64,000 nt of DNA from Prevotella sp. (GTDB taxonomy: Bacteria; Bacteroidota; Bacteroidia; Bacteroidales; Bacteroidaceae), in assembly GCA_017548275.1 (NCBI GenBank), contig JAFZAH010000038.1, positions 62,001 through 126,000 of the forward strand. The letters run 5' to 3'. Of the stretch, positions 1 to 64,000 are shown one piece after another. The notes under the pieces are model-generated. The model was given only the letters and a program-made list of their open reading frames with translations. It was not told the origin of the DNA and did no database searches. Positions within the stretch are counted from its first letter, which is position 1; each line of letters starts with the position of its first letter. Position numbers and translations under genes: made by a program.

Positions 1-392
1 TCGAGATAGAGACCGTAGAATACCGGTTTTTTTGCATGTCCCTCGATGGCATACGTGACAGTCAAGCGATGGTCTCTGTTGGCCAACCCCGTGGCGAGCG
101 TCATCACCCCCTCCTCTTTCTTGCATTCTACCTTAAACGGCTGTTGTTCATCGATGTTGATGATATAAAACCCGCTACCGGGATTTGTTTTCATGCTTAT
201 CGACGTACCGGTGAAAACTGCTTGTATCTGCACGCCGGGGTATGTCCACGCCACAGCGCCCTCTACCTGATCGAAACTGACCCTTCCCATGTAGGTGAAG
301 CGTTGGTCATCGGCGGGGATGAAGACGGATGCTACCGTACGGCAAGCGCACAATGTCATCAGGCATAGTAATATGATTGTCTTTCTACTCAT
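1..392 (-). CDS. CE2-type esterase, N-terminal part (partial)
   Basis: Reading the minus strand from an ATG at 392 gives 130 codons that run off the left edge without a stop. The N-terminus is a lipoprotein-type signal (hydrophobic stretch ending LCAC, Cys about residue 18). It is followed by a beta-rich segment with FTYMGRVSF, a WTYPG turn and GSGFYIINID, the pattern of the jelly-roll domain at the front of carbohydrate esterase family 2 acetyl esterases. The catalytic SGNH domain would lie beyond the window. It starts 35 bp after the stop of another SGNH-type gene, so the two are probably co-transcribed and act on acylated sugars. Family assignment rests on the N-terminal pattern only. Confidence 0.6.
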   Translation of the reverse strand, partial: MSRKTIILLCLMTLCACRTVASVFIPADDQRFTYMGRVSFDQVEGAVAWTYPGVQIQAVFTGTSISMKTNPGSGFYIINIDEQQPFKVECKKEEGVMTLATGLANRDHRLTVTYAIEGHAKKPVFYGLYL

Positions 393-427
393 GTCAGAAA
401 AAAAGGTCATGCTTCATAAAAGCGGAA

Positions 428-1231
428 TCAATAGAACCCCTTGTCTTTGGCCTGCATGACCGTGAGGTTTTGAATTGTGGATTTTTGCTGAGGTGCATTG
501 AGCACAACAGGATGACGCGTCCATTCGCTCGACATCCATTCCGCAAGTTGGTCCATCCATACCACAGCACTCTTCATCGTCGGGTGCAACCCGTCGCGTG
601 CCCGGTCCATGACCATGTCACGACTATCGAAGAAACGGTCGCCGCCCACCAATGAGATAATCTGGTCATTATATCCGTTGTCAATCCACCGTTTAATGGC
701 TTTGGGATTATCTTTCGTGTAACTGGGTGGTCCTATCCACACAAAGGGCAAGTCACCTACCCTGTCAAGTACTTTATTGACATTCCGTGTGACCGTGTTC
801 ATGTCCTTGATGGTCAGTTCGTTGCTGCCCATGCACAGGATGATGAAGGTGGGGTTGTATTCTTTGATATAGTGGTCGAGCGTGGCCGTGAGTCCCCAAC
901 TATATGACGACGAGCCATACCAAGTGACAGTGTAGAGTTCGTGACCGTTTTCTATGGCATAATTCCAAAAATAATGCGCGATAGGCTCAACCATGGAATC
1001 ACCGACGAAGAGGAACCTCTGCGGACTCATGTCTTTCTCTTTTTTCGCGATGACCACGGTGGTGTCAGGCACCTCAGTGCTGACAGTGTCTTCCACTTCA
1101 GCCAGACGCGACATATCAATTTTCCTGACAGGCTCATCTCCGAGCATCACATTGAGAGGACTGATGGCGTATGTGAGAATGACCACACATACATTGAACA
1201 ATATCAACAGGGTTTTTATTTGCGTATTCAT
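428..1231 (-). CDS. SGNH/GDSL-type hydrolase, membrane anchored
   Basis: A 267-residue protein with one N-terminal hydrophobic segment (about residues 7-27) and no clear cleavage site, so probably anchored in the inner membrane with the enzyme in the periplasm. SGNH blocks are visible: FVGDSM with the nucleophile Ser, a Gly in the WYGSSSYSWG region, GSNE with the block III Asn, and DGLHPT with the Asp/His pair. The family hydrolyses or transfers acyl esters on sugars or peptidoglycan. The C-terminal 40 residues are basic and polar with no domain I recognise. It lies upstream of the CE2-like gene in the same direction. A TAACTTTG -7 box sits about 30 bp before the ATG. The exact substrate cannot be told. 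Confidence 0.75.
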   Translation of the reverse strand: MNTQIKTLLILFNVCVVILTYAISPLNVMLGDEPVRKIDMSRLAEVEDTVSTEVPDTTVVIAKKEKDMSPQRFLFVGDSMVEPIAHYFWNYAIENGHELYTVTWYGSSSYSWGLTATLDHYIKEYNPTFIILCMGSNELTIKDMNTVTRNVNKVLDRVGDLPFVWIGPPSYTKDNPKAIKRWIDNGYNDQIISLVGGDRFFDSRDMVMDRARDGLHPTMKSAVVWMDQLAEWMSSEWTRHPVVLNAPQQKSTIQNLTVMQAKDKGFY

Positions 1232-1262
1232 CTACCTACTATGTCAGTATCTTTTGAGTGTG

Positions 1263-1270
1263 CAAAGTTA
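1263..1270 (-). promoter_or_regulatory. -7 box of the SGNH hydrolase gene
   Basis: The minus strand reads TAACTTTG followed by C, matching the Bacteroidetes TAnnTTTG element. No TTG is found at the usual 19-21 bp upstream, so only the -7 half is supported. The flanking 1271-1310 is a run of degenerate ATGAATT/ACGAATT units. Confidence 0.45.
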
Positions 1271-1331
1271 TCACATAATTATGAATTATGAATCATGAAT
1301 TACGAATTTTTTATAAAAAGTGTCCTATTGT

Positions 1332-1362
1332 TTGGCAAATCGGGTGAAAAGGGTTAATTTTG
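1332..1362 (+). promoter_or_regulatory. Promoter of sppA (TTG-N20-TAATTTTG)
   Basis: TTG at 1332-1334 and TAATTTTG at 1355-1362 are separated by 20 bp, a full match to the Bacteroidetes primary sigma consensus. Transcription would begin near 1369, downstream of the possible GTG at 1320. This fixes the translation start at the ATG at 1386. Confidence 0.75.
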
Positions 1363-1385
1363 CAATTCAAACCAACTATTCGATT

Positions 1386-3152
1386 ATGAAGCAATTTTTC
1401 AAGATGGTGTTCGCCACAATGGTGGGCATGTTATTATTTGGGCTCTTGACGATGTTCATCGGCATCATGTGCATTATAGGTATGGTGTCGTCTGGCAATT
1501 CTTCGGTTAAGTTGCGCGACAATTCCGTAGTAGTAATGAATTTAAGCGGCGACCTCAATGAGCGTTCTGAAGGCAACTCGTTACTCTCAAGTCTGACTGG
1601 TCAGGGAGGCGAGATAGGTCTCGACGATGTATTGACAGCCATCAACAAGGCCAAAGATGACGAGAATGTGAAAGGTTTGTATATCGAAGCAGGTATGTTC
1701 TCTGCCGACTCCTATGCCTCTGTACAAGCCGTGCGTCACGCATTGTCTGAATTCAAAAAAGCCGGAAAATGGATTGTGGCCTACGCCGACACATATACCC
1801 AAAGCAGTTATTATCTGGCATCCGTGGCAGACAAAGTGTATCTGAATCCGCTGGGACAGATTGACTGGCACGGCATCGCCTCTCAACCTTACTTTCTGAA
1901 AGACCTGATGGCCAAATTCGGCGTAAAGGTACAGTTGTCGAAAGTGGGCGCCTATAAGAGTGCTCCTGAGATGTTCACCGCCGACAAGATGAGCGACTCC
2001 AACCGCGAACAGGTGACCGCTTACGTGAACGGCATCTGGGAAAATGTGGTAAAAGAGGTTTCGGAAAGCCGTAAAATCAGTGTTGACAGCCTGAACGCCT
2101 ATGCCGACCGTCTGATTACGTTTGAAGACCCTCAGAACTATGTGAAATACAAGATGGTGGATGGTCTTCTCTACACCGACGAGGTGAAAATGAAAGTGAA
2201 AGCGCAACTGGGTCTGAAAGACGACGAGTTCATCAACCAAGTGGGTATTATCGACATGTGCAATGTCAAGAGCAAACGCTCGGGCGAGGAGATTGCCGTC
2301 TATTACGCATATGGCGACATTGTTGACGGCGATGCCCAAGGCATAGCCAGTTCACATGTGATTGACGCTCAGGTAGTATGCAAGGACCTGGAGAAACTGA
2401 TGAATGACGAAGACGTGAAAGCCGTGGTGCTCCGTGTGAACTCCGGTGGCGGCAGCGCATACGCCTCAGAGCAGATTTGGCATCAGGTAGAGATGCTGAA
2501 AGCCAAGAAGCCCGTGGTTGTGTCTATGGGCGGAATGGCAGCATCAGGCGGCTATTATATCAGTTGCGGTTCCAATTGGATTGTGGCCGAGCCCACAACC
2601 ATTACCGGCAGCATCGGCATTTTCGGCATGTTCCCCGATGCCAGTCAGTTGCTGACCGAGAAACTGGGAGTGAAATTTGACGAGGTGAAGACCAACAAAA
2701 ACAGCGGTTTCGGCACCATGGCCCGTCCGTTCAACGAAGAAGAGATGACCTATCTGGACAACTACGTGGAGCGCGGTTACGAACTGTTCCGCTCACGTGT
2801 TGCCGCTGGCCGTAAGATGAGCGTTGATGATGTGGAAGCCATTGCCCAAGGGCGTGTATGGTTAGGACAGGACGCATTGAAGAACAAACTGGTCGATCAG
2901 TTGGGCGGTCTTGACGATGCAGTAAAGAAAGCCGCCTCGTTGGCTAAACTGAGCGAGTATCACACATCGAGTTACCCTGGTCAGAAGAGTTGGACTGAGC
3001 AGTTGTTCAGCAGTATGGACAAAGGCAATTATCTTGATGACAACCTGCGCAATGTATTGGGCGAATATTACGACGGTCTGATGCTTCTGCGCAATATCGA
3101 CAAACAGCATGTGCTTCAGGCGCGTGTGCCGTTCTATCTGAATGTAAGGTAA
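1386..3152 (+). CDS. sppA: Signal peptide peptidase SppA, 67K type
   Basis: A 588-residue serine protease of the inner membrane that degrades cleaved signal peptides. The N-terminal segment (about residues 7-31) is a hydrophobic signal anchor. Two tandem ClpP-like domains follow. The catalytic Lys is K191 in VGAYKSAPE of the first domain and the nucleophile is S387 in GGMAASGGYY of the second; their 196-residue spacing agrees with the Lys/Ser dyad of E. coli SppA. Length is typical of the long form. An in-frame GTG at 1320 would add 22 residues, but it lies upstream of the predicted transcription start. lpxK follows 112 bp downstream in the same direction. Confidence 0.93.
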   Translation: MKQFFKMVFATMVGMLLFGLLTMFIGIMCIIGMVSSGNSSVKLRDNSVVVMNLSGDLNERSEGNSLLSSLTGQGGEIGLDDVLTAINKAKDDENVKGLYIEAGMFSADSYASVQAVRHALSEFKKAGKWIVAYADTYTQSSYYLASVADKVYLNPLGQIDWHGIASQPYFLKDLMAKFGVKVQLSKVGAYKSAPEMFTADKMSDSNREQVTAYVNGIWENVVKEVSESRKISVDSLNAYADRLITFEDPQNYVKYKMVDGLLYTDEVKMKVKAQLGLKDDEFINQVGIIDMCNVKSKRSGEEIAVYYAYGDIVDGDAQGIASSHVIDAQVVCKDLEKLMNDEDVKAVVLRVNSGGGSAYASEQIWHQVEMLKAKKPVVVSMGGMAASGGYYISCGSNWIVAEPTTITGSIGIFGMFPDASQLLTEKLGVKFDEVKTNKNSGFGTMARPFNEEEMTYLDNYVERGYELFRSRVAAGRKMSVDDVEAIAQGRVWLGQDALKNKLVDQLGGLDDAVKKAASLAKLSEYHTSSYPGQKSWTEQLFSSMDKGNYLDDNLRNVLGEYYDGLMLLRNIDKQHVLQARVPFYLNVR

Positions 3153-3264
3153 TCAATGTGAGGTATGAGTTCGGAGGTAAGAGATTACTCCTTGAATGGA
3201 GGGCATCGTCTTGACTCCGGAATGAGAAAACCAAAGACACCGAAGATACCGAAAAAAATATAAC

Positions 3265-4440
3265 ATGCCTGCAGAAAGTGAACTGATAACTATTGACAAG
3301 CGGCTGCTGCCCATGAGTTGGCTATATGGCCTTGGGGTCAGATTCCGCAATAAACTCTTCGACCTTGGAGTGTTGAAGAGCAAGAGTTACAGTGTGCCCA
3401 TTATCTCAGTAGGCAATATCACTGTCGGCGGCACAGGCAAGACGCCTCATGTGGAATATCTCATCGAATTGATGAAAGATGATGCCCAGTTGGCTGTTTT
3501 GAGCCGCGGGTATAAACGTCAGACAAAAGGCTACCTGCTTGCCGACGAGAAATCGACCGTAGCCGACATCGGCGACGAGCCCTATCAGATGAAGCAGAAA
3601 TACCCATCTGTTCATGTGGCCGTGGCAGAAAAACGCTGCGAAGGCATTGAGCGCCTGACCACCGACGAGCCGACGAAAGACACCGATGTGATATTACTCG
3701 ACGACGCCTATCAGCACCGCTATGTGAAACCCGGCATCAATATTCTGCTTGTTGATTATCATCGGCTGATAGTATATGACAAGATGTTGCCGGCTGGTCG
3801 TCTGCGCGAGCCTGTCAACGGCAAGAACCGCGCCGACATCGTAATTGTGACGAAATGTCCTCAGACACTCAACCCTATCGATTACCGTGTCGTATCGAAA
3901 GCACTCGATTTGTATGCCTATCAGTCATTGTTGTTTAGCAGTCTGGATTATGGCGAACTGAAACCATTTATGGGTGGAGAACCTCGACCACTCAATGACA
4001 TCAGCGGCCATGACGTGCTATTGCTGACAGGTATCGCCTCGCCACAACAGATGGAAAACGACCTGAGCACCTATGATGCGCGATTTACGCCGATGACATT
4101 TCCTGACCACCATGACTTCAGCGAGGACGATGTGACCGCCATTAACGGACAGTTTACCGCCCTACCCTCGCCCAAACTCATCATTACGACTGAGAAAGAC
4201 GCAACCCGATTGCGCTGCACCAACGGATTGAGCGAAGAGGTTAAAAGTCATCTGTACGTGCTGCCCATACGCATTAAGTTCTTATTGAACCATGAAACCA
4301 CTTTTAAAAATAAGATTTTGAGTTATGTACGAAAAAATTCAAGAGACAGCATCCTGGTTAAGAAAAAGGATGACCACAAGCCCAAAGACGGCGATCATAC
4401 TGGGAACCGGCCTCGGACAATTAGTTTCAGAAATAACTGA
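3265..4440 (+). CDS. lpxK: Tetraacyldisaccharide 4'-kinase LpxK
   Basis: A 391-residue kinase that phosphorylates the 4' position of the lipid A precursor at the inner membrane. The P-loop is seen as GNITVGGTGKTP at about residues 50-61, and the family DDxxQHR motif as DDAYQHR near residue 145. The first 30 residues (LPMSWLYGLGVRFRNKLF) form the usual membrane-contacting helix. The reading frame runs 116 bp into the next gene in a different frame. The last 38 residues, from about YVRKNSRDS, are basic and polar and are encoded entirely in the overlap, so they may be dispensable or forced by the overlap. No frameshift is obvious in the catalytic part. Confidence 0.93.
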   Translation: MPAESELITIDKRLLPMSWLYGLGVRFRNKLFDLGVLKSKSYSVPIISVGNITVGGTGKTPHVEYLIELMKDDAQLAVLSRGYKRQTKGYLLADEKSTVADIGDEPYQMKQKYPSVHVAVAEKRCEGIERLTTDEPTKDTDVILLDDAYQHRYVKPGINILLVDYHRLIVYDKMLPAGRLREPVNGKNRADIVIVTKCPQTLNPIDYRVVSKALDLYAYQSLLFSSLDYGELKPFMGGEPRPLNDISGHDVLLLTGIASPQQMENDLSTYDARFTPMTFPDHHDFSEDDVTAINGQFTALPSPKLIITTEKDATRLRCTNGLSEEVKSHLYVLPIRIKFLLNHETTFKNKILSYVRKNSRDSILVKKKDDHKPKDGDHTGNRPRTISFRNN

Positions 4441-5137
4441 CACTTACGAGATACCCTACAGCGACATCCCCAATTTCCCTGTATCGACCGTTGAAGGCCA
4501 TGCAGGCAAACTGATTTTCGGACGTTTAGGCGGTGTGGATATTCTGGCGATGCAAGGCCGTTTCCATTACTATGAAGGATATACCATGCAAGAGGTGACT
4601 ATGCCTGTACGCGTGATGTACGAGTTGGGCATCAAGACCTTGTTTGTGAGCAATGCGGCAGGCGGAATGAATCCTGAGATGAAGATAGGCGACCTGATGG
4701 TAATCAACGACCACCTGAACCTCTTCCCCGAGCATCCCTTGCGCGGTAAGAATATCCCGACGGGTCCGCGTTTCCCCGACATGCATGAGCCCTACGACCA
4801 CGAATTGATAGAACGCGCACACCGCATAGCCTCGGAGAAAGGCATACGTCTGTTAGAGGGCGTTTATGTAGGTGTGCAGGGACCCACGTTTGAGACACCC
4901 GCCGAATACCGCATGTATCGCATCATGGGCGGTGACGCCATCGGCATGAGCACGGTGCCTGAGGTGATTGTGGCCCACCATTGCGGCATCAAGACATTCG
5001 GTGTTAGCATCATCACTGACTTGGGCGGTTTCGATGTACCCGCTGCCGTGAGCCACGAAGAGGTTCAAGAGGCAGCCAACAAAGCACAACCCCTCATGAC
5101 GGAAATCATGAGAGAGATGATTTCTGGTAGGATTTGA
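4325..5137 (+). CDS. punA: Purine nucleoside phosphorylase (class I, trimeric type)
   Basis: A 270-residue cytosolic enzyme that cleaves inosine and guanosine with phosphate to base and ribose 1-phosphate. Trimeric PNP signatures are present: LGTGLGQ near residues 26-32 (phosphate loop), QGRFHYYEGY near residue 80, SNAAGGMN near 115, and GPTFETPAEYRM near 190 with the purine-site Glu. The sequence VSIITDL near the C-terminus contributes further to the base pocket. It starts inside the 3' end of lpxK (116-bp overlap, different frame), implying translational coupling. A 143-bp spacer with short direct repeats separates it from thiL. Confidence 0.93.
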   Translation: MYEKIQETASWLRKRMTTSPKTAIILGTGLGQLVSEITDTYEIPYSDIPNFPVSTVEGHAGKLIFGRLGGVDILAMQGRFHYYEGYTMQEVTMPVRVMYELGIKTLFVSNAAGGMNPEMKIGDLMVINDHLNLFPEHPLRGKNIPTGPRFPDMHEPYDHELIERAHRIASEKGIRLLEGVYVGVQGPTFETPAEYRMYRIMGGDAIGMSTVPEVIVAHHCGIKTFGVSIITDLGGFDVPAAVSHEEVQEAANKAQPLMTEIMREMISGRI

Positions 5138-5280
5138 GGTTTGAGGTTTGTGATTAGCACACTCATCCATTAACCTGAACCTTGAGCACGAAACCATCAA
5201 TCTGAACCTTAAAGCCATCAATTCTGAACCTTGCTTAAGCCATCAACCCCTAACCCTCAAACCCTAAACACTAACCCATC
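5138..5280. repeat. Short degenerate direct repeats between punA and thiL
   Basis: The spacer contains repeated near-identical phrases of the form CCATCAAtctGAACCTT (three copies of CATCAA, three of TGAACCTTg/a) followed by CCCTAACCCTCAAACCC. It has no open reading frame. Similar low-complexity phrases appear at 44200-44310. It looks like slippage-generated spacer DNA; no regulatory signal was recognised. Confidence 0.5.
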
Positions 5281-6348
5281 ATGACCGATATATCGAAATT
5301 AGGTGAATTTGGACTTATCCGTCATTTGACGGAAGATATCAAGACGAAAAACGAATCGACACGCTATGGTGTGGGCGATGACTGCACTGTGCTGCACTAT
5401 CCCGACAACGAGGTGCTGGTAACGACCGATATGCTGATGGAGGGCATCCATTTCGACCTTACCTATATCGACCTGCAACATTTAGGTTATAAATCGGCGA
5501 TGGTGAACATCAGCGATATTTTCGCCATGAACGGCACACCGCGGCAGATGTTGGTGAGTATCGCCCTGAGTAAGCGTTTCACGGTGGAAGACATGGAGCA
5601 GTTTTACAGTGGTCTGCGTTTGGCCTGCGACAAATGGGGTGTGGATATCGTCGGCGGCGACACTACCTCGTCATATACGGGCCTTGCCATCAGCATCACC
5701 TGTATCGGCGAGGCGGCTAAAGAAGACATTATCTACCGCAACGGGGCAAAAGACACTGACCTGATATGCGTGAGCGGTGACTTGGGTGCGGCTTATATGG
5801 GTCTGCAACTGCTGGAGCGCGAAAAGAGCGTGTATTACCAACAGGTAGATGAGGCGCGCAAGAAAAACGACCGTCGCGGACTGGAGGAACTTGCACATTT
5901 CGAGCCAGATTTCGCAGGCAAAGAATATCTGCTGCAGCGTCAATTGAAACCGGAAGCGCGTGGCGATGTCATCAAGCAGTTGCGCGAGGCCGGCATCCGT
6001 CCCACAGCGATGATGGACGTGAGCGACGGTCTGAGCAGCGAACTGTTGCATATCTGCAAACAAAGCGGTTGCGGATGCCGTATCTATGAAAAGAACCTGC
6101 CCATTGACTATCAGACGGCGGTGATGGCAGAAGAACTGAATATGAACGTGACAACCTGCGCCCTGAATGGCGGCGAGGATTACGAACTGTTGTTTACCGT
6201 GCCCATCGGCGACCATTCAAAAATCGAAAGTCTGGAGGGTATCCGCCTTATCGGTCACATTACCCGTGCGGAATTAGGTACTCAACTGGTGAGCCGCGAC
6301 GGAGAGGAATTTGAACTGAAAGCACAAGGCTGGAACCCGCTGAAATAG
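5281..6348 (+). CDS. thiL: Thiamine-monophosphate kinase ThiL
   Basis: A 355-residue cytosolic kinase that makes thiamine pyrophosphate from thiamine monophosphate and ATP. Features of the AIRS/ThiL superfamily are visible: VGDDC at about residues 31-35, TTDMLMEGIHFD near 49-60 (Mg and phosphate binding), GGDTTSS near 125, MDVSDGLSSEL near 245, and GGEDYELLF near 300. Length is slightly above the usual 320-340 because of an insertion around residues 190-225 (Tyr/Arg/Lys-rich). No other thiamine gene is nearby; it closes a sppA-lpxK-punA-thiL housekeeping run. Confidence 0.93.
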   Translation: MTDISKLGEFGLIRHLTEDIKTKNESTRYGVGDDCTVLHYPDNEVLVTTDMLMEGIHFDLTYIDLQHLGYKSAMVNISDIFAMNGTPRQMLVSIALSKRFTVEDMEQFYSGLRLACDKWGVDIVGGDTTSSYTGLAISITCIGEAAKEDIIYRNGAKDTDLICVSGDLGAAYMGLQLLEREKSVYYQQVDEARKKNDRRGLEELAHFEPDFAGKEYLLQRQLKPEARGDVIKQLREAGIRPTAMMDVSDGLSSELLHICKQSGCGCRIYEKNLPIDYQTAVMAEELNMNVTTCALNGGEDYELLFTVPIGDHSKIESLEGIRLIGHITRAELGTQLVSRDGEEFELKAQGWNPLK

Positions 6349-6440
6349 TGAGGAGGTCTAAAGTTAGAAAGGTGTAAGGTGCTTCTCCGGTTTATTATGA
6401 GGATGAGACATATTTATGATATAATTCAAATAAGATAATC

Positions 6441-6935
6441 ATGATGAAACATATTTTATTAGTGTTATTTTGCCTTTTGACAGCAAATACATTTGGGCAA
6501 CATGTAGATATCTTATCAAACGATTCGACTCTACTGCAATCATACGAGGGTTTGTATGACGTTCATCCACAATTCCCCGGTGGGCAAGACGCGTTGCTTG
6601 CCTATTTGAAGAATTATACCCGTTATCCCAAGATAGCAGAGCATTATGGGGTAGAAGGACAAGCCATCATGAGTTTTATCGTTGACACTGACGGCCATAT
6701 AAAAGAGATCAGCGCAAACGAGGTAAAAATTACAAAAATCTTCGACGCAAGATTTATGGCTCTCACCGAGTATGAACAGAAGATGCTAAAAGAACGATTT
6801 GCCAGGTCATTTGCCAGATCTGCGTACCGTGTGATTAAGGCCATGCCGAAATGGAAACCCGGGTTGCAAAAAGAAGGCAATACCATGCATGAAGTCCCAG
6901 TAAAATATACCCTGCCGATTACGTTCAGTATGTAA
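6441..6935 (+). CDS. Small secreted protein with TonB C-terminal domain
   Basis: A 164-residue protein with a cleavable signal peptide (hydrophobic to about residue 19, ending NTFGQ). It has no inner-membrane anchor beyond that. Residues about 40-90 carry the TonB-C pattern: HPQFPGGQDALLAYLKNY, RYPxxAEHYGVEGQ, FIVDTDGHI. The end returns to the WKPG and VKYTLPITF strands of the same fold. Such free TonB-C proteins are common in Bacteroidetes and are not necessarily energy transducers. An insertion of about 30 residues (ARFMALTEYEQKMLKERFARSF) interrupts the fold. The start could be the first or the second Met of MMKH. It stands alone between thiL and the esterase. Confidence 0.75.
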   Translation: MMKHILLVLFCLLTANTFGQHVDILSNDSTLLQSYEGLYDVHPQFPGGQDALLAYLKNYTRYPKIAEHYGVEGQAIMSFIVDTDGHIKEISANEVKITKIFDARFMALTEYEQKMLKERFARSFARSAYRVIKAMPKWKPGLQKEGNTMHEVPVKYTLPITFSM

Positions 6936-7141
6936 GGGGCAAGGAGCAAGGGGCAAGATATTACTGTGCTATAAGACTATTCTGCTATATACCTGAAGAA
7001 TCAAGGGGCAATTATGAGGTGTTTGTCTTACGCAGCCGAGATGGTTGTGTAGTCAATTATTTGGGTAGTATTCCCAAATCGCCTTCGATTGTTAATGTTC
7101 CCTAATATTTGGCATGTGTTTTTATACCTTTTAGCAATTGA

Positions 7142-8422
<1,281 letters not shown>

Positions 8423-8441
8423 AGAACTTAATTATCGGACA

Positions 8442-8475
8442 AAAAGAGGGAGACGCGGTGGCTTCTCCCTCTTTT
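8442..8475 (+). terminator. Rho-independent terminator after the CE1-like esterase
   Basis: A perfect 12-bp stem, AAAAGAGGGAGA (8442-8453) against TCTCCCTCTTTT (8464-8475), with a 10-nt loop, 20 bp after the stop codon. The T run is part of the stem on the 3' side. Confidence 0.85.
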
Positions 8476-8653
8476 CATGTATTGTTGTGGCGGTGTCACA
8501 ACAAACGGAACGGAGAGAAGGAAAAATATAGATTAGATGCTTAGGGCGCGACAGAATCGCACCGTACGAGGGAAGAAACGAGACGTGGAATAAACACTTC
8601 TTGTGTGTTCATATTGATTGGGCCATATAAGGGGATTGGTGGCAGGCAAGAAT

Positions 8654-8689
8654 ACAAAAAGAAGAGAACCTGTCTCTCGACAGGTTCTC
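8654..8689 (-). terminator. Intrinsic terminator, minus strand
   Basis: An 11-bp perfect stem (GAGAACCTGTC against GACAGGTTCTC, 8689-8664) with a GAGA tetraloop is followed on the minus strand by TTCTTTTTGT. It ends the candidate sRNA and may also end the porin operon, whose stop codon is 187 bp upstream. Confidence 0.8.
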
Positions 8690-8762
8690 ATACATACTTA
8701 CTAAAACTAAATTAACCACTAAAAAAACTAATCTTTTATGAAAAGGAAACGTTCACACATTT
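8655..8762 (-). ncRNA. Candidate small RNA with own promoter and terminator
   Basis: In the 400-bp gap 8476-8875 the minus strand shows a complete promoter (TTG at 8799-8797, 20-bp spacer, TATTTTTG at 8776-8769). About 75-100 bp downstream is a strong intrinsic terminator (8689-8654). The predicted transcript of roughly 105 nt begins with a small hairpin (GGAAA at 8764-8760 pairing with TTTCC at 8749-8745). It continues with a U-rich single-stranded centre without convincing coding potential and ends in the terminator. It lies downstream of the porin gene, so it could also be processed from that gene's 3' UTR. No known RNA family was recognised. Confidence 0.45.
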
Positions 8763-8768
8763 CCGATG

Positions 8769-8799
8769 CAAAAATATATATTTCATTTTGTTCGTGCAA
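8769..8799 (-). promoter_or_regulatory. Promoter TTG-N20-TATTTTTG in the gap after the porin gene
   Basis: The minus strand carries TTG at 8799-8797 and TATTTTTG at 8776-8769, exactly 20 bp apart, matching other promoters in this window. The sequence TATTTTTGCATCG recurs identically before the Gly-rich protein gene at 11.6 kb. The nearest downstream feature on this strand is the candidate sRNA, not a protein gene. Confidence 0.6.
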
Positions 8800-8875
8800 G
8801 TGTTTAGTGGAAAAAAGTTGAAATATTGGAGATATTTGCCATATTTTTAGACAAACGGAACAATTTTAACTTCTC

Positions 8876-10438
8876 TTAGAAGTGATATCCGAGTGTCAAA
8901 AGCAATTGATGGCGCTTATTTTCCACCTTCGTCATTTTCGCCACATTGTTCTCAGGAGAGCCTGGTTCCAAGACATAAGACTGGAAGGGATAGAACTCAC
9001 CTGATGTGGATGCATACTGGTATGCGAGATCGAAACTCATCTTTCCTGCGGTGTAGCCCAAACCTGCTGTGATGCGGTTGGTGGCTTTCCAGTTTGTGAA
9101 ATCAGTAGCGGAACTGTAATATGAACCGTTAGACTGGATGGTGCCGTCTTTCTGCCCGTCTTTGTCATACATCGGTGAAGAGGTATTGTATCCGAGACGG
9201 AACGCGAGTTCGGGAATGGGTTTAACCTCGACACCCAGTTTTACGGTAGCAACGCCTTTGAGCGTACGCTCGGTGTGCTCGTTCATGTTCTTGTCGCTGC
9301 TTGAAGACGAATAATACTCATCCCAGTAAGTGTCGTAATAGCCGCCGTCGTTAACTCTTGAGTCGAGATAACTATAATCTGCATAGTCAACACCGGCACC
9401 GATAGCAATCATATTGCCGATGGTGTGTCCCAGGCTGAGCCCGAACTTCCAAGGCGTGTTCATGCGGAATTTATATGACTCATAAGTTGGGAAAGAATAA
9501 CCAGAATTGTCATACACTTCGGTGTAGTTGCTGGTTTTGAGGTCATACCATGTCGGAGTTGCCACGGAGAGACCGATGCGGAACGGAGAAGTTTCTACGG
9601 GTCGGATGATAACACCAGCCTTGATGTCCACACCTGCACCGGTAATCTTCCTTTCATCCGCCACGGTCAGTGAAGTGATGCCCTCGGGATTGCCTTCCAA
9701 CTGCTCTCTGTACTCACCGTAATGCTTGTAATGCACGTCGTGAATGCCAACAGTCACACCGAGGAAGATACGGTCATGGATGTTACCGCTGAAGTTGAAG
9801 TCATACTCGCCGACATATCCCTTGTGTCCACGGTTGAAGGTGAAATCAGTAGCGGGATAATAGTAATATACGGGAGAACCGTCTTCGGCCACCTCACCAG
9901 AAGCATTGAACAGATGATTGACATAGATATCATCGAGTTGGTTGCAACTCAACATGGGATTACCATTACTACCATAGAGCAAGTTTTCCGCCCCTTTCTG
10001 ATATGTCAACTTGTTCTGTGATGCATTCTCCAGTTGGTTTGCCGCAGAGAGGATGTAATCGAAATTGCGGCTCTTGTGGTAGTTGAATCCCACATTGAAG
10101 AACGAATTGGAACGCGTCTGGTTCACATACACGAAACCCAACTGGTCGAAACTGACATTCGTGCCATCGACGAATGATGATTTCTCGGCATCCTGTTGTG
10201 ATACGAATCCGAATGAACCGCTCACCACCGGGTGTTTGAAGAGACCGATACCAGCGGGGTTGGTAGACATGGTGGAGATGTCTGCTCCGAGTGCGTCAAG
10301 CGCGCCACCCATACCCACATATCTAGCCGTACCATTGAGGTCCTCGCTTGCGATTTTAGCATTCTCGTATGTTTCCTGAGCCATTGCGGTCATTCCTGTC
10401 AGCAAGGCTGCTGCAATCAAAAAATATCTTGCTTTCAT
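8876..10438 (-). CDS. FadL/OmpP1-family outer membrane protein
   Basis: A 520-residue protein with a signal peptide (cleavage after TAMAQ, about residue 21). The N-terminus of the mature protein has the family signature: ARYVGMGGALDALGADISTMSTNPAGIGLF. The remainder is an alternating amphipathic beta-barrel with many aromatic residues, ending in the C-terminal strand QLLLTLGYHF with a terminal Phe. The family imports hydrophobic compounds across the outer membrane. A Ser/Tyr-rich loop (WDEYYSSSSSDKN, near residue 375) is probably surface exposed. The gene lies 64 bp after the aromatic/Gly-rich protein gene on the same strand and has no promoter of its own that I can see, so the two likely share a transcript. 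Confidence 0.85.
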   Translation of the reverse strand: MKARYFLIAAALLTGMTAMAQETYENAKIASEDLNGTARYVGMGGALDALGADISTMSTNPAGIGLFKHPVVSGSFGFVSQQDAEKSSFVDGTNVSFDQLGFVYVNQTRSNSFFNVGFNYHKSRNFDYILSAANQLENASQNKLTYQKGAENLLYGSNGNPMLSCNQLDDIYVNHLFNASGEVAEDGSPVYYYYPATDFTFNRGHKGYVGEYDFNFSGNIHDRIFLGVTVGIHDVHYKHYGEYREQLEGNPEGITSLTVADERKITGAGVDIKAGVIIRPVETSPFRIGLSVATPTWYDLKTSNYTEVYDNSGYSFPTYESYKFRMNTPWKFGLSLGHTIGNMIAIGAGVDYADYSYLDSRVNDGGYYDTYWDEYYSSSSSDKNMNEHTERTLKGVATVKLGVEVKPIPELAFRLGYNTSSPMYDKDGQKDGTIQSNGSYYSSATDFTNWKATNRITAGLGYTAGKMSFDLAYQYASTSGEFYPFQSYVLEPGSPENNVAKMTKVENKRHQLLLTLGYHF

Positions 10439-10502
10439 TATTGCTAAAAATTTTTGGAAATATATGTTGGAATTGTATTGGTTGTACTATCATATTATCT
10501 AC

Positions 10503-11579
10503 TTATCTACGGCCTCCGAAAGAGCCACCTCCGCCACGGCTACCGCCGCCGCCACCGAAGGAGCCTCCACCGCCACGGCTGCCACCGCCGCCACCGAAGG
10601 AACCTCCGCCACTGCTATGGCTGCTGCTACCGCTTCCACCGTATGACGAATTAGACGAACTGCGTGAAGGTGTGTTTGTTGTGCCATACGAACGGTTGGT
10701 GCTTGTGCTGCTTCCGCCGAATGTGCCGCTACCGGAGCGGTTTCCTCCGCTGTAAGTAGAACCAGACCTTGACGAAGAGCGTGAACCGCCCACATTGCTT
10801 CTCGAACCGCCTACGAACCCGCCACTCGCATGTCTTGTGCCATTGCTAACGCCAGAGCGTGCAGCGCTTGCGGTGTTATTTCCGCTGTTACGGTTGCCAA
10901 AGGTGCCGCTGTTTCTGGAGCCGCCGAATACGCCTCTCGAGCCACCGCCTGAACCAAAGGCCACATTTCCATGGTTGCGTGTGCCGCTGGTGCCACGATG
11001 TGCGAAGCCGGGACCATAATATATAGGATCATACCATCCATAGTATCTTCCATAATAAGGCCATCCCCAGCCATAACGCCATCCGTAGTATCCCCAGCCA
11101 TAGCCGTACAGCCAGGGGTCATACAAGCCATAGTAGCCGTAATATCCCCAGTACCAGGGGTCATTCAAGTACCATGACGTCCATGACCATGGTCCGTACC
11201 AATAATCATAGAAGAAAGGATCATACCATCCATAGAACCCGTCGAACCGTCCCATTCTGCGGCTGTAGGCGAAGTCATCGTCATTGTCGCGGAAGATATA
11301 AACGGTGTCTTTGGGATAACCCGTCCCTTCGGTCATTTCGATGATATCATTCCCCAAAGAATCAGTGCCTATCACTTGGTATGAACTGTTCAGATGGCGA
11401 CGATTGTACTCATCGACCGTCTGGTTGATACCGCTGTAGTAGGTCGGTTTTTCAGTCTGCGCGGGTGTGACAGTGCTTTTCTCGACGGGTTTCGTCGGAG
11501 TAAAGTACATGTCGTCTTGAGCCCAGAGGGTGAACGGCATCACACCTGCGATTACGGTAAGAAAGATCCATTTTTTCAT
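10503..11579 (-). CDS. Secreted aromatic- and Gly/Ser-rich low-complexity protein
   Basis: A 358-residue protein starting MKKWIFL with a signal peptide ending LWAQ. Residues about 25-95 are ordinary polar sequence. About 100-190 is a Tyr/Trp/Gly-rich block made of units such as DPWYWGYYGYYG and YGWGWPYYGRYYGW. About 195-358 is Gly/Ser/Arg/Asn-rich and ends in near-perfect repeats of GGGGSRGGGGSFG. I recognise no catalytic domain. The upstream ATG that would add 21 residues is rejected because a TATTTTTG promoter box lies between it and this start. The composition suggests a surface-associated, possibly self-assembling or adhesive protein, which is inference only. It precedes the FadL-like porin gene. 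Confidence 0.75.
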   Translation of the reverse strand: MKKWIFLTVIAGVMPFTLWAQDDMYFTPTKPVEKSTVTPAQTEKPTYYSGINQTVDEYNRRHLNSSYQVIGTDSLGNDIIEMTEGTGYPKDTVYIFRDNDDDFAYSRRMGRFDGFYGWYDPFFYDYWYGPWSWTSWYLNDPWYWGYYGYYGLYDPWLYGYGWGYYGWRYGWGWPYYGRYYGWYDPIYYGPGFAHRGTSGTRNHGNVAFGSGGGSRGVFGGSRNSGTFGNRNSGNNTASAARSGVSNGTRHASGGFVGGSRSNVGGSRSSSRSGSTYSGGNRSGSGTFGGSSTSTNRSYGTTNTPSRSSSNSSYGGSGSSSHSSGGGSFGGGGGSRGGGGSFGGGGGSRGGGGSFGGRR

Positions 11580-11618
11580 ATTCTTAGTCGATTTAATAGT
11601 TTTCACTCTTTCACGATG

Positions 11619-11626
11619 CAAAAATA
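11619..11626 (-). promoter_or_regulatory. -7 box of the aromatic/Gly-rich protein gene
   Basis: The minus strand reads TATTTTTG followed by CATCG, 40 bp before the MKKW start. No TTG is found at the ideal distance (one lies 15 bp upstream). It sets the start codon of the gene downstream of the longer open frame. Confidence 0.5.
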
Positions 11627-11691
11627 GTATGATATTATGCACAAAAATACGGAAAAACCCTAAACGATGGTAGGTTTTTCCCTATTTTTTA

Positions 11692-11699
11692 TAAATTTG
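11692..11699 (+). promoter_or_regulatory. -7 box of prmA
   Basis: TAAATTTG followed by C lies 20 bp before the prmA ATG. The -33 position is T-rich without a clear TTG. It forms a divergent pair with the promoter of the aromatic/Gly-rich protein gene. Confidence 0.5.
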
Positions 11700-11718
11700 C
11701 ACACAAATTTAACATTCT

Positions 11719-12597
11719 ATGAATTACAAAGCCGTACGTTTTTCCCTGACCGCCTCGGATGAGGAGAGCAGAGAGTTGGTTTCCATGGGTTACGAGTTGC
11801 TGTCGTCGATTGCTGGCGAAGCAGGGTTTGAGTCATTTGAAGAAAGTGAGAACGGTCTGACCGGATATATCCCAGAATCGCTCTTTGACGAGGAAACCCT
11901 TGGGGAAGTGTGCAATAGCCTGCCGTTAGAGGGCATAGAAGTGCATTACACCGTAAGCGAGGTAAAGGAAAAGGACTGGAACGCAGAATGGGAGCGGACG
12001 GGTTATGAGCCCATCGTCATTGATGACCTGCTTTGTATCCATGACTGTCTTCACGCCCTCCCTGAAGGAACCGAAGTGGCCCATGAGATTATTATCGACG
12101 CACAACAGGCATTCGGCACCGGCACTCACGAGACTACACGCATGATTACGCGCCGCTTGTTTTCCTTGCCATTGTCAGGAAAACGCGTGCTCGATTGCGG
12201 TTGCGGTACCGGTATTTTGTCTATCGCAGCTAAGAAAGCGGGAGCAGACAGCATAGTAGCCTACGATATCGATGACTGGAGCGTGAGAAACACGCTGCAC
12301 AATATCGACCTGAACGGTGTGAGCGACATTGAGGTTCTATCGGGCGACCGTAGCATTCTGTCGCATGTGAGCGGCATGTTCGACTTGGTATTGGCAAATA
12401 TCAACCGTAATGTGCTATTGGATGACATGGAAACGTTTAATGATGTCATCCGAGACGACGGTACGGTCATCCTCTCCGGTTTTTATGAGCATGATGCTCC
12501 GCTGCTGATAGAAAAAGGTGACGAATTGGGATGGCGCCTTGAGGATCAGGAGATTGAGGCTGACTGGTGCATGATAGTGCTGAAGGTAGAACGGTAA
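11719..12597 (+). CDS. prmA: Ribosomal protein L11 methyltransferase PrmA
   Basis: A 292-residue cytosolic SAM-dependent methyltransferase that trimethylates ribosomal protein L11. The N-terminal ~90 residues are the substrate-recognition domain, with KEKDWNAEWE typical of the linker. The Rossmann core follows: QAFGTGTHETTR near residue 132, motif I VLDCGCGTGILSIA at about 157-170, acidic YDIDDWSV for SAM ribose, and ANINRNVLL near 226-234. Length is normal. It is monocistronic, divergent from the Gly-rich gene and convergent with the GH25 gene. Confidence 0.92.
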   Translation: MNYKAVRFSLTASDEESRELVSMGYELLSSIAGEAGFESFEESENGLTGYIPESLFDEETLGEVCNSLPLEGIEVHYTVSEVKEKDWNAEWERTGYEPIVIDDLLCIHDCLHALPEGTEVAHEIIIDAQQAFGTGTHETTRMITRRLFSLPLSGKRVLDCGCGTGILSIAAKKAGADSIVAYDIDDWSVRNTLHNIDLNGVSDIEVLSGDRSILSHVSGMFDLVLANINRNVLLDDMETFNDVIRDDGTVILSGFYEHDAPLLIEKGDELGWRLEDQEIEADWCMIVLKVER

Positions 12598-12715
12598 AAG
12601 GAGCAAAGAGCAAGGGGCATATTGAAATCGCAGCCACTCGTTCGGGCTGGCACAGAGGCACCGCCCCTACATGCACTGAGATATTCTCGAAGGCTGTGCC
12701 GCTACAGATAAGAAA
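12598..12715. other. Spacer with dispersed-repeat-like phrase
   Basis: Between convergent prmA and the GH25 gene the spacer holds AGGAGCAAAGAGCAAGGGGC (similar to 6935-6960) and a phrase around AGAGGCACCGCCCCTAC that has the look of a genome-dispersed intergenic repeat. No gene, clear hairpin or promoter was seen. Whether it is dispersed cannot be judged from one window. Confidence 0.35.
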
Positions 12716-13621
12716 TCAGGCACTCAATTCGGAGAGGTTAACAGTATCGGGGGAACCGACGGGATTGATGGAGTCGGAGGAACCATTGGGATTGACCTGA
12801 AGGGAATCGGTGTTAAAGAAATCCTCCTGAGGTTTGATGGTCAGTTGCTTTAGGTCATAGTAACTGCCATTGTAAATATCTAAATCGACAAATCCTTTGA
12901 TGCCTGGCAGTCTTCCCACGTCGGTATGTTGCCAGAATTTCCATTTACCCTTATACTCCACCTCTTTTACATAATAATGTGCTATCCAATAGGGATAGTC
13001 GTCGAAGCGTGAGTCACTGAGGTATTTTTCCTTGAATTTATAATTGGTATAGATGATGGGTTTGACATGGTACCTGTCCTCCACAATATGCAGCCATGTC
13101 AACACATCGAACTGAAAATCCTCGACAGAAACCTTGTCAGGAATAGTCTCCACATCCAATACGGGTGGCAAGTCGCCCTCTTCAAGTTTCACTTTATCCA
13201 AGAAGAAATAGGCCTGTTCCCTTGCGCCATTGAGTACTGACCAAAAATGATATGCTCCGCGAATAAAACCGTATTCACGCGCATTGAAGAAATTCTCCTC
13301 GAATTGGTCGTCAATGTAATCGCCACCCTCCGTCGCCTTGATCATGACAAACCTGACAGGACAGCGGTCAATCATCGCCGTCCGGAGCCTACCCCAGTCG
13401 ATAGAGCCCTGATGATGGCTGATATCTATGCCGTGAATATCATAGCCTGAAGGGTAGTCAGGGTCGCCATACAAAGCGCGCCAACGGAAGCCTGACGGTC
13501 CGACGAAAAGCGAAAAGAAAAGCCACGCATATCCAGCCGCCAAGAGCAAACCACAAGTCCACCACACCCCTTTCGGAGTATGCCGCAGATGTATCAGTAA
13601 TTGCTTCAGGCGCCTTTTCAT
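12716..13621 (-). CDS. Membrane-anchored GH25 lysozyme (muramidase)
   Basis: A 301-residue protein with a basic N-terminus and one transmembrane helix at about residues 20-40, so it is tethered in the inner membrane with the enzyme in the periplasm. The GH25 domain begins with YDIHGIDISHHQG (catalytic Asp66). The DxE pair is Asp156 and Glu158 in PPVLDVET; further family sequence is seen in MIKATEGGDYID and YHFWS. It hydrolyses the beta-1,4 bond between N-acetylmuramic acid and N-acetylglucosamine. The C-terminal ~30 residues are a Ser/Asn/Pro-rich tail outside the catalytic fold. It stands between prmA and pfp. Confidence 0.88.
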   Translation of the reverse strand: MKRRLKQLLIHLRHTPKGVWWTCGLLLAAGYAWLFFSLFVGPSGFRWRALYGDPDYPSGYDIHGIDISHHQGSIDWGRLRTAMIDRCPVRFVMIKATEGGDYIDDQFEENFFNAREYGFIRGAYHFWSVLNGAREQAYFFLDKVKLEEGDLPPVLDVETIPDKVSVEDFQFDVLTWLHIVEDRYHVKPIIYTNYKFKEKYLSDSRFDDYPYWIAHYYVKEVEYKGKWKFWQHTDVGRLPGIKGFVDLDIYNGSYYDLKQLTIKPQEDFFNTDSLQVNPNGSSDSINPVGSPDTVNLSELSA

Positions 13622-13699
13622 GGTAAGCGGGAAAGTGAATAACCAGGAAGAGTGATAGATTTATAGTGAAAGATGTGGCCAGATGCGAAAAAAGCATCA

Positions 13700-13749
13700 A
13701 TAAAAGAGAAAAGGAGGTTAAGAGGCAAGATGCCCCTTAACTCCCTTTT
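13700..13749 (-). terminator. Terminator after the PPi-PFK gene
   Basis: A 19-bp imperfect stem (13709-13749, two mismatches, one G-T pair, 3-nt loop) lies 15 bp past the stop codon. On the minus strand it is followed by the T-rich tail TCTCTTTTATT. Confidence 0.85.
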
Positions 13750-13763
13750 CCTATCAGGTTTTA

Positions 13764-15401
13764 TTATTTCTGCTGTTCGAGTGCGAGCGTCATTGTCGTA
13801 CGGTCGCAAACTTCTGTGGGACCCCAATACTGGATGGGACCAGGATAGACAAATGCGGTCTCACGAGCCCATACCTCACGCATCTTGACAAACTCTTGGA
13901 AGGGAGCTCCGTCGAGTTCCACCAATGCTTTTCTGATAACGGGCTTCATCTCGCCATTGCGTTTCTCCATGTTCATCATCATGGTGATGGGCACACCACC
14001 AGCCTTCCACTCGTTGGCGGGAGCGGTCGTGTTTTTAACGATGGCCATGTAACCGGTCTTTCCGTTAGCGATGAGTTGCGCTGCACTTGCACCGAGAGCA
14101 TAGCAGTAGTCGGTATCGAAATTTGACGGAGCGGCGCAACGTCCCTCATAACCAAAGAAATGGTGTTGAGTGGCGAATTTACCTTTGTACTTGCCTTCTT
14201 TCTTCCATTTTTCAATCTTCACAGAGACCATGGTAGAGAGCAGTTTCTCGGTTTCGATGAGCGACACCTGAACGTTTCCGTGAGGATCGCGGTCGAGTGC
14301 CAACTGCCTTGCCACGCCTGTGGGCAGAGAGTTGAACACAGCGAGATTGGCCTCAGTAAGATGGCTCTTGGCGAAGTCGATGAGTTCGGAGCGGTCAAGT
14401 CCTTTAGCCTCAGGCATAGCGAGCACGTCATTGAGTTGTGCAATCAGTTTCTTAATGGCAGGGATGAACTCGATGACACCTTCAGGAATAATCACCGTAC
14501 CGAAGTAATTGCCGTCGGCAGCACGGTTAGCCACAGCCTCAGCGATATACTCAACCACGTCGTCGAGGCTCATGTTCTTTGCCTCAACCTCTTCAGAAAC
14601 GAGACATATATTGGGCTGAGTCTGCAAAGCGCACTCCAGAGCGATATGAGAAGCCGAGCGTCCCATCACCTTGATAAAGTGCCAATATTTGCGTGCGGAG
14701 TTACAGTCGCGCTCGATATTACCGATGAGTTCAGAATATGTTTTGCAAGCGGTATCGAAACCGAAAGATGTCTCAATCTGGTCGTTTTTCAAGTCGCCGT
14801 CGATGGTTTTGGGGCAACCTATGACCTGCACGCCGTAATTCTTGGCTGCATAGTACTCAGCGAGCACACAAGCGTTGGTGTTGGAGTCATCGCCACCGAT
14901 GATGACGACAGCCTGAATATCGAGTTCACGGATTATCTCGTATCCTTTCTCGAACTGCTCCACCTTTTCCAACTTCGTTCTTCCCGAACCGATCATGTCG
15001 AAACCACCGGTATTGCGGTACTCATTGACGATGTCGGCGGTGAGTTCCATATAGTTGTGGTCAACAAGTCCTCCGGGACCAAGAATAAAGCCATAGAGTT
15101 TGTTTTCCGGATTGAGTTTCTTAATGGTGTCGAAAAGACCGGTGATGACGTTGTGTCCACCGGGAGCCTGACCACCGCTAAGGATGACACCGACATTCAT
15201 TTTATTGTTTTCCTGTTTGTCGGCGGTTACGAACTCCACGAGCGGCATGCCGTAAGTGTTGGGGAACAATTTTTTGATTTCCTCCTGATTGTCAACACTC
15301 TGCGTGGGTTCACCCTCTTTAACCTTAACTGCTCCTTGGAGCGCGATTGGCAGTTTCGGCTGATAATCGGCTCTTGCAAGTTGCAATGCACTTTTTTTCA
15401 T
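13764..15401 (-). CDS. pfp: PPi-dependent phosphofructokinase (plant-type long form)
   Basis: A 545-residue cytosolic enzyme that phosphorylates fructose 6-phosphate with pyrophosphate, reversibly, in glycolysis. The motif GGDDS near residues 169-173 has Asp where ATP-dependent enzymes have Gly, the mark of PPi specificity. [11 protein letters not shown] near 197-206 holds the catalytic Asp, and MGRSASH near 245-251 binds the sugar phosphate. Length fits the long PfpB-like clade found in plants and Bacteroidetes. A strong terminator follows. A TAATTTTG box at 15455-15448 lies about 50 bp before the ATG. gapA of the same pathway is at 60.8 kb. Confidence 0.93.
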
Positions 15402-15447
15402 AATCTTTTGTTTTTATATTAAATGATTCGTTCTCTTTTTGCCAGTG

Positions 15448-15455
15448 CAAAATTA
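15448..15455 (-). promoter_or_regulatory. -7 box of the PPi-PFK gene
   Basis: The minus strand reads TAATTTTG followed by C, 46 bp before the start codon. No -33 TTG at standard spacing. Confidence 0.45.
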
Positions 15456-15528
15456 CTTGTTTTTTATGAGATATAGAAATAAAAGGTAACAAAATGCTAA
15501 AAAATGAAGTTTTTTTTATTCCAATTCC

Positions 15529-15558
15529 TTGCAGATATCTTTTTTTTGTTTATCTTTG
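15529..15558 (+). promoter_or_regulatory. Promoter TTG-N19-TATCTTTG
   Basis: TTG at 15529-15531, a 19-bp spacer, then TATCTTTG at 15551-15558, 18 bp before the ATG of the 91-residue gene. It probably drives the run from 15577 to 21683. Confidence 0.7.
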
Positions 15559-15576
15559 CCATAAAATCATCATATT

Positions 15577-15852
15577 ATGGCAAGTAAGAGAACATTAAAA
15601 CAGACAGTAAACAGTATTTGTAATGCTGTGCTGTCAGAATGTATTGCCGCTTATCTGTACAGCGGTCATATTGACCAGAAGAATGCAGATGCGCTGATTG
15701 ACAGCATTATCGGCATACGCAATGACTTTGTGAGCCGTATTTCCCATCCCGAGCCTGGAATGCCCGCCAAGACCTTCTACAATGATTTGGCCAACGACTT
15801 TAACAAGCAGATATGTGAGGTGATAGACCAGATTGGCAATTTGTGCGAATAA
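15577..15852 (+). CDS. Small conserved-looking protein of unknown function
   Basis: A 91-residue, probably all-helical cytosolic protein without signal peptide. It begins MASKRTLKQTVNSICNAVLS and has a helical, acidic C-terminal half (LANDFNKQICEVIDQIGNL). I do not recognise the family. A full promoter directly upstream and normal codon use support that it is real. It precedes the acyltransferase gene by 13 bp and probably shares its transcript. Confidence 0.7.
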   Translation: MASKRTLKQTVNSICNAVLSECIAAYLYSGHIDQKNADALIDSIIGIRNDFVSRISHPEPGMPAKTFYNDLANDFNKQICEVIDQIGNLCE

Positions 15853-15865
15853 ATGTCTTGTAGTG

Positions 15866-16420
15866 ATGTGGAAACGTTTTTGCCGTTGGCTTTTGTATAA
15901 GCACAAAGGATGGGTTAAGGATGTGACCGTTGCCCACCCTGATAAATATATCATCTGCTTAGCGCCCCATACCAGCAATTGGGACTTCATCTTAGGTCAA
16001 CTCTACTCGGGTGCTGAAGGCTGGAAAATCAATTTTCTGATGAAGAAAGAATGGTTTTTTTGGCCTTTAGGTGTTTTATTCCGTCATTTAGGCGGCATCC
16101 CCGTTCAGCGCCAGAAACACACGAGTCTGACCGACACGCTTGCAGAGACAGCCAAGGCTTCAGAGACGTTTCATCTGTGCGTCACCCCTGAAGGCACTCG
16201 TTCGGCAAATGCGGAATGGAAGAAAGGTTTTTATTACATTGCCAAAAAAGCCGGGATTCCCGTTTTGCTCTACGGCATAGATTATGAGCGCCGTCTTATC
16301 AGTTGCACGAAGAGCATTATCCCCAGTGGCGACATCGACCGCGACATGGCTGAAATCAAACATTATTTTATCGGTTTCAAGGGTAAGCACCCTGAGAAAT
16401 TCACAATAGGAGAATCATGA
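15866..16420 (+). CDS. PlsC-type 1-acyl-glycerol-phosphate/lysophospholipid acyltransferase
   Basis: A 184-residue acyltransferase. The catalytic HX4D motif is H35-TSNW-D40, and the substrate motif EGTR is at 109-112 (VTPEGTRSANAEWKKGF). LGGIPVQR near 75-82 is motif II. A membrane-associating hydrophobic patch surrounds residues 62-73. The ATG at 15866 (MWKRFCRW) is preferred over an upstream GTG that overlaps the previous gene. At 184 residues it is shorter than PlsC and lacks the N-terminal helices, like the small Bacteroidetes paralogues. It transfers acyl groups to lysophospholipid or a related acceptor; the true acceptor is unknown. Confidence 0.83.
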   Translation: MWKRFCRWLLYKHKGWVKDVTVAHPDKYIICLAPHTSNWDFILGQLYSGAEGWKINFLMKKEWFFWPLGVLFRHLGGIPVQRQKHTSLTDTLAETAKASETFHLCVTPEGTRSANAEWKKGFYYIAKKAGIPVLLYGIDYERRLISCTKSIIPSGDIDRDMAEIKHYFIGFKGKHPEKFTIGES

Positions 16421-16421
16421 C

Positions 16422-19334
16422 ATGCTAAAAAGATTTGTTTTCACATTAACATTTTTCATCACTTTATTATCCTTTCCTGTTCTGGGTCAAAGCGAGCAGT
16501 CGCTTCAAAAAAGCCTTGAGAGTTTTTTTGAGAACTACAGGCCCCAGAGCGGTGATTATCTGGTGAGAGCCAAACTGCAAAATTACAAGGTTGATGACGA
16601 GAACCATGTGTTGACAGTGACCGCCAGCGACCAGTTTTCCGAGCAGGAGTTTTCTCCCGAGATTGTTGATTACATCTACAAACGTATCAAGCGGTCCATA
16701 AGCGCCCCCTACAGCAGTTATACCATCCGTGTAAGAACACATGGCATGGAAATCAACCAGTTGATACCCAACCGGCTGGCGCATCGTAAAGACGCGTCAC
16801 GCACATGGGGTAATATCGAATACAAAGGTCATCCGTGGGTACAAAACGAGTCGAAGCCTCATGAGGTGACGCATGGACTGCAAAACCGCCATTTGTCAAT
16901 CGCGGCGAGCCATGGCCGTTATTACGACCGTGGCAAGGGCCGTTGGAAATGGCAACGTCCTAACCTATTCTGCACGACCGAGGATTTGTTCACCCAGACC
17001 ATCGTGGTGCCCTACCTCATCCCTATGCTTGAAAACGCCGGTGCAGTGGTGTTCTCCCCCCGTGAGCGCGACTGGCAGCGTCATGAGGCCATCGTTGACA
17101 ACGATGACGTCCGCCAAGCGCCCTATTACATTGAGAGCAACGGATGGGCAACCGCTCCCGGCAGCGGTTTCGCCTATCATCGCGGCACCTATCAAGACCA
17201 GGAAAACCCGTTTGTGGCAGGCACGGCGCGCATGACGCAAACAACGACCAACAAACATGCCACGAGTACCATCAATTATCAACCCGACATCCCCGCCGAC
17301 GGCAAATATGCCGTATATGTGAGTTACAAGACGGTGGAGAACAGTGTTGATGACGCGCAATATATCGTGACGCACAAAGGCCAACAGACCGTTTTCACAG
17401 TGAATCAGCAGATGGGCGGCAGCACGTGGGTGTATCTTGGAACGTTTGAGTTCGGCCAGGGTTGCACTCTCGACAACCGCGTGACGATAACCAACCAGAG
17501 TCGTCATCACGGGGTTGTGACCGCCGATGCCGTGCGTTTCGGCGGCGGCCGGGGCAATATCACCCGTGGCGGCAGCACGAGCGGTTTGGCGCGCAGTTTT
17601 GAAGGCTCACGTTATACTGCCCAGTGGTCAGGCGCACCCTACAGCGTATATAGTTGCAAGGAAGGAAAAGACGACTACAGTGATGACATCAACGCGCGCT
17701 CTTTCTTCAGCAACTGGATAGCCGGCGGATCCTGCTACGTGCCCAACACGGAAGGTAAGAAAGTGCCGTTGGAACTGGAGATGGCCGTACACAGCGATGC
17801 GGGATATGATAAGAACGGTGATAACGACCTCATCGGCACATTGTCGATTTGTACCACTAACTACAATGACGGAGTCTTGGCATCAGGCATCTCACGCATG
17901 GCTTCACGCGACTTCGCCGACGCTCTGCTTGTCAATGCCTACCATGATTTGAAAGACCGCTTCTCAAATTGGAAACGCCGTGTCACATACGACCGCAACT
18001 ACTCAGAGAGCCGTCTGCCCGCAGTGCCCTCCGCTATACTGGAGACATTGTCGCATCAGAACTTCGGTGATTTGCGCTACGGTTTCGACCCGAACTTCCG
18101 TTTCACACTGGCGCGCTCCATTTATAAAACCATCTTGCGTTTTGTCAACGAGATGCACGGCAAATCCTTCATCGTTCAGCCTTTGCGTCCCAATAACTTC
18201 CGCATTGAGTTCACTTCGCGTAACCGCGTCAAACTGAGTTGGAACGGTGTGAAAGACCCGCAAGAACCCACCGCCAACCCGACCGCATTCAATCTCTATA
18301 CCGCCAAAGGCGATGGCGGATTTGACAACGGCATGACCATCAAGGGCAATGCCTGCCAAATTGACTTACAACCTAACACGGTTTATCACTTTAAGGTAAC
18401 CGCTGTGAACCAAGGCGGTGAGAGTTTCCCCACCGAGGTGTTGTCAGCCTATTATCAGCCCGACGCCAAACAAACGGTGCTGGTGGTTAATGGTTTCAAC
18501 CGTCTGTCAGGTCCCGCCATAATTGACAGTAATGGTCAAAAAGGTTTCGATCTTACAGCCGACCCGGGAGTAACTTACGGACCGATGCCCGGTTGGGCTG
18601 GACGCCAGACCGTTTTCGACAACAGTCAACGCGGCAAGGAAGGTCCTGGAGCCTTGGGTTACTGCGGTGACGAGATGGCCGGTCGTTACATAGCCGGCAA
18701 CGATTTCAATTATGTGAAGACCCATGCCAACGCCATTGCCTCGACCCGTCATTACAACGTGGTCAGTTGTTCGAAAGAATCCGTTGAGACCGGTCAGGTG
18801 AAACTCTCGAAATACGACTGTGTCGATTTGGTGCTCGGATTGGAGAAAGACGACGGTCACTCACTGCTGATGTATAAGACCTTCACACCGCGCATGCAGC
18901 AGGTGTTATCTCAATATGTGAAGCAACATGGCAGTCTGCTGGTCAGCGGTTCCTATATCGGTGCCGACATGACCGAGCGTCAGGAGCAGGCGTTTCTGTC
19001 GAACGTGCTGAAAGTGCGCTATGCAGGCAGCGACCAGGGGAATTATGACAATGGCGTGAACGGTCTCAACTGCCGGTTCAACATCCACCGCGCGCTCAAC
19101 GAGCAGCATTATGCCGCCATCGCCCCCGATATTCTCCAAGCCGTGAATCCCGCCTTCTGCGCCATGCTCTACAGCGACCAGCACAGTGCGGCCGTAGCCT
19201 ATCAAGGCAACGATTACCGTTCGTTCACGATGGGATTCCCCTTTGAGTGCATCACCGAGGAGCATCAGCGCAACCAACTGATGTTGGGCATCATGAATTT
19301 CCTTTTGAATAAGAAGAAACCTGTAAAACGATAA
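16422..19334 (+). CDS. Secreted multidomain amidase with golvesin-like domain
   Basis: A 970-residue secreted protein with a signal peptide ending VLGQ. An N-acetylmuramoyl-L-alanine-amidase-like fold is split in two: a first part near residues 150-225 (SIAASHGRYYD, then VPYLIPMLENAGA and a PRERD strand) and a second near 400-580 (AVHSDAGYD, ILETLSHQN). Between them, about 227-376, is a golvesin/xanthan-lyase-type beta domain (YAVYVSYK, STWVYLGTFEF, VTADAVRFGGG). A fibronectin type III domain follows at about 590-680 and a Rossmann-like C-terminal domain at about 690-970. Close relatives are usually labelled xanthan lyase or golvesin-domain protein; cell wall or glycan cleavage is likely but unproved. 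It starts one base after the acyltransferase stop codon. Confidence 0.75.
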   Translation: MLKRFVFTLTFFITLLSFPVLGQSEQSLQKSLESFFENYRPQSGDYLVRAKLQNYKVDDENHVLTVTASDQFSEQEFSPEIVDYIYKRIKRSISAPYSSYTIRVRTHGMEINQLIPNRLAHRKDASRTWGNIEYKGHPWVQNESKPHEVTHGLQNRHLSIAASHGRYYDRGKGRWKWQRPNLFCTTEDLFTQTIVVPYLIPMLENAGAVVFSPRERDWQRHEAIVDNDDVRQAPYYIESNGWATAPGSGFAYHRGTYQDQENPFVAGTARMTQTTTNKHATSTINYQPDIPADGKYAVYVSYKTVENSVDDAQYIVTHKGQQTVFTVNQQMGGSTWVYLGTFEFGQGCTLDNRVTITNQSRHHGVVTADAVRFGGGRGNITRGGSTSGLARSFEGSRYTAQWSGAPYSVYSCKEGKDDYSDDINARSFFSNWIAGGSCYVPNTEGKKVPLELEMAVHSDAGYDKNGDNDLIGTLSICTTNYNDGVLASGISRMASRDFADALLVNAYHDLKDRFSNWKRRVTYDRNYSESRLPAVPSAILETLSHQNFGDLRYGFDPNFRFTLARSIYKTILRFVNEMHGKSFIVQPLRPNNFRIEFTSRNRVKLSWNGVKDPQEPTANPTAFNLYTAKGDGGFDNGMTIKGNACQIDLQPNTVYHFKVTAVNQGGESFPTEVLSAYYQPDAKQTVLVVNGFNRLSGPAIIDSNGQKGFDLTADPGVTYGPMPGWAGRQTVFDNSQRGKEGPGALGYCGDEMAGRYIAGNDFNYVKTHANAIASTRHYNVVSCSKESVETGQVKLSKYDCVDLVLGLEKDDGHSLLMYKTFTPRMQQVLSQYVKQHGSLLVSGSYIGADMTERQEQAFLSNVLKVRYAGSDQGNYDNGVNGLNCRFNIHRALNEQHYAAIAPDILQAVNPAFCAMLYSDQHSAAVAYQGNDYRSFTMGFPFECITEEHQRNQLMLGIMNFLLNKKKPVKR

Positions 19335-19336
19335 CC

Positions 19337-19681
19337 ATGTATAAAATACAAACCAACGCCTCGGGTACCCGCTCCATCGAGTTGAGCGACACCCATCTTT
19401 CTACCATTCACCGTTATCAGTTGTTAGACCATCTGGTAGGCAGTAACGGCATCATCGACGAAGGCGTGCTCGACCGTCTGAAACTGACGGTGCGCTCACT
19501 GCTGAGCGGTGAGAGCGGCAGCGACCATGACCTGCTCGACCTGTGTCTGGATGTGATTTATCACAACAACATGAAAGCCTACGGTCTGAACAATCTGGTG
19601 AAGTTATACACCGAATGGCAGTCCAGTCATCAGGAAGAGGCAAGCGAACCCGAACCGACAGAAGAGGCGCCAACGGCATAA
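19337..19681 (+). CDS. Small unknown protein with acidic C-terminal tail
   Basis: A 114-residue cytosolic protein. The body is helical (STIHRYQLLDHLVGSNGIID, then YHNNMKAYGLNNLVKLYTEW). The last 20 residues are a Glu/Pro/Ala/Thr tail. No family recognised. It begins 2 bp after the amidase gene stop and 22 bp before ygiQ, so translation is probably coupled within one operon. Codon use matches its neighbours. Confidence 0.65.
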   Translation: MYKIQTNASGTRSIELSDTHLSTIHRYQLLDHLVGSNGIIDEGVLDRLKLTVRSLLSGESGSDHDLLDLCLDVIYHNNMKAYGLNNLVKLYTEWQSSHQEEASEPEPTEEAPTA

Positions 19682-19703
19682 GACTTCCCCTCCCGTAACG
19701 GAT

Positions 19704-21683
19704 ATGGCAGCCACAGGGTATCAACTGACAGACTGGCTCCCCACGACGAAAAAAGAAGTGGAATTGCGTGGTTGGGAGCAGTTGGATGTCATCCTTTTTT
19801 CGGGTGACGCCTACGTTGACCATCCCTCATTCGGTGCTGCCGTGATAGGCCGCACATTGGAGGCGGCGGGTTATCGGGTGGCTATTGTTCCCCAGCCCGA
19901 CTGGCATGGCGACTACCGCGATTTCAAGAAACTGGGCGTGCCGCGCTTGTTTTTCGGTATTGCGCCCGGTTGCATGGACTCGATGGTGAACAAATACACC
20001 GCCGCACGCCGTCTTCGCGCAGAAGACGCTTATAGTCCTGACGGGCACCATAGTTACCGCCCGGAATATCCCACGATTGTCTATACCAAGATATTGAAAG
20101 AGTTGTTTCCTGACACCCCGGTGGTGTTAGGAGGCATCGAAGCGTCGTTGCGCCGGCTGACGCATTACGACTACTGGCAAAACCGCCTGATGCGCTGTAT
20201 TCTGCACGATTCGGGCGGCGACATGATTATTTACGGTATGGGAGAGCGCCCTATCGTGGAGTTGTGCCGTCAGATGGACGAGGGACTTCCCGTCTCCGCC
20301 ATTCGCGATACCCCACAGACAGTATATCTCTCGAAAGAAAGCGACATACCCGGCGGTATCGGCGAGAACGACATCGTTCTGCACAGTCATGAGCGTTGCC
20401 TGAAGGACAAACGGGCCGAAGCGGAGAATTACCGTCACATCGAAGAGGAGTCAAACAAGATGCATGCCCAGCGTCTGCTGCAAAAGACGGGCGACCTCTA
20501 TACGGTGGTGAATCCCCCCTACCCGCCCATGACGACCGCAGAGATTGACGCTTCGTTCGACCTGCCCTATACACGGCTGCCTCACCCCAAATACAAGAAC
20601 AAGCGCATCCCCGCTTTTGACATGATTAAGCATTCGGTGAATATCCACCGGGGGTGTTTCGGAGGTTGCGCCTTTTGTACCATCAGTGCCCATCAGGGGA
20701 AATTTATCAGTTGCCGCAGCAAGGAGAGCATCCTGCGCGAAGTGAAACAAGTGGCCGCATTGCCCGATTTCAAGGGTTATCTGTCGGATTTAGGCGGTCC
20801 GTCGGCCAACATGTACGGCATGCACGGGCGCAATGAGAAGGCCTGCGAGCACTGCAAGCGTCCGTCGTGCATCCATCCGCAGATTTGTCCCAACCTGAAT
20901 ACTGACCACAGCGCACTGCTTGACATCTATCACGCCGTTGACGCTTTGCCTGAAATCAAGAAGAGTTTTATCGGCAGCGGTGTGCGCTATGACCTGCTGT
21001 TGCACGAGAGCAAGGACGAGGCAGCGAACGCCTCTGCCCGCCGTTATACCCGTGAACTGATATGCCGACATGTGAGCGGACGCTTGAAGGTTGCCCCAGA
21101 ACATACGTCGGATGCGGTGTTGCATCTGATGCGGAAACCGTCATTCCGGTTGTTTGAGCAATTTAAGCGGGTTTTCGACCACATCAACCAAGAGGAGCAA
21201 CTGCGGCAGCAAATCATCCCTTACTTCATCAGCAGTCATCCTGGTTGCCACGAGGCAGACATGGCAGAATTGGCTGTCAAGACGAAACAGATGGATTTCC
21301 ATCTGGAACAGGTACAAGACTTCACACCCACGCCGATGACCATCAGCACTGAAATGTGGTACACAGGCTATGACCCCTATACATTGGAACCTGTGTTCAG
21401 TGCTAAGACTGCCGAGGAGAAACAGGCGCAGCGTATGTTCTTCTTCTGGTATCAACCCGAAGAGCGCAGAAAGATAGAAAGGGAATTGCGCCGTATCGGG
21501 CGTGCCGACCTTATCAACCAATTATACGGACATCAAGACCGGCGGCCTTTTGAGAGGAACCGTTTTGAACAACCTGCAGGGGGCAGAAAGGGAGAACAGC
21601 CGTTTGACAAAAAGAACAAGCGGCCATTCGACGAAAGAGATTCTTCGCCGAGACGTTATCAAAAGAAGAGAAATAAGAGATAA
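19704..21683 (+). CDS. ygiQ: YgiQ-family radical SAM protein
   Basis: A 659-residue iron-sulfur protein. The radical SAM cluster motif CxxxCxxC is C318, C322 and C325 in RGCFGGCAFC. The N-terminal ~290 residues are the UPF0313/B12-binding-like region (DVILFSGDAYVDHPSFG, FFGIAPGCMDSMVNKYTA, LGGIEASLRRLTHYDYW). A second Cys group (EHCKRPSCIHPQIC, near residue 390) is typical of the family. YgiQ proteins are widespread but the reaction is not established. The last ~50 residues are a basic, low-complexity Lys/Arg/Phe tail (RRPFERNRFEQP), possibly nucleic acid binding by inference. Confidence 0.9.
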   Translation: MAATGYQLTDWLPTTKKEVELRGWEQLDVILFSGDAYVDHPSFGAAVIGRTLEAAGYRVAIVPQPDWHGDYRDFKKLGVPRLFFGIAPGCMDSMVNKYTAARRLRAEDAYSPDGHHSYRPEYPTIVYTKILKELFPDTPVVLGGIEASLRRLTHYDYWQNRLMRCILHDSGGDMIIYGMGERPIVELCRQMDEGLPVSAIRDTPQTVYLSKESDIPGGIGENDIVLHSHERCLKDKRAEAENYRHIEEESNKMHAQRLLQKTGDLYTVVNPPYPPMTTAEIDASFDLPYTRLPHPKYKNKRIPAFDMIKHSVNIHRGCFGGCAFCTISAHQGKFISCRSKESILREVKQVAALPDFKGYLSDLGGPSANMYGMHGRNEKACEHCKRPSCIHPQICPNLNTDHSALLDIYHAVDALPEIKKSFIGSGVRYDLLLHESKDEAANASARRYTRELICRHVSGRLKVAPEHTSDAVLHLMRKPSFRLFEQFKRVFDHINQEEQLRQQIIPYFISSHPGCHEADMAELAVKTKQMDFHLEQVQDFTPTPMTISTEMWYTGYDPYTLEPVFSAKTAEEKQAQRMFFFWYQPEERRKIERELRRIGRADLINQLYGHQDRRPFERNRFEQPAGGRKGEQPFDKKNKRPFDERDSSPRRYQKKRNKR

Positions 21684-21741
21684 CGGATTACTGGTTCTTA
21701 TGAAATAGGCGTTTTTTCGGATTACAAATCCTTATACTCAA

Positions 21742-21759
21742 TTGGTCGGATCCGACCAA
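21742..21759. repeat. Perfect 18-bp palindrome
   Basis: TTGGTCGGATCCGACCAA is a loop-free perfect inverted repeat. It is flanked by a wider imperfect pair, ACTCAAT on the left and ATTGAGT on the right. It lies between convergent ygiQ (+) and the orphan gene (-), 58 bp after the ygiQ stop. There is no T run, so it is not an obvious terminator; a symmetric protein-binding site is possible. Confidence 0.6.
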
Positions 21760-21777
21760 ACGGGATAGATTGAGTGA

Positions 21778-22167
21778 TTATAGTGAAATGGTTTCTTGAT
21801 TGTCGTCATTCTCCATAATAGGAAGATTACCTGTTACAGCATCTACCATAAACTTTTTGATGACCGGCATGAATTTTATTATCTTTTTCCCTTGTAATTT
21901 TATCCATCTTTCATAACTCATAAGCCCGTCTTCTTTTGTATCGCAGTCGCAGTTTAAGATATAACTAGAATTATCTATTTTTCTTATAGACATTTTAAAT
22001 GCATCTTCAGTATTGTCTGATATGTATTTCTCCATTTCTTCAGTACTGCGAAAGTGATCTCGCAGACAATACCATTCCTTATTGCAAACAAGGTCTAAAT
22101 GAATAAGATTATTATCCTTTGTAATTACAGACACTCTTATAAAAGAGTCAACATCATTCATTGTCAT
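21778..22167 (-). CDS. Unknown 129-residue protein, immunity-protein-like
   Basis: A small soluble acidic protein without signal peptide (VRVSVITKDNNLIHLDLVCN, then YERWIKLQGKKIIKFMPVIK). No family recognised. It is visibly more AT-rich than its neighbours and lies between two conserved-looking genes on opposite strands. Its ATG overlaps the stop of a 39-codon frame that looks like the C-terminal end of a larger protein. This arrangement and size fit an immunity gene left behind after loss of most of a polymorphic toxin, but no immunity fold could be identified by eye. Confidence 0.6.
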   Translation of the reverse strand: MTMNDVDSFIRVSVITKDNNLIHLDLVCNKEWYCLRDHFRSTEEMEKYISDNTEDAFKMSIRKIDNSSYILNCDCDTKEDGLMSYERWIKLQGKKIIKFMPVIKKFMVDAVTGNLPIMENDDNQETISL

Positions 22168-22273
22168 TGCTGTTCATTGTCTTGTATGTTTCATATCCAA
22201 TAGACGTAGGAAGCAAGGCCTTTCCATATTTGTTGAAAACCTCTGCTGCAGCATCCCAAAAATTATGCATCAT
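22154..22273 (-). pseudogene. 39-codon frame, possible remnant of a toxin C-terminus
   Basis: The minus strand from 22273 reads MMHNFWDAAAEVFNKYGKAL and continues for 19 more residues to a TGA at 22156-22154. It has no signal or start-site features, and an in-frame stop lies 18 bp upstream. The last codons overlap the ATG of the 129-residue gene by 14 bases. The sequence looks like the end of a longer protein. Low GC matches the partner gene. It could instead be a genuine short peptide. Confidence 0.35.
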
Positions 22274-22322
22274 CAATAATTGAAAATAAAGTCAAAGATT
22301 ATTAAGGATTGGGGAGGTTCTT

Positions 22323-23345
22323 TTATTCGCTTTTAATGACGATGGTTTTGAGCCAGTCGCAGAGGACGCCTCCGTATTGGTCTTGAGAATCGGCGACGAG
22401 GACGATGACTTGGTCGCCATTGCTGAGTTTAGGGCCGAGGCACATTCCCTCAAAATTGGCGATGGACTGCACGAACAAACCCAATGATGTGCGCCACTGG
22501 CAGATGAGTTGTTTTTTCAGCACTTTCTCTTTGTTCCATGCGGCATCGCCAGCCACCTTGTTCTCTTTTTGGGGATGTACACAATAAATTTTGGAATTGA
22601 CGAAAGCGCCGAGTTTTCCGTTCGGAACATAAAACTCACGTTCCATGACCAACAAATCGCCGTTATCGAGCGCAGTGAGGGCGCTACACCCCATGGCGTA
22701 TCTCGTTGACTTGTTTTTTGCCACGGGCGCATCCATCTCGTAGAGATATTGTCCGGCTGGTTGCAAATCTTCCGTAAACGCCTGAAGACGCAACCTGTTT
22801 TTTGTGTTAGACCCGCCTGCTGCCTGTTGACCGTCGGCTTTCAAGGTGCTCTCGGTGGTTATCCAAAAACGATGGGTGTTCCCGTTGTACGTAACCGACT
22901 CCACACCGTATTTCCCTCCGGCATTGAGAAAACGTTTTGGCATTTTCAGCATCCGCCCCGTGCGTTTTCCGTTCAAGTCATACTCGCGCGCCTGATTGTC
23001 GGATTCGCCCACGACGAACAGTGTCTTTTTTGAGGGGAAGAAAGCGATATCCTCGGCATCACGCCCGTTATTACCGTTTTCTTTTCTCTCTTTGAGAGTC
23101 GCGTTTTTTATGACGCCCGTATTGGGGTCAATACTGATTTTGAAAATCAAGAACCCGTCTTTTGCCTTGTCAGACACCACAGCATACTCATCCTCACCGA
23201 GCCATGTGATACCGCTGTAATTACCTGCGGGAATATGCTCGGGGAACTCCTTTTGCCGATGTTCTTTCACCAGACGGGTCTGTGCATCGGCCATGACTGC
23301 GACCATAATCAATGTGAGAAGACAAAAGACGGTTTTTCTCATCAT
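22323..23345 (-). CDS. Secreted esterase-like-of-phytase family beta-propeller protein
   Basis: A 340-residue secreted protein (signal peptide ending MADAQ). Repeated propeller strands are seen: YSGITWLGEDEYAVVSDK, DAEDIAFFPSKKTLFVVGES, GVESVTYNGNTHRFWITTES, GCSALTALDNGDLLVMER, and ANFEGMCLGPKLSNGDQVI. Asp/Glu residues at equivalent places are the putative Ca or substrate ligands of the phytase-like esterase family. The reaction is not established. It ends with the typical VLVADSQDQYGG strand. It lies 36 bp downstream of the metallo-beta-lactamase-fold gene on the same strand and is probably co-transcribed with it. Confidence 0.8.
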   Translation of the reverse strand: MMRKTVFCLLTLIMVAVMADAQTRLVKEHRQKEFPEHIPAGNYSGITWLGEDEYAVVSDKAKDGFLIFKISIDPNTGVIKNATLKERKENGNNGRDAEDIAFFPSKKTLFVVGESDNQAREYDLNGKRTGRMLKMPKRFLNAGGKYGVESVTYNGNTHRFWITTESTLKADGQQAAGGSNTKNRLRLQAFTEDLQPAGQYLYEMDAPVAKNKSTRYAMGCSALTALDNGDLLVMEREFYVPNGKLGAFVNSKIYCVHPQKENKVAGDAAWNKEKVLKKQLICQWRTSLGLFVQSIANFEGMCLGPKLSNGDQVIVLVADSQDQYGGVLCDWLKTIVIKSE

Positions 23346-23381
23346 GTCAGAGGACAGATAACAATTATAACAGTAGATAAA

Positions 23382-24185
23382 TCAAATCAATTCGTAAGGT
23401 CCAGAGGGGTTTTTGCGTTTGAGCACGTCCATCTTAAAATCGACACCGACAACAATGCCATGCCTTCTCAATTCCTGTTCAACAGTGATGCGCGCCAGTT
23501 CGGGGTGATTGTTCTCTTCGCTGAGATGACAGAGCCAAACCTGCCTTAATTCTGGAGTAGCATTCTCAACAAGCGCCTGAGCACAGGCATGATTGGAGAG
23601 GTGTCCCTCCTCGCTGCTGATTCTGTCTTTCAAGTATTGGGGATATGCACCACCTCTGAGCATCTCGACATCATGATTCGCCTCGATGACGAGGTAATTT
23701 GCCTTGGAGATAAGTTGTTTCATCTGTTCAGTGACATGGCCGGCATCGGTCATGAGACAGAAATTGACATCCTGCCATTGAATGAAGAATCCCACATTGT
23801 CGTTGCTGTCGTGTGGCACGAAGAAAGGCGTGACGTTGAACTCACCCATCAGCACGGTCTTGTCTTTTTCGAGGAATTTGGCATCAGCACCATCGATTTT
23901 CGCCCTGACACAATAATTGGTGTTAATGCCCCTGTGCACATCTTCAGTAGCATAAACCGGCACATGCAGGTCTCTGCTTAGCGACCCTACCGACTTGACA
24001 TGGTCGGCATGATCGTGAGTAATCAGAATATGGTGTATGCGGTTCATGGAAATCCCATATTCCGCAAATTGTTTTTTCAGCGTTCTCACCCCTATGCCCG
24101 CGTCAATCAGGATGGCATCATCAGGGGAATATAGCAGGTAGCAATTGCCGCTACTGCCACTGCCAAAAGAGAGAAATTTCAGCAT
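23382..24185 (-). CDS. WalJ/YycJ-like metallo-beta-lactamase-fold hydrolase
   Basis: A 267-residue cytosolic protein. It opens with FGSGSSGNCYLL, as in the YycJ/WalJ family, then ILIDAGIG. The metal site is THDHADH at residues 56-62, followed by a later FVPHDSNDNVG His/Asp pair and the MTDAGHV ligand. WalJ-type proteins are linked to 5'-3' DNA exonuclease activity and cell wall coordination in Firmicutes; in Bacteroidetes the role is not settled. Length is normal. A TACTTTTG box lies about 20 bp before the ATG. Confidence 0.85.
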   Translation of the reverse strand: MLKFLSFGSGSSGNCYLLYSPDDAILIDAGIGVRTLKKQFAEYGISMNRIHHILITHDHADHVKSVGSLSRDLHVPVYATEDVHRGINTNYCVRAKIDGADAKFLEKDKTVLMGEFNVTPFFVPHDSNDNVGFFIQWQDVNFCLMTDAGHVTEQMKQLISKANYLVIEANHDVEMLRGGAYPQYLKDRISSEEGHLSNHACAQALVENATPELRQVWLCHLSEENNHPELARITVEQELRRHGIVVGVDFKMDVLKRKNPSGPYELI

Positions 24186-24203
24186 TGTGTGTGTTTATTT
24201 TTG

Positions 24204-24211
24204 CAAAAGTA
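24204..24211 (-). promoter_or_regulatory. -7 box of the WalJ-like gene
   Basis: The minus strand reads TACTTTTG followed by C, 18 bp before the ATG. No TTG at standard spacing upstream. Confidence 0.45.
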
Positions 24212-24378
24212 CGCATTATTTTTGAAACAGTGGTCATGAAAAGTGATTTTTTAACTTAACGAGATTTCGACGAATTATTAAGTAGTCGCCTTGGCGAGAT
24301 ATTTTACAAATTTTAATCAAATCTTTCAAGAGTCTGCCACGAGTGGCACAAAATCGGAAAGCACTATTTGGTTTACAT

Positions 24379-24517
24379 CGAATTTTGTAACGACTCAGCA
24401 AAATGTGCTAGCACATTTTGCTTTCGCTGCTCCAAATTTGATTTACAACCGAATTTTGTCACGACTCAGCAGAAAATGCAAGCACTTTCTGCTTTCGCTG
24501 CTCCAAAATTTGGTTTT
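24379..24517 (+). repeat. Dimeric 71-bp palindromic repeat, left array
   Basis: Two copies of a ~66-bp unit start at 24379 and 24450 (71-bp period). Each reads CGAATTTTGT, an ACGACTC stretch, a palindromic core, then TTTCGCTGCTCCAAAT/ATTTG. The core of copy one is GCAAAATGTGC-TA-GCACATTTTGC (24 bp, perfect). The core of copy two is GCAGAAAATGC-AA-GCACTTTCTGC (one mismatch). The stems differ in sequence but keep pairing. A third decayed unit may precede them (24330-24375). The same dimer occurs inverted at 28757-28894. The right-hand end of copy two supplies the -33 TTG of the next promoter. The rest of 24186-24573 has no gene. Confidence 0.85.
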
Positions 24518-24540
24518 TATGTGGACTTGGATTAACTTTG
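24510..24540 (+). promoter_or_regulatory. Promoter of the 163-residue lipoprotein gene
   Basis: TTG at 24510-24512, inside the CCAAAATTTGG end of the repeat, a 20-bp spacer, then TAACTTTG at 24533-24540. Transcription would start near 24547, after the first in-frame ATG at 24538, so translation begins at 24574. Confidence 0.75.
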
Positions 24541-24573
24541 CACGACATAAACCCATCAACCATCTCAATCGTC

Positions 24574-25065
24574 ATGAATCATCGTACATCCTCCACTCTA
24601 TCGTTATTGTATGGCATGCTTGTAATACTTTGTGTGTCAATGGTTTCCTTTTCGTGCGAACGGCAAGAGAAACGTCCTGCCCAAGGCAATGCAACAACAA
24701 CTGTAGAGAAGTTTTGTGCTGCGTATTTCAATCTTCAGTATGAGGAGGCACTGAAATATTGCACCCCTGAATCACAAAAATGGATTTCCTTCGCAGCAAG
24801 CAATATTTCCGAGGAGGATCTGGCGGTGATGCGCAACCGAGAGGGAGGCACGTCGATAGAAGTGACAGAGATAGACGCCCATGACACCGACACCATAGGA
24901 CAAGCCACTGTGAAAGCAGGCAACTATTTAAGTATAGAGAAGATTGATGACAAAGCCTATATCGCAGATGAAGGCATCTTCCATTTTGACCTTGTGAAAC
25001 GTGACGGAAAATGGAAGGTCAGAATGGCAGGCCTACCGCGAAATGAAATGCGAAATCGCGACTGA
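24574..25065 (+). CDS. Small lipoprotein with NTF2-like/DUF4878-type domain
   Basis: A 163-residue protein. A hydrophobic N-terminus ends at VSFSC, a relaxed lipobox, so it is probably a lipoprotein. The mature part is an NTF2-like cone: VEKFCAAYFNLQYEEALKYC (first helix pair), then strands GQATVKAGNYL and GIFHFDLVKRDGKWKVRM. The DGKWKV end is typical of DUF4878-like proteins of unknown function. The ATG at 24538 is rejected on promoter position. The last 47 bp overlap the 3' end of the TamL gene on the other strand. Confidence 0.72.
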   Translation: MNHRTSSTLSLLYGMLVILCVSMVSFSCERQEKRPAQGNATTTVEKFCAAYFNLQYEEALKYCTPESQKWISFAASNISEEDLAVMRNREGGTSIEVTEIDAHDTDTIGQATVKAGNYLSIEKIDDKAYIADEGIFHFDLVKRDGKWKVRMAGLPRNEMRNRD

Positions 25066-27247
25066 GTTTCGGGTGCAGCAGCGGATAATGCTCCTTTGAT
25101 GTCTCGTAGGCGGGATTGACGGCTTTCATACCCATGTCAAACCTCAGTATGAAATAGTCGAAATTGAGTCTGAATCCCAAACCATAAGAGACCGCTATTT
25201 GCTTATAGAACTCGGAGAACTTGAATTGTCCTCCCGGTTGCTCTTGATAATCCCTGAGTGTCCAGATGTTACCCGCATCGATAAACAGCGCGCCATTGAT
25301 TTTCCAGAAAAGGAATGTGCGGAATTCCATGTTAAGGTCGAGCCTCATGTCGCCCGTCTGGTTGATGAAATCGATGGCTCCCTCATGCCCTTTGTATTTA
25401 CCTGGTCCGAGACGTCGTACGCCCCATCCTCTGACGGAGTTGGAGCCGCCCGAGAAATAACGTTTTTCGAAAGGCAGCACACGGCTGTTGCCGTATGGAT
25501 AAGCGATACCTATGCCCGCGTGAAAGATGAGCGAGTTGTGCTCATCGAACGCGAAGGCTTTGGTGTAGTCGAAGTCGCCTTTGACATATTGTGCAAAAGC
25601 GATATTAAAGAGCGTGTATTGTCCTTCACTGTTTTTCTTGGCATCGAAGAGAGAGGATGTGGCATTGAGCACATTTCCCGCCGTTTCGATGTTCGCCCTG
25701 ACCGCATGCGACCCGATGGTGTATGAGAATCCGAAACCGATGCGCATGATGAAAAGGTCCTCGTAGTTGTATCTGAGGATGGCATTTCTGGTCGTGGATG
25801 AATCATCAAGGTAATTTTGCTTAAACGTGGCAGAAATCCACGGCATATAGATATAGTTAAGGTCGATGAGGTCGAGTTTATAGTTGATATTCCTTCCTTT
25901 GTCGAGCCATCTGTATCTCCATGCGGCGGAAAACAAGCGTCGATGGAACTCAGGTCTGTTTTGGAGGTTATATCCCAATGACAATTCCGACGTGGCATAA
26001 TTCTGTCTGAGGAATCGTTTTGAAAGGAACGGGGCGACAAACGTGGGAAACTGGAGTTTTGCCTCCGTACCATATTCGATGTAATTCTCATTGGAATAGC
26101 CCTCCAACCCCGTGATAGCCTCGAAAGCGCCTCGGAATTGCAAGGTAAGCAATTCTGATCCATGGAAGAGGTTACGGTTTTGGTAGGACAACGTGGCAGC
26201 CGCTCCGAGGTCGCCGGCAGTATTGGTTCCCTCAGGCGAGAAGGACAAAGTGTGCGGCTTATGCGTTCCTATGACGATGTCGCAATCGAGGAGTGTGGTA
26301 TCCTCCAACTCCCTTAGTCGTATGTTGGTGTATTTGACCGCACTCAGACGTGCGAAATTATTATACGTCTTTTGTATGGCAGGCGCGTGATAGAGGTCGC
26401 CGGCCTGCAGTTCTGACGCATTTTCGAGAACCGCGTGTCTCAGACGGAGGGGTTCATCAGTATTGCTGAGGAAATTGACCTTTCTGATATGATAGACCTG
26501 ATGAGGCCTGGGCTGGGCGCTGTTGTTTTCCTTGTATTTGAGCAGTTGTAGCGTCAAGTCAACATTATACCCGTTGCGGACGGTATCGGCCGTGAATTGT
26601 ATAAACTCCTTGTTGAAACGGTAATAGCCATTGTCAGTGAGCAGCGCCGTGATACGTTTACGTTCAGCATCTAAGCCGTTGACGGTAAACATGTTACCCG
26701 GCTTGATGGTCCACGACGATGACTCCTGCGCCGCCAATATGCGCTGAATGGTCGAGTCCTGTATGTCGTAATCCACCCTTCCAATATAATAAGGTTTGCC
26801 GGGATGGAGTGTATAGATGTCGGTCAGTTTCTTGCCTTTGATGACGGTGCGGTGAGTAACATATGACGACATGTAGCCCCGGTTTTGCAGAGCCACCTTG
26901 AGGTCGTTCATCGACAACATCGCCTGCAAGGAGTCATACAATACAGGCGGTTCACCTAAGTGTCTGAGCGAGCGGTTTATCCATTTAGCCGAATCGCGCC
27001 CAGCTAGGGAATAGGTGGCGAGCGGTATTCTGAGCATCGAGAACCATTTGGAATTGGTTTTTTGCCTGACGTAAGGAGCCAGTTCCTTCGCGTCGAAGTT
27101 CTCATCGGCTGACTCTACCACCACCTTATCCAAGAGGTATCTGTCTTCAGGAACGAATTTCGTTGACGAGCACGCCGAAATCATGGCGACCGTGACAGCC
27201 GCCATGATAATGGTAAGCGTATGATGCCGACAACTAATCTTAAACAA
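25019..27247 (-). CDS. tamL: TamL, lipid-anchored TamA/BamA-family outer membrane protein
   Basis: A 742-residue outer membrane assembly protein. The signal has a lipobox MISAC with Cys26, which marks the Bacteroidetes TamL subtype rather than plain TamA. POTRA-like domains occupy about residues 30-370 (for example YLLDKVVVES, GKPYYIGRVDYDI, HQVYHIRKVNF). The Omp85 barrel follows, with motif GGSNSVRGWG near residue 600 and a C-terminal strand ending FAVGLPF with a terminal Phe. TamL works with TamB in moving protein or lipid to the outer membrane; tamB is not next to it here. It overlaps MaoC upstream by 8 bp and the lipoprotein gene tail-to-tail by 47 bp. Confidence 0.88.
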   Translation of the reverse strand: MFKISCRHHTLTIIMAAVTVAMISACSSTKFVPEDRYLLDKVVVESADENFDAKELAPYVRQKTNSKWFSMLRIPLATYSLAGRDSAKWINRSLRHLGEPPVLYDSLQAMLSMNDLKVALQNRGYMSSYVTHRTVIKGKKLTDIYTLHPGKPYYIGRVDYDIQDSTIQRILAAQESSSWTIKPGNMFTVNGLDAERKRITALLTDNGYYRFNKEFIQFTADTVRNGYNVDLTLQLLKYKENNSAQPRPHQVYHIRKVNFLSNTDEPLRLRHAVLENASELQAGDLYHAPAIQKTYNNFARLSAVKYTNIRLRELEDTTLLDCDIVIGTHKPHTLSFSPEGTNTAGDLGAAATLSYQNRNLFHGSELLTLQFRGAFEAITGLEGYSNENYIEYGTEAKLQFPTFVAPFLSKRFLRQNYATSELSLGYNLQNRPEFHRRLFSAAWRYRWLDKGRNINYKLDLIDLNYIYMPWISATFKQNYLDDSSTTRNAILRYNYEDLFIMRIGFGFSYTIGSHAVRANIETAGNVLNATSSLFDAKKNSEGQYTLFNIAFAQYVKGDFDYTKAFAFDEHNSLIFHAGIGIAYPYGNSRVLPFEKRYFSGGSNSVRGWGVRRLGPGKYKGHEGAIDFINQTGDMRLDLNMEFRTFLFWKINGALFIDAGNIWTLRDYQEQPGGQFKFSEFYKQIAVSYGLGFRLNFDYFILRFDMGMKAVNPAYETSKEHYPLLHPKLSRDFAFHFAVGLPF

Positions 27248-27704
27248 AATAATAAAGGAATGAAGCGATGCCCTCGAGAGCCGGTTTCCGCTGGCCTTCG
27301 ATTTCTATTTTAAATTGTATCTCGGCTTTACAGATGCCTCTCAAGTCGGCGATGTTATGCAGTTTGGTGACCAGTCTGACCCTTGACCCAGTGATGACGG
27401 GCTGTCCGAACTTCATTTTGTCCATGCCGTAATTGACCAGCATCTTGATGTTGCGCACATCGATAATCTGGTCCCACATATACGGCAAGAGCGAAAGCGT
27501 GAGATACCCGTGTGCGATAGTGCTTTTATACTGGCTTTCCTGTTTAGCACGCTCCACATCGACATGAATCCACTGGTGGTCGAGTGTGGCATCGGCAAAG
27601 AGGTTAATACGGTCTTGGTCTACCAAAAGCCAATCGGAGGCTCCTAGTTCTTCACCCAGATGCGCTGCGAACTCTTCGTAAGAGTTGATGATGAGTTTGT
27701 TCAT
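27240..27704 (-). CDS. MaoC-like hot-dog fold (R)-hydratase
   Basis: A 154-residue cytosolic enzyme. The family signature is present: FADATLDHQWIHVDVERA near residues 32-49 (catalytic Asp/His of the hydratase) and STIAHGYLTLSLLPYM near 61-76. The family hydrates trans-2-enoyl-CoA to the (R)-3-hydroxy form. It lies directly before tamL (8-bp overlap) and 88 bp after the phosphotransacylase gene, so acyl-CoA metabolism is a reasonable context. Substrate chain length is unknown. Confidence 0.85.
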   Translation of the reverse strand: MNKLIINSYEEFAAHLGEELGASDWLLVDQDRINLFADATLDHQWIHVDVERAKQESQYKSTIAHGYLTLSLLPYMWDQIIDVRNIKMLVNYGMDKMKFGQPVITGSRVRLVTKLHNIADLRGICKAEIQFKIEIEGQRKPALEGIASFLYYFV

Positions 27705-27718
27705 TTTTTTTATATAAT

Positions 27719-27780
27719 CTATAGTGTCTATAGCGTTTATAGAGTCTATAGAACCTATAGAACCCTATAAAACCTATAGA
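27719..27780. repeat. Tandem 9-bp CTATAG repeat
   Basis: Seven units of CTATAG (two variants, TTATAG and CTATAA) recur at 9-bp spacing (27719, 27728, 27737, 27746, 27755, then 27765 and 27774, with one 10-bp step). Each hexamer is itself palindromic. It fills the spacer between the ptb stop and the MaoC start. It may be slippage DNA; the number of units could vary between strains. Confidence 0.7.
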
Positions 27781-27792
27781 ATCAAAAATGGT

Positions 27793-28701
27793 TTATGATA
27801 CAATAGCCGCTGCGGCGAGGCTATAGAATTTCGACTGTTTGCTGTCGCCGCGTGAAGCGAGCACCACAGGAGCAAGCGTCCCCTGCAACATGCCGGCGGT
27901 CTCGGCTCCTGCGAAGAGCGTGATTGTCTTGTAAAACACATTACCAGCCTCTATATCAGGGAAGATGAGCACATCGGCCTCGCCGTTAATCGGTGAGACG
28001 ATGCCTTTTTTCTCGAGACTGTGGCGGTCGAGAGAGGTCTTCAGATCAAGCGGCCCGTCGATGACGCAGGGCCCGAAATCACCTTTTTCCGCCTGTGCGA
28101 TGATATCCTTGTATCCGACAGTAAAGGGGAACGCCTTTTCACTCACCTTCTCCGAGCAATGGATGAGGGCTATTTTCGGTTTCTCCACACCGAGAGAATG
28201 ACAGAGCGAAGTGGTGTATTTTATCTGCTCCACCCTTTGTTCCTGTGTGGGATAAGGAATGACGGCGGGGTCAGTGAAGATCAGCAGTTTGTGGTAAGCG
28301 GGTATCTGCGACACGGTGACATGCGTGAGCACACGTCCCCTCGGCAAAATGCCCGTTTCTTTATTGAGCACCGCGTGAAGCAGATTATCGGTGTTAATCA
28401 TGCCCTTCATCAGGATGTCGGCTTCTCCCTCACGCACGAGTGCCACCGCCTTAGCAGCAGCCTCGTCGGGTTCCACTGCCTCGATGTAAGTGATGTGGTC
28501 GGCATATTTGCGTGCACCCTCGGTGCATTCGATTTTATCCTTGCATCCGACGAATACAGCATCGATGATGCCCGCCTCGAGAGCGAGGAATACAGCAGAC
28601 TGCGTGGAATCGTCAGAGGCACAGACGACCGCCACTTTTTTCCGTTTACCAATCTGTGCGAGATGCGCCACGAGATTGTCAAAATTGTTAATGGTTTCCA
28701 T
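27793..28701 (-). CDS. ptb: Phosphate acetyl/butyryltransferase family protein
   Basis: A 302-residue cytosolic enzyme that exchanges the CoA of an acyl-CoA for phosphate. Family features: VAVVCASDDSTQSAVFLALE, DILMKGMINTDNLLHAVLNKE split by Gly/Met turns, LTHVTV, LLIFTDPAVIPYPT, and GEADVLIFPDIEAGNVFYK with the C-terminal ATAGMLQG-like loop. Length and pattern favour phosphate butyryltransferase over the larger Pta. No butyrate kinase gene is in the window. The ATG at 28701 (METINNF) is preferred over an upstream TTG. The promoter takes its -33 element from the repeat array. It heads the ptb-MaoC-tamL operon. Confidence 0.85.
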   Translation of the reverse strand: METINNFDNLVAHLAQIGKRKKVAVVCASDDSTQSAVFLALEAGIIDAVFVGCKDKIECTEGARKYADHITYIEAVEPDEAAAKAVALVREGEADILMKGMINTDNLLHAVLNKETGILPRGRVLTHVTVSQIPAYHKLLIFTDPAVIPYPTQEQRVEQIKYTTSLCHSLGVEKPKIALIHCSEKVSEKAFPFTVGYKDIIAQAEKGDFGPCVIDGPLDLKTSLDRHSLEKKGIVSPINGEADVLIFPDIEAGNVFYKTITLFAGAETAGMLQGTLAPVVLASRGDSKQSKFYSLAAAAIVS

Positions 28702-28732
28702 AGTGTGCAAATAATTGATTTCTTATTTTCTG

Positions 28733-28763
28733 CAAAAGTACGGATAAGCGGGCGAAAAACCAA
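28733..28763 (-). promoter_or_regulatory. Promoter of the ptb-MaoC-tamL operon
   Basis: On the minus strand TTG at 28763-28761 lies in the CCAAAATTTGG end of the repeat array. A 20-bp spacer leads to TACTTTTG at 28740-28733, about 32 bp before the ATG. The first seven bases after the TTG-containing end (GTTTTT and before) match the left promoter at 24510, then the two diverge. Confidence 0.75.
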
Positions 28764-28894
28764 ATTTTGGAGCAGCGAAAGCAGAAAGTGCTTGCATTTT
28801 CTGCTGAGTCGTGACAAAATTCGGTGCAAACCAAATTTTGGAGCAGTGAAAGCAAAATGTGCTTGCATATTTTGCTGAGTCGTGACAAAAATGG
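28757..28894 (-). repeat. Dimeric 71-bp palindromic repeat, right array (inverted copy)
   Basis: Read on the minus strand, two units (28894-28829 and 28824-28757, 71-bp period) match the left array in the same order. The first has core stem GCAAAATATGC/GCACATTTTGC, the second GCAGAAAATGC/GCACTTTCTGC. Each stem keeps pairing with a single G-T substitution. The promoter-proximal end CCAAAATTTGGTTTTT is identical to the left array. A decayed third copy may continue to 28915 (TCAAATTTGCTGC). The array lies between the ptb promoter and the terminator of the 17-aa-repeat gene. Confidence 0.85.
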
Positions 28895-28925
28895 ATGGAA
28901 AATCAAATTTGCTGCCTCTAAAATA

Positions 28926-28960
28926 GAAAATGAGCGCATTCCTCTGCCTGCGCTCATATT
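28926..28960 (-). terminator. Terminator of the 17-residue-repeat protein gene
   Basis: An 8-bp perfect stem TGAGCGCA/TGCGCTCA (28931-28956) with a 10-nt loop. The minus strand continues TTTTCTATTTT. It lies 28 bp past the stop codon. Confidence 0.75.
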
Positions 28961-28983
28961 TCAGTCAGCCTATCATCCTTTTT

Positions 28984-29403
28984 TCATTTGTCAAAGAAAT
29001 GGAAGAAAAAGAAGGCTGCAGCCCATTGTCTCCTCACTCCTTTAGCACTGCCGATGTAACTGTTGTAGGAGTTGCGCACAGTGCCGTCGCTCTCTATCTT
29101 GCCGGCATAACTGTTGTACTTGTCACGCACGGTGCCGTCGCTCTCCACCTTACCAATGTAACTGTTGTATTTGTCGCGCACGGTGCCATCACTCTCAATC
29201 TTGCCAACATAACTGTTGTAGGAGTTGCGCACGGTGCCGTCGCTCTCTATCTTACCGGCATAACTGTTGTAGGAGTTGCGCACGGTGCCGTCGCTCTCTA
29301 TCTTGCCGACATAACTGTTGTAGGAATTGCGCAAGTCTTGTGCAGTGACCGTCATGGTGACTGTCACCAGCATCAAACTGAGTAAAAAGAAATATTTTTT
29401 CAT
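28984..29403 (-). CDS. Secreted protein of five 17-residue repeats (beta-flower-like)
   Basis: A 139-residue secreted protein with signal peptide ending TVTAQ. Residues 26-110 are five tandem copies of a 17-residue unit (NSYNSYVGKIESDGTVR, with DKYNSY and I/A/V variants), and a sixth begins at 111. The C-terminal tail RRQWAAAFFFFHFFDK is hydrophobic. The pattern resembles the small repeat proteins named 5-fold beta-flower in Bacteroidales, whose role is unknown. The start at 29403 is preferred over 29457 because a TATTTTTG box (29438-29431) lies between them. The 51-bp DNA repeats are highly similar, so copy number may change by slippage. Confidence 0.75.
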   Translation of the reverse strand: MKKYFFLLSLMLVTVTMTVTAQDLRNSYNSYVGKIESDGTVRNSYNSYAGKIESDGTVRNSYNSYVGKIESDGTVRDKYNSYIGKVESDGTVRDKYNSYAGKIESDGTVRNSYNSYIGSAKGVRRQWAAAFFFFHFFDK

Positions 29404-29430
29404 AATCATGGCATGATGGTTTTCTGATTG

Positions 29431-29438
29431 CAAAAATA
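29431..29438 (-). promoter_or_regulatory. -7 box of the 17-residue-repeat gene
   Basis: The minus strand reads TATTTTTG followed by C, 28 bp before the MKKYFF start. No standard -33 TTG was found. Confidence 0.5.
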
Positions 29439-29575
29439 CAAAAAGAATTGGCATCACGCGAAGGTAAATCCCTATTTTTGAATAGGAATGTCCCTCTGAT
29501 GCGGAATTCGCAAACGATTTCGGAGAAAAATGTATTTTTTATGACCGGTGTCAACAAATAAACCAGAATTTTATG

Positions 29576-29583
29576 TACATTTG
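29576..29583 (+). promoter_or_regulatory. -7 box of the GH28-GH105 gene
   Basis: TACATTTG followed by C lies 73 bp before the ATG. The -33 element is unclear. The long leader could carry regulation, but no structure was recognised. Confidence 0.4.
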
Positions 29584-29655
29584 CAACGCAGTATGTTTTT
29601 ATTGCATCAAACTACAGAAATCTCAGTCCCCTAAAACCTGAAAATACAGAAACCT

Positions 29656-32229
29656 ATGATGAAGAAAGCCCTGACCGTGCTGTGTTGCATGTTGTTTCCC
29701 CTATCGTTGCTTGCCCAATGGGACAGCGAATATAAAGCGTTGGAGAAAAGCATCCGTCAGTTGACTTTTCCCGAGCGCGACTTCCCTATCACGAAGTACG
29801 GAGCCCAACCGACCGCAAGCGCCGCGAAAAACCAACTAGCCATCAACAAAGCCATCGATGCCTGCTCAAAAGCCGGTGGCGGCCGGGTAATAGTGCCAGC
29901 CGGCACCTGGAACACGGGGGCTATCCGTCTGAAAAGCCATGTGAACCTGGTGGTGGAGAAAGGCGCGACATTGCTGTTCGCCTTCGACCGCACACTCTAT
30001 CCTGAGGTGCTGACCCGCTGGGAAGGTTTGGACTGTTGGAACTACTCACCGCTGATATACGCCTATGGCGAGACCGATGTGGCCATCACGGGCAATGGTA
30101 CCATCGACGGCAACGGCTCGAATGAGACATGGTGGCCGATGTGCAGCAAACCGCATTTCGGGTGGAACGAATCGGTGACAGAATACCAGACACTGACCCG
30201 TCCGCGCCTGTTGAAATACGCTGAAGACGGTGTTGACGTTAACGACCGCCATTTTGGAATGGGTCAGGCTCTCCGCCCCCAGTTGATCAACCTGTATAAG
30301 TGCGATGGCATCCTGATAGAGAACGTGACCTTGCTACGCTCCCCGTTTTGGGTCATTCATCCGCTGATGAGCCAAGATGTGACCGTGCGTGGTGTGAAGA
30401 TTTGGAATGAAGGCCCCAACGGCGACGGTTGCGACCCGGAATCGTGCGACCGCGTATTGATAGAAAACTGTGTGTTCCATACAGGCGACGACTGCATCGC
30501 CATCAAGAGCGGACGTAATGCAGACGGACGCAAATGGAACATCCCGAGCCAAAACATCATCGTGAGAAACTGCACGATGGAAGACGGTCACGGCGGCGTG
30601 GTGATAGGCAGCGAAATCTCGGGCGGTTGCCGCAACGTGTTTGTGGAGAACTGCAAGATGGACTCGCCCAATCTGGACCGCGTGTTGCGCATCAAGACCA
30701 ACTCCTGTCGCGGCGGCATCATCGAGAATATCTATTTCCGCAATGTAGAGGTGGGTCAGTGCAAAGAGTCCGTGCTCCGCATCAACTTGAATTACGAGCC
30801 GAAAGAGGTGTGCTGCCGCGGTTTCTACCCGACAGTCCGCAATGTGTATATGGAAAACGTGACCTGCCAAAAGAGCCGTTATGGCATGCGGCTGAACGGA
30901 CTTGACGAGGCTGACAACATCTATAACATCAACATCAAAAACTGCCAGTTCAACGGTGTCTGGGACAGTCCGATGGAACGCACGGGCAACAGCCACGACC
31001 TGCATTTCGACAACCTGACCATCAACGGGTCACAGTTGCTCAGTGAGATGCCTTATCAGCATTACAGTGAATGGATGGCACGTTCGGAGATGAGCCGAGT
31101 GTCGCACCCCTACCTGCTTGACTTTGCCAAGAAACCGAAATGGGGTTATGCGATGGGCGTGGAGATGGAAGGCATGCTCGACGCCTACTTGACATATAAG
31201 GACGAGGCGATACTGAACTATTTGAAAGAGTTTTGCGCCGAGATGATAGATTCGAAAGGCAATATCACCGGCTACAAATACGAGGATTTCAACCTTGACA
31301 ATGTGCGTCCCGCACGTTTTGTGTATCGGATGAACGAGTTACTGCCCGAAGAAAAGCAGTTGAAGGCCCTAAAAACACTCTACAAACAATTGGAGAAACA
31401 GCCACGCACGAAAGAAGGCGTGTGGTGGCACAAGGCTATTTATGCCAATCAGGTATGGCTCGACGGCATCTATATGGGATTGCCGTATTATACCCTATCC
31501 GCCACAATGCTGAAAGGCAAGAAAGCGAAGAAATATTTTGACGACGCAATAGACCAAATAACGAAGACCGACCGTCGCACCTACGATGCCAAAACGGGAT
31601 TGTGGAAGCATGCCTGGGACGAGACACACCAGATGTTCTGGGCTGACAAAGAGACCGGTCTTTCGCAACACACATGGGCCCGTGCTCTGGGTTGGTATGT
31701 GATGGCAATGGTGGAGGTGCTCGACGCATTGCCCCAGGACTATGCCCGCCGTGGCGATGTCATAGACTTGTTCCGGAGAGCGATGAGTGCTGTTGTGAAA
31801 TATCAGGACAAAGAGAGCGGTGTTTGGTATGACGTATTAGACGTAAATGACCCGCGCAACTATCTGGAATCGACCGCCTCGTCGATGTTCACCTATTGCC
31901 TGTTGAAAGGTGCCCGTTTAGGTTATTTGGATGAAAGTTTCCAAAAGGCAGGCATCAAGGCATACGAAGGTATCATCAAACATTTCGTCCGTGTAGATGC
32001 AGACAAGACCATCTCACTGACCAACTGTTGCTCCGTGTCGGGCTTAGGTCCTGACAGTAACCCCAAAAGAGACGGTACGTTCGAGTATTACATGAGCGAA
32101 CCCATCCGTGATAATGACCCGAAAGGCATCGGTCCGTTTATCTGGTCATCGTTGGAAATGGAGCGCTTAGGATATACTACAGCGGGACAGGAGAAAGAAT
32201 ACGACGCTTCGGGCGATTTTCAAGGATAG
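29656..32229 (+). CDS. Two-domain pectinase: GH28 polygalacturonase plus GH105 unsaturated uronyl hydrolase
   Basis: An 857-residue secreted enzyme (signal peptide ending LLAQ). Residues about 40-470 are a GH28 right-handed beta-helix, with GPNGDGCDPESC near 255 (NTD-type Asp), TGDDCIAIKSG near 277 (catalytic Asp pair), GHGGVVIGSE near 311 and RIKTN near 344. Residues about 480-850 are a GH105 alpha/alpha barrel, with GYAMGVEMEGML, GVWWHKAIYANQVWLDGIYMG (substrate Asp) and RALGWYVMAM. GH28 cuts galacturonan or rhamnogalacturonan bonds, and GH105 removes the unsaturated uronic acid that lyases leave at the end. It opens the pectin locus. Confidence 0.9.
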   Translation: MMKKALTVLCCMLFPLSLLAQWDSEYKALEKSIRQLTFPERDFPITKYGAQPTASAAKNQLAINKAIDACSKAGGGRVIVPAGTWNTGAIRLKSHVNLVVEKGATLLFAFDRTLYPEVLTRWEGLDCWNYSPLIYAYGETDVAITGNGTIDGNGSNETWWPMCSKPHFGWNESVTEYQTLTRPRLLKYAEDGVDVNDRHFGMGQALRPQLINLYKCDGILIENVTLLRSPFWVIHPLMSQDVTVRGVKIWNEGPNGDGCDPESCDRVLIENCVFHTGDDCIAIKSGRNADGRKWNIPSQNIIVRNCTMEDGHGGVVIGSEISGGCRNVFVENCKMDSPNLDRVLRIKTNSCRGGIIENIYFRNVEVGQCKESVLRINLNYEPKEVCCRGFYPTVRNVYMENVTCQKSRYGMRLNGLDEADNIYNINIKNCQFNGVWDSPMERTGNSHDLHFDNLTINGSQLLSEMPYQHYSEWMARSEMSRVSHPYLLDFAKKPKWGYAMGVEMEGMLDAYLTYKDEAILNYLKEFCAEMIDSKGNITGYKYEDFNLDNVRPARFVYRMNELLPEEKQLKALKTLYKQLEKQPRTKEGVWWHKAIYANQVWLDGIYMGLPYYTLSATMLKGKKAKKYFDDAIDQITKTDRRTYDAKTGLWKHAWDETHQMFWADKETGLSQHTWARALGWYVMAMVEVLDALPQDYARRGDVIDLFRRAMSAVVKYQDKESGVWYDVLDVNDPRNYLESTASSMFTYCLLKGARLGYLDESFQKAGIKAYEGIIKHFVRVDADKTISLTNCCSVSGLGPDSNPKRDGTFEYYMSEPIRDNDPKGIGPFIWSSLEMERLGYTTAGQEKEYDASGDFQG

Positions 32230-32367
32230 AAGTCTCCCCGTTTGATCACGATGTCCAGTCAGAGACAAAAGGACTCCGATGAAACACCTCACCCTACCCC
32301 ATTAAGGGAGAATAAAAATAGAGGAAACACAATATTAATATTTTGAAAAATCAAGACATTTAAATAG

Positions 32368-34596
32368 ATGAAAAAAGCATTTTTGTTATTGGTGTCGGTG
32401 ATGATGAGTATCACCATGATGGCACAGGAGGCGACTCCAGCCTTTCCTGGCGCAGAGGGGCACGGGCGTTATGTGACGGGCGGTCGCGGTGGTGTAGTAC
32501 GCCATGTGACCAACTTGAATGACTCGGGCACCGGCTCATTCCGTTCGGCTGTGAACGGCAGTTCGAAAAAAATAGTGGTGTTCGACGTAGCGGGCGTCAT
32601 CGCATTGAAGAGCGACTTGAACATCGGCGCCAACACCACCATCTTGGGGCAAACCGCTCCTTCACCCGGCATCACCATCCGCTATTTTACGGTGCGTCCA
32701 GGTGCCAATAACATCATCCGATTCGTCCGTTTCCGCCGCGGTCAGGAGAAAAACGTGAATGACGGAGCCGATGCCATGTGGCAACGCGAGGTGACTGGCA
32801 TCATTCTTGATCACTGCTCCTTCTCTTGGTCAATCGACGAAGTGGCCTCATTTTATGACAACAACAACTTTACCATGCAATGGTGCACATTAGGTGAAAG
32901 TCTCAACAATGCCGGTCACGGAAAAGGAGCCCACGGCTACGGAGGTATCTGGGGCGGTAAACTGGCTTCGTTCCACCACAATATGATTGTTCATGTCAAT
33001 AACCGATCGCCTCGTTTCTGCGGTGCGCGCTATGACTGGACAGGCTACACGAGCAATCAACGCTACAGCGAGTTCAATTGGGAAAATGCCGTACAAGCCG
33101 AGAATGTGGATTACCGCAACTGCGTGGTGTATAACTGCGGGAATGGCTGCTATGGTGGTCCCGGCGGCGGACAAATCAACTTTGTGAACAATTACTACAA
33201 GAGCGGTCCTGCCGGCAAAACGAGTTATCTGACAACCGTCAGTGTGGGAAGTAAAGACAACTCGTCAGAAAACAGCAAATACTGGGGACTATCGAGCCGT
33301 TATTTCATCAACGGCAACCAACTCGACGACACACCAAGCAAAGACTGGTCTGCGGTGAAATATGACTCCGGCACCTATACAATCGACGGTGAACGGTATG
33401 TGACCGACCCCAACCATTATTATGGTGACATGGTGGATTACCAACAAAACAGCAACGGCACCGACTGCGTGCGCATCAAGATGGACAGTCCCGTGGATGC
33501 AGGCATGGTGACGACACACAGTGCTTCTCAGACATTCGAAAAAGTGCTGGCATATGCCGGTGCACGTATGTACCGCGACGATGTGGACCAGCGTTATGCG
33601 CAAGAGACTGAAAGCGGCACCTGTACCTACAAAGGCAGCGTGACTAAAAAATCCGGTCGCATCGACCTGGTGAGCGACGTGAACGGCTACACGGAGGAGA
33701 ATTTTGGCACCGGCAGCCGTCCATCGGGTTATGACAGTGACAACGACGGCATGCCCGATGTTTGGGAAACTGCAAACGGACTGGACCCCGAAGACGCGAG
33801 CGACGCAAATACCTACACACTCGACCCAAAGGGTTGGTACACCAACCTTGAGGTATATGCGAACTCGTTGGTAGAAGACTTGATGAAAGAAGAGAACACT
33901 GGCGCTGAGAGTACCTTTGAGGAATATTACCCGGTGGTGACCAAAGCCACGGGCATCGATTACTACAGCGGTGCATTATTGCCATCGACGACCGACCCTG
34001 TGAATCCCGGTGACGAGAGCGAAGTGACTTACACCATCTCGCAGAGCACCTATGTGAACAGTCCGAGTGACACCGAGTGGACATTCCAAAACGGCATCAC
34101 CGTCAGCAACTCAAAGAGCAAGACCTACGCAGCGGGTAAAGAGAATGGCATTAAATATTCAGCCAATGTGCAATATACCGTGAAACTGCCTGCAGGTGTG
34201 ACTATCAACAAGGTGAATTTCAAGGGTTATGACAACTATGCGGATGACGACGCATACCTGAGCGAACTGAACGGCACTAACTATGATGCAAGCGAATATG
34301 TGTTCCCGAAGAAAGACGGCGACACCTATTTCGTCACCGAGCACACCGTGGACACCAATGCCTCAGGCACGTTGACCTTCACCCCCGGCGGCAAACAGAC
34401 GGTTTGGGTAATCACACTGAACGGTTTGAAAGTGACCGGCATCGACGACGCCTTTGAAGAAGCAGATACCTTAGGCGTGAAATATTATAATGTGTCGGGA
34501 ACGGAAACTACACGCCCCGCACAAGCGAGAGGTGTGCTGATTCGCGTGGAGCATCTCTCAAACGGGAAAACAAGGACCACGAAGATTATCAAATAG
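32368..34596 (+). CDS. PL1 pectate lyase with calcium motif, beta accessory module and C-terminal tail
   Basis: A 742-residue secreted lyase (signal peptide ending MMAQ). Residues about 25-400 are the PL1 beta-helix: TPAFPGAEGHGRYVTGGRGG, LDHCSFSWSIDE, SFHHNMIVHVNNRSPR, and VVYNCGNGCYGGPGGG. A DxDNDGMPDVWE calcium/TSP3-type motif lies at about 457-468. Residues about 550-690 are a beta module (EWTFQNGITVSNSKSK to QTVWVITLNG) shared with the second PL1. The last ~50 residues resemble a truncated sorting domain. The enzyme cleaves homogalacturonan by beta-elimination. It lies 138 bp after the GH28-GH105 gene, same strand. Confidence 0.9.
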   Translation: MKKAFLLLVSVMMSITMMAQEATPAFPGAEGHGRYVTGGRGGVVRHVTNLNDSGTGSFRSAVNGSSKKIVVFDVAGVIALKSDLNIGANTTILGQTAPSPGITIRYFTVRPGANNIIRFVRFRRGQEKNVNDGADAMWQREVTGIILDHCSFSWSIDEVASFYDNNNFTMQWCTLGESLNNAGHGKGAHGYGGIWGGKLASFHHNMIVHVNNRSPRFCGARYDWTGYTSNQRYSEFNWENAVQAENVDYRNCVVYNCGNGCYGGPGGGQINFVNNYYKSGPAGKTSYLTTVSVGSKDNSSENSKYWGLSSRYFINGNQLDDTPSKDWSAVKYDSGTYTIDGERYVTDPNHYYGDMVDYQQNSNGTDCVRIKMDSPVDAGMVTTHSASQTFEKVLAYAGARMYRDDVDQRYAQETESGTCTYKGSVTKKSGRIDLVSDVNGYTEENFGTGSRPSGYDSDNDGMPDVWETANGLDPEDASDANTYTLDPKGWYTNLEVYANSLVEDLMKEENTGAESTFEEYYPVVTKATGIDYYSGALLPSTTDPVNPGDESEVTYTISQSTYVNSPSDTEWTFQNGITVSNSKSKTYAAGKENGIKYSANVQYTVKLPAGVTINKVNFKGYDNYADDDAYLSELNGTNYDASEYVFPKKDGDTYFVTEHTVDTNASGTLTFTPGGKQTVWVITLNGLKVTGIDDAFEEADTLGVKYYNVSGTETTRPAQARGVLIRVEHLSNGKTRTTKIIK

Positions 34597-34693
34597 AAGA
34601 CTACGAATTGTTCGAATTAAACCAATAAGCAGGAAAGAAATAAGATCAATCAGGCATAAATAGTCCCGAAGGGGCTAAGTGTGACAAAAAAAT

Positions 34694-34724
34694 AAGAGGG
34701 CATGTCGGTCGACATACCCTCTTT
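34694..34724 (-). terminator. Hairpin terminator between the first PL1 and the convergent 169-residue gene
   Basis: AAGAGGG-c-ATGTC, a GGTC loop and GACAT-a-CCCTCTT form a 12-bp stem with one mismatch. The minus strand continues ATTTTTTTGTC, making it a good terminator for the minus-strand gene. It can also act on the plus strand. Confidence 0.75.
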
Positions 34725-34793
34725 CTGATAATGATAATTGATAATAATAAATAAGAATATAGTTTAATCTTAGCGTTTGATTACTTGTATTGG

Positions 34794-35303
34794 TTATTCG
34801 TAATACTCGATGGTGCGGGTCTGCTCCATGTCCTGTCCCATCATGGAAGTCTTGCGGCTGATCCAGTTGCCTTTGTCGTCGAACTTATAGTCTGAGAAAG
34901 GGGTTTCCATCTCTTGTCCGCCGAAATCCATCACCTGTTTGATGAGCACACCTTTTTCGTCATAGACGTTTGAGTTTTTCATTGCGCCCATAGAGGTCTC
35001 CATCGACTGGCTCATCACTTTTCCGTTCTCCCATGTGTATTTGATGGTGATTTCCATGCCCTGTGCCTCCATCTTTGCAGACTGCATGTATCCGTCAGCA
35101 TCATAGACAACATCTTTCATACCCTCTTGTTCCATTTTACCGTCTTTTGTGAAATTGGTAACACGGTCGTGTCCCATCACTGAAGATTTAATACATTTCA
35201 CGGGGCCAGTTGCCTCATTTGCTTCTACGTCATGGAACTTGGTCTGTGCCTGAATGGCAAACGGCAATGCGAGCAAAGCAAGCATCATAATTGCTTTTTT
35301 CAT
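34794..35303 (-). CDS. Small secreted YD-repeat-like protein
   Basis: A 169-residue secreted protein (signal peptide ending AIQAQ). Its short strands resemble YD/RHS-type repeats: VVYDADGYMQ, NVYDEKGVLIKQV, YKFDDKGNWISR, RTIEYYE. It is Met-rich and acidic. Function unknown. It is the only minus-strand gene inside the pectin locus, has its own terminator, and is probably an independent unit. I see no full promoter in the 285 bp upstream, which is shared with the divergent 981-residue gene. Confidence 0.72.
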   Translation of the reverse strand: MKKAIMMLALLALPFAIQAQTKFHDVEANEATGPVKCIKSSVMGHDRVTNFTKDGKMEQEGMKDVVYDADGYMQSAKMEAQGMEITIKYTWENGKVMSQSMETSMGAMKNSNVYDEKGVLIKQVMDFGGQEMETPFSDYKFDDKGNWISRKTSMMGQDMEQTRTIEYYE

Positions 35304-35516
35304 AATCTCTGAGTTTTATAGGTTGATAATGTTAATGAAATATCTATGCCGATGCATTTCCGCCCTATTTTCCGGGCAATCATATATTAGACGAATACCC
35401 ATGCGAAAGGTTTAATTGAAGAATGAAAAAAAATACAAGTTCTGACGGAATCACAACATATCAAGAAGAAAGATAAAATAGTCAATTTATTTAACGAATT
35501 TTTAATCTTCTAATGG

Positions 35517-35547
35517 TTGTATGAATGAAAAGTATTGTGTATCTTTG
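35517..35547 (+). promoter_or_regulatory. Promoter of the 981-residue modular protein gene
   Basis: TTG at 35517-35519, a 20-bp spacer, then TATCTTTG at 35540-35547, 41 bp before the ATG. Confidence 0.75.
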
Positions 35548-35588
35548 TACCCAAATAGACAATTTTTATTAACTAATACCTTAAATTT

Positions 35589-38534
35589 ATGAACAAATTT
35601 TTACGCATTTCTTTTGTGGCCGCTTTATTAGCCATTTGTGGCTATAGCCACGCCACAGATGTAAAATTTGATTTCAGCACGGCTAGCGGCATAGAAGCCT
35701 TAGGAATTACGCCGCCTGCAGCCGGAGCAGGAACAAATATTACGAGCGACATCGTTTATCAAGGGGTCACTATCGCTATCGAAGGAGGTTCCACACCTGC
35801 CCGTATTTGGCAGAGTACCGGAGATTATGAAGGCTCTTACGACTTACGTGTCTATAACGGTGCCAAGATAACCATTTCTGCTCCGTCAGGAAAAAGTGTT
35901 AAAGGTCTCGCATGGGAAAAAGGCCAGAAATGGGACAGCAATCTGGCAGCAAACAGCGGCACCATCGGTGAAACATCGTGGACAGGTGATGCCAGCAGTG
36001 TGACATTGACCCTTTCGGCCCAGTGTCAATTTAAGACGTTGACTGTGACCATCGACGAGAGCGGCGGCGGCACTGTAAACCCAGACCCGGATCCCGACCC
36101 ACAGCCCGAAGGCACCGTGTTTGACTTCGACAACAAGGCTGACGAGTTGTTCCCCTCCATGGCCGGCAAGCGCTCTAGCGGCAGCAATGATAATTATGTG
36201 GCCGATGGCGAATTTAATGAAACCCTGACTTCTACCGCTGTAAACGGCGCAACAGTGACCGTTGAGGCCTCCCCCGCTGACGCAGCAACCAGAAACCGTC
36301 TTTGGGCTTCTTCACCTGTGCTCCGCATGTATAACAGCACTCTGACCATCAAAGCAGAGCAGAACATTAAGTCCATTACATTTACCGTAAACTGGAACAA
36401 TAACAAGTTGACTTGGAACACTGGCAACACTGCCAGCGTCGGCACCCTGACAGCAGGTGACAAAGACAATCCGACAGTGACATGGACTGGTGACGCAAAA
36501 GAAGTGGTTATCACCATCGCAGCCAACACCCAGATTAAGAAGATTGAACTTGGTTTCGACGAGGTGACACCTCCAGACCCACAACCCGAAGGCACGTTGT
36601 TTGACTTCGACAACAAGGCTGACGAGTTGTTCCCCTCCATGGCCGGCAAGCGCTCAAGCGGCAGCAATGACAGTTACGTGGCCGACGGTGAATTCACCGA
36701 GACATTGACTTCTACTCCTGTAAACGGTGCCACTGTCACCATTGAGGCTTCTCCCGAAGACGCTAAGACCAAGAACCGTCTGTGGGCCACCTCACCCGTT
36801 CTCCGTATGTATAACGGCACACTGACCGTGAAAGCCGAGGAAAATATTAAATCGATGACTTTCACTGTAGGATGGAACAGCAACAACAAGGTGGTAACCT
36901 GGAATACAGGCAACACCGTAAGCACTGGCACCTTGACCATTGGAAACCAGGATGACCAAACCGTGAAATGGGTCGGCAACGCCAAAGAAGTGGTGTTCAC
37001 GATTGCCGCCAACACACAGATTAAGAAATTGGAATTGGGCTTCGAGGATGTGGCTCCCGAGTTGGTTATCTCTGGTGTGACCCCGTTTGAAGGCAGCACG
37101 ACCGTGACCATCACCGGCGGACAGAACATCTATTACACCATCGACGGCAGTGACCCGAAAACCAATGAGGATGCTCCGCTTTATAGCGGTCCCTTCACAC
37201 TGACCGAGACCGCTACCGTGAAAGCATGGGACGAATTGCTTGACATCAGCGCAGAGAAGACCTTCACGAAGAAAGAGACACCCGTTGTGAACAGCATCGC
37301 CGAGTTCATCGCCCTGCAGAAAGGCGACAAAGCCGTACTGAACCTGAACGGCGCCGTTTGCCTCTACACCTGGACGAGCAATGCCACACCTCCTAACACC
37401 ATGGCATACGTCCGTGACAACAGCGGTGCTTTGAACTTCTTCAACACCGGCATCCAGATGCAGACCGGCGACGTGCTCGATGGCAGCATCATCCTCCAGA
37501 AAGATGAGTACAACGGACTTCCCGAGGCTGTCAAAGCTGGTGATATGACGGTGTATGACAATCTGCTTATCAGCAGCGGTTCCGAACCCGAGGCTCGCAG
37601 CATCGTCATCAAGGATGTGGATAAATACGTGAACGACCTGGTAGAACTGCAGAACGTGAGCATCACAACCGAGGCAGGCACAGAGCCTGGCGGCGGTGGT
37701 GGCGGCGGTGACACACCCGCCGGCGACATCGTGTTTGACTTTAACAACGATGCAGACGCTTTATTCCCCTCAATGGCAGGCAAACGTTCCAGCGGTACTG
37801 GTGCCTCTTACGTAGCAGACGGTGAGTTCACCGAGACGCTTACCTCTACCGCAGTACAGGGTGCGACCGTAACAGTTGAGGCTTCTCCTGCAGATGCCGG
37901 TACGAAAAACCGTCTGTGGGCATCTGCTCCCGTATTACGTATGTATAACAACTCCTTGACAGTGACCGCTCCTTCAGGAAAGAACATCACAGCCATAACA
38001 TTCAACTTGGCTTCCGCTGCCTCTTCATCGAGATGGGGTAACAACAACAGTGTTGACAGCGGCACATTGGCACCCGAAGGCGAAAAGGACAAGAAGACCA
38101 ACACCGTCACTTGGACAGGCAGCGCTAACCAAGTGGTTCTCAGTATTGCAGCCAATACACAAATCGGTTCTATCGCCTTGACCCTTGACGGTGCAGCCTC
38201 TGCTCCGAAACGTGCCGATGCCGTCAAGTACTACGCTAAGGACGATGGCGGCAACACGGTGCAGATTTACAACAATTACCACATTGACGCCTTCAATGAT
38301 TACAACGTATTTGTGAACGACAAGAAGTACAACGTGAAGGGTATCGTGACCGTTTATAAGACCTCTTACGAGATTAACACATTGGAGATTACCGATACCG
38401 CCACCGGTATCACAGCAACCGAGACAGACCGTCTCGATGTGAACGCTCCGATTTACAACCTCGCCGGTCAGCAGGTGAACAAGACCTTCAAGGGTGTTGT
38501 CATCCAGAACGGAAAGAAGTTTATACAGAAGTAA
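35589..38534 (+). CDS. Secreted modular repeat protein of the pectin locus, unknown function
   Basis: A 981-residue protein with a signal peptide ending GYSHA. The order is: beta module A (about 23-158); an Asp/Pro linker; module B (175-325); module C (335-488); a chitobiase C-terminal-like domain (495-562, YYTIDGSDPKTNEDAPLYSG); an OB-like domain (564-694); a Gly-rich linker; module D (714-870); a second OB-like part (878-937); and a tail YNLAGQQVNKTFKGVVIQNG at the end. Modules B, C and D share VFDFxNxADxLFPSMAGKR, YVADGEF, RLWAxxPVLRMYN and VxxxIAANTQI. No catalytic motif is visible, so glycan binding is likely by context. B and C are a 480-bp direct duplication. A terminator follows, separating it from susC. 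Confidence 0.78.
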   Translation: MNKFLRISFVAALLAICGYSHATDVKFDFSTASGIEALGITPPAAGAGTNITSDIVYQGVTIAIEGGSTPARIWQSTGDYEGSYDLRVYNGAKITISAPSGKSVKGLAWEKGQKWDSNLAANSGTIGETSWTGDASSVTLTLSAQCQFKTLTVTIDESGGGTVNPDPDPDPQPEGTVFDFDNKADELFPSMAGKRSSGSNDNYVADGEFNETLTSTAVNGATVTVEASPADAATRNRLWASSPVLRMYNSTLTIKAEQNIKSITFTVNWNNNKLTWNTGNTASVGTLTAGDKDNPTVTWTGDAKEVVITIAANTQIKKIELGFDEVTPPDPQPEGTLFDFDNKADELFPSMAGKRSSGSNDSYVADGEFTETLTSTPVNGATVTIEASPEDAKTKNRLWATSPVLRMYNGTLTVKAEENIKSMTFTVGWNSNNKVVTWNTGNTVSTGTLTIGNQDDQTVKWVGNAKEVVFTIAANTQIKKLELGFEDVAPELVISGVTPFEGSTTVTITGGQNIYYTIDGSDPKTNEDAPLYSGPFTLTETATVKAWDELLDISAEKTFTKKETPVVNSIAEFIALQKGDKAVLNLNGAVCLYTWTSNATPPNTMAYVRDNSGALNFFNTGIQMQTGDVLDGSIILQKDEYNGLPEAVKAGDMTVYDNLLISSGSEPEARSIVIKDVDKYVNDLVELQNVSITTEAGTEPGGGGGGGDTPAGDIVFDFNNDADALFPSMAGKRSSGTGASYVADGEFTETLTSTAVQGATVTVEASPADAGTKNRLWASAPVLRMYNNSLTVTAPSGKNITAITFNLASAASSSRWGNNNSVDSGTLAPEGEKDKKTNTVTWTGSANQVVLSIAANTQIGSIALTLDGAASAPKRADAVKYYAKDDGGNTVQIYNNYHIDAFNDYNVFVNDKKYNVKGIVTVYKTSYEINTLEITDTATGITATETDRLDVNAPIYNLAGQQVNKTFKGVVIQNGKKFIQK
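36119..37060 (+). repeat. 480-bp tandem duplication inside the modular protein gene
   Basis: The stretch from about 36119 is repeated exactly 480 bp later from 36599, with near identity over the first ~55 bp and clear similarity through both modules. A third, more diverged copy starts near 37732. It reflects in-frame module duplication and could recombine. Confidence 0.8.
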
Positions 38535-38553
38535 GCAGACATCACTGATATTG

Positions 38554-38596
38554 ACTCCCTCCGCCCATAAATGGTGTGGAGGGAGTTTTTTATTGG
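38554..38596 (+). terminator. Terminator after the modular protein gene
   Basis: A 9-bp stem ACTCCCTCC/GGAGGGAGT (38554-38586) is followed by TTTTTTATT, 20 bp after the stop codon. Confidence 0.88.
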
Positions 38597-38704
38597 GAGC
38601 AAAGGAATAAAGGGGAATGACGAGAATGACGAAAAAAAGAGGTTGTATGATAACGATTGCGTAAAATTTGCTGAAGAAAATGCTAATAATATCAAATAAA
38701 TTTG

Positions 38705-38712
38705 TATATTTG
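38705..38712 (+). promoter_or_regulatory. -7 box of the susC operon
   Basis: TATATTTG followed by C lies 92 bp before the preferred susC start. No TTG at 19-21 bp upstream, as expected if an activator assists. It makes the ATG at 38702 unusable. Confidence 0.5.
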
Positions 38713-38803
38713 CAAACTGAAAGCACAGACAAACGAACTACAGAATTCTACTATTCTCAAGAAAATACAAAAATCAAATAATTATAAACCTAAAAAACAA
38801 TTT

Positions 38804-41800
38804 ATGTCTGGTAAATTTAAAATCTTTCGAATGGCGCTCATGCTGCTATTTGCCATATTGGCAAGCAACATCTCAGCGCAGACGATTAAAGGTACTGTGA
38901 CAGAAGAAAACGGTGAGCCGATTATAGGAGCGACGGTTGTGGAGACCGGCACTCAGAACGGCACGGTGACCGATTTGGACGGAAACTTTACCTTGAATGT
39001 GAAAGGCAATGAAATCACTGTCAGTTACGTAGGCATGACCGAACAGAAGGTGAACGTTGCCGGCAAATCGAGTGTGACCATTGTCATGAAAGAAGAGTCA
39101 TCGACCTTGAACGAGGTGGTGGTGATTGGTTATGGCAGTGTCCGTAAAAAAGACTTGACTGGTGCTGTGAGCACGGTGAAGGGCGGCGACTTGACAAAAG
39201 TGCCAGTAACTAACGTGGCAGAGGCGCTGACCGGTAAACTAGCCGGTGTGCAGATAACCACCGCCGACGGTTCGCCCGACGCCGAGATGCTTATCCGCGT
39301 ACGTGGCGGCGGCTCCATCACGGGTGACAACTCACCTCTTTATATAGTGGATGGTTTCCCTGTGTCGAGCATCAGCGACATCGCCTCGTCGGATATCGAA
39401 GACATCACCGTTCTGAAAGACGCCGCCTCGACCGCCATCTACGGTAGCCAGGGTGCCAACGGTGTGATTCTTATTACGACAAAGGGAGCCCAGGCAGGCA
39501 AGACACAAGTTAACTACAATGTGTATATCCAAGGCAAGACCATGCGCAAGACTCTTGACACAATGACCCCGCGCCAATATGTGCGTTATCTGTATGAGCG
39601 TCAGGCCTTGCAGGGCAACAGCGGCATCAGTTCATTTGAGAAGCGCTATGGTTCGTGGGAAGACATCGACCTATATGACTATCAGGCCGGTCATGATTGG
39701 CAGGACGAGATGTTCGGCAACCATGATATCTCTCAAAACCACAACGTCAGCATCGCCGGCGGTTCTGATAAGACAAAGTTCACCTTGAGCGGCAGTTACG
39801 CCAACGACAACAGTCTGATGGAGGGCAACGGATACGAGCGTTTCAATGTGAATTTCAAGTTGAAACACGAGTTGTACAAAAATCTTGACCTTGATTTCGG
39901 TGTGCGAATGTCAGACACCGAGGTAAAAGGTATGGGAACCGGCGGCGGCAGTTACAAGATCCGTTCCTACGATGCCATCATGACGGGTCCTGTGTTCGGA
40001 TTATACGACCAGATTTCCATTGACCCGAGCATGATGTCGGAAGAGGAATATGAAGAGTACATCAACGGCACGCGTACGCTGAAAGACCGTGTGAACGACT
40101 ACTGGCGCCGTAAGAACGACCGCCGTTACAACTTCAACGCTGCTATCACCTGGAAAATCAACAAGCACTTCACATACCGTGCCGAAGGCGGTTACGAATA
40201 TCTTTTCAGCCAGCAGAAAGACTGGTACGGATCACGTTCGAACAAGGCTGTACAAGACGGCGGCAGTCTGCCGATGGGTGAATGGTACAAGCGCGACACT
40301 TGGAAGATGCGTGGCACACACACCCTGACCTGGAAACAGAAGTTCAACGACATCCACGATTTCAACGTGATGATTGGTCAGGAGTATGTGGCATCAAACT
40401 ACGAGCAATTGGGAACACTGACTTTCAAGTACTTCCAGAAAGACATTACTCCAGAGAAGATGTTCGCCTCCATCCAGAACAACTCCAAGGCTACCGGTGC
40501 ACAGACCTTAGCATCGGCCTTGGGACAAGAAGACAGGACCATCTCCTTCTTAGGCCGTATGATTTACAGTCTTTATGACCGTTATATTTTGACCATCACT
40601 TTGCGTGAGGACGGTTCGTCGAAGTTTATGCGCGGCAACCGTTGGGGGTTCTTCCCCGCCGCCGCATTAGGTTGGCGTATCTCAGATGAGAGTTGGATGG
40701 AAAGCACTCGCAAATGGTTGAGCAACTTGAAGTTGCGTCTCTCCTATGGTACCGCCGGTAACAACCGTATCGGCTCGGCCATGTTCGAGACCACCTATAA
40801 AGCATACTCCAACACGAAATATTATGGTGCAGGCAATCAGCAGAATCCTCACTATACGTTGAATAACGCCCAGTTGGCCAATCCCGACCTGAAATGGGAG
40901 ACAACCATCACACGAAATATTGGTTTGGACTTCGGATTCCTTCGCGACCGCATCAACGGTAGTTTGGACTTCTATTGGAACACCGTGAAAGACCTGTTGG
41001 TGGAAGTGCCCATCACCTCCATCGGTTATACCTCGATGCAGCAGAACATCGGTCAGACCTCCAACAAAGGTGTGGAATTGACTTTGAACGCTGTGGCTCT
41101 CCAACACAAAGATTACTCACTGAATTTCAACTTCAACATCGGCTTCAATCAGAACAAGGTCGATAAGTTGTCACAGGGCGTAGAATCGATGCAGTTCAAC
41201 TCAGGCGCATTCTCCACCGACATGCGCGGTGCCGATGACTACCGCGTGGTGGTCGGCGAACCTCTCGGTCTGGTGTGGGGCTTCGAGTATGACGGCATTT
41301 ATTCTGTCGATGATTTCGAGACGTATGTTGACGATAACGGCAAGACACAGTTCCTGTTTGACAAATCGGGCAACTATATCCTGAAAGAGGGTGTGGTGGA
41401 TAACACCTTCCTGACAGCAGGCAGCCGCGGCGGCCTTCGTCCCGGTGCCATGAGATTCAAGGATTTGAACGGTGACGGCAAGATTGACGCTGACAATGAC
41501 CGTAAGATTATCGGTAAGACACAACCGAAGTTCACAGGCGGTTTTGGCTTCAACGCCACCTATAAGTGGTTTGACCTGAGTGCGAACTTCAACTTTGTGG
41601 TGGGCAATGATGTGTATAACATGGACAAGATGGTATCGTCGCAGAGTTACCGCAACCAGTGGGCCGCTCTTCGTCAGGAGATGTCGCCTGTGACGTTAGG
41701 CGGTGAGGCCTGGACGTATCTTGACCAGAACACGGGTGAGATTGTGACCGACTATGAGACGTTGAAAGCCATGAATGCAGGCGCCACCCGTTGGTCAGGC

Positions 41801-42109
41801 CTGACAATGTCGGACAACAACCCGACTCCGAACTCCGCTTTCATCGAGGACGGTTCATTCCTCCGCTTACAAAACATCACCTTAGGTTTCACGCTCCCCC
41901 AGAACTGGATTAAGCGTTTCTACTGCCAGCAGTTCCGCATCTATTGCACGCTGAACAATGTGTTCTGTCTGACGAATTACAGCGGTTACGACCCCGAGGT
42001 GAACTCCGCCATCCGCAACTCTAAGACGAGCGGTCTGACTCCAGGTGCTGACTTCTCAGCCTATCCGAAGTCATTCTCGTGGACAGTAGGTGCCAACATC
42101 ACATTCTAA
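38804..42109 (+). CDS. susC: SusC-family TonB-dependent outer membrane transporter
   Basis: A 1101-residue outer membrane importer, presumably for pectin oligosaccharides. The signal peptide ends NISAQ. A carboxypeptidase-regulatory-like domain occupies about residues 26-105 (IKGTVTEENGEPIIGATVVE). A TonB-box-like STLNEVVVIGYG precedes the plug (about 125-235, VRGGGSITGDNSPLYIVDG, ASTAIYGSQGANGVILITTKG). The barrel fills the rest and ends SFSWTVGANITF with a terminal Phe. A longer start at 38702 is rejected because it overlaps the -7 box. The susD gene follows after 18 bp. Confidence 0.95.
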   Translation: MSGKFKIFRMALMLLFAILASNISAQTIKGTVTEENGEPIIGATVVETGTQNGTVTDLDGNFTLNVKGNEITVSYVGMTEQKVNVAGKSSVTIVMKEESSTLNEVVVIGYGSVRKKDLTGAVSTVKGGDLTKVPVTNVAEALTGKLAGVQITTADGSPDAEMLIRVRGGGSITGDNSPLYIVDGFPVSSISDIASSDIEDITVLKDAASTAIYGSQGANGVILITTKGAQAGKTQVNYNVYIQGKTMRKTLDTMTPRQYVRYLYERQALQGNSGISSFEKRYGSWEDIDLYDYQAGHDWQDEMFGNHDISQNHNVSIAGGSDKTKFTLSGSYANDNSLMEGNGYERFNVNFKLKHELYKNLDLDFGVRMSDTEVKGMGTGGGSYKIRSYDAIMTGPVFGLYDQISIDPSMMSEEEYEEYINGTRTLKDRVNDYWRRKNDRRYNFNAAITWKINKHFTYRAEGGYEYLFSQQKDWYGSRSNKAVQDGGSLPMGEWYKRDTWKMRGTHTLTWKQKFNDIHDFNVMIGQEYVASNYEQLGTLTFKYFQKDITPEKMFASIQNNSKATGAQTLASALGQEDRTISFLGRMIYSLYDRYILTITLREDGSSKFMRGNRWGFFPAAALGWRISDESWMESTRKWLSNLKLRLSYGTAGNNRIGSAMFETTYKAYSNTKYYGAGNQQNPHYTLNNAQLANPDLKWETTITRNIGLDFGFLRDRINGSLDFYWNTVKDLLVEVPITSIGYTSMQQNIGQTSNKGVELTLNAVALQHKDYSLNFNFNIGFNQNKVDKLSQGVESMQFNSGAFSTDMRGADDYRVVVGEPLGLVWGFEYDGIYSVDDFETYVDDNGKTQFLFDKSGNYILKEGVVDNTFLTAGSRGGLRPGAMRFKDLNGDGKIDADNDRKIIGKTQPKFTGGFGFNATYKWFDLSANFNFVVGNDVYNMDKMVSSQSYRNQWAALRQEMSPVTLGGEAWTYLDQNTGEIVTDYETLKAMNAGATRWSGLTMSDNNPTPNSAFIEDGSFLRLQNITLGFTLPQNWIKRFYCQQFRIYCTLNNVFCLTNYSGYDPEVNSAIRNSKTSGLTPGADFSAYPKSFSWTVGANITF

Positions 42110-42127
42110 CCCTTCATCCCAAAAGAC

Positions 42128-44197
42128 ATGAAAAAGATCTATTTATATATAGCAGCACTGGCAATGACTCTTGGCATCAGTTCTTGTGAGGACATGCTCG
42201 ACACGGAGTCATTATCGACCGACAATTTGGAGTATCTGACCTCCAACCCCACTGACGCACGAAAGATGATAGACCATGTGTATTCGTATTTCTGCGAAGA
42301 CACCTACACATCGCGTATGAGCACGAACTGGATGCAGAACACCGACATCGAGGTGGGTTTTTTGACCAAAGCCAACACCGAGGAGGCAACCCGCCGCGGT
42401 ATCTGGTCATTGAACGCACATCAGTTCAGCGACATCAAAAACGCCTGGGACAACGCATTGAAAGCCATCGACTTCTCGAACCAGATTATCGAAGGTATTG
42501 AGAACAGCGATTCGTATAAGAACGGCGACCGCGACATGAAACAACTTTTGGGCGAGACCTATTGTCTGCGCGCTTACTGGTATTGGTTGATGTGTAACTT
42601 CTGGGCTGATGTGCCATTCGCCACAACCCCGACAACCAACGGTGACATGCACAACGACCCGCGCACCGACAAGAACATCATCTACACCCGTATGATTCAA
42701 GACCTGATAGACCATGAGGCTGAAATGAAATGGAGCAGCGAGACAACCGTGGAACGTATGAACCGCGACTTCGCATTAGGTTTCATCGTGAAATTGGCTA
42801 TGTTCCGTGCCGGTTACTCCATGCAGGCCGACGGTACTATGGCGCGCTCTTCACAGAGCGGCGAAGAATACACCGTGAATTATACAGACGAGAACGGCCA
42901 TGCAGCCACCGCCACAAGCGCTGATGATTATTATAAGGTGGCTAAAGCCTATGCGATGAAACTCATCTCGCTGAGACCCCACACTTTGTCAGCGAAGTTC
43001 AAAGAGATATTCGACAACGAGATTAACGGTTGCAATCCAGCAGACGGTGACGTGCTGTTCGAGATGGGCTTCGTTCCCAACTCCGGCGGCGACATCGGTT
43101 GGTGTCACGGTTTAAGCGTGGTGGCAAGCACGAAAGGCGCCGGCACGACCTATACCAACCTGATGCCGAGTTACGCCTGCTCATTCGCACCCGATGACCA
43201 GCGTCTGCCCGTGACCTGCGTGAACTACCGCTATCTGTATGACAACCGACAGGCAGCCTGCGACGCCTTGGGTATCCAACCCGCGAAGTGGTGCCGTATG
43301 GATTTGTCAGTGACAAGCGTAGCCTCGAAAGGAACCGGCATCAACTGGCCCGTTTTGCGCTATGCAGATGTGTTGTTGCTGTTGGCTGAGGCAGAGAATG
43401 AGATTAACGGCGGTCCGACCGACCTGGCACGCCAGATGCTGAAACAAGTTCGCGAACGCGCCTTCATCAATTCGAAGAACAAGAGTGTCAGGGTGGATGA
43501 TTATATCGCACAAATATCTGACTACAACAGTTTCAAAGAAGCCATCATCAACGAGCGCGCATGGGAATTTGGCGGTGAAAATATCCGCAAGTTCGACCTC
43601 ATCCGCTGGAACAACTACTCCGCCAAAGTGGTGGAAGCCATCGAGTGGATACGCAACGTTGCTATGAACTATTCGCAGACCCATATCGATGGTGGCGAGT
43701 TCATCTATGACAAGAATCAGGAGATTGCTCCGATGGCCGCAGCCAACCGCTTGTATTACTACTACGAGAAAGGAGCATTGAAATTTGAGAACGACTACTT
43801 CACCTACCGCGACCGCACCGCCAGCCCGTACAATACGGCTGAACGTCTGGCCGATGATGACATCAAAGCCAGCGGTGCCACCTACAGCGGACTGAAGTAT
43901 GTTAATTTCCTGGAGGCCCTGATGAGCGTAAGCGACACCAACCCCGAGACAAAAGAGAAGTACGGCACCTATGAGGACGAGAACGGCAAGGAAGTCGTAA
44001 TCAAGAAAGGAACCTTGAACGAGCGCATCCGCTACTCATGGATTGGAATCACCGAAGGTGTTCTGGACACCGGCACAGAAGACTTGAGTTCACTCCGCTC
44101 AAAGGCGGCTCCTTACGTGCTTCCCATCCCTTCGGACCGCGTGATGTCATCTAACGGTGTGCTGAACAATGACGGCTACGGTATTAGAAACAAATAA
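42128..44197 (+). CDS. susD: SusD-family glycan-binding surface lipoprotein
   Basis: A 689-residue lipoprotein with lipobox GISSC (Cys20), forming the lid of the SusC transporter. RagB/SusD features are present: the N-terminal ESLSTDNLEYLTSNPTDARK, helical TPR region GETYCLRAYWYWLMCNFWADVPF, DNALKAIDFSNQIIEGIEN, and the C-terminal RYADVLLLLAEAENEINGG and INERAWEFGGENIRKFDLIRW. It is about 100 residues longer than many SusD proteins because of loops near residues 540-650. It is translationally close to susC and followed by the SGBP gene after 120 bp. Confidence 0.94.
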   Translation: MKKIYLYIAALAMTLGISSCEDMLDTESLSTDNLEYLTSNPTDARKMIDHVYSYFCEDTYTSRMSTNWMQNTDIEVGFLTKANTEEATRRGIWSLNAHQFSDIKNAWDNALKAIDFSNQIIEGIENSDSYKNGDRDMKQLLGETYCLRAYWYWLMCNFWADVPFATTPTTNGDMHNDPRTDKNIIYTRMIQDLIDHEAEMKWSSETTVERMNRDFALGFIVKLAMFRAGYSMQADGTMARSSQSGEEYTVNYTDENGHAATATSADDYYKVAKAYAMKLISLRPHTLSAKFKEIFDNEINGCNPADGDVLFEMGFVPNSGGDIGWCHGLSVVASTKGAGTTYTNLMPSYACSFAPDDQRLPVTCVNYRYLYDNRQAACDALGIQPAKWCRMDLSVTSVASKGTGINWPVLRYADVLLLLAEAENEINGGPTDLARQMLKQVRERAFINSKNKSVRVDDYIAQISDYNSFKEAIINERAWEFGGENIRKFDLIRWNNYSAKVVEAIEWIRNVAMNYSQTHIDGGEFIYDKNQEIAPMAAANRLYYYYEKGALKFENDYFTYRDRTASPYNTAERLADDDIKASGATYSGLKYVNFLEALMSVSDTNPETKEKYGTYEDENGKEVVIKKGTLNERIRYSWIGITEGVLDTGTEDLSSLRSKAAPYVLPIPSDRVMSSNGVLNNDGYGIRNK

Positions 44198-44317
44198 CAG
44201 TTGAGGGTAGAGGGCTTAGAGTTTAGCGCTCTTTCTGAGGATATGACATTAAAGACATAAAACATCTCATGAACACTCAACCCTAACCCCAAACACTCAA
44301 CAAAAAATATAAGAACT

Positions 44318-46159
44318 ATGAAATCTATCAATTATATTGTTATATCTCTGCTCTGCCTGTTAGTGACAGGTGTGATGAGCAGTTGTGATGATGACCTGAC
44401 CGACAAGGACGCTCCGCGCCTGTTCCGTCCCGTGGCATCATTGGAGACGAACAATAACTCGATTATTGCCTCTTGGGACAATATCGCCGACGCCACAAGT
44501 TATACCCTGAAACTGTTTAAGGTGACCGGGACTGACGATGCAGGCAACAATACGTACGAGTTGTACGAGACCGTCACTTGCGAATCTTCTCCCTATACCT
44601 TCACTGATTTGGAATGGGACGAGAAGTATAAGGTAATCATCAGTTGCTCAGGCGGCACGAAGACGTCGGGCGAGTATGAGACGAACGATGTGAACATCTC
44701 CTACCCCACTACGCTGAAAAGTGTGAAGACCATTGAGAATGCCGCACGCGTGACATGGGACAATGGCAAGAAAGAAGAGACAACCGAGGAAGAAACTCCG
44801 TCAGAGGAAGAAACTTCAGAGGAAGAAGCATCCGAGGAAACCCCTGCTAACGCCGTGACGGTCATCAAAGCCATTGTGGCTGTTCCCGTCGATGGAGGTG
44901 AGCGTATCGTGAAAATCATCGACGACAAAACCTTTGAAGCCGGTTATACTGACATCATGGGTTTGAGCCCTCAGACACAGTATTATTTTATCGCCTATAC
45001 TACCGATGACGAGAGCGAGTTCAACAACTCTACTTACGCAGGCCGATTGACTGGCACGACCAACAAAGCCATCGATTTCGACACGAAATATGGTGCAGGC
45101 ATGTGGCTCGACATCCGCGATTATGACGAGAAGATGGCGAAAGACACCCTGAAGACCGAAGATTTCTGGGCACAAGTACAAGACGGCATGACCATCATCC
45201 TTCGCGGTGATTTCGACTATAAGGTAAGCAATGCCATCAAGATTAACCGCAGTGTCCGCTTTGTGACAGCCTCTACGCTCGGCACCAATGCCCGTTTCAT
45301 CTCCTCCGGCGGTATGACTATGGACAATGAGGCAAATGTCGATTGGGTTGAGTTTGAGAATATCGATTTCATCAGCGACAAGACTTTGAACGGTGACAAT
45401 CCTGTGGCTACGAACACTGACCAAGGTTGGGGCGGCCGTCAGGTTTGGAACATGAACGGCACGAAAGCCACTCTGAAAAAACTGTCGTTCAAGGGTTGTA
45501 GTGTGACCGGTTATCGAGCGTTTGTCCGTGTGCAGAACGCCAATGACGCAATCAATGAAATTGTGGTTGACGGTTGCACCATCAACTGCATTGGTGACCA
45601 AGGCGTGTTTACCACAACGAACAAAGCCGCCGATTGGCAGAAGATTACGCTGAAGAACAGTACCGTTACCAATATCGTGATGCTTTGTGACCTGCGCGCC
45701 ACTGCAAATCCATTGACGTTCAACATTGAGAATTGCACGTTCTGCTATGCACCGAAAGAAACGAACCAGAACGCCAACACACCGTTATTCCGTCTGAACG
45801 GCAACGCCAACGCCATCACGCTGAACGTCAGCAACACGCTATTCGGCCCTGCCATGGCGACGGATAAATCAGAAGGTGATGCTATTCACGCCTATACCGC
45901 AGGTACCATCGGCAGCGTCTTCGTGAATGCAAATGACGGAACGGAAGAGGGCAAACCCGCTCCGATAGTCAGTGTGTCGAAGAGTTTCAAGACCAATTTC
46001 GTGTGGTTTGAGAATGATAAGGCCATGACCTATCCTCTCGACGGTTTGCAGGAATTGGGCATGGACGAGACCAAGTTGTGGAGCAACCCCACAAAGGGTG
46101 AGTTCCGCATCAAGGCCAATTTGCCAGAATCAGGCTTAGGCGCACCGATGTGGAATTAA
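44318..46159 (+). CDS. Surface glycan-binding lipoprotein with FN3 and DUF4957/DUF5123-like domains
   Basis: A 613-residue lipoprotein (lipobox VMSSC, Cys23). Residues about 35-125 form a fibronectin type III domain (SIIASWDNIADATSYTLKLF). A second FN3 (about 130-245) is interrupted by a Glu/Thr/Ser-rich insert at 151-178. The C-terminal ~360 residues are a beta-helix-like region (FENIDFIS, LSFKGCSVTG, IVVDGCTINCIGD, ITLKNSTVTNI, FNIENCTF), as in DUF4957/DUF5123 proteins next to susCD in pectin loci. A role in holding pectin fragments at the surface is inferred from context. The end GEFRIKANLPESGLGAP is typical of the family. Confidence 0.85.
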   Translation: MKSINYIVISLLCLLVTGVMSSCDDDLTDKDAPRLFRPVASLETNNNSIIASWDNIADATSYTLKLFKVTGTDDAGNNTYELYETVTCESSPYTFTDLEWDEKYKVIISCSGGTKTSGEYETNDVNISYPTTLKSVKTIENAARVTWDNGKKEETTEEETPSEEETSEEEASEETPANAVTVIKAIVAVPVDGGERIVKIIDDKTFEAGYTDIMGLSPQTQYYFIAYTTDDESEFNNSTYAGRLTGTTNKAIDFDTKYGAGMWLDIRDYDEKMAKDTLKTEDFWAQVQDGMTIILRGDFDYKVSNAIKINRSVRFVTASTLGTNARFISSGGMTMDNEANVDWVEFENIDFISDKTLNGDNPVATNTDQGWGGRQVWNMNGTKATLKKLSFKGCSVTGYRAFVRVQNANDAINEIVVDGCTINCIGDQGVFTTTNKAADWQKITLKNSTVTNIVMLCDLRATANPLTFNIENCTFCYAPKETNQNANTPLFRLNGNANAITLNVSNTLFGPAMATDKSEGDAIHAYTAGTIGSVFVNANDGTEEGKPAPIVSVSKSFKTNFVWFENDKAMTYPLDGLQELGMDETKLWSNPTKGEFRIKANLPESGLGAPMWN

Positions 46160-46231
46160 CATTTTTGGAGTGTAGGAGTGTAGGAGTTTAGACATTACTC
46201 CATTAACACTTTTTTCTACTTCGCGATAATG

Positions 46232-46264
46232 GTAGAGACGCTACGCTGTGGCGTCTCTACTTTC
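46232..46264 (+). terminator. Hairpin between the SGBP gene and the second PL1 gene
   Basis: A 10-bp perfect stem GTAGAGACGC/GCGTCTCTAC (46232-46260) with a 9-nt loop is followed by TTTCTA, 72 bp after the SGBP stop and 19 bp before the PL1 ATG. It could attenuate expression of the lyase relative to susCD. The stem also looks like a dispersed intergenic repeat. Confidence 0.55.
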
Positions 46265-46282
46265 TAAAAAGGCAGATAAAAG

Positions 46283-48370
46283 ATGAAAAAGATATATACA
46301 TTTCTCCTCATAGGCATCAGTGTGTTGATGTCGATGCCTATGTCGGCTCAGGAAAAAACGCCTGCCTTTCCCGGAGCCGAGGGGTTCGGGCGCTATGTGA
46401 CGGGCGGTCGCGGCGGCAAGGTGCTACATGTGACCAATCTTGATAACAGCGGTACCGGTTCGTTGCGCTGGGCACTGAACCAGAGCGGCGCACGCACCAT
46501 CGTGTTCGACGTGTCCGGGACGATTCACCTAACGAGCGCACTCAACATCAGCAACGGCAGCGTTACTATTGCAGGGCAGACAGCACCCGGCGACGGTATC
46601 TGTGTGGCCGATTATCCGGTGAGCATCCAGGCCAATAATGTCATCGTGCGCTATATGCGTTTCCGTCTGGGCAACAAGAACGTGACGGTAAACGGTGCCG
46701 ACGGCTGGGATGGTTTCGGTTCATTGGACCAGAAGGACATCATCATCGACCACTGCTCGGTAAGTTGGAGCATCGATGAGTGTCTTTCGATGGGCGGATG
46801 CCAAGGCATCACTGTACAATGGTGTCTCATCGCCCAAAGCCTACAGGACGCCGGACACTCGAAAGGCAGCCACGGCTATGGCGGCAACTGGGGCGGCAGC
46901 GGGGCATCGTTCCACCACAACCTGATGGTTCACCATGAGAGCCGCGTTCCCCGTCTGGGTCCTCGCTACACCACGCAATTAGACGAGCGTATGGACATGC
47001 GCAACAACGTGTTCTACAACTGGTGCGGCAACGGCTGCTACGGCGGCGAGGCCATGAACGTGAACATTGTGAACAATTACTACAAGCCCGGTCCCGGAAC
47101 CAAGCAAATCAGTTCAACCAAACGGATGCGAATCGCCTGCATCGGTGTGCGCACCAACAGTTACATCGCCACTTATCCCGACTACGCTCCCACCTTGCAT
47201 CAATGGGGTACATTCTACGTGGATGGCAACAAGAACTCGAGTTACGAATCTGTGACCAATGACAATTGGACATACGGCATTGAAAACCAGTTCGGAACAG
47301 ACAATGACGGCACCCTGACCGATGAGGCGAAAGCACAGATGCACCTGTCGGAACCTATCGACTTTATCTACACGACGACACACAGCGCCGATGACGCATA
47401 TGACAAAGTGCTCCTTTATGCCGGAGCCTCATTGCATCGCGACAGTTTCGATGACCAGATGGTGAATGACACTGAAAATGGTTTGGCATCCTATACTGGA
47501 GCAGGAAACCACCGTGGTATCGTTGATTCACAAGACGACAACAGACCTGCGGATGCAAGCGAAGATTGGAGTGCCTGGCCGGTGCTGATTAGCGAAGCGG
47601 CGCCCGCTGACACCGACGGTGACGGTATGCCCGACGAATGGGAAATGGCTAACGGCCTAAACGCGAATGACGGGAATGACGGGAATATTGTGGGAGCAGA
47701 CGGATACACCAATCTGGAGCATTACCTAAACTCACTGGTAGAAGATGTCACCGAAAACCAAAACGCAAATGGTACGGCTGAAGGGCAAATTGTCGATGTT
47801 AGCGACGACCTGAACAAAGACCATTACACCATCGGCCCTGATACAAACCAGGGCGGATGGACATTTGAGAATGGCATCAGCATCAACCAGAGCGGTTCGC
47901 CCTCAGAAGGCAAAGGGTGCGGCATCACCGGTTATAAATATACACGCAACAAGAAATACACCATCAACCTGCCTGACGGCCTGACTATCGGCAAGGTGGA
48001 AATCACAGGCTATAGCAATGACGACGATGAGGTTGCATGGTTGGCAGAATTGAACGGCGTGACCTACAGCGAGACCGATTATGTGTTTGCGAGCCGCAAA
48101 AGCGGAGAGTCAACCACACACACCGTCACACTGACCCCGGCTGCCAGCAAGTCACTGACCTTCATCCCCGGCGGTCAGCAGGTGGTTTGGATTATCACCC
48201 TCTACCCCACCACCACAGGCATTGACGAGATACGCCCGATGACGGCCGAGATGACGAATATTTACAGCATTGACGGCCGACTTGTTAAGAAAAACGCTAC
48301 GCGTGAGGATTTCTACGGCTTACCCAAAGGCGTGTATATACAAGGCGGAAAGAAGATGGTGGTGAGGTAA
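46283..48370 (+). CDS. Second PL1 pectate lyase with calcium motif and accessory module
   Basis: A 695-residue secreted lyase (signal peptide ending PMSAQ). The PL1 core is about residues 25-380: TPAFPGAEGFGRYVTGGRGG, IIDHCSVSWSIDECLSMGG, SFHHNLMVHHESRVPR, VFYNWCGNGCYGGEAMNV. TDGDGMPDEWEMANGL at about 442-457 is the calcium motif. A beta module (about 522-646, GWTFENGISINQSGS to QQVVWIITLY) matches that of the first PL1. The tail IYSIDGRLVKK ... GLPKGVYIQGGKKMVVR looks like a sorting domain. It closes the pectin locus. Similar overall order to the 32.4-kb paralogue but clearly diverged in sequence. Confidence 0.9.
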   Translation: MKKIYTFLLIGISVLMSMPMSAQEKTPAFPGAEGFGRYVTGGRGGKVLHVTNLDNSGTGSLRWALNQSGARTIVFDVSGTIHLTSALNISNGSVTIAGQTAPGDGICVADYPVSIQANNVIVRYMRFRLGNKNVTVNGADGWDGFGSLDQKDIIIDHCSVSWSIDECLSMGGCQGITVQWCLIAQSLQDAGHSKGSHGYGGNWGGSGASFHHNLMVHHESRVPRLGPRYTTQLDERMDMRNNVFYNWCGNGCYGGEAMNVNIVNNYYKPGPGTKQISSTKRMRIACIGVRTNSYIATYPDYAPTLHQWGTFYVDGNKNSSYESVTNDNWTYGIENQFGTDNDGTLTDEAKAQMHLSEPIDFIYTTTHSADDAYDKVLLYAGASLHRDSFDDQMVNDTENGLASYTGAGNHRGIVDSQDDNRPADASEDWSAWPVLISEAAPADTDGDGMPDEWEMANGLNANDGNDGNIVGADGYTNLEHYLNSLVEDVTENQNANGTAEGQIVDVSDDLNKDHYTIGPDTNQGGWTFENGISINQSGSPSEGKGCGITGYKYTRNKKYTINLPDGLTIGKVEITGYSNDDDEVAWLAELNGVTYSETDYVFASRKSGESTTHTVTLTPAASKSLTFIPGGQQVVWIITLYPTTTGIDEIRPMTAEMTNIYSIDGRLVKKNATREDFYGLPKGVYIQGGKKMVVR

Positions 48371-48726
48371 ATACGAAGTACGATAAACTACGAATTTCAC
48401 AGACTCGAATGAGGGACAAGAACATTAAACCCTAAACCCTTTTCAGACTACGAATTTCGCGAATTTTACGAATTAAAAATACAGACAACGGATTTCACGA
48501 ATTAAACGAATTATTTTGCATTTGCTTCTCAGCATTGCTTCAATTTGTTTAATTCGTGAAATTTGTGTTTATTAGACTCGCTATCGTTCGCGGGCGTGTG
48601 TTCCTACACTCCTCAGTCCAATGGACACTTTCCTCAAGAAATGGAGGAAATGCATCACCCTTATGGCAAAGCGATACTTTGATAGAAAAATGATAAGAAT
48701 TGGCGTAAACGCCTAATCAACGATGA
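48371..48726. other. 356-bp spacer with ACGAATT repeats and long inverted repeat
   Basis: No gene. The left half is a degenerate repeat of CGAATTtcACGAATTAAA phrases. A 21-bp inverted repeat with one G-T pair (48492-48512 against 48542-48562) encloses a 29-nt loop. The right end carries GGCGT-AA-ACGCC (48702-48713) and CTAATCA-ACGA-TGATTAG (48713-48730). The latter overlaps the DUF445 stop codon and probably ends that transcript on the minus strand. Confidence 0.6.
48492..48562. repeat. Long inverted repeat, 21-bp arms
   Basis: Left arm ATTTCACGAATTAAACGAAT plus T and right arm AATTTGTTTAATTCGTGAAA plus T are reverse complements except for one position that still pairs as G-T. The loop is 29 nt. 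It lies 120 bp past the pectin locus and may act as a structured 3' end for the plus-strand operon. Confidence 0.65.
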
Positions 48727-49704
48727 TTAGAAAAAGAGGAGGTTGATGCTGCCCATAATCATACCAAGGAGTGCGCCAAGGAGTTCGATGGCTTTCAGTT
48801 CACGGCTCATGACTTCATAGATGATTTTTTCGGTCTCGTCCATTCCCATCTCATTGATTCGCTCCCTGACGATTTTTGAAATGTCGATAGATTCGAGAAT
48901 ACGTGGCAAATGCTCGGAGATAACGGTGCTGTAAACAGACTCCATCATCTTCACGATTTGTGCTATCTGCTCGTCTTTTCCTTTGAGCAACAACGCCACG
49001 GGGGTGTTCATGAGCGTCTGCGTCTCGTTGCCAATCATCTTGGAAACCATCTCTTCACCGTTTTTCTCCAACATCCCGTTGATATTCTTAGCCAGCAACT
49101 TCTCGGCTGGGGCTTGGAGCAACGTGAAGAATTTGTTCCACAGACTGGCTCCGGCATATTTGGCGGCAATCGCTTTTAATCCGCTGAGACCTCTGAACAG
49201 TCCGCCCAGCACCTCGACGGGGTTCATTCTCTTCATCTTCTCGACAGCATTCTCCACGACAACGTGAGCCACATTCTTCCCCACCTCACTATCAGACAAT
49301 TTGTAATAGACCTGAGAGGTGATATTCGTGTTCACACTCGCCATGATGGCTTGCAGTTCCTCTTCCGAGACATAGTGTTTGAGGAATTGCGCCACAGTCT
49401 CCTGATTGTTCTTCTGTTGGTCGAAGAAATGCTCTACAGCATGGCGGACCTTCAAGGTCATCTCTTCAGAAAGGAGATAGCGGTTCAACACATCGTGGTT
49501 CATCAGGTTTTGGCTGACGGCACCCCCGATGGCCTCAGCAATACGTCCTTTCTCCTTAGGGATAAGACCAGGTGTGAACGGCACTTTCATACCGAACACA
49601 TATTTAGCCGTATGCGGTCTGAAAAGCATACGGATGGCAATATAATTGGTGATATAGCCAATGATGCCGCCCAAGAGCGGTGCTATGATGTAACTGACAG
49701 TCAT
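48727..49704 (-). CDS. DUF445-family membrane protein
   Basis: A 325-residue inner membrane protein. The N-terminal helix contains the family signature IIGYITNYIAIRMLFRPH and GLIPKEKGRIAEAIGGAVSQNL. The C-terminal helix (IELLGALLGMIMGSINLLFF) is the second membrane segment, and the middle is a long amphipathic helical region. Function of DUF445 is unknown. The ATG at 49704 is chosen. An ATG 15 bp further upstream lies inside the hairpin that terminates the GH57 transcript. The GGAG that would serve as ribosome site is part of that hairpin stem. Confidence 0.8.
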   Translation of the reverse strand: MTVSYIIAPLLGGIIGYITNYIAIRMLFRPHTAKYVFGMKVPFTPGLIPKEKGRIAEAIGGAVSQNLMNHDVLNRYLLSEEMTLKVRHAVEHFFDQQKNNQETVAQFLKHYVSEEELQAIMASVNTNITSQVYYKLSDSEVGKNVAHVVVENAVEKMKRMNPVEVLGGLFRGLSGLKAIAAKYAGASLWNKFFTLLQAPAEKLLAKNINGMLEKNGEEMVSKMIGNETQTLMNTPVALLLKGKDEQIAQIVKMMESVYSTVISEHLPRILESIDISKIVRERINEMGMDETEKIIYEVMSRELKAIELLGALLGMIMGSINLLFF

Positions 49705-49745
49705 AAAAAAACACTCCATCCCCTTTGTATGGGGATGGAATGTGT
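49702..49745 (-). terminator. Terminator of the GH57 gene overlapping the DUF445 ribosome site
   Basis: On the minus strand CCATCCCC, a 7-nt loop and GGGGATGG (49738-49716) extend with ACA/TGT-type outer pairs and are followed by TTTTTTT. The T run ends directly at the DUF445 ATG (49704). The 3' side of the stem contains GGAG 9 nt before that ATG. Confidence 0.85.
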
Positions 49746-49755
49746 TAAAGGGTAA

Positions 49756-51201
49756 TTATTTATCTTCTTTCTTTGCGGCTTTCTTTGCAGCGGGTTTCTT
49801 CGTTTCTGTAGGCTTTTTCTCAGGGGCAGGAGCCTTTTTGGCAGGGGCTTTTTTCGTAGCCACGCCAGCCTTGTCGAGTTTTGCCTTGAGTTTGTCTTCT
49901 TCAGCCTGCATCTTCGCTACTTTCGCCTGCAAACGGATAATCTCCTTGTCTTTCATCTCAATCTCATCACCCTGATTCTTAATGGTGGTGAGGAGAGTCT
50001 CCAGTTCCTCATTCTCAATCTCAAGCGGATAGAGGTTGTTGACACGGTTGATAAAGTCGCCAAGGATATTCATGTAGTTGGTGAACGCATCGAAGGGCGA
50101 ACTGTAGATACCACGGTCGAGTCCCACGTTGGATGGTTTTGTGGTCATGAAACGGAAGTTGTTTGATGCCTGCAGATAGTCCCAGTCCTGATTGATACGC
50201 GGGTCGTTAGCGATGCGCAGACGGTCGGCAACACTGTAGAGTTTGTTGAAAGCCTCACGCTGCATGGGATTGCCAAGCCAGCAACTGACATCGCGCTCCT
50301 CATCGACCCATGAAAGTGTATCGGGCACGTCGAGTGCGCTGACGCTCTTCATCTTCAGGCAGATTTCTGTGGGTGTAGAGAATGTGATGCCCTTCTCTTT
50401 CGCACATCCGGGCAGTGCCTTGATAAACTCAAGGATATTGCTCGAGAGGGGCTGTGCGATACCGAGAGCAGAAAGTTCCATGAAAATATTGATGACCTGC
50501 TCCTCTTCGGGGAACTCAGCGATACGTTGGATGTAATTGTCGGCGAAGAGCGGATAGCCTTCCCACTCGCTGTTGTTGAAGCGTAGTGATATGTCGTCGC
50601 TGAGTGTAACATCGCGGAGCAACAGTTTGAGATTGGGAGCCAGTGCGCAATGATAGACATAATGGGGTGACTTCCATCCAAGCACGTGTTTTGCGCCCTC
50701 GGTGAGCATACCCTTAAATCCGAGCGCAGCAGCCTGCGCGCCGATATCATCGCTGTAGATAAGCGACGAGTTGCGGAGCACCTGCGGCTTCTGGCCGAAA
50801 TACTCCTCAATCTTCTGCGCCTGTTTCTTTACATCAGCGGCAAATGTGTCCTCCTTGATGAGCGAAGACAATCCGTGTGAATAAGGTTCGGCGAGGAATT
50901 CGACACAACCGGTGGCATTGAGTTCCTGAAGTTTCTCGAGCACCTGCGGAGCATGCATCTCCAACTGTTCCATACCTACTCCCGAGAGCGAGAACGCCAC
51001 TTTGAAATATTTGCCATTGGCTTTAATCATCTCTCCGAGGGTGTTGAGAGCCGGCATATATGACCGCTCAGCGATATCGGTGATGGAGCGCTCATTCTCA
51101 TAATCATCGTAATAATAATGGTCGGTACCGATATCAAAAAAACGGTATCGCTTGAGATGGATGATTTGATGTATCTCGAAATATAAACAAATAGTTTTCA
51201 T
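49756..51201 (-). CDS. GH57 alpha-glucan-active enzyme with coiled coil and Lys/Ala/Pro tail
   Basis: A 481-residue protein without signal peptide, so cytosolic. The GH57 barrel (about 1-390) starts MKTICLYFEIHQI, with the FSLSGVGMEQL, FLAEPYSHGLSSL and YSDDIG segments characteristic of the family. The family nucleophile Glu lies within the FLAEPYSH-to-GAKHVLGW region. Residues about 395-450 are a charged coiled coil (IRLQAKVAKMQAEEDKLKAK). About 450-481 is a Lys/Ala/Pro tail (KKAPAKKAPAPEKKPTETKK). It is the last gene of the GH133-GT4-GH57 operon for glycogen or alpha-glucan turnover. The basic tail is unusual for GH57. Confidence 0.85.
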   Translation of the reverse strand: MKTICLYFEIHQIIHLKRYRFFDIGTDHYYYDDYENERSITDIAERSYMPALNTLGEMIKANGKYFKVAFSLSGVGMEQLEMHAPQVLEKLQELNATGCVEFLAEPYSHGLSSLIKEDTFAADVKKQAQKIEEYFGQKPQVLRNSSLIYSDDIGAQAAALGFKGMLTEGAKHVLGWKSPHYVYHCALAPNLKLLLRDVTLSDDISLRFNNSEWEGYPLFADNYIQRIAEFPEEEQVINIFMELSALGIAQPLSSNILEFIKALPGCAKEKGITFSTPTEICLKMKSVSALDVPDTLSWVDEERDVSCWLGNPMQREAFNKLYSVADRLRIANDPRINQDWDYLQASNNFRFMTTKPSNVGLDRGIYSSPFDAFTNYMNILGDFINRVNNLYPLEIENEELETLLTTIKNQGDEIEMKDKEIIRLQAKVAKMQAEEDKLKAKLDKAGVATKKAPAKKAPAPEKKPTETKKPAAKKAAKKEDK

Positions 51202-51293
51202 AAATCAGCCCCCCTCTAATCCCCGGAGGGGAAGACCAATAGGGGCATCGGGTCTATAGTTATTATAATTCTAAGTATTAAGAAAAAGAGTTT
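51202..51293. other. Spacer with hairpin-prone repeat phrase
   Basis: Between GT4 and GH57 the spacer contains CCCCTCTAATCCCCGGAGGGG, able to form a 6-bp GC stem, and AATAGGGGC. It has the look of a dispersed intergenic element. It is short enough that the two genes could still be co-transcribed. Confidence 0.4.
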
Positions 51294-52562
51294 TTATTTC
51301 CAGCCGAGTGTTCTTTTATAGAGTGTGAGAATCCATGCACCGACTTTCTCCCATGTAATCTGGTCGACTTCGCGCTTGCCCTCATCCTGCAGATAATGGA
51401 AGAGCGAATCGTTGTGACAGATAGAGTAAATGGCGTCGGCGAGCGCATGGATATCCCAGTAATCGACTTTGATACAATTGTTGAGAATCTCAGCACATCC
51501 GCTTTGTTTAGAGATGATAGAGGGTGTTCCGCATTGCATGGCCTCGAGGGGCGAGATGCCGAACGGCTCACTGACTGACGGCATGACATACACATCAGAA
51601 TCTTTGAGGCACTCATACACCTGTTTTCCGCGCATGAATCCCGGGAAGTGGAATCTGTCGGCAATGCCCCGCTCAGCCGCGAGCGCAATCATGGCATCCA
51701 TCATATCGCCGGAACCAGCCATACAGAAACGGACGTTGCGTGTGCGATGCAACACCATATTGGCCGCCTCGACGAAATACTCGGGACCTTTCTGCATAGT
51801 GATACGTCCGAGGAATGTAACGACCTTTTCCTTTCCGGAATGGTCAGGTCTCGGGATATCCTGCAACTCCTGTTTCAAGGGGTAAACGGCATTGTGTACG
51901 GTGAACACCTTCTTCGGGTCTTGGTAATAGTGATTGATGACGGTCTGCCTTGTGAGTTCAGACACACACATGATGCAGTCGGCATTGTCCATACCATCTT
52001 TCTCAATGGAATAAACGGTGGGATTGACCTTACCTCTTGAACGGTCGAAATCGGTGGCATGCACATGTATGCACAACGGTTTTCCGCTGACGCTTTTCGC
52101 ATGAATGCCTGCGGGATAGGTGAGCCAGTCGTGGGCATGTATGATATCGAACTCTTCTGTTCTTGCCACGACACCGGCGATAATCGAATAGTTATTGATT
52201 TCTTCGTGCAGGTTTTTCGGATATCCGCCTGCGAACTCCATTGCTCCGAGGTCATTGACATTCATGTAATTGAAGTCGGCATAGATATGGTCGCGCAATC
52301 GGTAATAGTAGTTGGGATCCATGATATTACCCACACGGTTTTTCACATAGTCATAATCGACATCACGCCAAGCGATGGGCACTGCGTTCATCGCCACGAT
52401 ACGTGCAGCCGACTGGTCTTCGTCGCCAAAAGGATGCGGCAGGCACAGCGTGATGTCCATATCACCTTGCGCATGCAGTCCCTCGGAGATACCAAAATTG
52501 GCGGTGGCCAATCCACCGAAAACATGAGGAGGATACTCCCATCCAAACATTAGTACTTTCAT
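51294..52562 (-). CDS. GT4-like glycosyltransferase, probable glycogen synthase
   Basis: A 422-residue cytosolic GT-B enzyme. The N-terminal WEYPPHVFGGLATANFG is the nucleotide-sugar glycine loop and IHAHDWLTYPAG is the family HAHDW motif. KVVTFLGRITMQKGPEYFVEA begins the second Rossmann domain. SVSEPFGISPLEAMQCGTP holds the EPFG/E-x7-E motif (about residues 325-340). Placement between GH133 debranching enzyme (15 bp upstream) and GH57 supports glycogen synthesis with UDP- or ADP-glucose. Specificity cannot be read from the sequence. Confidence 0.87.
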   Translation of the reverse strand: MKVLMFGWEYPPHVFGGLATANFGISEGLHAQGDMDITLCLPHPFGDEDQSAARIVAMNAVPIAWRDVDYDYVKNRVGNIMDPNYYYRLRDHIYADFNYMNVNDLGAMEFAGGYPKNLHEEINNYSIIAGVVARTEEFDIIHAHDWLTYPAGIHAKSVSGKPLCIHVHATDFDRSRGKVNPTVYSIEKDGMDNADCIMCVSELTRQTVINHYYQDPKKVFTVHNAVYPLKQELQDIPRPDHSGKEKVVTFLGRITMQKGPEYFVEAANMVLHRTRNVRFCMAGSGDMMDAMIALAAERGIADRFHFPGFMRGKQVYECLKDSDVYVMPSVSEPFGISPLEAMQCGTPSIISKQSGCAEILNNCIKVDYWDIHALADAIYSICHNDSLFHYLQDEGKREVDQITWEKVGAWILTLYKRTLGWK

Positions 52563-52577
52563 CGTCGTTTCCTCCTA

Positions 52578-54527
52578 TTATTTCTGATAGTTATACGATT
52601 CGAGCAGGTTGAGCGTACGCAAAATCTCAGCCACATTCATCGCGAACGACATGGCTCCCCTTCCGTGGAACGGCGGGTTACCATCGAACAATTCGCTGAT
52701 GGTGCCGAGACAGTGGTAATCCATCTCTTCCTCATATCCCACCATTTGCCTCTCAATGAAACTGAGGCGGGTTCGCTTGTAGAGTTTGAGGCAGGCCTCC
52801 ATATAGAATCCTCCGAGCCACGGCCATGCTGTACCCTGGTGATACGCATAGTCGCGCTGTGTCTGCGGTCCCACATACATGGGATTGTATCCGCCACTCT
52901 TCGGTGAGAGAGAGCGCAGTCCCTTCGGTGTGAGCAGTTCGCGCGTACACACATCAAGCACGCTCTTCTTCTGTTGCGACTCGAGCGGTGAATAATCGAG
53001 AGCCACGGCGAAAATCATGTTGGGTCTGACACTCCAGTCAATCATGTTTCCATCGACATAGTCGTAGAGATAGCCATATTCATTGAGGAATGTGTCAACG
53101 AACGACTTTTTGCACAACAATGCTCTTTCCTCGAAATCGGCAGCCCTCTCGGCATGGCCATTCTCCGCCTCAAGAGAAGCGACAAAACGTAAAGCATTGT
53201 ACCACAGGGCATTAAACTCTACGATGAATCCCGAGCGGGGAACGACGGGTCTGCCGTTGGCTGTGGAGTTCATCCAAGTGACAGCCTTGTCTTTACCTTC
53301 GGTACGGATGAGTCCGTTTTCTTCGAGCCAGAGGTTGGGGTGTTTGTCGGAGATGATGTAATCGACGATGTCGTTGACCAGTTTGCCATACATCTGATAA
53401 CACTTTTTCCTTCCGCACTCTTTTGCATACTGCTGAATGGCCCAAACAGCCCAGAGCGGCACGTCGGGTTGCTCAATCTCATAGATTTTAGCCGTGAGCG
53501 GTTTCTCCTCCATAAATTCGCGGAGTCCTTTCTCGGCAGTTTTCATGACGAGTTCGAAGTAATCCTGCTCCTCAATGGCGAGGGTCAGTCCGGGCAGCGC
53601 GATAAACGTATCCCTGGCACGGCATTTGAACCACGGATATCCTGCAAGGAGGTAACGGTCGTCGTTTTTCTCACGTTTGTGGAACTGGTGAGCGGCATTG
53701 ACCAAGCAGTGGAAGAAGTTGTCTCTGGGTGCTCTTTCGGCTATTTCCTTTTCAATGAGTTTTTTGAGTGTGGAAGTCTTTATCTCCGATGTAGAAGCGG
53801 AAAAAACGACACTTTCTCCTTTTTTGATATCCATCTCAAAATAGCCGGGCACGTAGAGGTCCTCGTTAGAAGCATATCCCCGTTCCTGCTCTTTGGGATA
53901 TTCCACACCGCGATACCAATCGGGCGCGAAAATAAACTCGTTTTTCTTGGAAAACTGCATATAGAGGTCGGGGTAACCTGCATACATACATGTTTTGATA
54001 CCGTTGTCAACGAGTTGATAATCGCGTGAAGCGGTATAATTCTCATGTGTGAACTGTCTGACACTTCTGAAAGCGAGGAACGGGCGGAAACGCAGTTTCG
54101 TTGCGGAGTGTGCGTCTTCGAGCGTGTAACGAATGAGGATTCTGTCCTCATAATGTTGGAACACGACCTCTTTTTTCAGGATGACGCCTCCTACCCTGTA
54201 AATGGTAGTCGGCACTTTGTCGCAGTCAAACTCACGAATGTATTTGTGCCCTTTCGGGCTGTAATTGTTGCCTTGGTATTTGTGGAGTCCGAGATTGAAT
54301 TCTGCTCCATGCTGCACGACGGTGGGGTCGAGCGATGAAAGCAACACATGGTTTTCGTCGTCAAGTTCCGGAATAGGCACGACGAGCAGTCCGTGATACT
54401 TTCTTGTATTGCAGTCAACAATCGTAGAACACGAATACGCTCCCGAACGGTTGGTACGCAACAGTTCTCTCGGCAGCGATTCTTCCAAATTGGTCATCAA
54501 GGCTTTTTCCAGTCTGAGATAACTCAT
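52578..54527 (-). CDS. GH133 amylo-alpha-1,6-glucosidase (glycogen debranching enzyme)
   Basis: A 649-residue cytosolic enzyme. The N-terminal domain (about 1-230) shows the bacterial GDE motif SGAYSCSTIVDCNTRKYHGLL. The C-terminal (alpha/alpha)6 barrel carries AGYPWFKCRARDTFIALPGL (catalytic region), LWLEENGLIRTEG, TWMNSTANGRPVVPRSGF, and QRDYAYHQGTAWPWLGGFYMEA. It hydrolyses alpha-1,6 branch points of glycogen. It is first in the operon and preceded by a complete promoter. Confidence 0.92.
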   Translation of the reverse strand: MSYLRLEKALMTNLEESLPRELLRTNRSGAYSCSTIVDCNTRKYHGLLVVPIPELDDENHVLLSSLDPTVVQHGAEFNLGLHKYQGNNYSPKGHKYIREFDCDKVPTTIYRVGGVILKKEVVFQHYEDRILIRYTLEDAHSATKLRFRPFLAFRSVRQFTHENYTASRDYQLVDNGIKTCMYAGYPDLYMQFSKKNEFIFAPDWYRGVEYPKEQERGYASNEDLYVPGYFEMDIKKGESVVFSASTSEIKTSTLKKLIEKEIAERAPRDNFFHCLVNAAHQFHKREKNDDRYLLAGYPWFKCRARDTFIALPGLTLAIEEQDYFELVMKTAEKGLREFMEEKPLTAKIYEIEQPDVPLWAVWAIQQYAKECGRKKCYQMYGKLVNDIVDYIISDKHPNLWLEENGLIRTEGKDKAVTWMNSTANGRPVVPRSGFIVEFNALWYNALRFVASLEAENGHAERAADFEERALLCKKSFVDTFLNEYGYLYDYVDGNMIDWSVRPNMIFAVALDYSPLESQQKKSVLDVCTRELLTPKGLRSLSPKSGGYNPMYVGPQTQRDYAYHQGTAWPWLGGFYMEACLKLYKRTRLSFIERQMVGYEEEMDYHCLGTISELFDGNPPFHGRGAMSFAMNVAEILRTLNLLESYNYQK

Positions 54528-54573
54528 AGTTTGTTTGGTTCTATTAAGGTTTAATAATTACAAAAAGAATGTT

Positions 54574-54604
54574 CAAAGATACTCATTTTTATTTTGACGT
54601 GCAA
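54574..54604 (-). promoter_or_regulatory. Promoter of the GH133-GT4-GH57 operon
   Basis: On the minus strand TTG at 54604-54602, a 20-bp spacer, and TATCTTTG at 54581-54574, 46 bp before the GH133 ATG. Confidence 0.75.
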
Positions 54605-54699
54605 AAAAAGCGAGTGTTTTTTGTGTTTTTATTTGATTTTTGAGAATATATAAAAGGTATATGCAAAACAGATGGAGCAGGAAAGGCCGGCGGGTGTTA

Positions 54700-55623
54700 T
54701 TACTGCGGTATGATGAAGTTGATGACCTCGGTCTCGACAGTGACACGGAACGGGCCTACGGGCGTATTCATGAGTCGTCCGTCGATGCCGATGCTCGCCT
54801 TCTCCGCTTTTTCGATATTTACTTCTCGTGTGCGATAAGGATGCACATCACGGTGGTTGAGGATTTTACCGCTATAAAGCAGATAGAACCCTTCAAAGAG
54901 TTGTGTGACCTGAGGATGATACACGACCGACACGTCGAGCATACCGTTGTAAGGCACCGCGTTGGGTGTGAATCCGTAGCCCGAAGCATTGCCGATACAG
55001 ACAGCCATTACTTTGCGCTCGATGTCGTCGGCATTGATTTTCAGTTTCATCTTATACTCCAATCGTTGGAAAATCATCATGAGCGACGACGGGATGAACG
55101 AGAGCAATGTGGAACCGACATATCCTCTGGTTTTTCTTCTCAAGTTCATGACTGATGCAACGAGTCCGATGGTGAGACAATTGAGGAAATAGCGGTGACA
55201 TTTTTCCCTTTTCTGGTTGGTATAGCGTATGCAGCCCAAATCAATCTTTCTGACTCGTCCCTCTTTTAGCCATTTGACTGTTTCTTCAATCTCACCTTCT
55301 TTGAATCCCCAGAAATGGGCGAAATCATTGATTTTCCCGTTGGGTATGACACCGAGCCTGATGTGTCCTCTATCTTCTTCAGGCACCGACATGATGCAAT
55401 TGACGGCATCATTGAGTGCAGAGTCGCCCCCGACAAGAATGATGGTCTTATATCCGTTGTTGATCAACATCTTGACGAGTCTGTCAACACTCGATGAGTT
55501 TTCGCTTTGCACGAAATCATACTCAATTCCATTGTCATTGAGCGCTTTCTCTATCCTTTCCCAGCGCTTTTGCGGGCGGAAACTGCCACTTTTCGGGCAA
55601 TATATGATTCCCCATTTATCCAT
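54700..55623 (-). CDS. Diacylglycerol-kinase-like lipid kinase family protein with altered motifs
   Basis: A 307-residue protein with the fold pattern of the YegS/BmrU lipid kinases: IIYCPKSGSFRPQKRWERIE at the start, ILVGGDSALNDAVN (about 63-75), LGVIPNGKINDFAHFWG (about 91-106), IDLGCI, NASGYGFTPNAVPYNGMLDV, and IGIDGRLM near the end. The nucleotide motif GGDGT is replaced by GGDSA (65-69) and the GTxNDFA motif by GKINDFA. Activity is therefore uncertain; a changed nucleotide or lipid substrate is possible. It follows miaA by 21 bp on the same strand, so co-transcription is likely. Confidence 0.78.
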   Translation of the reverse strand: MDKWGIIYCPKSGSFRPQKRWERIEKALNDNGIEYDFVQSENSSSVDRLVKMLINNGYKTIILVGGDSALNDAVNCIMSVPEEDRGHIRLGVIPNGKINDFAHFWGFKEGEIEETVKWLKEGRVRKIDLGCIRYTNQKREKCHRYFLNCLTIGLVASVMNLRRKTRGYVGSTLLSFIPSSLMMIFQRLEYKMKLKINADDIERKVMAVCIGNASGYGFTPNAVPYNGMLDVSVVYHPQVTQLFEGFYLLYSGKILNHRDVHPYRTREVNIEKAEKASIGIDGRLMNTPVGPFRVTVETEVINFIIPQ

Positions 55624-55644
55624 TTTGGTTTGAGGTTTGAGATT

Positions 55645-56580
55645 TTAAGATAAACTGTTATTCCAGATTTTGGTCACAATCTCCACTTTTTCGTCCATGG
55701 GCAGCAGAGCATTAACCCAGTGAATATGGAAGCCACGCCGCTCCATACCGCGGAACCATGTCATCTGCCGTTTTGCGAATTGGTGAATGGCTATCTCGAG
55801 ACGCATGAACATCTCTTCATAGGAGATGAGCCCTACGACATATTCCGTGACGAACTTGTATTCGAGACCGTAATAGGTGAGATCCTCTTGAGGAACACCG
55901 CTGTCGAGCAGTGCTCTAACCTCTTCTATCATGCCGTGCTCCAAGCGGTCTTTAAGCCGACGGGTTATTTTTTCCCTTCTTGCCTCGCGGTCGATATCCA
56001 CTCCGATGATGACGGAGTCAATGGCAGGGAACTCCCGTTCCGGCACAGGATGCACGAGGTTGTATTCCTCTATTTCAATGGCACGGATGGCGCGCTGGGC
56101 GGTATCCACATCGGAGCGGTTGTGCATATTGCTTCCCGTCCGCTGCTTCAGGTCTTCGAGCATGACGGTAAGTTCATCGAGCGATTTGCCTTCCAACCGT
56201 TTTCGCAACTCCTCGTTTTGCGGCACAGGCGACAGTTGATAACCTTTGAGCACCGACTCGATATACAAACCGGTGCCACCGCAGAGAATGGCGTTTTTCC
56301 CACGTGCATTGATGTCCTCGTATGCGGTCAGGAAGTCATGTTGATACTCAAAGAGGTTGTATTTTGTACCCGGTTCGCAGATGTCTATCAGGTGGTAGGG
56401 TATCTGCTTTTCTCCGATGGAATAATCGTCAAGGTCTTTTCCTGTGCCTATGTCCATTCGCCGATAAACCTGCCGGCTGTCGCCACTGATGATTTCGGCA
56501 TCGGTGACAGCAGCGACATGAGCAGCGAGGGTAGTTTTCCCGCTGGCAGTAGGTCCGAGGATGGTTAGCAGTTTTTGCAT
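55645..56580 (-). CDS. miaA: tRNA dimethylallyltransferase MiaA
   Basis: A 311-residue cytosolic enzyme that adds the dimethylallyl group to A37 of tRNAs reading UNN codons. The P-loop is GPTASGKTT at residues 9-17. SGDSRQVYRRMDIGTGK, CGGTGLYIESVLKG, and QRAIRAIEIEEY are standard motifs. FAKRQMTWFRGM near residue 270 is the tRNA-binding signature. Length is normal. It lies 56 bp after the 1309-residue gene, possibly on the same transcript, and 21 bp before the kinase-like gene. Confidence 0.94.
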   Translation of the reverse strand: MQKLLTILGPTASGKTTLAAHVAAVTDAEIISGDSRQVYRRMDIGTGKDLDDYSIGEKQIPYHLIDICEPGTKYNLFEYQHDFLTAYEDINARGKNAILCGGTGLYIESVLKGYQLSPVPQNEELRKRLEGKSLDELTVMLEDLKQRTGSNMHNRSDVDTAQRAIRAIEIEEYNLVHPVPEREFPAIDSVIIGVDIDREARREKITRRLKDRLEHGMIEEVRALLDSGVPQEDLTYYGLEYKFVTEYVVGLISYEEMFMRLEIAIHQFAKRQMTWFRGMERRGFHIHWVNALLPMDEKVEIVTKIWNNSLS

Positions 56581-56636
56581 GTCTGCAAAGATACGATATT
56601 TTTTTCAGATGATTGTCGATAATCGTTTTTTTCTAT

Positions 56637-59600
56637 TCAACTTCCTATTGAGGCGACAGTTCTTCCATGTTCAATAGCGACATCGTAGAGAGAGTTGAAC
56701 CCGATGTTTCTGAGGTTTGCCAGCGTCTGCTCAAGGGTGAAAGTTCCCTCATGGAAAAAGCGAAAGATTTCTATGCCCATGCGCAAATCATCGGATATCA
56801 TTGAGCCACCATTATACTCTTTTTGAGCAGAATCCATTGACTCAGTGAACGCGTCAAAAGTCTTCGTCTCTTGTCGGGCGCCCTCTCTCATATTGCCTAT
56901 GCCGTCAGCCTGTTTAGCCACTTTCGCTAAAGGTTCTTTGATAAAATCGGCCTCCTCTATCATCTCATCTCCACGCTTGAACCACTCAGTTCCTTTGTGC
57001 TCCACTGCTTTACCCACTTGCTGTGGATTATCGAGTTTCTCACCATGGCGTTTCGGGTTCAAGATTCTCCCAACGTCCTTTCCATAACTGTCAGGATTAG
57101 TATCTTCATTTTGGATAACCGTCTGATCGAGTCTCTTTGCATTCTTATCCGCCAGATTCTGTTCCATTTGCTGGTACTTTTCGACATCGCCGCCTTCCTC
57201 CTTAACCTCGACGAGTTTCTTACCGTCTGCTTGTTTAATTCCTGTAGCCTCTTGAAAGTTTCGGTTGTAGATTTTTTCCACCATTTTTTCCGTACCCACG
57301 CCAAAGGTATTGTCGTCGATGGTCTTCCATCTATGTTCTACCTCATCATAATACTCGTATGTGGTGTCGCGATCCAAAGTAATGTCCTCTCCGTTTTGGA
57401 GTTTCTTAGGGTCTTTCGACGAGATATTTTTGTGGCGCACCTTTCTGCCGCCGAGTTTTTTAGATAGTTCACGCTCCACAGCGGCATCAGTCTTCGCATA
57501 CACCCCGTCTTTTCCGTGCAAATAATCGTTGAAGTCGCGCCGTGTCAGATTGAACTCTTCGCCTTTGTCTTTCAGCAAGTACATCGTTTCTTTGTCGGCC
57601 TGACACTTGCGTATCATCTCATTACGGCGTAGCAAATTCTCTTTCGTCGGGTTAGCCCTGTACTCATCACATGCCGCGCGCAGGTCGTTTACATTCTGTT
57701 TGGCACGTGCTTTGCCAAATTGTTCCGCCGGATTGAGGTCGCGGTTTGGTTGTTTTGGGTATTGGTTGTTGGGGCGTGTGGAAGTCTGGTCTTTAGGAAG
57801 TTGGGAAGATTGGTTGTTTTTGGAATTCACCTTCACCTTTTCTTTTGCTTGCGCCTGACGTTGTTTGTTTTCTTGAAGCGCCTGTTTGGTGATGCGCCCT
57901 TTCTTCGCCCCAGAGAACTGCTTGCCGCTTGCCTTCGCGGGTGTGCGCGGTTGTGGGGCCGTCGTTTTGGCTCGAGTGATACCCGTGGTGCCAGGTTGTC
58001 CCACCGGCATCTTCGCGACATATAAATTGAGCCTCATACCCATCATGAAAACCTGCCATTTGAGTGTATCCACAGCCAGCACTTTCAATTCTTTTCCTAA
58101 TCCTTCCACTCCCTGTTCGATATATGTCTCTGTCAAGTTGATGGCCAAGAGACCGGCACTTGCAAGGTCATAAGTATGGAAGATAACCGTCGCTGCGCCA
58201 GAAGCCTCGCTCTGTCCGAAAGAGATGAATCCTGCGGCAAGTCGAACCAGCAGCATGACGGGAGCAAGGTATTTGTTAACCGTATTTGCAGCATGGACAA
58301 CTTGTTGAGCCGTCATAACATAGGCCTCAAAACATTCCTCTGCGAAGGACAGAGGTTCAATGCGCTCGTCAAAAGTGTAATCGGCCGCTTCATTCAGCAT
58401 GACAGCCAATACACGTGAGACAAGCAGAGCCGATGAACGGTCAATCCCATAAGACTTGTCACTTAAGTAGGATTTCTCCAAAATATCCATGTATTTGTAG
58501 AGAGGCAGCAGACGCTCGCCTACTCCAAGGTCGCGAATCACATATTTCAAGTGATCGATTTGTTTGAGTATCCGCTCATCCTCCTTCCAAGCCACCAACC
58601 ACTCCTCGTTGGATAGTTGCCGCTTGGGCTGCGAACAGAGCAACACTTGTCGCTCGCAAGTGTATTCCCTGCCGTTATGTTTCGCCTTGACGGTGACGAC
58701 AGCCTCGATACGCGAAGGAACGAGAAGTTTTCCTTTTGTACAGAGGAACATGCAGTCTGTTCCGTACACGTTGTTGGCCCCCACCGGGAAACCATTTAGC
58801 CCTATTCCTTCAACCATCTGCTCATCTGCCGGGTCAATGGCTTTTACAGTACACTTCTTCAACTCGGGAGCCGTGACAACAATTCTATTCTCCGCTTCGT
58901 CATAATCGTAGTATTTCAAATAGCCGTGTGTCTGAGCAGGCACATAGGTTTTGCCATTACGTTCCATACTGACCACAATGTGATGGTGGCGTGTATGGTC
59001 GTATTCCTCTATATAACAGCCGACATCGCCCAATTCGAGCGTCAAGCCCATATAGAAACGGAAAAGGGGGAAATAGGTTTTGACAGACAGTCCGGCTGCG
59101 TTTTTTGCCTCAATCTGGAGTTCAAACTCGAGGAATTGTCCTGGTGTGTGATAATCGGCATTCTCGTCGAGCATCTTATCAGTGATAACCACTTCATGCT
59201 GATTTCTCTCCACGCTCCATTCCGCACGCACCTGATAATACGGAGCAGGCTTCCCTTCGCGGTCACGGACAACAGCGGAAACCATGGCATCGTGATCCAT
59301 GCCCATGACGAAGAAAGGCAGGCGCACCTCTTTGGTGTAATGGGCAGGTATGGTTATATTATCCTGATGGAAGAGTATCTGGCAAGGAATGACTTTGAAA
59401 TGCAAGCGGTTAGTATAGGCAGCACCACCCTTACTTAGAGAGAACGTGACCACACCGTCACCCATGGGTGCAGGAGCCTCCGGCCCTGGCGGCGGCGGAC
59501 TGCTGACAGCCCGGACCCATGCGGCATGCCAATCGCCTTGCATCCCGCAGTCTTGCACACTGAGGTAATTGTCACCTGAGGCAGTAATAATCGCTGTGAG

Positions 59601-60566
59601 TTCGCGGTCGATATATTCAAGTCCGTTGCGTGGTTTTCTTATTATACAGGCATAGACTGCTTGCATATTGTCGCCCACCACAAGCGAATCGCCGAAATTC
59701 TTATAGACATGCATTTCCTGTAGTTCGGGCGGCTGAGGATTCTCATTTCCCTGTCCTTTCTTTTTCCTGCCACGCGTCAGCGCATAACCCAACAATCCAG
59801 CCAACAAACTTGCCGGAATGATATACACCCATTCACCGCCTGTGTCGGACGCCTGATTGTCCTCTATGTGGGAAACCGTAATAGTGTCTTTAGCCTTTTC
59901 GGCGGTCTTCTCTCCGGCATCAGATGGTTTTGCAGATGCTGACTCTGTATCGTGAAGAATAAAGAGGCGCAATTCAACAGTGAAACTATTGTAACACACT
60001 AAACGAGACGTGATATCGATACGTGTACAATCTATTCTCTTTATTTTTCCCTGTTCGTCTTTAAGTTGAATTTGTGTAGAGTCACCATCCTCTTTCTTCA
60101 CCACATAGGTTTTTTTTAAGCTTTCTCTCCCATCAGATTGGTTCCAATGTTTAGTAGCGAGAATCGTGTCATTAAAAGGGCGATAAAGTTGTATACTAAT
60201 CCCTCCTTCTCTATTCTTATTAGAATCAGGCATGCCATAGGTACCCATAGTAATGGTTAACGGCGTGCCCTCCTTGACAATTGCCGTTCCTTCTACCCCT
60301 TCAGAATCAGATGAAGATATATCATAATCTACTCCATCAACACGAAAAAACGCATTAAACTGAACACCAAATCCCATAAATGCGGGATTGCAAGTTATCT
60401 CTTCACCAGAATGAATAGTAGGCATATCAGGAGCAGCACCCGGAAAAGGATTCCCGTTTGTCTTCGCCCTATATTTTTCTTTTACCTCATACTGCGCAGA
60501 TGCCGGAAGAGGTATCAACATAGCGAAAATACATATAACCGTGATGTATCGGGTTATTGAGTTCAT
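56637..60566 (-). CDS. Very large membrane protein of unknown function
   Basis: A 1309-residue protein I do not recognise. A signal peptide (to PASAQ, about residue 25) leads to a beta-rich domain (about 26-215) and a charged linker. One transmembrane helix lies at about 246-264, followed by RGRKKKG (positive, so inside). Then come Ig-like strands (about 280-640; Pro-rich break SSPPPPGPEAPAP), a helical region (680-760) and a hydrophobic stretch (765-830, YLAPVMLLVRLAAGFIS). A basic low-complexity linker (862-945) is followed by a highly charged helical C-terminal region (950-1309, KKLGGRKVRHKN, DRDTTYEYYDEVEHRW). The ending resembles secreted effector proteins, but no immunity gene follows; miaA is next. 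A full promoter precedes it. Confidence 0.7.
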   Translation of the reverse strand: MNSITRYITVICIFAMLIPLPASAQYEVKEKYRAKTNGNPFPGAAPDMPTIHSGEEITCNPAFMGFGVQFNAFFRVDGVDYDISSSDSEGVEGTAIVKEGTPLTITMGTYGMPDSNKNREGGISIQLYRPFNDTILATKHWNQSDGRESLKKTYVVKKEDGDSTQIQLKDEQGKIKRIDCTRIDITSRLVCYNSFTVELRLFILHDTESASAKPSDAGEKTAEKAKDTITVSHIEDNQASDTGGEWVYIIPASLLAGLLGYALTRGRKKKGQGNENPQPPELQEMHVYKNFGDSLVVGDNMQAVYACIIRKPRNGLEYIDRELTAIITASGDNYLSVQDCGMQGDWHAAWVRAVSSPPPPGPEAPAPMGDGVVTFSLSKGGAAYTNRLHFKVIPCQILFHQDNITIPAHYTKEVRLPFFVMGMDHDAMVSAVVRDREGKPAPYYQVRAEWSVERNQHEVVITDKMLDENADYHTPGQFLEFELQIEAKNAAGLSVKTYFPLFRFYMGLTLELGDVGCYIEEYDHTRHHHIVVSMERNGKTYVPAQTHGYLKYYDYDEAENRIVVTAPELKKCTVKAIDPADEQMVEGIGLNGFPVGANNVYGTDCMFLCTKGKLLVPSRIEAVVTVKAKHNGREYTCERQVLLCSQPKRQLSNEEWLVAWKEDERILKQIDHLKYVIRDLGVGERLLPLYKYMDILEKSYLSDKSYGIDRSSALLVSRVLAVMLNEAADYTFDERIEPLSFAEECFEAYVMTAQQVVHAANTVNKYLAPVMLLVRLAAGFISFGQSEASGAATVIFHTYDLASAGLLAINLTETYIEQGVEGLGKELKVLAVDTLKWQVFMMGMRLNLYVAKMPVGQPGTTGITRAKTTAPQPRTPAKASGKQFSGAKKGRITKQALQENKQRQAQAKEKVKVNSKNNQSSQLPKDQTSTRPNNQYPKQPNRDLNPAEQFGKARAKQNVNDLRAACDEYRANPTKENLLRRNEMIRKCQADKETMYLLKDKGEEFNLTRRDFNDYLHGKDGVYAKTDAAVERELSKKLGGRKVRHKNISSKDPKKLQNGEDITLDRDTTYEYYDEVEHRWKTIDDNTFGVGTEKMVEKIYNRNFQEATGIKQADGKKLVEVKEEGGDVEKYQQMEQNLADKNAKRLDQTVIQNEDTNPDSYGKDVGRILNPKRHGEKLDNPQQVGKAVEHKGTEWFKRGDEMIEEADFIKEPLAKVAKQADGIGNMREGARQETKTFDAFTESMDSAQKEYNGGSMISDDLRMGIEIFRFFHEGTFTLEQTLANLRNIGFNSLYDVAIEHGRTVASIGS

Positions 60567-60659
60567 TGTAAAGGATTAAGATTAGAACAATGGAGAATTG
60601 AAGGATTTAAGACGTAGATTGAAGGAGTATGATCAGATTGTTTGATAATAAAAGATATG

Positions 60660-60691
60660 CAAAATTAACAAAAAAAACGGAAACAGCGCAA
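60660..60691 (-). promoter_or_regulatory. Promoter of the 1309-residue protein gene
   Basis: On the minus strand TTG at 60691-60689, a 21-bp spacer and TAATTTTG at 60667-60660. It implies a leader of about 85 nt. The promoter overlaps the end of the gapA terminator region. Confidence 0.6.
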
Positions 60692-60701
60692 AGTAGACAT
60701 G

Positions 60702-60743
60702 AAAAAAAACAAATAGCCGTCCTGCAAAGCAAGACGGCTATTT
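60702..60743 (-). terminator. Terminator of gapA
   Basis: An 11-bp perfect stem AAATAGCCGTC/GACGGCTATTT (60743-60711 on the minus strand) with an 11-nt loop is followed by GTTTTTTTTC. Confidence 0.88.
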
Positions 60744-60764
60744 TTGATACTTATCTGACTGATA

Positions 60765-61793
60765 TTATTTGAGTTCAGCGAGATATTTAATGGTGCGGAC
60801 CATCTGAGAAGTGTAAGAGTTCTCATTGTCGTACCAACTGACCACCTGCACCTGGAAGGTGTCGTCGTCAATCTTGCTGACCATGGTCTGAGTAGCGTCG
60901 AAGAGCGAACCGAACTTCATGCCGATGATATCGGAAGAAACGATCTGGTCCTCATTGTAGCCGAACGACTCGTTAGCAGCAGCCTTCATAGCAGCGTTGA
61001 TGCCTTCCACGGTAACGTCCTTACCCTTGACAACAGCGACGAGGATAGTGGTAGAACCGGTGGGAGTGGGAACGCGCTGTGCGCTACCGATGAGTTTACC
61101 GTTAAGTTCGGGAATCACCAGGCCGATAGCCTTGGCAGCACCTGTTGAGTTGGGCACGATGTTCTGTGCACCAGCGCGGCTGCGGCGGAGGTCACCCTTG
61201 CGCTGCGGGCCGTCGAGAATCATCTGGTCACCAGTGTAAGCGTGGATGGTAGACATGATACCCGATACGACAGGAGCGTATTTGTTGAGGGCGTCAGCCA
61301 TGGGAGCGAGACAGTTAGTGGTGCAAGAAGCAGCCGAGATGACAGTGTCAGCAGGAGTCAGAGTCTTGTGGTTCACATTGTAAACGATGGTGGGAAGGTC
61401 TTTACCTGCGGGAGTAGAGATGACAACCTTCTTGGCACCAGCCTGGATGTGAGCAGAAGCCTTTTCCTTAGAAGTGTAGAAACCGGTGCACTCGAGCACA
61501 ACGTCAACGTTCAACTCACCCCAAGGGAGTTCAGCGGCATTGGGTTTAGCATAGATGGTGATTTCTTTACCGTCAACGATGATGGAGTTCTCTGTAGCCT
61601 CGACAGTGTGTTTGCCCTCGCCGAACTTTCCAGCGAAACCACCTTGGCAAGTGTCATACTTGAGGAGGTGAGCCAACATTTTGGGGCTTGTCAAGTCGTT
61701 GATAGCCACTACTTCATAACCTTCTGCCTCGAACATCTGACGGAATGCGAGACGACCGATACGGCCAAAGCCGTTAATTGCTACTTTTGTCAT
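60765..61793 (-). CDS. gapA: Glyceraldehyde-3-phosphate dehydrogenase, type I
   Basis: A 342-residue glycolytic enzyme. NAD-binding [14 protein letters not shown] opens the protein, and the catalytic Cys is near residue 155 in [57 protein letters not shown] and [21 protein letters not shown] are the usual later motifs. Length is normal. It is flanked by a good terminator, and its TAACTTTG promoter box overlaps that of mscL on the opposite strand. Confidence 0.96.
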
Positions 61794-61875
61794 TTTTTTT
61801 AAGATTATATTAAAGGTTTATACCAAAAATTCCTTATTTTTTGTCTTTTAGAAAGTTTTTTTTCTTTTTCGTGTG

Positions 61876-61903
61876 CAAAGTTACAAAAAAATATCTATAT
61901 TTG
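61876..61903. promoter_or_regulatory. Overlapping divergent promoters of gapA and mscL
   Basis: The minus strand reads TAACTTTG at 61883-61876 (gapA) and the plus strand TATATTTG at 61896-61903 (mscL side). The two -7 boxes are only 12 bp apart, so polymerases would compete. Neither has a clear -33 TTG. The mscL leader is about 140 nt. Confidence 0.5.
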
Positions 61904-62049
61904 CATGAAATTTCTGTCTTAATTAAGATTAAAGAATTCATTAGAATAATTAAAATGAGATAAATCAAGAGTTGTACTCTGATATTGTAATACACAGATA
62001 GCAAAATCTAACATTTTATTATAATCATTCATTTTTAAACAACAACATT

Positions 62050-62430
62050 ATGGGATTTATTAAAGAGTTCAAAGAGTTTGCCATGAAAGGCAACGTGATG
62101 GACATGGCAGTCGGTGTAATCATCGGCGGTGCCTTCGGCAAGATTGTCAGTTCATTGGTAGATGACGTGCTGATGCCTGTTATCGGCATGATTACTGGCG
62201 GTGTTGACTTCACCTCGTTGACAGCCAAAGTGGGTGATGCCACTGTTAATTACGGCACATTCATCCAGAACATCATCGACTTCCTGATTATCGCATTCTG
62301 TATCTTCCTGATGATCAAGGGCATGAACAAACTGACGAAGAAGAAGGAAGAAGAGCCCGCTCCGGATCCAGAACCCTCCAACGAAGAGAAACTTCTCGGT
62401 GAGATTCGCGACCTGCTGAAGAATAAGTAA
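62050..62430 (+). CDS. mscL: Large-conductance mechanosensitive channel MscL
   Basis: A 126-residue inner membrane channel that opens under osmotic downshock. The N-terminal amphipathic helix and TM1 are [22 protein letters not shown] and [26 protein letters not shown]2 is [23 protein letters not shown], about residues 72-94. The C-terminal helix bundle [14 protein letters not shown] follows a Lys/Glu/Pro linker. Length is slightly below the E. coli protein because the periplasmic loop is short. Confidence 0.95.
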
Positions 62431-62450
62431 TTATCCCTTACACATCAGAA

Positions 62451-62486
62451 AAACCGGCCTTTCGATATGAAAAGCCGGTTTCTTAT
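62451..62486 (+). terminator. Terminator of mscL
   Basis: AAACCGGC (62451-62458) pairs with GCCGGTTT (62474-62481), with inner TTTC/GAAA pairing, followed by CTTATT. It begins 20 bp after the stop codon. Confidence 0.85.
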
Positions 62487-62531
62487 TATATCACGAGTTC
62501 TTAAAAAGAAGTGAACGTCAGTCGGATATGG

Positions 62532-63221
62532 TCAATACGTGTTAAGCGAGAAGGAGAGATGGGAGTCCTTTTCGTAATTAGAGAACTGTCCTGTATATGC
62601 CTCGCCGTTGAAATAACCGTCGAAGTAACCTGTATTTAACCCGCTTGGGGCATATTCTTCAAGAATCATTCTGCGGTCGGCAGAAATAGTGCCATTCACC
62701 GTCATTTTGTTATTACGCCCTTGTGAGTGATAATAATAAGTGCCCACGACATCGCCATCTGTGATACTGATGTTCATGGTGATGGGATATTTCGAAATAG
62801 CACCTGTGAGGTTGTATGTGCCACGGATAACTTTCGGGGTGTTTTTGACAGACTGCGTGGTTTTCTCTTCACTCACTTTCTTAGATTCCTTTTTCTCTTT
62901 CTTCTGTTCTTTCTCTGTTTTCTTTTCCGTATCAGATGTTGTGGCGGTCACTGTGGTTGTGGGTGTCGAATTCTCTTTGATGAAGTTTTCGTAGACAATC
63001 CACCCTCCCAGTCCGAGAACGGCGGCTGCGAGAAAACCTATGACAGCCCACAAAGCTCCGTTGCTTTTGCTCTTTTCCGGTTGGCGTACAGGTGGCTGTT
63101 GCGGCTGTTGCGGCTGTTGAGCCGGACGATACATTGTCTGTTGAGGTTGAGACTTTCCGCATCTCGGGCAGAATGCGGCCTGATCAGACATGTCACTTTG
63201 ACAATAAACACATTTTTTCAT
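62532..63221 (-). CDS. Zinc-ribbon membrane protein with beta-rich C-terminal domain
   Basis: A 229-residue protein. An N-terminal zinc ribbon uses C4, C7, C18 and C21. A Gln/Pro-rich linker, one transmembrane helix (about 55-78, LWAVIGFLAAAVLGLGGWIVY), and a Lys/Glu-rich charged stretch (about 95-125) follow. The C-terminal ~95 residues form a beta domain (GTYNLTGAISKYPITMNISI, GYFDGYFNGEAYTGQF). The ribbon would be cytosolic and the beta domain periplasmic. Function unknown. It is divergent from trpS. Confidence 0.78.
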   Translation of the reverse strand: MKKCVYCQSDMSDQAAFCPRCGKSQPQQTMYRPAQQPQQPQQPPVRQPEKSKSNGALWAVIGFLAAAVLGLGGWIVYENFIKENSTPTTTVTATTSDTEKKTEKEQKKEKKESKKVSEEKTTQSVKNTPKVIRGTYNLTGAISKYPITMNISITDGDVVGTYYYHSQGRNNKMTVNGTISADRRMILEEYAPSGLNTGYFDGYFNGEAYTGQFSNYEKDSHLSFSLNTY

Positions 63222-63371
63222 ATTCTCATGTCATTTGTTAGTTTATTGAGTGCGAAAATACACATTTTTGAGCAATAAGCAAAATAAAACGTTCAATTTA
63301 TGATGAAAAGGAGTGATAATTGCGGAATATTACGTAATTTTGCAGACCTATTTCGAGAAGTATAAAAATAA

Positions 63372-64000
<629 letters not shown>

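Follow-up and report, generated by a model that had tools for sequence, protein, structure and literature searches.

Repeat arrays and genes at the locus

The window analysed here, a stretch of 64,000 nucleotides of Prevotella sp. DNA (GenBank assembly GCA_017548275.1, contig JAFZAH010000038.1, positions 62,001 to 126,000), holds a block of genes bounded by two inverted arrays of a palindromic repeat. Pfam searches on the genes of the locus identified PTA_PTB (ptb), MaoC, Omp85/POTRA (TamL-like) and metallo-beta-lactamase (MBL) matches. A small lipoprotein-like ORF (24538-25065) is an open frame, the neighbouring frame having stops, and gave no Pfam match over the scanned region 24577-25062.

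Each array is a dimer with a 71-bp period, the left units lying at 24379-24439 and 24450-24510 (plus strand) and the right units at 28757-28827 and 28828-28898. The inverted arms (24372-24518 and 28755-28901) extend over 147 bp with 90% complementarity, and a 34-nt core pattern of the unit has four matches in the window and none in 100 shuffles, which bears out the two inverted dimers proposed by a first-pass annotation of this DNA. That annotation had also read the same order of units in both arrays, with the GCAAAAT type distal and the GCAGAAA type proximal to the promoter, and an identical promoter-proximal end; the core pattern reproduces the order, the proximal cores are identical across all of the 34-nt pattern, and CCAAAATTTGGTTTTT is common to both arrays. 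Likewise, the proposed exact distance of 20 bp between TTTG and a -7 box holds on both sides, from TTTG at 24509-24512 to TAACTTTG at 24533-24540 on the left and, on the minus strand, from TTTG at 28764-28761 to TACTTTTG at 28740-28733 on the right. The Bacteroides sigma-ABfr promoter has TTTG at about -33 and TAnnTTTG at -7 (PMC7366714); boxes and spacing are the same in the window, but here they ride on dispersed hairpin repeats. The features are listed below, with bit scores from a covariance model of the unit (R1).

24354..24371, plus strand: TCGGAAAGCACTATTTGG, left flank; by eye, resembles the 5' half of a promoter cassette (CTCGGAAAAGCACAAATAAATTTGG in locus L007) and ends in the left target copy
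24380..24439, plus strand: left distal unit, GCAAAAT type (R1 62.2 bits; contig 86380-86439)
24451..24511, plus strand: left promoter-proximal unit, GCAGAAA type (R1 81.7 bits; contig 86451-86511)
24509..24512, plus strand: TTTG ending the proximal unit at its 3' side, predicted to be the -33 box of the lipoprotein-like gene
24533..24540, plus strand: TAACTTTG, predicted -7 box (left)
28733..28740, minus strand: TACTTTTG, predicted -7 box of ptb
28741..28760, minus strand: 20-bp spacer GTTTTTCGCCCGCTTATCCG; by eye, resembles the cassette 3' half (GTTTTTCGCTCGCTTATTCG)
28761..28764, minus strand: TTTG ending the proximal unit at its 3' side, predicted to be the -33 box of ptb
28762..28822, minus strand: right promoter-proximal unit, GCAGAAA type (R1 81.7 bits; contig 90762-90822)
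28833..28893, minus strand: right distal unit, GCAAAAT type (R1 72.6 bits; contig 90833-90893)
28904..28910, minus strand: AAATTTG outside the right array, by eye the left target copy

Hairpin structure and covariation of the unit

Aligned units correspond to a long, imperfectly paired hairpin in three parts: the outer stem (P1), a middle helix that is conserved and contains a bulged C, and the tip stem (P2), which is variable but covaries. The 3' arm of subtype A units, by which we mean units ending in TTTG, ends in AAATTTG, and the unit contains a stretch, X', complementary to this target, X. In an alignment of 49 distinct units, 88.6% of the cells of the outer and tip stems are paired against 74.3% upon shuffling, with none of 500 shuffles as high, and changes on both sides are seen at 16 of 20 pairs (124 cells vs 45 shuffled); sliding the pairing partner abolishes the signal. 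The earlier observation that the stems vary and yet keep pairing is thus upheld across the family, while the number of further pair types does not exceed that in shuffles (97/500). The middle helix, taken from RNAalifold, is paired in 98.8% of cells with zero both-side changes, and the P1 arms pair in 92.6%. These arms might represent terminal inverted repeats of the MITE kind, but a mini-hairpin with TTCG-type loops is present outside them, between the left target copy and P1. The loop sequences TCRCGACTC and TCGCTGCTC are strongly conserved.

Departures on the promoter strand favour G-T over A-C, by 39:1 in P1, 20:3 in the middle helix and 26:12 in P2, counts that are inflated by related rows (most of the 39 represent one conserved pair), and this excess suggests that the promoter strand folds. 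DNA folding energy picks no strand, the z scores for promoter and other strand being -2.91/-1.82, -2.97/-3.05 and -1.47/-2.58.

A promoter box at a fixed distance from subtype A units

Among 156 distinct units with flanks, spacing was counted over 65 non-tandem subtype A units and 64 units with other ends, leaving out 21 other-end and 6 subtype A units that are each followed by another unit. Of the 65 subtype A units, 41 have an exact TAnnTTTG at precisely +20 and so carry, with their TTTG, the sigma-ABfr boxes 20 bp apart as in both window promoters; 54 have it there within one mismatch. The 59 other offsets together yield 4 exact matches. An exact -7 box is lacking in 24/65, and 11/65 have none within one mismatch. 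Units with other ends have a -7 box at 19-21 in only 2/64 cases. A scatter of copies without relation to promoters, which the first-pass annotation held would speak against its reading, is therefore not what subtype A displays, but it does describe the other-end units. Similarly, the idea that the repeat forms the -33 half of the promoter stands family-wide for the TTTG-ending subtype, although the comparison of filled and empty sites given below indicates that the promoter probably predates the repeat.

A set drawn by unit sequence alone, with 30 distinct copies from 32 matches (L340 and L341 left out; the set overlaps the 65 units, where duplicates were removed), has the box at +20 in 16/30 exactly and 24/30 within one mismatch, against three at other offsets. 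Of the eight one-mismatch cases, four or more (L337, L356, L357 and L358) have, by eye, a second cassette-like stretch downstream, as though the presence of another promoter further on let the upstream -7 box decay. The spacers are often similar to the host cassette described below (gctcgcttaatcg) and often not, and so the spacing rule is not simply that of a longer repeat.

Host promoter cassettes and probable insertion at the -33 box

A search for AAATAAATTTG-N20-TAnnTTTG with at most one mismatch returned 143 matches in eight genomes vs 1 for a reversed control. Many of these belong to a cassette of about 73 bp, here termed P, which is sometimes tandem (for example in L204, L209, L212 and L287, with a period of ~73-74 bp) and reads GTACCTTTG-gcTTCGcc-GAAGGTAC-TCTCGCTC-GGAAAAGCTCAAATAAATTTGGCTTTTC-ACTCGCTTATTC-GTACCTTTG. 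Its tip stem is paired in 514/637 cells (shuffled mean 434, maximum 460) with 89 both-side changes vs 34 shuffled (maximum 48), and displays no bias between G-T and A-C departures (6 vs 8 in cassette-like rows, 37 vs 27 in all hits). An inner complement X' tracks the -7 box, matching it at two variable bases in 28/54 copies (shuffled 9.8, maximum 19 of 2000), a test that leaves out 39 of 93 promoter hits for want of a recognisable X'-like stretch. Where left and right boxes differ, in 15 copies, X' fits the right box in 9 and the left in 1. A generic X-X'-X scan proved too noisy (1024 distinct real hits vs 599 in a Markov control). In cassette P both promoter boxes therefore lie in stems of one foldable strand, and, since the host promoter is in many cases a repeat as well, the feature to be considered extends beyond the arrays. 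The window arrays have only a half-cassette, on one side each.

Several subtype A units interrupt such cassettes. The flanks of the filled site L053 match continuous cassettes (G094:C10, G094:C6, G094:C3 and G022:C23), and the two flank matches overlap by 5-7 bp, the overlap being AAATTTG. Compared with the best of 89 empty sites, which are paralogous cassettes, L053, L057, L349 and L064 agree over 30-31/33 positions on the left and 24-25/26 on the right, and five other filled sites agree less well, down to 21/32 and 17/26. In all nine filled sites tested, out of 13 candidates, the insert measures 73-76 bp, comes immediately after the -33 box and is flanked by AAATTTG left and right; this AAATTTG is always the same sequence and may belong to the element rather than being a target-site duplication. 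The halves of the host stem pair across the insert at 5.41/6 in 22 copies (permuted mean 4.76, maximum 5.27 of 2000), these being the 22 of 65 subtype A units with a usable cassette-like left flank. An orthologous pair of empty and filled sites was sought twice and none was found, and the gene downstream of L053 has no cassette in the six relatives that possess it.

The match of filled to paralogous empty sites, taken together with pairing across the insert, points to the promoter as the older component. Judged by these alignments, the hairpin apparently entered directly after AAATTTG, with its own end taking over as the box at an unchanged distance. The repeat would then make up half of the promoter because the end of the insert regenerated that half.

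Distribution of the repeat family

The own genome contains seven loci, namely the two dimers and five single copies, and six weaker relatives recognised by the covariance model. Across a genus sample of 150 genomes, own genome included, BLAST matches occur in 46 and R1 matches (E 0.001) in 101; the best 35 candidates per genome were scored, a count of 35 meaning at least 35. Outside the genus a weak match was seen in 1/295 genomes among the best 18 candidates scored for each. The 31 stretches with named sources are from uncultured Bacteroidales, many of them from ruminants. A plasmid search returned no match, and these repeats were not met with in a literature search that largely lacked subscription journals.

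One genome (G049) has near-identical other-end copies at many places, which show recent spread. Other-end copies in L143-L182 (G049, G094 and G063) are embedded in simple repeats with a 7-bp period, for instance (CAAAGTT)n, (CAATTTT)n and (CTTGCTT)n, which run on at both sides of the hairpin; several of the heptads resemble the 3' arm of the unit.

Genes behind the own-genome copies are mixed and include, by Pfam, L-PSP, a 4HBT thioesterase and a CoA-binding synthetase in addition to the lipoprotein-like gene and PTA_PTB, and others which we take to be DnaX-like and MATE-like. Genes related to acyl-CoA, with PTA_PTB, 4HBT thioesterase and CoA-binding/Succ_CoA_lig matches, are found behind 3/7 loci.

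Corresponding loci in relatives

Out of 120 genomes, ptb is present in 80 and MBL in 109. No unit was found in 29 ptb regions of relatives nor in 29 MBL/lipoprotein regions, the window's own locus being the only one with a unit among the 30 read in each case, and the arrays thus appear to be lineage-specific. The lipoprotein gene is kept near MBL in 21 relatives, and in G086 the ptb promoter is an empty cassette (L215). By eye, the TamL-like and MBL genes of L252, L254, L258, L262 and L271 share one orientation, as they do in the window, and on this account the block between the arrays looks unflipped. The absence of units from the ptb and MBL regions of relatives leaves a conserved two-transcript switch unsupported; together with the five single loci and the mixed genes behind them, it goes against the earlier proposal that the inverted pair was duplicated to co-control two transcripts.

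Comparison with known elements

The repeat is a dispersed palindrome similar to REP and MITE sequences but without the end tags of REPs. As in the REP/REPIN and RAYT systems, the units are short, intergenic, bulged palindromes which occur dispersed, as singletons and as tandem dimers, and which possibly moved as folded single strands (PMC3733652, PMC8266576). REPs are there defined by a GTAG or CGTC tetranucleotide at one end and measure 20-40 bp (PMC3733652), whereas the units measure ~60-75 bp and have neither tag, the 49 aligned units beginning GAATTTTG-like and ending CAAAATTTG-like. Also unlike REP/RAYT systems, the units do not adjoin Y1 genes, have a fixed place in a promoter and restate the target at their 3' end. 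The nearest promoter-bearing Bacteroidales repeat that we found in the literature is the BrickBuilt MITE of Porphyromonas gingivalis (PMC4596501), which is likewise gene-less, intergenic and furnished with promoter elements. It consists of a 23-nt minisatellite with leader and tail (PMC4596501), whereas the unit has no minisatellite core and keeps a fixed place relative to the -33 and -7 boxes.

A likeness in working only is seen with the IS200/IS605 family, in which a guide carried by IS608 base-pairs with the target and so selects it (PMC5934647); the unit similarly has a subterminal hairpin and an X' complementary to AAATTTG beside its foot. The guide of IS608 is however a tetranucleotide (PMC5934647), whereas that of the unit spans 7-9 nt, the target is restated at the right end, and the 60-75 bp units are gene-less and have no Y1 gene inside. 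Cassette P in turn resembles the single-stranded promoter Frpo of the F plasmid in having both boxes in stems of a foldable strand, but it is chromosomal and dispersed, and its activity as a single strand would be hypothetical (PMC9849209).

Rfam has nothing at gathering score over 20000-34000 of the window, and in nine loci searched at E 1 one hit alone exceeds its gathering score, namely the 16S rRNA next to the L103 unit. Integron attC sites have R boxes of the form RYYYAAC / GTTRRRY; they were rejected as a candidate on these boxes, the P1 arms in A1 being GAATTTTG / CAAAATTT.

Evaluation of alternative explanations

The repeat could in principle be a conserved operator or promoter part, to whose dyads a regulator binds, placing the genes behind under joint control. 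The fixed 20-bp spacing to the -7 box, the strong conservation of both loops and the acyl-CoA-related genes behind three of the seven own loci fit such a role, but a duplex operator needs no pairing, and the outer and tip stems change freely and still pair. Units are also missing from all 29 + 29 regions of relatives, the other genes behind own copies are mixed and the other-end copies are not at promoters, and we regard an operator as unlikely. Covariation of the stems, the preference for G-T over A-C on the promoter strand and the TTCG-type loops of the upstream mini-hairpin would agree with a transcribed structured RNA, such as a leader, small RNA or terminator. However, the unit ends upstream of the promoter it serves and so is not transcribed from it, no Rfam family reaches gathering score and none convinces at E 1, and a separate terminator-like hairpin can be seen by eye between the right array and its upstream gene, all of which makes a structured RNA highly improbable. 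Hardly more probable is an origin of the palindromes and their covariation as by-products of slippage and template switching in simple repeats, with no mobile element involved. Heptad repeats do flank many other-end copies, and correction of one arm by the other would by itself match changes in both arms; such correction would nevertheless remove the conserved bulges and wobble pairs, and the same core at unrelated loci in 101/150 genomes and the insert length of 73-76 bp in 9/9 filled sites also speak against such an origin.

Movement in trans of REP/MITE-like elements by a Y1 (RAYT) transposase is a less remote alternative, though still an unlikely one. Y1_Tnp matches occur in 69/101 unit-bearing vs 19/49 unit-free genomes (odds ratio 3.4, p 0.0008, a statistic that ignores genome size, completeness and kinship), and the unit, an imperfect palindrome with a bulge, has the kind of bulged imperfect hairpin which E. 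coli TnpA-REP needs (PMC8266576). Against it, Y1_Tnp has no match in 9/26 genomes with at least 10 units, two of these being 99% complete, and GTAG and CGTC ends are absent. A unit is found at only 1/16 Y1 loci, about 1.4 kb away, and the Y1 ORF, recognised in 5/9 loci, is flanked there by other repeats; the lack of a repeat-flanked RAYT gene bears on the GTAG class only, as CGTC REPs are said to lack a dedicated transposase (PMC3733652). No mover was found.

Proposed origin and implications

Considering the above, the arrays are probably two lineage-specific copies of a dispersed non-coding hairpin repeat (subtype A) belonging to Prevotella-like bacteria, nested in pre-existing promoters whose -33 box they regenerated. 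As the paralogous cassettes show, the unit follows the AAATTTG of an existing promoter directly and repeats AAATTTG at its own 3' end, whereby the -33 box is regenerated 20 bp from the -7 box; such regeneration is plausibly the reason that an insertion between promoter boxes is tolerated. Elements in tRNA genes carry the displaced 3' end of the gene, to which the restated AAATTTG may be likened. Tandem dimers perhaps formed when a further unit entered the AAATTTG junction of the first, and one window array may be a copy of the other's dimer. Any change in promoter strength, hypothetically, would stem from the replaced DNA upstream of -33.

If this origin is correct, a small non-coding repeat can enter between the -33 and -7 boxes and rebuild the promoter, keeping the exact 20-bp spacing while all upstream DNA is replaced, which would give repeats a direct route into the regulatory DNA of a group common in gut and rumen, DNA that they could inhabit and gradually replace. 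Matched natural promoters that are empty, filled or tandem would also bear on the -33 box of Bacteroidota.

More speculatively, and with considerable doubt, subtype A and cassette P might belong to one superfamily of single-strand elements, gene-less and guided by DNA, that have promoter boxes as their target and in which X' pairs with X, the element inserts beside X in folded single-stranded DNA, and X is restated at the 3' side. X would be AAATTTG (the -33 box) for subtype A and GTANNTTTG (the -7 box) for P. Promoters would then have been invaded repeatedly, with A nested in P, without being lost, and P, having both boxes in hairpin stems, may work as a single-stranded promoter.

Other repeats near units and in the window

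At one locus (L103 315-375, G045) the unit and a 16S rRNA match are oppositely oriented, and no more than about 15 bp separate the unit from the match that starts downstream of it. Three GC-rich relatives of the unit stand in tandem, 71 bp apart, at L137 1501-1702 (G000:C7), where by eye they adjoin apparent tRNA genes. A unit-like hairpin is also part of a longer repeat bounded by CTCCTTTAT / AAAGGAGGGG, with three copies in the own genome (L138-L140; G000:C27, C29 and C31), and no autonomous partner of these copies was recognised among the L138 ORFs listed. In the window, an ORF at 28984-29457 has 51-bp tandem repeats (NSYNSYVGKIESDGTVR), and a similar repeat-coding stretch precedes ptb in G019 (L214). 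Short CTATAGA-type repeats are present at 27719-27782, between ptb and the MaoC gene.
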